A stretch of 23,423 nt of DNA from a virus: positions 9,122 through 32,544 of the IMG/VR virus record IMGVR_UViG_3300029319_006298. The stretch is one strand, 5' to 3'. Position numbers and translations under genes: made by a program. Positions 1 to 23,423 of this stretch are shown here, in pieces. The notes under the pieces are model-generated. The model ran no database searches. It was not told where the DNA came from and saw only the letters and a program-made list of their open reading frames with translations. Each line of letters begins with the position of its first letter. Position 1 is the stretch's first letter.

Positions 1-2
1 TC

Positions 3-581
3 GGAAGAGTTCAGGAAGAACAATTCCAAGATGCCAAACAGAAAGCGATTGTTGAAAAGGCAGCAGAGTTGGCAGTTGGTGAATACGAGGCAGCAGTCGG
101 TGGTACTGCGGGCGAGACAGGAGACCTTGGTGGAGATCTCGGCGGCGATGCAGGTGGCGGTGATCTTGGCGGAGACCTTGGTGGCGGCGACGATGCGGGT
201 GCTGGCGGCGATGAAGCAGGCGGCGAAGAGGCTGCTGAGCCAGAAACAGGTGATCTACTCGCCGAACCAGGCATGAGGGATGATGGATACTTAACCCCAG
301 GATCAAAGGGTAAGGTTTACTACCCAGTCAAGAATGCTGGTAAAGATAAGCGGTCCACTAGCGGTCCACGCTCAAGATCATATAAAATGCAGGGCAAAAA
401 AGAAACAGGCACTCGCAGATCAAACTTCCCAGGCTCCTCTGGGCTAAGTACTTTGGGCATCGGAGTAACTGAGAGACTAAATAAAGAAGAGGCGCTTCTT
501 AGCGAGGGTAAAAAGACGACTTTTGAAATAGGTCGGCTAATAAAACAGTTGGAGATTAAAGATGGCGACGAAGTTAAATAA
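3..581 (+). CDS. C-terminal end of probable portal protein (gp20-like), 5' truncated by window edge
   Basis: The reading frame is open from the first bases, so this is the end of a gene that begins upstream. What remains has three parts: a charged helical start, a low-complexity Gly/Asp/Ala stretch (about nt 110-235) built from repeated GGDLGGD-type units, and a basic Ser/Arg-rich tail (nt 330-440) ending in a short helix. No catalytic motif is visible. The portal assignment comes from position: in T4-like phages the portal gene lies directly upstream of the prohead core and protease genes, and gp21, gp22 and gp23 follow here. Acidic or low-complexity C-termini are common in portal proteins of this group. 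The next gene overlaps its last 20 bases, which suggests translational coupling. It could instead be another head protein; the portal core needed to prove it lies outside the window. Confidence 0.5.
   Translation, partial: GRVQEEQFQDAKQKAIVEKAAELAVGEYEAAVGGTAGETGDLGGDLGGDAGGGDLGGDLGGGDDAGAGGDEAGGEEAAEPETGDLLAEPGMRDDGYLTPGSKGKVYYPVKNAGKDKRSTSGPRSRSYKMQGKKETGTRRSNFPGSSGLSTLGIGVTERLNKEEALLSEGKKTTFEIGRLIKQLEIKDGDEVK
105..235 (+). repeat. Imperfect short tandem repeats coding Gly-Asp/Gly-Ala tract
   Basis: Units close to GGTGGAGATCTCGGCGGCGAT and GGCGGTGATCTTGGCGGAGAC recur back to back, encoding GGDLGGD-like units. The local GC content is clearly higher than in the flanking AT-rich genes. This looks like an expandable linker in the protein rather than a regulatory repeat. 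Confidence 0.6.
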
Positions 582-1389
582 AAAAAGAAATACAGGGTTT
601 GTATTTGAGGCGTTGATTCGTGAGGCTACAAAAGCAATTTTGGCCAAAGATGAAACAAAGCGGAACACAGTAGTAACAACTATAAAAGAGTCGTTTGCCC
701 CAGGCACTGAGCTTAGAAAAGAGCTAGATTGTTACAAAGCTTTATCTTCCAGCGACACCCTTGATAAGCCAACTGCCGAAAAGCTAATCTTTGAGGTCAG
801 AAGAGACATCAATAGTATTAACGAAAAAAAGCTTGTTCGAGAAAAGAATACACTAGTATCGAGAATAAATAAGAATATTTCAAAAGATGTGTTCAATAAC
901 TTTGTTCCCAATTATAAGTCGCTAGCTACAATAGCTAGAATTTTTAACGATAAAACTCCAACTAAAGAAAGAGTGCTTATGGAGTCAGTTCTGCTAGAAT
1001 CCTTAACCAAAGAAGCGGTTCAGGAAGAGAAAGAAGATTTAACGCACATAGATTCTCTTGTTGTTAGAAGCTTTGTAAAGAATTTTAATAATCATTATGA
1101 AGATCTGCTAGCTGAGCAAAGAAACCTGTTGCAGTTATATGTAACATCTGTCAACGATGGCCAAACATCTTTTAAGTTTTATATTAATGAAGAATTAATC
1201 AGAATAAAAGATATCGTTCAGAAATCTTTGACAATGGAAGAAGTCGCTAAAGATGATATTATGGTGGAAAACACCAACAGAGTTCTTTCGTTGATAGAGG
1301 ACCTAAGACAAGCAGAGATCGACAGCACATATCTTATGAAGCTGATGAAGCTACAAAAACTAGCGAGTGAATGTGAAAATGACGATTAG
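562..1389 (+). CDS. Conserved T4-like phage protein between portal and protease, function unknown
   Basis: A 275-residue, charged, mostly helical soluble protein with no signal peptide, membrane segment or recognisable catalytic motif. The N-terminus has an NTGFVFEALIRE segment, and the next part has a PGTELRKEL segment. I recall similar N-termini in proteins of environmental T4-like phages at this location, always annotated as hypothetical. Its place between the portal and gp21 is where T4 carries the small prohead core genes 67 and 68, so a role in prohead core or portal assembly is possible but is inference. The start ATG follows a GGAG about nine bases upstream and overlaps the end of the preceding gene by 20 bases. 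The end overlaps the next gene by about 11 bases. Confidence 0.75.
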   Translation: MATKLNKKRNTGFVFEALIREATKAILAKDETKRNTVVTTIKESFAPGTELRKELDCYKALSSSDTLDKPTAEKLIFEVRRDINSINEKKLVREKNTLVSRINKNISKDVFNNFVPNYKSLATIARIFNDKTPTKERVLMESVLLESLTKEAVQEEKEDLTHIDSLVVRSFVKNFNNHYEDLLAEQRNLLQLYVTSVNDGQTSFKFYINEELIRIKDIVQKSLTMEEVAKDDIMVENTNRVLSLIEDLRQAEIDSTYLMKLMKLQKLASECENDD

Positions 1390-1972
1390 TGTTAAAATAA
1401 CCCAACCAGGCGCTGAAGAAGAGGTAGTTAAAGAGGAACCTGAAATCAAGGTAACGTATGACCCCAAGGCTCCCGAAGAGCCCGATGCTGTTGTATCACT
1501 AAAGATGTCTAAAAATGTTGATGGTAGTTTTATCATAAAGGATCACGATTATTTTGACATTTTTCTACTACCAGAAAAGAAAAGAATCGTTACCATACCA
1601 AAAATGGGCATGGGCGAAGGTGTATATCAACATCAAAAAAGCTACCTTGATGCCCTTATGAGAAGAGGCGCACTTATAGCTGATTCGATTGAGGGTGGTA
1701 TGGTGTATGGCACTCTTCAGTCTAGGCTTGGTGACAATGACAAATTAAGCCCCCTTCAGGTAGCACTGTTTGAAACAGAGAGATACATGAAGGAATATAG
1801 GGTTGAGAACCAACTGGCCAAAGAATATGAAGAGTCCATTGAGGATAGGTTTGTCAATCCTAGCGACGAGGAAAGCACAGAGGCTGGAGAAATTGAGCCT
1901 GAGCAAATGCGCCGCAAAAATGATATTGACATACCATACTATTCCTATGCTGGCTATGGATACATTTACTAG
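1379..1972 (+). CDS. Hypothetical protein, phage head region
   Basis: About 197 residues. The N-terminal 40 residues are acidic and Pro/Glu-rich. A central part (about residues 45-130) looks folded and mixed alpha/beta. The C-terminus is acidic, then ends in a Tyr-rich tail (PYYSYAGYGYIY). I do not recognise the family. The start is uncertain: the frame can begin at GTG 1367, GTG 1373 or ATG 1379. I prefer ATG 1379 because it overlaps the stop of the upstream gene by 11 bases and is the only ATG, although no strong SD is seen. The stop codon TAG (1970-1972) is part of the AGGAGG that serves the next gene, so the two genes are probably coupled in translation. Confidence 0.65.
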   Translation: MTISVKITQPGAEEEVVKEEPEIKVTYDPKAPEEPDAVVSLKMSKNVDGSFIIKDHDYFDIFLLPEKKRIVTIPKMGMGEGVYQHQKSYLDALMRRGALIADSIEGGMVYGTLQSRLGDNDKLSPLQVALFETERYMKEYRVENQLAKEYEESIEDRFVNPSDEESTEAGEIEPEQMRRKNDIDIPYYSYAGYGYIY

Positions 1973-1977
1973 GAGGA

Positions 1978-2325
1978 ATGTTGCAGCTTTTATATTTTAT
2001 ATTAATCGCCTACGGGCTTACACAAATATTAGCTTACTCGACAATCTTTGCTCCGATTAGACCCAAACATCATTTTTTTCACTGCCCAATGTGTATTGGC
2101 TTCTGGGTAGGGGTCCTGCTAGTTAGCATAAACGGTTTCACAGAACTATTTACATTTGATGTTTCGGTGGTAAACGCCTTTTTGATGGGCTGCTTATCAT
2201 CTGGAACATCTTATGCGTTGTGTATGCTGATATCAGATGGAGGATTCCAACATGAATACGGAACTAAGAGGAACGTGGACGCAAAAGTGGAGACTAAGAC
2301 CAGTCGCCAGGTGTTGCAGGGGTAG
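1978..2325 (+). CDS. Small membrane protein with HCPMC-GFW motif (DUF1360-like)
   Basis: A 115-residue protein with three hydrophobic segments (about residues 3-25, 41-56 and 63-87), so it is probably an inner-membrane protein. Between the first two lies a His/Cys cluster (H31, H32, H35, C36, C39) followed by GFWVG. A CxxC followed by Gly-Phe-Trp at the start of a membrane helix is typical of the small DUF1360-like proteins that I recall in phages and Gram-positive bacteria; their function is unknown. The C-terminus is hydrophilic and charged. The AGGAGG at 1971-1976 is unusually close to ATG 1978, so initiation may instead use TTG 1981. A membrane protein inside a prohead operon could anchor the head assembly initiation complex to the membrane, since T4 proheads assemble on the inner membrane; that is inference. 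Confidence 0.7.
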   Translation: MLQLLYFILIAYGLTQILAYSTIFAPIRPKHHFFHCPMCIGFWVGVLLVSINGFTELFTFDVSVVNAFLMGCLSSGTSYALCMLISDGGFQHEYGTKRNVDAKVETKTSRQVLQG

Positions 2326-2356
2326 TAGTATCGTGCGGGTAGCGCCCGCACTCTAA
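2252..2356 (+). CDS. Possible small overlapping gene, 34 residues, basic
   Basis: An ATG at 2252 is preceded by GGAGG (2239-2243) with ideal eight-base spacing and opens a 34-codon frame, different from that of the membrane protein it overlaps by 74 bases. The product is basic (RGTWTQKWRLRPVARCCRG) with a Cys-Cys pair. Its stop TAA (2354-2356) runs into the AAGGAG that serves the prohead protease gene, a layout typical of translational coupling. Without homologues it cannot be called firmly; the SD could be chance inside a coding sequence. Confidence 0.35.
   Translation: MNTELRGTWTQKWRLRPVARCCRGSSIVRVAPAL
2333..2351 (+). promoter_or_regulatory. GC-rich hairpin just upstream of the gp21 ribosome binding site
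   Basis: GTGCGGG (2333-2339) and CCCGCAC (2345-2351) can form a perfect 7-bp stem with a five-base loop. It ends four bases before the AAGGAG of the protease gene. No U-tract follows, so it is not an intrinsic terminator. It may shape translation, RNA processing or message stability. Confidence 0.45.
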
Positions 2357-2366
2357 GGAGAAAACA

Positions 2367-2963
2367 ATGACTAAGAAATACGTGCTAAAAGAGTTTATGG
2401 ATTTAGACTATAACGATGATCTTCTTACCGAAGAGGAAAAAGAGGGTAATCGCAATGGGGATCATCTCATTTTAGCTGGCAAAATTCAAATGGCAGAGAA
2501 GCAAAATGGGAATGGTAGAGTCTACCCACGAGGAATCCTAGAAAGAGAGATGAAGAACTACGAAAAGTTAGTTCGTGAGCGCCGATCACTTGGTGAATTA
2601 GACCACCCAGACGAGTCAGTCATCAATTTAAAGAACGCAAGCCACATAATTACAGAAGTTTGGTGGGATGGTGACAATGTTATGGGTAAAGTCAAGATTC
2701 TTGACACCCCATCAGGCCAAATTGCTAAACAATTGGTCAAAGGCGGCGTATGTCTTGGCATTTCAAGCCGTGGATTGGGTTCTACACGCCAACAAGGCGG
2801 AATTACCATGGTAGAAGACGATTTTCAGCTACTTTGCTTCGATTTAGTGTCCGAACCAAGCACAAGCGGCGCTTTTTTGGTCGCAGAAAGCAAAATTAAC
2901 ACTAATTTGACTAAATCAGACAGAATTAATCGTGCATTGAACGATATTTTGGGGGATGAATGA
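2367..2963 (+). CDS. 21: Prohead protease (gp21-like, serine protease)
   Basis: A 198-residue maturation protease of the T4 gp21 type. In T4 this enzyme sits in the prohead core and, once the shell is complete, cleaves scaffold, capsid and core proteins after (Leu/Ile)-x-Glu. Visible family features, in order, are a substrate-strand region (HLILAGKIQMAEKQNGNGR), the conserved GELDHP with the presumed catalytic His80, a GVCLGISSRG segment with presumed nucleophile Ser133 or Ser134, and CFDLVSEPS with Asp159, a candidate third catalytic residue. The length is close to the T4 enzyme (about 212 residues). The start ATG has AAGGAG at 2355-2360. The stop overlaps the next gene by four bases (ATGA). 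The scaffold and capsid genes downstream encode its expected substrates. Confidence 0.93.
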   Translation: MTKKYVLKEFMDLDYNDDLLTEEEKEGNRNGDHLILAGKIQMAEKQNGNGRVYPRGILEREMKNYEKLVRERRSLGELDHPDESVINLKNASHIITEVWWDGDNVMGKVKILDTPSGQIAKQLVKGGVCLGISSRGLGSTRQQGGITMVEDDFQLLCFDLVSEPSTSGAFLVAESKINTNLTKSDRINRALNDILGDE

Positions 2964-3331
2964 AAAAGGCGCAATTAAAAGAGCTTATCAAGGAATGTGT
3001 AAGAGAAGTTATCTACGAAGAGGGCGCTCTTACCAAAATTGTAGCAGAAGTTGCTCAAGGGTTCACTCAAGCAGCCCCAATCGTGGAACAAGCTGCCCCT
3101 AGACAGGCAGATCCCAAAGTTAGAGAACGTATCATGCAAGAAGTCGGCTCCCGACCACAAAGAATGGAAACAGAGCTAGAAAAGAAGTTTAAAGACATGC
3201 CGTTCTTTGCGGGCACAGAGCCACTAAGCGAAAATAAAAACCCCCAAGGCGAAGCAGGATTAGACATTAGCAATATCCCTGGCATGTCGCAGTGGAGCAA
3301 CGTACTATCTAAAATAGAGAAAGGCAGATAG
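2960..3331 (+). CDS. Small helical protein of the head operon, function unknown
   Basis: A 123-residue protein that begins with an amphipathic helix (MKKAQLKELIKECVREVIYE). Short N-terminal segments of this kind, MKK-x-LK-x-I-x-E, recur in small proteins of T4-like phages and may be targeting or packing helices. A less ordered Ala/Pro/Gln middle follows, then a Glu/Lys-rich helix and a polar C-terminus. The start ATG overlaps the protease stop (ATGA), so it is almost certainly co-translated with gp21. The stop TAG directly abuts the ATG of the bS21-like gene. A head-associated or core role is plausible from position only. No enzymatic motif is visible. Confidence 0.7.
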   Translation: MKKAQLKELIKECVREVIYEEGALTKIVAEVAQGFTQAAPIVEQAAPRQADPKVRERIMQEVGSRPQRMETELEKKFKDMPFFAGTEPLSENKNPQGEAGLDISNIPGMSQWSNVLSKIEKGR

Positions 3332-3628
3332 ATGAGACACAGAAGAAGAAGGGGTCCACGTAAAATAACAGGGACACTCGAAGTCACAATAAACGACCCA
3401 GGGATTAAAAATGTTGATTCCATGGTTAGAAGATTTAATAAAAAAGTTCGGAAAGAGGGTATTATAGATGAGGTTCGAGAACGGCGTCACTTTACACCTA
3501 AGAGCGTTAGGAACACAGAGCGCAAACGAGCAAAGCGTAGACTTGTAGAAAAAATAAATCGCAAGAGAAGCGAGCTTTTTAACCCTAAAGGGAATACTTA
3601 TGAAGTGAGACGCAGGAGGAAAAAATAA
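3332..3628 (+). CDS. rpsU: Phage-encoded ribosomal protein bS21 homologue
   Basis: A 98-residue, very basic protein. Residues about 17-80 match the bacterial small-subunit protein bS21 in layout: a beta strand and Asn (EVTINDPGIKN), VDSMVRRFNKKVRKEGIIDEV corresponding to the Escherichia coli segment around ALRRFKRSCEKAGVLAEVR, then a RR-x-F-x-P-K turn and a TERKRAKRR helix matching TERKRAKAS. It carries an extra Arg-rich N-terminus (RHRRRRGPRK) and a basic C-terminal tail (EVRRRRKK). In bacteria bS21 sits near the anti-SD end of 16S rRNA on the platform of the 30S subunit and affects initiation. Phage copies of bS21 are known, including in aquatic T4-like phages. The gene starts immediately after the preceding stop and overlaps the next ATG by one base, so it is expressed with the late head genes. 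Action on host ribosomes is inference; a simple nucleic-acid-binding role is the alternative. Confidence 0.88.
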   Translation: MRHRRRRGPRKITGTLEVTINDPGIKNVDSMVRRFNKKVRKEGIIDEVRERRHFTPKSVRNTERKRAKRRLVEKINRKRSELFNPKGNTYEVRRRRKK

Positions 3629-4020
3629 TGGCAACACCTCGCAATAGAAGACCAGGCATAGGTAATGTTGGGTCATACCAAGTGGCAGGGACGCCATTTC
3701 TAACGGGCACCGCAACTATTTCAAACGGCACAGAGTTTAGAATAGACTTCCCAGCGGTAACAAAAAATATAAAAGTGTTTTGCACACATGCAGACAATAG
3801 TGTTAGAGTACATTTTGATTCTAAGGACGACGGCAACACAATTTCTAACAAGCACTTTCTCACTATAACAAGTGGGAGTGTTGATATAGATGTTAAGTGC
3901 AAGACCGTTTATATTTCAAATGCTTCAGGCGGCGCATCCAGCTTTGAATTGTATGCAGAGCTAACTGGCATTGAGCCAGGCATGATGTTTGACCTCACTG
4001 GCCCAGGAATTAACAACTAA
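3628..4020 (+). CDS. Probable beta-sandwich virion protein (head decoration or fibre-like)
   Basis: A 130-residue protein with a flexible basic N-terminus (ATPRNRRPG) and then alternating polar/hydrophobic beta strands rich in Thr, Ser and Gly, ending in LTGPGINN. No catalytic motif, Cys cluster or membrane segment is visible. I recall similar proteins beginning with an I/V-GSYQV-x-GTPF pattern beside the capsid genes of environmental T4-like phages, where they are annotated as structural or hypothetical. Location just before the scaffold and major capsid genes fits a capsid surface or vertex protein, but that is inference. The start overlaps the bS21 stop (TAATG) and has a strong GGAGG upstream. 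Confidence 0.65.
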   Translation: MATPRNRRPGIGNVGSYQVAGTPFLTGTATISNGTEFRIDFPAVTKNIKVFCTHADNSVRVHFDSKDDGNTISNKHFLTITSGSVDIDVKCKTVYISNASGGASSFELYAELTGIEPGMMFDLTGPGINN

Positions 4021-4025
4021 ATAGC

Positions 4026-4044
4026 GTTTTCTGTTTCAGAAAAC
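4026..4044 (+). promoter_or_regulatory. Hairpin between the beta-rich protein gene and gp22
   Basis: GTTTTCTG (4026-4033) and CAGAAAAC (4037-4044) form a perfect 8-bp stem with a TTT loop. No U-tract follows on either strand. It overlaps the start of an AAACTACTTA motif (4041-4050). Confidence 0.45.
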
Positions 4045-4050
4045 TACTTA
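4041..4050 (+). promoter_or_regulatory. Candidate late promoter motif AAACTACTTA upstream of gp22
   Basis: One-mismatch version of AAACTATTTA, which occurs in gaps ahead of three other gene blocks. It lies 34 bases before the gp22 start, close to the 36 and 33 bases seen at gp13 and gp18. No separate -35 element is recognised. Confidence 0.3.
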
Positions 4051-4053
4051 GTA

Positions 4054-4069
4054 TTGATCTTAAGATCAA
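4054..4069. repeat. 16-bp perfect palindrome TTGATCTTAAGATCAA
   Basis: The sequence equals its own reverse complement over all 16 bases. It lies 15 bases before the gp22 ATG and just ahead of its GGAG. It could be a binding site for a dimeric regulator, or a small hairpin next to the ribosome binding site. Confidence 0.6.
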
Positions 4070-4084
4070 AATGGAGCTAAAATT

Positions 4085-5092
4085 ATGACAACCATGTTAG
4101 AACAAGCTATTGTTGACGCAGAAGAGCTACGAGAAGCAGCATTAAAAAGTGCACAACAAGAAATAGTAGAAAAGTACTCTGAAGAAGTCAGAAGTGCGGT
4201 TCAGCAAATATTAGAACAACCAGAAGAAGATCCGTTGGGATTAGACATGGATATGGCAGGAGAGGAGTCAGAAGAAGAATTTCCTGATGTCGAAATGTCT
4301 CACATGGCTGAAGATGATGCTATGATCGAGATTCCTCTGGACCAGTTGATCGCACAAGCGGAAATGGAAACCCCTGATGCTGATGATATGGTTGATAGGG
4401 AAGATCTTGATGTTGGCGTCCCAGGACTGGAAGACGAAGAGTCAGTTTCAGCCGAGCCTGCACCAGCCAATAGAAAAGATGATGATGAAGTTGAGCTTAA
4501 CGAAGAAGAACTTCTAGACACTCTTATGGGTCTTGTCAAGCAAGAAGCTGTTCAGGTGGACGCTCCCGAGTTTGCACTTGAAGAGATAGTTGCCGATGAG
4601 CAAGAAGCTGATGAAGAAGCAGCCGAGGAAGAAATGTTGGCTGACAATTCCAGAGACGGACAAGAAGAGGTTAAAGAAGCCTTAGCACAAAAGGATGCTA
4701 AGATTGAAGATCTCAACGAAACAATTGATAAATTAAAGAACATATTAGCAGAGGCTAAAGAGGGATTACAAAAACTTAATCTTTCAAATGCACGTCTGCT
4801 TTATACAAATAAGGTGCTTAGTGATACCTCCCTGAATGAGCGGCAAAAGAATAAAATTGCTGAAATGATCTCTGAGTCACGCACGGTTGATGAAGCGAAG
4901 ACGGTCTATGAGACCCTTCAAAAGACAATGGAGACGGGTCGTAAGGCTCCAAGCTCACAGTCATTGTCTGAGGCAGTTACAAGACGGTCGTCTACAATTA
5001 TTAGTTCACGTAGAGAAGAAGTTTCGTCAACAAAAGAAAATCCAGCACTAAGTCGCTGGGCGGTTTTAGCAGGTCTCAACAGAGACAAATAA
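4085..5092 (+). CDS. 22: Prohead core scaffolding protein (gp22-like)
   Basis: A 335-residue, strongly acidic protein with long helical and coiled-coil stretches, as expected for a T4 gp22-type scaffold (T4 gp22 is about 269 residues). The N-terminal and central parts are packed with Glu/Asp. A heptad-like helix follows at about residues 195-235. The C-terminal part has the family's most recognisable segment, LNERQKNKIAEMISESRTV followed by EAKTVYETL, then a basic tail. Gp22 forms the prohead core and is degraded by gp21 during maturation; several L/I-x-E sites are present. Its place directly between gp21-side genes and gp23 is the T4 order. The start ATG has a GGAG about nine bases upstream. 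Confidence 0.9.
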   Translation: MTTMLEQAIVDAEELREAALKSAQQEIVEKYSEEVRSAVQQILEQPEEDPLGLDMDMAGEESEEEFPDVEMSHMAEDDAMIEIPLDQLIAQAEMETPDADDMVDREDLDVGVPGLEDEESVSAEPAPANRKDDDEVELNEEELLDTLMGLVKQEAVQVDAPEFALEEIVADEQEADEEAAEEEMLADNSRDGQEEVKEALAQKDAKIEDLNETIDKLKNILAEAKEGLQKLNLSNARLLYTNKVLSDTSLNERQKNKIAEMISESRTVDEAKTVYETLQKTMETGRKAPSSQSLSEAVTRRSSTIISSRREEVSSTKENPALSRWAVLAGLNRDK

Positions 5093-5114
5093 CTTTTTTA
5101 AGGAGAAAAACAAA

Positions 5115-6902
5115 ATGAGCGTAATCAATAAGCTTACAGAAGGCATCCGTGAACGCTCCTTGGCTCGTGAAGGCGAAGCTTTACTCACTAAGTGGGAAAA
5201 GACTGGTCTTCTAGAGGGCCTAGCAGACGACAATGCACGTAGTGGCATGGCACGTTTGCTAGAGAACCAAGCTGCTCAACTACTCAAAGAGTCGAGCACC
5301 CTTGGAGCCCAAGATGTCGAGGGGTTTGCAGCAGTTGCTTTCCCAATCGTTCGTCGTGTATTCGGCGGGTTACTTGCACAGGACCTAGTTTCAGTGCAAC
5401 CAATGAGTCTACCAAGTGGTCTTATCTTCTTTCTAGACTTTGTTTACAGTGGTGATCGTGGTGGCCTAGCAGCTAACGAGCCCAAAGAAGCAGCAGGTGC
5501 TGCCGTTGATCAGTCCATCTACGGTGGTGGTCGAGTCGGTAAGGACATCATCTCTGGTGTTCTCCTCGCTGATGGCGACGGCGCAACTGAGCCATTGCTC
5601 GCAGAGCGTGGTCTTTATAACTTGAACAGTGGCTACTCGGCACCTACGGGTTCCGCTTCTAGCAAGGATATCGCCCAGATCGCTATCGGTACCGCATCAA
5701 GTGATACTGTTGCAGCTTCGGACATTGTATTTAAGGACTCTGCCTATGGTTCTACAGCGGCAGACTTCAATAAATTGCTCCGTCATGACCCTGATCTTTC
5801 AGGCTCGGTTGTTTCAATTCACTCGCTCTTGGTCTCTGACCTAAGCAACTTTGACACAAACAACCTTACAGCACTTGACGTTGAATTTATTCACGGTGCT
5901 CACGTTCGTCGTTTGACCCAGATTGACCCACTTAGTGGTTCAACAGGTCTTATCGTTGTTACTCGTATTACGGGTGCAGTTGATACCGATGCTACCAATC
6001 TTGAGGTGCTTGGTATGGACCTCAATGCATCAGAGGTTGCCAGCATGACCTTTGCTAAGACTGATGCTTTTGAAAATAGCACTCCTGTTGGCGCTCTTCG
6101 AGCCGCAAGCAGCGGGTTACCTTTTGAAGCAGAAGCTGACATTCCAGAAATCGATCTTAAGATTGATTCCACGGCTGTCACCGCTCAGACTCGTAAGCTC
6201 AAAGCTAAGTGGAGCCCAGAGCTTGCACAGGACTTGAATGCTTATCATAACCTCGACGCTGAAGTCGAGCTTACAAGCGTTCTTTCTGAGCACATTGGTT
6301 TGGAAATTGACCAAGAGATCCTTAAGGATCTCATCAACGGCGCAACTGCTGGTACTCGTTACTGGAGCCGCCGCCCAGGTCAATTCGTAAATCGTGAAAA
6401 CGGTAGAGACATCACAACGAGTCTCGCACCTGATTTCACAGGTACTGTTTCAGAATGGTATGAAACCCTCCTTGAGAATATCAATGATGTTTCATCGCTC
6501 ATTCATCGTAAGACCCTCCGTGGCGGCGCTAACTTCATCGTTACATCGCCAGAGGTTGCTGCTATCCTTGAGTTCACCAGCGGTTTCCGTGCTGATGTTG
6601 CTGGCGACTCTGAGAGCAATAGCGGTAGCTGGGGTGCTTCAAGAGCAGGTACTCTTAGTCGCAAGATGGATGTTATGGTTGACCCATACTTCCCACGCAA
6701 CTTGGTCCTTGTTGGCCGTAAGGGTAACAGCTTCCTTGAAAGCGGGTATGTTTATGCCCCATACGTCCCACTACAAGTCACACCTACCATTTTCGGTACC
6801 GAAGACTTCGTGCCTCGCAAGGGCGTGATGACTCGTTACGCTAAGAAGATGGTCCGTCCTGACATGTACGGATTGGTTGTCTGCATGAACCTAGTTGATT
6901 AA
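5115..6902 (+). CDS. 23: Major capsid protein (gp23-like)
   Basis: A 595-residue HK97-fold major head protein of the T4 gp23 family (T4: 521 residues). The N-terminus is a helical, removable propeptide (LTKWEKTGLLEGLAD, MARLLENQAAQLLKES), followed by the conserved RRVFGGLLAQDLVSVQPM and SGLIFFLDF. The C-terminal half has the family's KLKAKWSPELAQDLNAYHNL and the closing PDMYGLVVCMNL. The best gp21 cleavage site by the L/I-x-E rule is after Glu59 (LLKE, then SSTLG), close to the Glu65 site in T4. AAGGAG precedes the ATG. Codon use looks more optimised than in neighbouring unknown genes, as expected for a highly made protein. A strong hairpin terminator follows, so the message may end here. Confidence 0.97.
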   Translation: MSVINKLTEGIRERSLAREGEALLTKWEKTGLLEGLADDNARSGMARLLENQAAQLLKESSTLGAQDVEGFAAVAFPIVRRVFGGLLAQDLVSVQPMSLPSGLIFFLDFVYSGDRGGLAANEPKEAAGAAVDQSIYGGGRVGKDIISGVLLADGDGATEPLLAERGLYNLNSGYSAPTGSASSKDIAQIAIGTASSDTVAASDIVFKDSAYGSTAADFNKLLRHDPDLSGSVVSIHSLLVSDLSNFDTNNLTALDVEFIHGAHVRRLTQIDPLSGSTGLIVVTRITGAVDTDATNLEVLGMDLNASEVASMTFAKTDAFENSTPVGALRAASSGLPFEAEADIPEIDLKIDSTAVTAQTRKLKAKWSPELAQDLNAYHNLDAEVELTSVLSEHIGLEIDQEILKDLINGATAGTRYWSRRPGQFVNRENGRDITTSLAPDFTGTVSEWYETLLENINDVSSLIHRKTLRGGANFIVTSPEVAAILEFTSGFRADVAGDSESNSGSWGASRAGTLSRKMDVMVDPYFPRNLVLVGRKGNSFLESGYVYAPYVPLQVTPTIFGTEDFVPRKGVMTRYAKKMVRPDMYGLVVCMNLVD

Positions 6903-6933
6903 TAGTCACTAAGTGTACAGATAACACGGCATT

Positions 6934-6962
6934 AGCCGCCCTTCGGGGCGGCTTTTGTTTTA
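6934..6962 (+). terminator. Intrinsic terminator after the major capsid gene
   Basis: AGCCGCCC (6934-6941), loop TTCG, and GGGCGGCT (6946-6953) form a perfect 8-bp GC-rich stem with a stable tetraloop, followed by a T-rich run (TTTTGTTTTA). It lies 32 bases after the gp23 stop. Confidence 0.93.
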
Positions 6963-6985
6963 TCTGGGTTAAAGACAAAAGTAAG

Positions 6986-6997
6986 AAACTATTTATT
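6986..6997 (+). promoter_or_regulatory. Candidate late promoter motif AAACTATTTATT upstream of gp13-like gene
   Basis: Lies in the 129-base gap between the terminator and the neck gene, 36 bases before that gene's ATG (measured from the core AAACTATTTA). The same 10-mer occurs after the second terminator at 14632. Promoter activity is inferred from repetition and position only. Confidence 0.35.
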
Positions 6998-7031
6998 ACG
7001 GTTCCTCATATAATGTTTGGAGGATTTATGA

Positions 7032-8294
7032 ATGCCAACAGATCTTAGTCCAGTTAGTACTACGAGTGCTTTAATATTACCATCCACTGGTACGCACTCG
7101 GATGTTGCTGATGCTTTAGCTTTTGGGATCTACAGTACGGCAGCTTTTATAAGCGGCGCTGTAGATCAAGTCTCGTATGTTCATGGTAAATTGGGTGGTA
7201 ATGTTTTAGATATAGAGCTAGAGCCTGCCAATGTGTACAAGGCTTATGAGGAAGCTTGCCTAGAATATTCTTATATTGTTAACACTCACCAGGCAAAAAA
7301 TGTTCTATCAGACATGATGGGTGGCGCAACAGGATCTTTTGATCAAGATGGTGAATTTTCTGCTTATAGGTCTGACACTAACTTGAAGCCAAACCTGAGA
7401 TTTACAAAGCTAACACTTGAGTATGCACGTCATGTGGCGTCTTCTGTTGCCTCGCAGATTGGTCTAGGGCAAAACGAAAGAATATACTCAGCATCTTTTG
7501 AAACAGTTCAGGATCAGCAAGATTATGATCTGCAAGCCATAATATACTCAGCCTCGATAGATGGCACTGCAACAGGCGCAGCGTATACGGGATCAGTTAA
7601 TAATGATAGGGTTCTTATAGAAAAGGTTTATTATAGAACACCAGCATCTACATGGCGCTTCTTTGGCGGCGGAACATATGGAATGGTAGGCAACTTGTCA
7701 ACATATGGTATGTACTCAGACGACAGCACGTTTGAACTGATACCTGTGTGGCAGCATGAGCTTCAGGCCAGCGCATATGAGAATAATTTAAAGATGAGAT
7801 CATCTCACTATTCTTATGAGATTATAAACAACCAACTAAGAATATTTCCAGTCCCAACTGGGGAGTCGCCCACTAACTTTTATGTTAAATTCAGATTATC
7901 TAACAAAGAAGCATACGACGAAGAGAGCGATCGTAAATATGGCTCGGAAGGTATTAATAACATGAATACTCTTCCATTTCCAAATGTTCCATATATTAAT
8001 ATCAACAGTATAGGTAAGCAGTGGATTAGAAGATTCGCCTTAGCTCTCTGTAAGGAGACGTTAGGGCAGATTCGCTCTAAGCTTGGATCAATTCCAATCC
8101 CAGGAAACGATGTTCAGTTAAATGGATCGGCTCTTATTTCTGAAGGTAAAGAAGAGCAAAATGCTTTGAGAGAAGAACTGAAGACAGTTCTGGATGAATT
8201 AACATATGGCAAATTAGCTGAGGGTGATACTGCTCTTATGGATAATGTCAATACTACACTTCAAAAGGTCCCTTATGGGATTTATGTAGGGTAA
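7032..8294 (+). CDS. 13: Neck protein (gp13-like)
   Basis: A 420-residue protein resembling the T4 gp13 neck family, although longer (T4: 309 residues). Supporting patterns are the N-terminal LGGNVLDIELEPANVYKAYE helix entry, in which an acidic helix follows a short strand as in head-tail adaptors, and a C-terminal segment with WIRRFALALCKETLGQIRSK, then PIPGNDVQLNG and a long Glu/Lys helix. In T4, gp13 and gp14 complete the neck after DNA packaging so the tail can join. The extra length sits in the middle (about residues 175-280), a beta-rich region. ATG 7032 has GGAGG eight bases upstream; a closer out-of-frame ATG at 7028 would give only six codons. The gene opens the second block, and gp14- and gp15-like genes follow directly. 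Confidence 0.78.
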   Translation: MPTDLSPVSTTSALILPSTGTHSDVADALAFGIYSTAAFISGAVDQVSYVHGKLGGNVLDIELEPANVYKAYEEACLEYSYIVNTHQAKNVLSDMMGGATGSFDQDGEFSAYRSDTNLKPNLRFTKLTLEYARHVASSVASQIGLGQNERIYSASFETVQDQQDYDLQAIIYSASIDGTATGAAYTGSVNNDRVLIEKVYYRTPASTWRFFGGGTYGMVGNLSTYGMYSDDSTFELIPVWQHELQASAYENNLKMRSSHYSYEIINNQLRIFPVPTGESPTNFYVKFRLSNKEAYDEESDRKYGSEGINNMNTLPFPNVPYININSIGKQWIRRFALALCKETLGQIRSKLGSIPIPGNDVQLNGSALISEGKEEQNALREELKTVLDELTYGKLAEGDTALMDNVNTTLQKVPYGIYVG

Positions 8295-8299
8295 CATAG

Positions 8300-8800
8300 A
8301 TGGCAAATGAATGGAGCCAGCCAGGAGCACCCCCAGGGCCACTATTTGTTGGTAAAAAAGAAAGGGACTTCGCAAAGCAAATAACTGACGAAATCGTAGA
8401 GAAGATCGTCGGACAAAGAATATTATATTTCTCTATTGATATGGAATCAACTAATTTTCATCCTTTATATGGCGAAGCGATAAGTAAAGTATTTCTTCCG
8501 CCAGTGCGTGTACATGTCTTGGTTGAGTATGAGGGCTCTACTACAACATCAGAACAGTTCGGTGTTGACAAGCTTGACACAGCTAAGATACATTTTCACA
8601 ATAAAAGAATAACAGAAGATCAGGATCTCTTCGTTAGGGTAGGTGATTATATCCAATATGATAATAAAAACTACGAAATAGTAGAGCTTACATCACCAAG
8701 ATATATATATGGACAAGACGCTGGGCTAGATGGTCATAAAGTTGAAGTTATCGCATCTGTAAGAAAAGCAAGAGCAGGATTGTTTGAGGGTATGCCGTAA
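8300..8800 (+). CDS. 14: Neck protein (gp14-like)
   Basis: A 166-residue protein, shorter than T4 gp14 (256 residues). It has an N-terminal helix, then a beta-rich part with the pattern ILYFSIDMESTNFHPLYGEA, VEYEG, FG, and VRVGDYIQYDNKNYEIVEL. This resembles gp14 of T4-like phages, where a Tyr-rich strand, an (I/L)(F/Y)GE site and a GD-x-(I/L) strand followed by an EI-x-x-(V/L) strand occur in the same order. The missing length lies mainly at the N-terminus. Position between gp13-like and gp15-like genes supports the call. The gene begins five bases after the gp13 stop; no strong SD is obvious, so coupling is likely. It overlaps the next gene by one base (TAATG). Confidence 0.65.
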   Translation: MANEWSQPGAPPGPLFVGKKERDFAKQITDEIVEKIVGQRILYFSIDMESTNFHPLYGEAISKVFLPPVRVHVLVEYEGSTTTSEQFGVDKLDTAKIHFHNKRITEDQDLFVRVGDYIQYDNKNYEIVELTSPRYIYGQDAGLDGHKVEVIASVRKARAGLFEGMP

Positions 8801-9681
8801 TGCCAAAAAGAACAAAGACAAACGAGATTACCCAAACATCAGTGCCTATTCGCCCATCAACGCTTGAGACAATTGATTTTGCCATCTTCAATTATGTAAA
8901 AGATAATTTAAACATACACGTTGATACCAACGAAGGATACAAGAGAGTTCCCGTCATCTTTCAGACTCAAGAAAGGCCAGTGATGGTTAAGAAAAGTCCA
9001 GATCTCCGTGAGGCAGGCTTTGGCGCACACGATTCACTGATTTACCCTCTTATATCAATTCAGAGAACTTCTGTCAACAAAGAAGTAACAAGAAGAGGAA
9101 AATATTATTCTCCGCTGCCACAAAACGCTGACGGCTCTATGGGACGCATACAGATAGCCAGAACAGTCAACCAACTCAAAACTAGAGACAGGGCTAACGC
9201 AGATTCTATTCGTCGATCTGCAAGTGGAACCGACGCTAATAAAAAGACATTTCCTAGAGAAAGTGAAAGAGTAGTGTATGATGTGTACTCAATCCCTGCA
9301 CCAATCTATCTTGATATAGGATATCAGATTAGCATGAGGTCAGAGTATATCCAGCAGATGAATGAAATGTCTACGCACTTCATGGTTACAGGCGGCGCAA
9401 GAAATTATTTTATTTTAGAGCATGAGGGTCATAGGTACGAGGCATTTGTACAAGCCGACTTCACACAGGAAAACAATGCCGCTTCCCTTGGTACGGACGA
9501 AAGAATGTTTACTAGCAATGTTACTATTCAAGTTCTTGGCTACATTCTTGATCAGGAAAAGATAGAGTCGGCAATTAAGATTGATCAAAGCCCCGCTGAG
9601 ATAGTGATTGGTAGGGAACGTGCAGTTTTAGCCGATGAAATACCTTTCCATCTAGACATAGACACTAAGATAAGGCGATAA
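8800..9681 (+). CDS. 15: Tail completion/sheath stabiliser protein (gp15-like)
   Basis: A 293-residue protein similar in length to T4 gp15 (272 residues), which forms the hexamer that closes the top of the tail and meets the neck. Supporting pattern: an N-terminal helix (FAIFNYVKDNL), the strand YKRVPVIF, LIYPLISIQRTSV, a disordered charged middle (about residues 105-160), then the paired strands VYDVYSIPAPIYLDIGYQIS and the helix YIQQMNEMSTHF, ending with NVTIQVLGYIL. This order of strands and helix is seen in gp15-like and tail-terminator folds. It follows gp13- and gp14-like genes as in T4. In T4 the terminase genes 16 and 17 follow gp15; here the sheath gene follows instead, after a 109-base gap. 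Confidence 0.72.
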   Translation: MPKRTKTNEITQTSVPIRPSTLETIDFAIFNYVKDNLNIHVDTNEGYKRVPVIFQTQERPVMVKKSPDLREAGFGAHDSLIYPLISIQRTSVNKEVTRRGKYYSPLPQNADGSMGRIQIARTVNQLKTRDRANADSIRRSASGTDANKKTFPRESERVVYDVYSIPAPIYLDIGYQISMRSEYIQQMNEMSTHFMVTGGARNYFILEHEGHRYEAFVQADFTQENNAASLGTDERMFTSNVTIQVLGYILDQEKIESAIKIDQSPAEIVIGRERAVLADEIPFHLDIDTKIRR

Positions 9682-9713
9682 AAAAACATTTGCTTGCATT
9701 TTGCATTATCGCC

Positions 9714-9760
9714 ATACTATTTACATTGTATTGTAATGCTTTTACATACACTATTTATAT
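9714..9760 (+). promoter_or_regulatory. Two ACTATTTA motifs in the gp15-gp18 gap, candidate promoter region
   Basis: The 109-base AT-rich gap holds ATACTATTTAC (9714-9724) and ACACTATTTATAT (9748-9760). The second core ends 33 bases before the sheath ATG, matching the spacing upstream of gp13 and gp22. The second copy also contains TATTTATA, whose reverse complement is the T4 late promoter core TATAAATA, but pointing away from the sheath gene. I infer a promoter region for the sheath and tube genes; the exact element is uncertain. Confidence 0.4.
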
Positions 9761-9790
9761 GTTGAAGAAACTACGAGGAGAATGATATAA

Positions 9791-12700
9791 ATGTCAGAAC
9801 GCAAATTCAAGTTTATCTCGCCAGGAGTATACACCAGTGAGATCGACAATAGCCAACTCCCTAAAGTACCCGATCCAATCGGTCCAGTTATTATTGGTCG
9901 TACCCGCAAGGGTCCTGCCTTCAAGCCAGTAACCGTTAACTCGTTTGAAGAATTCATACAAGTCTTCGGCGATCCTATTGCAGGCGGCAAAGGCGGAGAT
10001 GTATGGAGAGACGGTAGTGAATTAGCGCCAACTTACGCTAGTTTTGCAGCACAAGCATGGCTTAAGAATAGCAATGCTGTAACTGTTGTTCGTTTGTTAG
10101 GGCAACAGCACCCTGATGTTAGTGATGGTGCAGGAACCGCAGGGGTAGCTGGCTATGACTTTGATGGAGTTGATGACAGTAATTCCTCACAAGGATCGTA
10201 TGGTCTGTTTGTGTGGCCATCCTCTTCGGTGGCTGTAACACAAGACACACAGGTGTCCCTCTCTGGTACGCTCGCTGCCGTGTTCTACCTAGAGGAAGGC
10301 AGGATCATTCTCAGTGGCACAAATGTTCGAGGTGCCATGACAGCCTCTGGTTGTCAGTTGTTCAAGTCAGACGCTAATGGTGAGTTCGTGGCTCAGATTC
10401 AAGGCTCAGCAAATGGAGACGTACATGCTCCATCTGAAAAGGTCACATTTAACTTTGAGCCAAACAGTGATCGATTTATTAGAAAGGTGTTTAACACTAA
10501 CCCAACTCTAGTAAACGATGATGTTTCCACTGCTACTCTAGCAGATGGAACAAACCGCATCAACTATGTTCTAGGTGAGTCATTTGAGAGAAAAGTGCTA
10601 AAAGGTAGTCCATTTAGAGAACTATTTGTTACAGGCACAGCCTTTACGGAAGACGTCATGTTTGGTGCAATCATGCCATTGCAAAACCCAGCTAGCCCAT
10701 CGCAAGAGCATGGTGACTATAGCTTCTCTGCTACTAAGGCAACAACTGGGTACTTTATTTCCCAGGATCTCACAGATTCTTCAGGCTCTTATGCCCCTGA
10801 AAATCAACAACGCTTATTCCGCCTTGAGGCGCTTGACGTTGGAGAAGATATTCAGAAATCAATTAAAATCTCTATTCAAAACATAAAAGTATCTAACACC
10901 GTCGCCGACCCATACGGGACATTCGATGTTGTTATTCGTGATATCACAGATACTGATAACAGACAGAGAGTCTTAGAGCGGTTCTCTGGTTGTAATTTAA
11001 ACCCAGCGTCACCAAATTACGTTGCCAATAGAATTGGTGATCAGTATGAAGTGTATGATGCGGCTGAGAAGCGTAATCGTCGCTATGGCGAATACGCCAA
11101 CAAGTCTGACTATGTTAGAGTTGTTATGAATGGCGACGTTGAGCGTGGTGCAACTGATAGCCGCTTGTTGCCATTCGGCTTCTTCGGTCCTACTAAGTAC
11201 CGTGATGTTGAAATCGTTAGTGGATCAACATCCCTCTACTCCTATGGTCGATCTCAGCATGATGTAGCTGACCAGCTTGGTAAGAGTGTTCACAGTCTAG
11301 TTGATGGTGGCGGAACAGGCTTTGGCGACATGGTAAACTTTGGTGTTGAGGGTATCAGCCCCAGTGCCGCTCAATTGTTAGATCTAGGCAAGGTTAGCCT
11401 GTCAGCCAGTATTCGCTGGCCAGAACTTCCAACCGTGATTAGCTCTTCGCAAGGTGGTACAAACGCCAAAGAAAATGTACACTTTGGTGTCTATACTGGG
11501 CAAACGCTCGCAAACAATCGATTCAACCCAGAAATCAAAGATATTGTTAGAAGCCTTAGTAGGGAATTTAAAGGCTACACATCCGAGACTGCATTGGATA
11601 TAGCACACCGCAATGCTGATGCAGACGCAGATGATGCAGATGTTCGTATGGCAGACACTGCTGGTCAAACATCCACGGCAAGAATGCATTCATTCGTATT
11701 CTCGCTCGACGATGTTGGTCCAGTCCCAGGTAAGAGCAGCCTAGCTAAGCACCTATTTGGTCTCAGAAAGAAAGGCTTCTCATACTCTGCTGGTGCCGCA
11801 CACAACGCTGACGGCTCCCGTGCTGCAACCTTCACAACTGGCTCATATGTCAAAGTGTTGGATGCTGGCTACAACAACTTTACTACAGTGCTTGCAGGTG
11901 GGCATGATGGTATAAACATTAAAGAGTTAGAACCATTCAACAATACAAGAATGGGAACAGATGAAACAGCAAGTTATGCTCTACACTCTGTGATTCGTGC
12001 TCTAGACTTGGTTCGTGATGTTGAGGATGCCCAAGGTAATATCCTAGTAGCCCCAGGCATCACCAATACTGTGGTCACAGATAAAATGCTCGAAGTAGCT
12101 GAAGATCGTGGTGACATGCTAGCAGTGATTGACTTAGGTGGTGTTTATACCCCTGAAACTGAAAACACAAGCAACTACCAGACTCGTGCTGGTACCACCG
12201 TTAAGTCGGCTGTTGACACTCTCGTAGACCGTGAGATCAACACAAGCTACGGTGCTGCTTACTACCCATGGGTTCGTGCCCGTGATACCCTAACTGGCAA
12301 GCTTCTATGGCTACCACCTTCGATCCCAGCATTGGGCGCAATGTCCTTTACAGATCGAGTCGGTGCTCCATGGTTTGCCCCAGCAGGCTTGGCCCGTGGC
12401 GGTCTTTCTGATGGCGCAGGTGGTCTACCAATCATCGACGTCACCAAAAAGCTAACCTCCAAAGATCGTGACGATCTATACGCAGCAAACATTAATCCAA
12501 TCGCTAAGTTCCCAGCGGAAGGTATTGTAATCTTCGGTCAGAAGACACTACAAACCACCCCATCGGCACTTGATCGTGTTAATGTTCGCCGCCTAATGAT
12601 CTTCATCAAGCGTGAGATAAGCCGTGTGGCAGCTAGAATTGTGTTTGAACAGAACACTAACGAGACTTGGAATAGATTCTTAAGTGAAGCAGAGCCTATT

Positions 12701-12889
12701 CTTAGAAACGTTAAAGCTCAGTTCGGACTACAAGACTTTAGGCTCATATTGGACGAATCGACAACAACTCCAGATCTGATTGACAGAAACATCATTTATG
12801 CTAAGGTGCTTCTCAAGCCAACCAGAACTGCTGAGTTCTTCGCAATCGACTTCAGTATCGCAAGATCAGGAGCATCTTTTGCAGATTAA
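9791..12889 (+). CDS. 18: Tail sheath protein (gp18-like), unusually long
   Basis: A 1032-residue contractile tail sheath protein; T4 gp18 has 659 residues. The N-terminus is typical (FKFISPGVYTSEID, then GPVIIGRTRKGPAF and the FEEFIQVFGDP strand). The C-terminal domain (from about residue 886) is also typical: LTSKDRDDLYAANINPIAKF, GIVIFGQKTLQ, RVNVRRLMIFIKREISRVA, WNRFLSEAEPIL and a closing strand with AKVLLKPTRTAEFFAIDFSI. The extra length lies in the middle, where Ser/Gly/Asp-rich beta segments suggest inserted surface domains. Sheath subunits stack on gp19 and contract to drive the tube through the cell envelope. The SD is GAGGAG about ten bases upstream of ATG. The tube gene follows 39 bases downstream with an almost identical leader. 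Confidence 0.95.
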   Translation: MSERKFKFISPGVYTSEIDNSQLPKVPDPIGPVIIGRTRKGPAFKPVTVNSFEEFIQVFGDPIAGGKGGDVWRDGSELAPTYASFAAQAWLKNSNAVTVVRLLGQQHPDVSDGAGTAGVAGYDFDGVDDSNSSQGSYGLFVWPSSSVAVTQDTQVSLSGTLAAVFYLEEGRIILSGTNVRGAMTASGCQLFKSDANGEFVAQIQGSANGDVHAPSEKVTFNFEPNSDRFIRKVFNTNPTLVNDDVSTATLADGTNRINYVLGESFERKVLKGSPFRELFVTGTAFTEDVMFGAIMPLQNPASPSQEHGDYSFSATKATTGYFISQDLTDSSGSYAPENQQRLFRLEALDVGEDIQKSIKISIQNIKVSNTVADPYGTFDVVIRDITDTDNRQRVLERFSGCNLNPASPNYVANRIGDQYEVYDAAEKRNRRYGEYANKSDYVRVVMNGDVERGATDSRLLPFGFFGPTKYRDVEIVSGSTSLYSYGRSQHDVADQLGKSVHSLVDGGGTGFGDMVNFGVEGISPSAAQLLDLGKVSLSASIRWPELPTVISSSQGGTNAKENVHFGVYTGQTLANNRFNPEIKDIVRSLSREFKGYTSETALDIAHRNADADADDADVRMADTAGQTSTARMHSFVFSLDDVGPVPGKSSLAKHLFGLRKKGFSYSAGAAHNADGSRAATFTTGSYVKVLDAGYNNFTTVLAGGHDGINIKELEPFNNTRMGTDETASYALHSVIRALDLVRDVEDAQGNILVAPGITNTVVTDKMLEVAEDRGDMLAVIDLGGVYTPETENTSNYQTRAGTTVKSAVDTLVDREINTSYGAAYYPWVRARDTLTGKLLWLPPSIPALGAMSFTDRVGAPWFAPAGLARGGLSDGAGGLPIIDVTKKLTSKDRDDLYAANINPIAKFPAEGIVIFGQKTLQTTPSALDRVNVRRLMIFIKREISRVAARIVFEQNTNETWNRFLSEAEPILRNVKAQFGLQDFRLILDESTTTPDLIDRNIIYAKVLLKPTRTAEFFAIDFSIARSGASFAD

Positions 12890-12928
12890 TCTAAGATGAG
12901 TTCTATATATTACGAGGAGAAAATATAA

Positions 12929-13519
12929 ATGGCTGAGATATTCTGGAGTGCTCAAAACTCTGATCCAAAAAGAAAGTTTAGATTTCAATTGCTTGTTGAC
13001 AGGATTCCTGTCTGGGTTGTCAAAACCGTAAGCAAACCATCCGTTACTGTGAACCCTGTTGTTCACCAGTATCTTAATCACGAGTTTAGGTACCCTGGAC
13101 GTGTGACTTGGGACTCCCCAATCAATGTTACATTGGTTGACCCACTTGATCCCGATCTCGCCAGAACTACTCTTAACATGATCCGCAACGCTGGCTATCG
13201 TTATCCCTTGGACCCAAATCAGGCCAAAACAACCATGACAAAAGCAGATGCCACTAAGGCTCTTGGTCGTGTATCAATCCAACAGATTGATGGTGACGGC
13301 AACAAGGTTGAAGAATGGGTCCTTAGAAATGCATTTGTTACCAAAGTTACATATGGCGACCTAGACTATAGTTCGGACGATATGAGCGAGATCACACTAG
13401 AGATCACGTATGATTGGGCAGAGCTTCAAACTTCAGGCGAGCCAGCCAAGGGGTATAGCGTTGAGGGTGATCTACAACAGCCTGATGCCGATGGGGTTAA
13501 TAGAGGCAGCATTCTATAG
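12929..13519 (+). CDS. 19: Tail tube protein (gp19-like)
   Basis: A 196-residue tail tube protein (T4 gp19: 163 residues). It begins with a short Trp-containing strand (IFWSAQNSDPKRKFRFQLLV), followed by VKTVSKPSVTVNPVVHQYLN and FRYPGRVTWDSPINVTLVDP, patterns typical of the gp19 family where the P-x-x-W segment supports the inner beta-barrel. ALGRVSIQQIDGDG, EWVLRNAFVTKVTYGDLDY and EITLEITYDWAEL complete the fold. The C-terminus adds a polar tail (GEPAKGYSVEG onward) that accounts for the extra length. Hexameric rings stack to form the tube inside the gp18 sheath. The leader with TACGAGGAGAA closely matches that of gp18, suggesting matched high-level translation. Confidence 0.95.
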   Translation: MAEIFWSAQNSDPKRKFRFQLLVDRIPVWVVKTVSKPSVTVNPVVHQYLNHEFRYPGRVTWDSPINVTLVDPLDPDLARTTLNMIRNAGYRYPLDPNQAKTTMTKADATKALGRVSIQQIDGDGNKVEEWVLRNAFVTKVTYGDLDYSSDDMSEITLEITYDWAELQTSGEPAKGYSVEGDLQQPDADGVNRGSIL

Positions 13520-13525
13520 CCTAAA

Positions 13526-13533
13526 CATAAATA
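13526..13533 (+). promoter_or_regulatory. CATAAATA, match to the T4-type late promoter core
   Basis: The 8-mer CATAAATA fits the NATAAATA form described for T4-like cyanophage late promoters and is one base from T4 TATAAATA. It sits 43 bases before the gp26-like ATG, in the 57-base gap after gp19. In such AT-rich sequence a chance match is possible. Confidence 0.3.
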
Positions 13534-13576
13534 ATATATTGTGGTAATATAGTTACTACAGGAAAGGTTACAAAAT

Positions 13577-14425
13577 ATGGCACGCAATAAAGATCGCACT
13601 GGTGCGCCCAAAGTCGAACACGACGAGACGCCACCAGCCCCCGCAGCTACACAAACACAAGAGTTTAATTGGTCTAATCCGACTGAGTTTGTGGATCTGC
13701 CTTCTGGGGGCAAGTATTACTCTGAAGGTCATCCGCTACACGGACAGGACTCTTTAGAGATCCGCTTCATGACGGCTAAAGAAGAAGATATTTTAACATC
13801 ACAATCACTTATTCGCAAGGGTATTGTTCTAGATCGCTTAGTAGACAGTGTAATCGTAGATAAGCGTATTACATCAAGTGATTTGTTAATTGGCGATAAG
13901 AATGCTGTTTTAATAGCAGCAAGAGTTACAGGGTATGGAGAGGAATACAACGTTAAAGTTTCTTGCCCAGAGTGTGGCACCGAAGCAGAGGAAGAACATA
14001 TCATCAGCGAAATTATGACAGTCAAAGAAGCTGATGCTTCTGCGGTAGTGTGGAATGAGGATGGAACTTTTAATATTCAACTACCAATGACAAGAACAAC
14101 AGCTACTTGTCGTTTGTTAACAGGGGCTGATGAAACAGCTAGCACTCAAAGAAGGAAGCAGATGAAGAAGCACAATATGCCAGCATCAGCGTTAACCACT
14201 ATGCTTCGTACTATGGTAGTTAAGATTAATGGTAGTTCAGATCGAGCTATGATTAATGGCTTCATAGACAACATGCCTGCCAGAGATGCTCGACATCTCA
14301 GGACAGAATATGCTAAAGCAGTCCCAAACGTAGAGCTTCGTGCGGATTTTGATTGTGGAAACTGTGGTTATTCCGCAGAGATGGAGGTCCCGCTTAATGC
14401 GGGGTTCTTTTGGCCTGACGCCTGA
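13577..14425 (+). CDS. 26: Baseplate/tail assembly protein (gp26-like) with paired CxxC zinc-ribbon motifs
   Basis: A 282-residue protein similar to the T4 gp26 family of baseplate hub assembly proteins (T4: 208 residues). The family signature is at residues 38-48, FVDLPSGGKYY, followed by IRFMTAKEEDIL and a helix with KGIVLDRLVDSVI. Two Cys pairs, C130-P-E-C133 and C260-G-N-C263, could bind one zinc ion as a split ribbon. The N-terminal 30 residues are Pro/Ala-rich and disordered. Gp26-type proteins are not major virion components and act in hub and tail assembly, possibly like the tail assembly chaperones of other phages; that comparison is inference. The SD is AGGAAAGG. The last 29 bases overlap the next gene in another frame. 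Confidence 0.72.
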   Translation: MARNKDRTGAPKVEHDETPPAPAATQTQEFNWSNPTEFVDLPSGGKYYSEGHPLHGQDSLEIRFMTAKEEDILTSQSLIRKGIVLDRLVDSVIVDKRITSSDLLIGDKNAVLIAARVTGYGEEYNVKVSCPECGTEAEEEHIISEIMTVKEADASAVVWNEDGTFNIQLPMTRTTATCRLLTGADETASTQRRKQMKKHNMPASALTTMLRTMVVKINGSSDRAMINGFIDNMPARDARHLRTEYAKAVPNVELRADFDCGNCGYSAEMEVPLNAGFFWPDA

Positions 14426-14606
14426 ACACGCAACTCAACTTTATGAACAATTCTTTTTGATGAAATATCATGGAGGCTGGAGTTTTACAGAGGCATACAA
14501 TCTGCCAGTTAAGTTAAGAAGATGGTTTTTAAATAGATTAGCAGAAGAAATTAAGAAAGAGAACGAAGCGCATAGAACAGCTATGCGAAAAGCAAAGAGG
14601 GGCTAA
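14397..14606 (+). CDS. Small gp26-partner protein, gp51-like position
   Basis: A 69-residue protein in the frame +1 relative to the gp26-like gene. I choose ATG 14397, since GGAGG (14383-14387) lies nine bases upstream; the frame also stays open further upstream inside gp26, to at least 14340. Segments such as TQLYEQFFLMKYHGGWSF and YNLPVKLRRWFLNRLAEEIK form two helices, the second strongly basic. T4 has the order 26-51, where gp51 is a hub assembly factor, and many T4-like phages have a small helical protein here. Homology to T4 gp51 itself is not evident by eye. A TTT-T run at 14408-14411 would allow a +1 slip fusing both proteins. The stop codon lies within the loop of the terminator hairpin. 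Confidence 0.72.
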   Translation: MRGSFGLTPEHATQLYEQFFLMKYHGGWSFTEAYNLPVKLRRWFLNRLAEEIKKENEAHRTAMRKAKRG

Positions 14607-14623
14607 GACCCCTCTTTTATTTT
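14594..14623 (+). terminator. Intrinsic terminator at the end of the sheath-tube-gp26 block
   Basis: AAAGAGGGG (14594-14602) and CCCCTCTTT (14609-14617) form a perfect 9-bp stem with a six-base loop, followed by a T-rich run (TTTTATTTTA). The left arm is inside the end of the small gene and the loop holds its stop codon. Confidence 0.88.
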
Positions 14624-14631
14624 ACTTTCAT

Positions 14632-14649
14632 AAACTATTTACTAAATAG
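14632..14649 (+). promoter_or_regulatory. AAACTATTTA motif with inverted repeat CTATTTA-C-TAAATAG
   Basis: AAACTATTTA (14632-14641) is identical to the copy at 6986 and follows directly after a terminator, as that copy does. Bases 14635-14649 form a perfect 7-bp inverted repeat around a single C. It ends 16 bases before the next ATG. I infer a promoter or an operator for the third gene block. Confidence 0.35.
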
Positions 14650-14665
14650 AAGTGGGGTTCTGTAC

Positions 14666-15004
14666 ATGAATGAAAATAAAGAATTTGACTTTTCTTCTGT
14701 AACCATTGATTTGGGAGCAAATAGAAGAGGAACACTTAATGAGAGCGTGCTTAGCATATTTGCCGCTTGGGTACAATATCTTTTGGAAAAGATGTTTATG
14801 GGACAGAAAGTTCCAGTTAAAGTTCGGGGTAACAGGCTTGAGGTCATGCGCTTCACAGATACACTGGTAGCAGAAAAAAGATTTATTGACGCTATTAAGA
14901 AGTACGGATTGGATAGCCCATTAACATTTAAGAACCGTGTAAAGCTCGAAAAGAATATTAGACTATTCGAGAAGGAGACTGGCATGAAGTGGCCAGTACG
15001 ATAG
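14666..15004 (+). CDS. Hypothetical protein before the tape measure gene
   Basis: A 112-residue soluble protein with an N-terminal beta part (FDFSSVTIDLGANRRG) and then helices (VLSIFAAWVQYLLEKMFM), a basic strand (VPVKVRGNRLEVMRFTDTLV) and a Lys-rich C-terminal helix ending in GMKWPVR. I do not recognise the family; it does not resemble T4 gp25 or gp27. Its place between the gp26-like pair and the tape measure gene suggests a tail assembly role, for example a tape measure chaperone, by position only. The SD is weak (GTGGGG, about ten bases before ATG). It is the first gene of a new block after a terminator. Confidence 0.65.
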   Translation: MNENKEFDFSSVTIDLGANRRGTLNESVLSIFAAWVQYLLEKMFMGQKVPVKVRGNRLEVMRFTDTLVAEKRFIDAIKKYGLDSPLTFKNRVKLEKNIRLFEKETGMKWPVR

Positions 15005-15015
15005 AGGCTTAGATA

Positions 15016-17316
15016 GTGGCTACTATTATAACAGAAGAAGAACTACAACGAAAGCGAGAAGAAGCAGAGCTTAATAAGCAGATACTAGCTGACGAGATGG
15101 CTCGGGTGGCGGCTCTAAAAGATATACAGACGGTAAAAGAGACTTTCACTGATTTGGATAACCAACAGGCATCAGCACTTGCTGCTGGGGCTGAGGCCCA
15201 AGAAAAAATTCAAGCTCTTATGGTTCGACAGAACGAACTAAGAGAAAGGGGTCAGCAACTATCAGACGTTGAATCTAGAGAATTGAGATATCAAATGGAT
15301 CTGAGAGATGACGCCTTGTCCAGCATGGGCGACCAAAAGAAATTCCTTGAGGCTATTATAGAGGAAACAGACAGACTAAACGGTGAAATTAAAACAACTT
15401 CTAGTAATATTAAAGACGCCGAGAAAGCTCAAAAAGAATTTAAAGATAAAGTTGATCAAGGCGTTAAGAGTCTAGATACCTTGAAGGGTATAGCATCCTC
15501 CATAAGCCCGCAGTTAGGTAATTTGGTTTCAAATGCCCAAAGTTTAGCAACAGGCTTTGCCGCTGCGAGCCTTGCCGCTGGTCCGCTTGGTGGCGCACTG
15601 TTTTTAGCCCAAGAGGCTGCACAAGGACTTTTAGCAGCATCAGTTAAATTATCAGAAATATTAGCTGCGGGTGTTCGAGAATCAGGACTTGTAGATTTTG
15701 AACAAATGCTGTACGATAACGTTGCGGCGACAAACCAATTTGGCATGAGTGCCGCAGAGACAGGAAAACTTCTTTCAGGGCTCAGTCAAAACTTTTCTGG
15801 TTTTGCTTTAGCATCCAGCGAAGTACAAGACGCTGTTGTAGAACAAGCTGCTGCTTTAGACGCACTAGGCGTAAGCTCGGCTGATTCTGGCAAATTGTTT
15901 GAAACCCTGACCCGTGGTCTTGGAATGGGTGCAGAAGGAATTGAGCAAGTAGGTACAGAGTTTGCTAATTTGGGACGAAGCATTGGCAAGTCAACACAAG
16001 CCATCGTTAGCGACTTTAATGCAATGCAAGGTAGTCTAGCGCAGTTCGGCTCTTCGTCTATAGAGGTGTTTAAAGAAGTACAAGAGGCATCTACTAGGCT
16101 CGGCATCAGTGCTGAGAAAATGATGGGCGTATTTGATGCGACAACAACGTTTGAAGGCGCTGCTAGTATGGCAGGTAAATTGAATGGCGTTCTTGGAACT
16201 ACGGTTGATGCCATGGAGCTTATCAATGCAGAGAGTCCTGCTGAGACCATAGATATTTTGAGAGGCAGCCTCATGGATGCTGGTCAAAGTTTTGATGAGA
16301 TGACCCTTCAACAAAGAAGATTCCTAGCCGAAACAACTGGCATAGATATGCCCACATTACAGAAGATGCTTTCAGGGGATGAATTGCCTCCTAAGAGTCC
16401 TATGGAAGTTTCGCTAGAGAGCTTAGCCAAGACGGCCATGGACGTAGAGAAGTTTATTACAACCCAGTTTAATAAAATGTTTAACGCTCTCGCAGAGTCA
16501 GGTGTTTTAGCGGAAATAGAGAGCGCAATCAAAGCAGTCTTTGCAGAGGGTGGTCCATTTAGCTTTTTTGTAGGTGTAGTAACCCCAGCCGCCGTTGTAT
16601 TAGGTAAAATATTTGCAGGCATCGTTACTCCCTTCAAGCAAGTAGCACAATTGTTTACTGTTATCAGTGAGTTTCTTTCCCCAATGGTAGAGATGTTTAA
16701 GGAAATGACAGCCGAGCTAGAAAAGCACGCTAAAATACTCACTATAATGGATGTGACATTTAAGACAATAGGGGCGTTTATTGGTGGTGTTCTCGTAGCT
16801 AAATTAGCTGTTGCAGGAGCTAGAATGGGAGTGCTTTTGGTAAAAACTATCGGTAAAGCTATCGCTGCAATTTATGGGAGCTTAGCACAAATCCCATTTG
16901 GAGTGGGTTTGCTCGGTGTCGCCGCCGCAGTCGGTGGGTTATATGCCGCTATTTCGGGTGCAAGTGGCGCAGTCCCTGCCGATGACTACTCTTCACAGCC
17001 AACCACTGGCGGTGGCTATGGAGACCGAATGTTAATGGATAAGGGCGAGTTGATTGCATTTAACAATGATGATACAATTATAGCTGGCACTAATATCCAA
17101 ATGGCAAATGATGCGATGTCCAGTGCTGCTAATCAAAAAACTACTACACAGGCTAACAATGCAGCAGCAGCAGCCCAGCCTCAGCCCGCAGCCTCGGCAC
17201 CGCAGGCACAAGGGCAACCAACCAAGGTAGTTTTGGAGATCGACAGAATTAAGCTCGGCGAAGTCCTAATGGGAACAGATGGTGTAGTTTCAGGACCATT
17301 AGGTATCAGCGGCTAG
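15016..17316 (+). CDS. Tail tape measure protein (gp29-like role)
   Basis: A 766-residue protein with the build of a tape measure: a long charged N-terminal coiled coil (about residues 1-160), Ala/Gly-rich hydrophobic helices (about residues 167-215, 516-560 and 585-652), a Ser/Gly/Ala-rich helical middle, and a C-terminal part with a polar linker (AAAAAQPQPAASAPQAQGQP) and a final KVVLEIDRIKLGEVLMG strand. Tape measures fill the tail tube, set its length and can cross the membrane on injection. At about 0.15 nm per residue, 766 residues would give a tail near 115 nm (rough rule; T4 gp29 has 590 residues). The start is GTG: a TAGAGG SD lies eight bases upstream and no ATG fits. No lytic transglycosylase or peptidase motif is visible. 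Confidence 0.8.
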   Translation: MATIITEEELQRKREEAELNKQILADEMARVAALKDIQTVKETFTDLDNQQASALAAGAEAQEKIQALMVRQNELRERGQQLSDVESRELRYQMDLRDDALSSMGDQKKFLEAIIEETDRLNGEIKTTSSNIKDAEKAQKEFKDKVDQGVKSLDTLKGIASSISPQLGNLVSNAQSLATGFAAASLAAGPLGGALFLAQEAAQGLLAASVKLSEILAAGVRESGLVDFEQMLYDNVAATNQFGMSAAETGKLLSGLSQNFSGFALASSEVQDAVVEQAAALDALGVSSADSGKLFETLTRGLGMGAEGIEQVGTEFANLGRSIGKSTQAIVSDFNAMQGSLAQFGSSSIEVFKEVQEASTRLGISAEKMMGVFDATTTFEGAASMAGKLNGVLGTTVDAMELINAESPAETIDILRGSLMDAGQSFDEMTLQQRRFLAETTGIDMPTLQKMLSGDELPPKSPMEVSLESLAKTAMDVEKFITTQFNKMFNALAESGVLAEIESAIKAVFAEGGPFSFFVGVVTPAAVVLGKIFAGIVTPFKQVAQLFTVISEFLSPMVEMFKEMTAELEKHAKILTIMDVTFKTIGAFIGGVLVAKLAVAGARMGVLLVKTIGKAIAAIYGSLAQIPFGVGLLGVAAAVGGLYAAISGASGAVPADDYSSQPTTGGGYGDRMLMDKGELIAFNNDDTIIAGTNIQMANDAMSSAANQKTTTQANNAAAAAQPQPAASAPQAQGQPTKVVLEIDRIKLGEVLMGTDGVVSGPLGISG

Positions 17317-17340
17317 AACAAGGAGGTATACTAGTAAGTC

Positions 17341-18216
17341 ATGGCTAAAACCAAAAAACCAACCGATTTACCTAAAGACGGGTCAAAGTCGGATAAGCAG
17401 CAGAAAGAGCAATCACTTCAGCAAATACTAGACACCCCAATGGATTCTGCCATGGCAGCACTATTCGGTCAGGGTTTAAAAATAACATTTATCCATATTC
17501 CAACTGGGTATGCGGTAGATTTTCCAGCTATGCTTACTAGTTTTGATGACAGTTTTAACGCTGAATACCAAGGACAAAAAGTTTATGGTCGCATGGATCA
17601 GATTGCTGTTTACACTGGGACAACAAGATTATTAAATTTTGGTTTTGACATAGTAGCCACCACGCCTGACGAGGCCATCTTTAACCTGGGTCGTCTCGGG
17701 CGACTTGAGAGTTTTATGTACCCAGCATATGATGGTGACGGAAAAACAGGAACTAGCACCATCTCAGCAGCACCCTTGATGCGAGTTAAATTTGGTAACC
17801 TGATACAGAATTCCAACAATGATGGTTTGTTGGGATATATTAATGTTGTAAATACGGCACCTAATTTTGATCATGGGTTTGTTATTGATGAGGCAGGCAA
17901 CATGTATCCAAAAGCTTATTCTTTGAATATAACTTTTAATGTTCTTCATGAGCATGAGCTTGGGTGGTACAAGGATGGGGAAAACTGGAAGTGGCGTGGT
18001 GATAAGAAATCACAGTATCCTTATGATAGGAGTTTGCCAGATGGCAACAGCTTCCAAAAACCACCAGAGCTTCCTGCTGATAGCGACTCATCATCGACAA
18101 ACAACCAAGGCTCTACATCTAACGAGGGTCGAACTGCTGATGGTGCTAAAGCAAAAAAAAGTAAGGCAAAAGATAAAATAGACAATTCCAAAAGAAAGAA
18201 AGTATTAAGCTCGTAG
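17341..18216 (+). CDS. Baseplate tail tube cap/initiator protein (gp48/gp54-like)
   Basis: A 291-residue protein. Its core (about residues 30-215) resembles the tail-tube-like fold of gp48/gp54 initiators: FPAMLTSFDDSFNAEYQ, then KVYGRMDQIAVYTGTTRLL and LNFGFDIVA. A Y-G-R-x-D motif followed by a Tyr/Thr strand is typical of these proteins. A later part has APLMRVKFGNLIQN and the strand YPKAYSLNITFNVLHEHELGW. The C-terminus is a Lys/Ser-rich disordered tail. In T4 gp48 and gp54 cap the baseplate and start tube polymerisation around the tape measure, so a gene next to the tape measure fits. An AGGAGG lies 14 bases before the ATG, longer than usual, with an in-frame TAA at 17335 excluding any earlier start. 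Confidence 0.68.
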   Translation: MAKTKKPTDLPKDGSKSDKQQKEQSLQQILDTPMDSAMAALFGQGLKITFIHIPTGYAVDFPAMLTSFDDSFNAEYQGQKVYGRMDQIAVYTGTTRLLNFGFDIVATTPDEAIFNLGRLGRLESFMYPAYDGDGKTGTSTISAAPLMRVKFGNLIQNSNNDGLLGYINVVNTAPNFDHGFVIDEAGNMYPKAYSLNITFNVLHEHELGWYKDGENWKWRGDKKSQYPYDRSLPDGNSFQKPPELPADSDSSSTNNQGSTSNEGRTADGAKAKKSKAKDKIDNSKRKKVLSS

Positions 18217-18238
18217 TAGTGCGATTTAGGAGGTAGAC

Positions 18239-18583
18239 ATGAGAAATAGATATTTCAATAGGCGAATCATTCTTAATGACGATGAAAACTACAAGAGAGA
18301 GTTTCTAGACAACAAAAGGGATGCAAAGGTTCTAAACCACTACGACACACCAGTTTTCAGATACCCAACAACCGAAGAGATGGCAGATCTTCAAATAATA
18401 GAGGTTATTTGGGCATCAAATTCTAGGCTATTCAAACTAGCAAATAAGTATTATAATGACCCTACACTTTGGTGGGTAATTGCAATGTTTAACCAAAAAC
18501 CAACTGAAGCGCATTTTGAACCAGGCGAGACAGTGTATGTGCCACTACCATTGGAACAAGTATTAAGGATTATGAGGGCGTAA
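18239..18583 (+). CDS. 53: Baseplate wedge protein with LysM-like domain (gp53-like)
   Basis: A 114-residue protein. The C-terminal half has the LysM-like pattern of gp53-type wedge proteins: SRLFKLANKYYNDPTLWWVI, AMFNQKPTEA and GETVYVPLPLEQVL, that is, a helix, the D-P-x-x-W-W-V-I segment, a second helix and a closing V-Y-V-P strand. T4 gp53 (196 residues) joins baseplate wedges together; its N-terminal part is reduced here. LysM-like domains in baseplate proteins need not bind peptidoglycan. A strong AGGAGG lies a few bases before ATG. The next gene starts one base after the stop. Confidence 0.78.
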   Translation: MRNRYFNRRIILNDDENYKREFLDNKRDAKVLNHYDTPVFRYPTTEEMADLQIIEVIWASNSRLFKLANKYYNDPTLWWVIAMFNQKPTEAHFEPGETVYVPLPLEQVLRIMRA

Positions 18584-18584
18584 A

Positions 18585-21359
18585 ATGGCCAGTAATGACG
18601 CAGAAGATAATGTAGCACTAAGAGGCAACACACAGGCTTACCTTGTTAATAGCCTGCGCCAATTACTACCAGCTATGCATAAGAAACGAGGTGGGCAGTA
18701 TACAGAGCACTTAGTTCATACTCGCTTTAGATCAACTGAGCTAGTTTCAGAATTCAATAAAACATCAGGCATTATGGATTACATGAACGCACTACCAGCC
18801 CAGTTAAGCGGACTTATGCCAAAAATAAGAATATTTTTAAGACAACCAGCAGGTGCTAACGGAAAACGTCGAGCAGACATACCCGTGCATTTTAGTGGAT
18901 ACACTTCTGCTACATATAAGCCTCCCTCGTCAACCGCTTCGGGTGGCAGGCTTAACATATTTGCTAAACAGGCCGAGGGTCGTGATGTTGGTATAACAAG
19001 ATTTCATGTTTCAATTGATAATAAATTTAAGTTTGCGTCTGTGCAAGCAAGTATGGAGCTTTATTTCCGAAACATGGCAGATTTATCTCAAGGACCCTAT
19101 CTTCACTTGATAAGGCTCATGAAAAAGACAGAGGGATCATATAAAAAAGAAGAGTACGATTTAAAGAAAAGAGCCAAATTTCTAGCCAACAAGCGAAAGG
19201 AAATGAGGCAACGGATAACTATTAAAGGGAAAAGAACAAAGGTGAGACCTGCAAAAGCTGTTTCTCCCGCAGCAGAGAGGATTGATCCCGCTCCACTAAA
19301 GGCTGTAATTGGCTGGGCCACCAGCAAAAACAATGAACTCCCACAAGATATTTCGGGTGCAACCGATACGAAAAGGCTTTATAAATTCCTAGAAAGATCT
19401 GCGTTAACATTATTACTAAACGTAAATAAATATAGTATTGATTTTGGCGATAAAGGTGAGGTAAAACTATCAATAGAGATGACTGGTTACGCTGATGAGG
19501 CTCTTGCGGGCACTAATGAAGCTAGTATATTCACTAACCCTTGGGACGTAACGAGGGGGAGTGTTAACAACGTTGGTGTTAAAGGTAAAAAATATCAAGG
19601 GGCTCCCACTGGAATAAAAAACCAATCAACTATTAAGCCTGTGTCTGTTCAGGAAATATTTGGAGAGAGACTTGACAAATTAAACCTTGTAGACGTGCCA
19701 ACGTTGCTAGTGGACCCACTAGCCGCAGGCGCATCGGCGAAGGCAAATAAAAGTAAAAATCCAAAGAAAGCGGTAGGTGCTACATTTGTCTCAGACCAGA
19801 ACGGTTATCTAACTAGTCTTTTAGCGGAGTTGAAAACGAACGTACAAGGCCTTGCAGCCGCCGATCTCGCAAAAACTAAAGTTAAGATAGATACAAAAGT
19901 ATTAAAGCACCTTATCGACATCACCGAAACGGATATACAAATAATACAATTGCTGGCTGATACCTCTTCTGGTAGGATTCTTAACGAAATGAGAGAGAAT
20001 TTATCTAAATTTAAGAAAATATACAAAGCAACTGGAGAGGCTAATAAAGGGAGTGTTTATAGAAATTTTCTAGAGCGCCTAGAAGCTGTTGGTGCCCTAA
20101 TGTCGATAACTGTAAAGATGGCTGATCTAGGCATAACGCTTGGGTTTGAGAGCAAGCCTAACCCAAACCCTGACCCTACTAATGCCACTATCGACACGAC
20201 AACAGTTGAAATCGACAGATCTCTTGTAAAGAACCGCTATATGACAAGCCCTCCAAATTTAGGCGGCGCAGCTTCGATTGCACATGCTACCAAGGAGGCC
20301 GCAGGGGGAATTTCTAAAGCCGAACGTGACAAGCTAATGAAAGCTAATGGGGTCGCCTCGGGTGCGCCATTTACTATCGCTCCCAACGCAGGCAAGAACC
20401 CATCTACTGCAACGGCGAGCATTGTCTTTGTCAGGCTTGGAGATATTATAGACACAGCTTTCCATAGCTCTGGGTTCTTCACGCACAACAAAGGCAAGAA
20501 AGATGGCACATTTAGAGTAGTTTTAGATACCTTATATTTAAATCTCCCTGGGACATCTAGAAACAAATTGACGCCAATTAGCTTAGCAGATATACCAATT
20601 CAATTATCAGCATTTGAATATTTCTTTTTTGAAAAATATGTTAAGAAAAACGCTGTTAACGTGCCGCTTCGGGGCTTTTTAGATGAGCTTATGAGTTTTG
20701 TCGCTGCCGAAATGAGCAACTCTGGTATACTAGGTGAGGATACTAAATTTGATCCTATGATACTGCCGTTTACTGCCCCTAACGTTTATGGAAGACCGTT
20801 GCGCCCTAAGAGGACCTATACAAGAACATCCAGAGAATTTGTAAGTTCAGACAGAAACCCAAGAGGTTTCGCTGCCAAGCGAGAGGCAGAAGCATCAATG
20901 GGCATGGAGACGTTAAATAACTACTTGGTACTTTCTCTGATACAGAACCCTAGAAGGCACGGCAACTCGAAAAAAGATGCAGCAAGAGGTATTTACCATT
21001 TAGTCTTAGCCGCAGGACGTGGACCCGTTAAAGCAATTAAGTTTAGCGAACAGGACACCTCCGAGCACATTAGGACCATGAATATACGTGATGGGTCTGC
21101 TGATTTTCCCACTGTGCCACAGAATGCAACCGTAGACTTAGTTGGTGCTCCGCATTTCTGGCAAGGACAACTGGTCTATATTGACGCAGATTATGCGATG
21201 CCAAATGCATCAGTTGTTATGGGAATTGGTGGGTATTACATAGTTACGAAGGTGACGCATGATTTGGATGCTGGCAATTTCACAACAAAATTGGAATGCC
21301 GTTGGCAAGCTTACAAAGAACTGAAAGGAAAGGCAACTTCCAAGAGGAGTAGTAACTAA
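18585..21359 (+). CDS. Large baseplate hub-like structural protein
   Basis: A 924-residue protein. Two regions look like tail-tube-type beta domains: GITRFHVSIDNKFKFASVQA with MELYFRNMADL (about residues 140-170) and VNKYSIDFGDKGEVKLSIEM followed by a TGYAD turn (about residues 280-305). A Lys-rich helical stretch lies between them, and a long Lys/Asn-rich middle follows. The last 100 residues have WQGQLVYIDADYAMPN and GIGGYYIVTKVTHDLDAG followed by a strand with TKLECRW, resembling the end of gp27/gpD-type hub proteins, where such a hairpin and a closing strand recur. I infer the central hub that links tube and spike; no lysozyme or peptidase motif is seen. It begins one base after the gp53-like stop, with a weak GAGGG. 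It overlaps the next gene by one base. Confidence 0.6.
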   Translation: MASNDAEDNVALRGNTQAYLVNSLRQLLPAMHKKRGGQYTEHLVHTRFRSTELVSEFNKTSGIMDYMNALPAQLSGLMPKIRIFLRQPAGANGKRRADIPVHFSGYTSATYKPPSSTASGGRLNIFAKQAEGRDVGITRFHVSIDNKFKFASVQASMELYFRNMADLSQGPYLHLIRLMKKTEGSYKKEEYDLKKRAKFLANKRKEMRQRITIKGKRTKVRPAKAVSPAAERIDPAPLKAVIGWATSKNNELPQDISGATDTKRLYKFLERSALTLLLNVNKYSIDFGDKGEVKLSIEMTGYADEALAGTNEASIFTNPWDVTRGSVNNVGVKGKKYQGAPTGIKNQSTIKPVSVQEIFGERLDKLNLVDVPTLLVDPLAAGASAKANKSKNPKKAVGATFVSDQNGYLTSLLAELKTNVQGLAAADLAKTKVKIDTKVLKHLIDITETDIQIIQLLADTSSGRILNEMRENLSKFKKIYKATGEANKGSVYRNFLERLEAVGALMSITVKMADLGITLGFESKPNPNPDPTNATIDTTTVEIDRSLVKNRYMTSPPNLGGAASIAHATKEAAGGISKAERDKLMKANGVASGAPFTIAPNAGKNPSTATASIVFVRLGDIIDTAFHSSGFFTHNKGKKDGTFRVVLDTLYLNLPGTSRNKLTPISLADIPIQLSAFEYFFFEKYVKKNAVNVPLRGFLDELMSFVAAEMSNSGILGEDTKFDPMILPFTAPNVYGRPLRPKRTYTRTSREFVSSDRNPRGFAAKREAEASMGMETLNNYLVLSLIQNPRRHGNSKKDAARGIYHLVLAAGRGPVKAIKFSEQDTSEHIRTMNIRDGSADFPTVPQNATVDLVGAPHFWQGQLVYIDADYAMPNASVVMGIGGYYIVTKVTHDLDAGNFTTKLECRWQAYKELKGKATSKRSSN

Positions 21360-22621
21360 TGACTAGGCCAATATCTTATGGCTCCAACGATCTTGGTTCG
21401 GGTGCTTCCTTTGTAGAGAAAAAAATATATTATCAAGAGACTTTCCCAGAAAACCTTATTGACAATCACATTTCTTTGTGGGATGATAATAGACTGTATG
21501 GCAGAGTAAACATAGATAATGAGATTATAGCTCTGAGAGAGGGTGCTTTGTCACCGCTACGTGGCACAAAAGGAGGTGCAGCCATGTTTGCACTTGGGTT
21601 CGTGGCTGATGCGTTTGCAGATTTGCGTGACAAAATGAAAGCATGTGCTAAATCAGGGCAAGTAGCGCCCCAAGGGCCTTTTGCTGATCTACAAATTGCA
21701 AAAGGCTGGAGTAGTGTTAATGCAGAATACGATAGATATATGAAAAACCAAGTATTCACCGCATTTAGCGAGCAATTTGTTGCTTTCAAGTCACAATCCA
21801 GCCAGATAAAAGACTTTTCTGGTTTTTTAAAAGTTTTTGGTGGTTTTGCTAAGCACTTAGCTAAACTATTACCATTCACCAGAACAGGGTTCATGGAAAG
21901 TAGGCTTTGCACTCCTTATGTGTCTGGACTTGTCATGGATATAGCTGTTGAAGACTATTCAGACGATTTTGTTAAGTCAACGGAGTATGTAAATGATCCA
22001 AACTTTTTATTTTTTGCAGATTCAGCAAAACAATTTGGTTTTCTCATAGACCGCAATGCCCCTTGGCGGCTCATAGCTAATTTAGGGTCTGATGCAATGC
22101 AAAGATATGCCGCTAAAAGCGGGATAGAGTTGACTGATGATAGAATACTGAATATCGGGATCATACAGGATGCTCTTTATCGAAGAACAAGTCCTGTTGA
22201 TATGAATATCCTTGCGGCATACCTGAAAGACATGTATAATGCCTATGTTGAAAGAAATCCATATGTTTTTGAGCAAATAATGAAAGAAGATCATCGCTGC
22301 GGCTCTGTTAGTAAGATATATCAAAGAGAACAAATAGACGATATGGTGCTAGATGAATCTTTTGTTATAGGCAAGTACAAATACAGGTGGGCTGTAAGGG
22401 GATATTATTATTTTAGAACTTTTGAGCGGAATATAAAAAACAGCCTTGCACAAGATAAAAAGAATTTAAGATTCTTATATGATATTATGACAGCGATGCC
22501 TGGTGTGAGGGGGTATACAGAAGCAGTCAAGACTTTGGAGAACAACATTATTGGTCCGTTTGCGCCATTACCTGTACCTCCTCAAGTATTTGACGAGACC
22601 AAGATGATACCAAATTATTAA
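21359..22621 (+). CDS. Virion structural protein of environmental T4-like phages, function unknown
   Basis: A 420-residue protein. The middle and C-terminal parts contain segments that I recall from structural proteins of environmental T4-like phages: LPFTRTGFMESRLCTPYVSG, a DYSDDFVKSTEYVNDPNFLF stretch, and the FGFLIDRNAPWRLIANLGSD core. The N-terminus has a short strand pair (KKIYYQETFPENLIDNHISL). It contains no obvious enzymatic motif, signal or coiled coil. Its order after the hub gene suggests a baseplate or tail-tip protein. The ATG overlaps the hub stop (TAATG) with GAGGAG upstream, so it is translationally coupled. The stop lies at the left arm of an inverted repeat that encloses the polymerase start. 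Confidence 0.65.
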   Translation: MTRPISYGSNDLGSGASFVEKKIYYQETFPENLIDNHISLWDDNRLYGRVNIDNEIIALREGALSPLRGTKGGAAMFALGFVADAFADLRDKMKACAKSGQVAPQGPFADLQIAKGWSSVNAEYDRYMKNQVFTAFSEQFVAFKSQSSQIKDFSGFLKVFGGFAKHLAKLLPFTRTGFMESRLCTPYVSGLVMDIAVEDYSDDFVKSTEYVNDPNFLFFADSAKQFGFLIDRNAPWRLIANLGSDAMQRYAAKSGIELTDDRILNIGIIQDALYRRTSPVDMNILAAYLKDMYNAYVERNPYVFEQIMKEDHRCGSVSKIYQREQIDDMVLDESFVIGKYKYRWAVRGYYYFRTFERNIKNSLAQDKKNLRFLYDIMTAMPGVRGYTEAVKTLENNIIGPFAPLPVPPQVFDETKMIPNY

Positions 22622-22658
22622 CATAAGCTACAGATTGTGGTAAAAGTAAGTTATGTTA
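22619..22658 (+). promoter_or_regulatory. Inverted repeat enclosing the polymerase start codon
   Basis: TAACATAA (22619-22626, including the upstream stop codon) and TTATGTTA (22651-22658, including the ATG of the polymerase gene) are perfect reverse complements with a 24-base loop. The stem is AT-only apart from one G-C pair, so it is weak. It could couple polymerase translation to the upstream gene. Confidence 0.35.
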
Positions 22659-23423
22659 TTTCAGACAATAGACGACAAGAAAGAATGTACAGGCATCTTC
22701 CACGATGGGAGGATGGTGTACAACCCTGAAGAATTCCCAGATAACCTGACAAGGACTTGGAAATATACAGCCTCTATGGAGGGATACCGAGGGGTAGACT
22801 ATGCAGAGATATATGTTATGGGCAAGGCTATTGACGAGGTATGCCCAGAGCACTTAAAAGAGGAGTGGGAAATCATAAAAAGCAGAATGCAAGCGTTCTT
22901 TAAGGCCAATGCGACTGCCAAGATCAGCACATCACAGCACTGCTTGTTCGATCTAATCCCAGAAAAGTTTCTTAAAGACTTGTGTAACATAAAGAATCAG
23001 ATTAGCGATTGGGTCATTGACCACAACAAAAGACCACCAAACTACAGACACCTGCTGTCCACGTTGGAAATGCTGCGAGATATTGAGGTGTACGATCTTA
23101 ATATTGATCCACTAAAAGTTAGAGCGATTAAGAATGATCCAGCCGCCAGGTTAGTGCTAGAACGACTGAGAAAAGGGTATACATCCATTAAGTACAATCT
23201 GTTCTCTACTAAGACGGGTCGCCTAACTTGCACCAATAAGTCGTTCCCAATCTTTACCCTGAAGAAAGAGCATCGTAAAATTATAACACCGTCAAATGAT
23301 ATGTTGGTGGAGTTAGATTTTAATGGGGCAGAGTTGAGGACTATGTTGGCACTGAGCGGACAAGATCAGCCAACTGGCGATGTGCATGACTGGAATGTAA
23401 AAAATGTTTTTGATAGCCAAGTT
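22653..23423 (+). CDS. Family A DNA polymerase, 3' truncated by window edge, without N-terminal exonuclease domain
   Basis: The frame is open from ATG 22653 to the end of the window (257 codons). Residues 188-191 are TGRL, as in Escherichia coli Pol I around Arg668. Motif A follows: D222-F-N-G-A-E227-L-R, matching D705-Y-S-Q-I-E710-L-R with the same five-residue step. GDVHDWN with His245 corresponds to the KDIHRAT segment around His734. The first 187 residues can hold only the thumb and early palm, so no 3'-5' exonuclease domain is encoded in front. T4 and its close relatives use a family B polymerase. Rhodothermus phage RM378, as I recall, has a family A polymerase split into separate exonuclease and polymerase genes; this gene has the same shape. 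No strong SD is visible; other starts downstream would shorten the thumb. Confidence 0.85.
   Translation, partial: MLFQTIDDKKECTGIFHDGRMVYNPEEFPDNLTRTWKYTASMEGYRGVDYAEIYVMGKAIDEVCPEHLKEEWEIIKSRMQAFFKANATAKISTSQHCLFDLIPEKFLKDLCNIKNQISDWVIDHNKRPPNYRHLLSTLEMLRDIEVYDLNIDPLKVRAIKNDPAARLVLERLRKGYTSIKYNLFSTKTGRLTCTNKSFPIFTLKKEHRKIITPSNDMLVELDFNGAELRTMLALSGQDQPTGDVHDWNVKNVFDSQV

Follow-up and report, generated by a model that had tools for sequence, protein, structure and literature searches.

A gene for a small family A DNA polymerase begins at the right end of the window, the 23,423-nt stretch of viral DNA analyzed here, and by homology the protein is of the divPolA1 type, a member of a family already described in 2024. 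We consider it probably an accessory polymerase of a replication-recombination operon, with bulk DNA synthesis carried out by the phage's DnaE. The window covers positions 9122 to 32544 of the 32,544-bp IMG/VR record IMGVR_UViG_3300029319_006298 (G000), and its end is the contig end. Yutin et al. (Virol J 2024, 21:200; PMC11348598) named divPolA1 as an extra polymerase in 14 genomes, each of which also has a regular polymerase from family A, B or C; three GOV bins are on their list. In the published family the catalytic residues are kept, the 3'-5' exonuclease is inactivated and the thumb is truncated (PMC11348598).

The open reading frame starts with an ATG, codes for 257 amino acids and remains open up to the contig end (Table 1). 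This fragment matches PHROG phrog_17 (DNA polymerase) at 1.3e-9 and Pfam DNA_pol_A at 2e-4, with the complete 405-aa homologue from a relative (G001) at 4.6e-15. The initial annotation of this DNA described a polymerase-only family A protein next to T4-like baseplate genes, and both descriptions hold. Profile matches and catalytic residues identify the protein, no DEDD exonuclease motif was found in it, and T188-G189-R190-L191, D222, E227 and G242-D-V-H245 are at the positions first assigned to them. The polymerase gene has T4-like tail genes for its neighbors, encoding sheath, tube, hub, tape measure and baseplate wedge. The Met about 190 residues before TGRL also begins the homologues, and 22621 is the last position of the upstream gene; a frameshift or misassembly hiding a fused, in-frame exonuclease was therefore rejected. 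The four large relatives compared all have that upstream gene in the corresponding position. An Rfam search of the window gave no match. Just before the left edge of the window, a run of N (G000, L002 ~9110) breaks the portal gene.

Table 1. Features of the window, numbered from its first nucleotide.
Feature	Position	Strand	Basis
Tail sheath, structural context	9791..12889	+	
Baseplate wedge subunit (phrog_7145), in the tail block preceding polA	18239..18583	+	
Gene immediately upstream of polA, 420 aa, no family match	21359..22621	+	
divPolA1-type family A DNA polymerase, residues 1-257 of ~405	22653..23423	+	ORF, homologues, profiles
N-terminal region, ~residues 1-130, reduced, without DEDD exonuclease motif	22653..23042	+	alignment, model
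TGRL motif, residues 188-191	23214..23225	+	ORF, alignment
Motif A region, residues 217-229 (D222, E227, R229)	23301..23339	+	ORF, alignment
GDVH segment, residues 242-245	23376..23387	+	ORF

Motifs B and C of the window polymerase fall past the contig end and were read from relatives. Homologues with 35-92% identity share the start and have both motifs complete, and the motifs are present in every full-length homologue. Four viral contigs encode a homologue at 83-84% identity. The largest of them, G001 (174,625 bp), codes for a complete 405-aa polymerase with motif B SREESKVLFFSWLYG and motif C LHDAIVVD. Used as a query, this protein retrieved 18 further contigs at 36-40% identity, and an alignment-based search of IMG/VR found at least 579 stretches matching the marine divPolA1-type polymerase. 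Conservation was counted in 95 distinct sequences of 391-431 aa, except one of 369, with G001 numbering. R190, D222, E227, R229, R259, K263, F267, Y271, Q325, H355 and D356 are invariant in all 95. The Glu that follows the motif C Asp (E883 in Klenow) is Ser in 63 sequences, Ala in 22, Glu in nine and Asn in one. This replacement, by Ser or Ala in 85 of the 95, is new here and marks the only departure from a usual active site; judged from the residues, activity could be reduced in most members.

The N-terminus opens with an almost invariant FQxxDxKxxC. No DEDD motif was found in the alignment of this region of about 130 aa, where D7 is the sole strongly conserved acidic residue, and hhalign could not align it reliably with canonical PolAs. 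On the published comparison of structures and the short strands of an AlphaFold2 model, the region may be an exonuclease remnant. The model, built from a 37-sequence alignment, has a pLDDT of 93 and a pTM of 0.90. Its top PDB matches are Klenow, Taq, Pol nu and the apicoplast polymerase (query TM-score ~0.5-0.7), and Pol theta is also among the structural matches. A full exonuclease together with a thumb would not fit into a chain of this size, and the thumb, judged by this length and not by residue-by-residue superposition, is predicted to be shortened. The protein thus resembles E. coli Pol I/Klenow and Taq Pol I in its family A palm and fingers with motifs A, B and C (Foldseek E ~1e-13 to 1e-12) but is without their active 3'-5' exonuclease domain and, as predicted, without their full thumb. 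Pol I also has a fused 5'-3' nuclease and HDE in motif C, whereas for the window type a 5'-3' exonuclease is encoded separately in the operon and motif C mostly reads HDS or HDA.

Assignment to divPolA1 rests on a blastp match to gp1 of the Flavobacterium phage vB_FspM_immuto (6e-10, 26% identity over 214 aa), which occupies the same syntenic place, and on a palm-region tree. In the tree, which used a small set of canonical PolAs and has some long branches, the window protein groups with that of G001 (99/97). A 99/98 branch separates the marine proteins, Immuto gp1, Mel-JY01 WWT39333 and a 452-aa protein of LR756508 from the canonical PolAs. In Immuto the tail genes are followed by the 441-aa PolA (gp1), SSB, UvsX, a 5'-3' exonuclease, DnaB and RNR, and the phage also has a complete Pol I with an exonuclease motif (gp71). 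Like Immuto gp1, the marine proteins retain both catalytic Asp residues, have lost the exonuclease, precede the same downstream operon and are extra to a regular polymerase. They differ in forming a separate branch, with 26% identity to gp1 and 36-40% between the main marine lineages, and in keeping the equivalents of E710, R754 and H881, all lost from gp1. The thumb is short in the published family; in the window's clade its shortening is a prediction. The partner polymerase is DnaE in every marine-clade contig that reaches its place, whereas it is of family A, B or C across divPolA1. The divPolA2 proteins of barbaviruses (PMC11348598) are likewise small extra PolAs without an exonuclease that accompany a regular polymerase, but they have another N-terminal domain, a variable gene neighborhood and PolB as the partner (PMC11348598).

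Two further homologues were located in named genomes. In the Microcystis phage Mel-JY01, WWT39333 (PP395634 50397-51623; L199:13398-14624), annotated as hypothetical, is a divPolA1 homologue at 5e-22; WWT39336 was ruled out as the homologue on translation. Mel-JY01 also has a family B polymerase. The 452-aa divPolA1-like protein (1.8e-38) of the 484-kb uncultured phage LR756508 is encoded at 240919-242277 (L198:5428-6786).

Downstream of polA, past the end of the window, a gp32-like SSB, UvsX/RecA, a 5'-3' exonuclease and DnaB are encoded in all four large relatives and in Immuto. The order of this operon is kept in G033, G043, G013 and G044 and in the cultured Immuto. A MoxR/CobS-type AAA ATPase gene beside one for a VWA/metallopeptidase-domain protein (L012:3026-5461) is also conserved throughout the clade, with about 52-70% identity.

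The relatives also encode a second polymerase. G001 codes at 49653-53087 (L010:9653-13087) for a complete DnaE (Pol III alpha) of 1144 aa with PHP, NTPase/palm, finger and HhH domains, which matches phrog_405 at 4e-225. PF07733 detects DnaE in 15 contigs, all 15 with the small PolA; in G018 and G023 the start of DnaE, at 86-91% identity, runs off the contig end. DnaE is thus found in 17 of 20 PolA contigs, and G032, G034 and G051 stop 0.5, 8.8 and 13.4 kb past polA. Wherever a contig reaches its place, the DnaE domain is found, 11.9-16.4 kb downstream of polA. DnaE is about 1140 aa long in these relatives and has 58-77% identity, against 38-39% for PolA. All 20 sequences have the full PHP motif HHDHEHCDH, a criterion of an active PHP domain (PMC12926913), and the 19 that cover the PDID motif and the third Asp conserve both. 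Throughout the clade the phage DnaE is kept with its PHP proofreading motif complete, and no DnaQ was found in G001. Just before dnaE is a gene of 125 aa (L010:9249-9626) with 83-85% identity in G018 and G023, far above the conservation of polA. DnaE is known from these relatives, the 32.5-kb contig of the window's own phage stopping short of the place, and we infer that this phage encodes it as well.

The initial annotation had this phage replicating with a split or proofreading-free family A polymerase, like the two-subunit enzyme of the Rhodothermus phage RM378, the exonuclease gene lying elsewhere in the genome. The complete DnaE of the relatives, with an intact PHP proofreading site, argues against the small PolA as the main replicase. 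Nor was a separate exonuclease found: PF01612, PF00929 and PF13482 (Pol I-type, DnaQ and RNase_H_2 exonucleases) have no match in G001 or G002, both incomplete, and thus give no hint of a two-subunit family A enzyme. These contigs are non-circular, with a gap between the ends of G001, so the absences are strong, not absolute. A profile search of G000, G001 and G002 for a family B polymerase such as gp43 found none. RM378 does have its polymerase and exonuclease domains in separate chains together with T4-related structural genes, but its split polymerase is of family B and not of family A. No PF00476 match was found in RM378, a PF00136 (family B) match lies at 79977-81137, and the frame at 21996-23045 (annotated as 'DNA polymerase' at 21996-22937) reads by eye like a family B exonuclease domain.

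Because the relatives carry a full-size replicase of the bacterial type, DnaE, the small PolA most likely has a helper's part, and genome copying is most likely left to another enzyme. From its sequence we expect the family A palm and fingers to be active, the thumb to be shortened and 3'-5' exonuclease function to be missing, and it would be an enzyme of low fidelity and low processivity. Bulk synthesis would fall to the phage's own DnaE, which would proofread with the PHP domain that it keeps intact. With a polymerase domain and a 5'-3' nuclease in a single operon and no proofreading, the set looks like a dismantled Pol I and suits gap filling, the replacement of primers and the extension of recombination intermediates. 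Acting with SSB and UvsX, the two most likely do the work of bacterial Pol I, gap filling and primer replacement, and/or the small PolA extends recombination intermediates made by UvsX. A point against such a helper role is that divPolA1 is a constant part of the replisome operon while the other polymerase varies between families A, B and C and DnaE is encoded outside the operon; divPolA1 could matter more than a helper would. The main rival is accordingly the reverse division of labor, in which divPolA1, free of proofreading or proofread in trans, is the main replicase and DnaE is accessory or a host-derived extra. Retention of divPolA1 when the other polymerase is swapped and its place in a conserved operon with SSB, UvsX, the 5'-3' exonuclease and the helicase favor this, and Yutin et al. 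called the role of the 'regular' polymerases in divPolA1 phages less obvious and left open which polymerase does what (PMC11348598). We nevertheless regard it as unlikely, given the predicted reduction of the thumb, the absence of an exonuclease in the protein, the lack of a separate exonuclease in G001 and G002, and a DnaE that is present wherever contigs reach its place, better conserved than PolA and intact in its catalytic and PHP sites.

The lost exonuclease and the predicted short thumb would also fit a polymerase specialized in lesion bypass or mutagenesis, of the kind seen in exonuclease-dead enzymes of family A. The structural matches include Pol nu and Pol theta, and exonuclease-dead bacterial Pol I and PolA2/APEX have been read as low-fidelity (PMC12926913). 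The closest structural matches, however, include the ordinary high-fidelity Klenow and Taq, and the gene sits in a replication operon and not in a damage-response setting, which makes this role improbable. Least probable of all is a catalytically weak or inactive protein with a structural role in the replisome. The motif C Glu is retained in just nine of the 95 sequences, the equivalents of E710, R754 and H881 are changed in Mel-JY01 and LR756508 as well as in Immuto gp1, and the N-terminal motif is almost invariant, as a structural role might have it; yet both catalytic Asp residues and the motif B Lys, Phe and Tyr are invariant in the marine clade and kept in the divergent trio. For the accessory role beside DnaE, which we retain, the analysis shows the sequence, the catalytic residues, the operon, the co-occurrence with DnaE and the complete PHP motif; the polymerase activity, the division of labor and the fidelity are inferred.

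The gene directly behind polA, past the window's end, codes for 271-312 aa and is present in 79 of 82 loci. In most of the 79 no more than 16 nt lie between its start and the polA stop, and the two genes often overlap. In G001 it lies at 35274-36104 (L005:11208-12038), with homologues in L200-L279; none was found in Immuto. Searches against Pfam and PHROGs recognized no family. An AlphaFold2 model (pLDDT 93.9) matches FtsZ, CetZ and TubZ in the PDB (E 9e-12, TM ~0.70-0.74). hhalign gives a weak match to E. coli FtsZ (E 0.009, probability 5%), with the nucleotide-loop glycines paired and FtsZ GGGTGTG opposite GxGxISGASL. On the strength of the model, a cryptic gene with a predicted FtsZ/tubulin fold directly behind polA is new here. 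GTP hydrolysis by its product is doubtful because the glycine-rich signature is degenerate. We tentatively suggest, with a chance well short of even, that in this marine phage group divPolA1 works in a pair with this co-translated, diverged protein, and that a filament-like protein might organize or position the accessory polymerase at sites of recombination or on the lagging strand.

When a polymerase-only PolA turns up close to the end of a contig, it need not be the enzyme with which the phage copies itself. The relatives of the window extend divPolA1 from the 14 described genomes to a very widespread marine clade, in which it stands beside a PHP-intact DnaE. Why several phage lineages keep a small exonuclease-less polymerase while the main one is swapped between families A, B and C is now testable.
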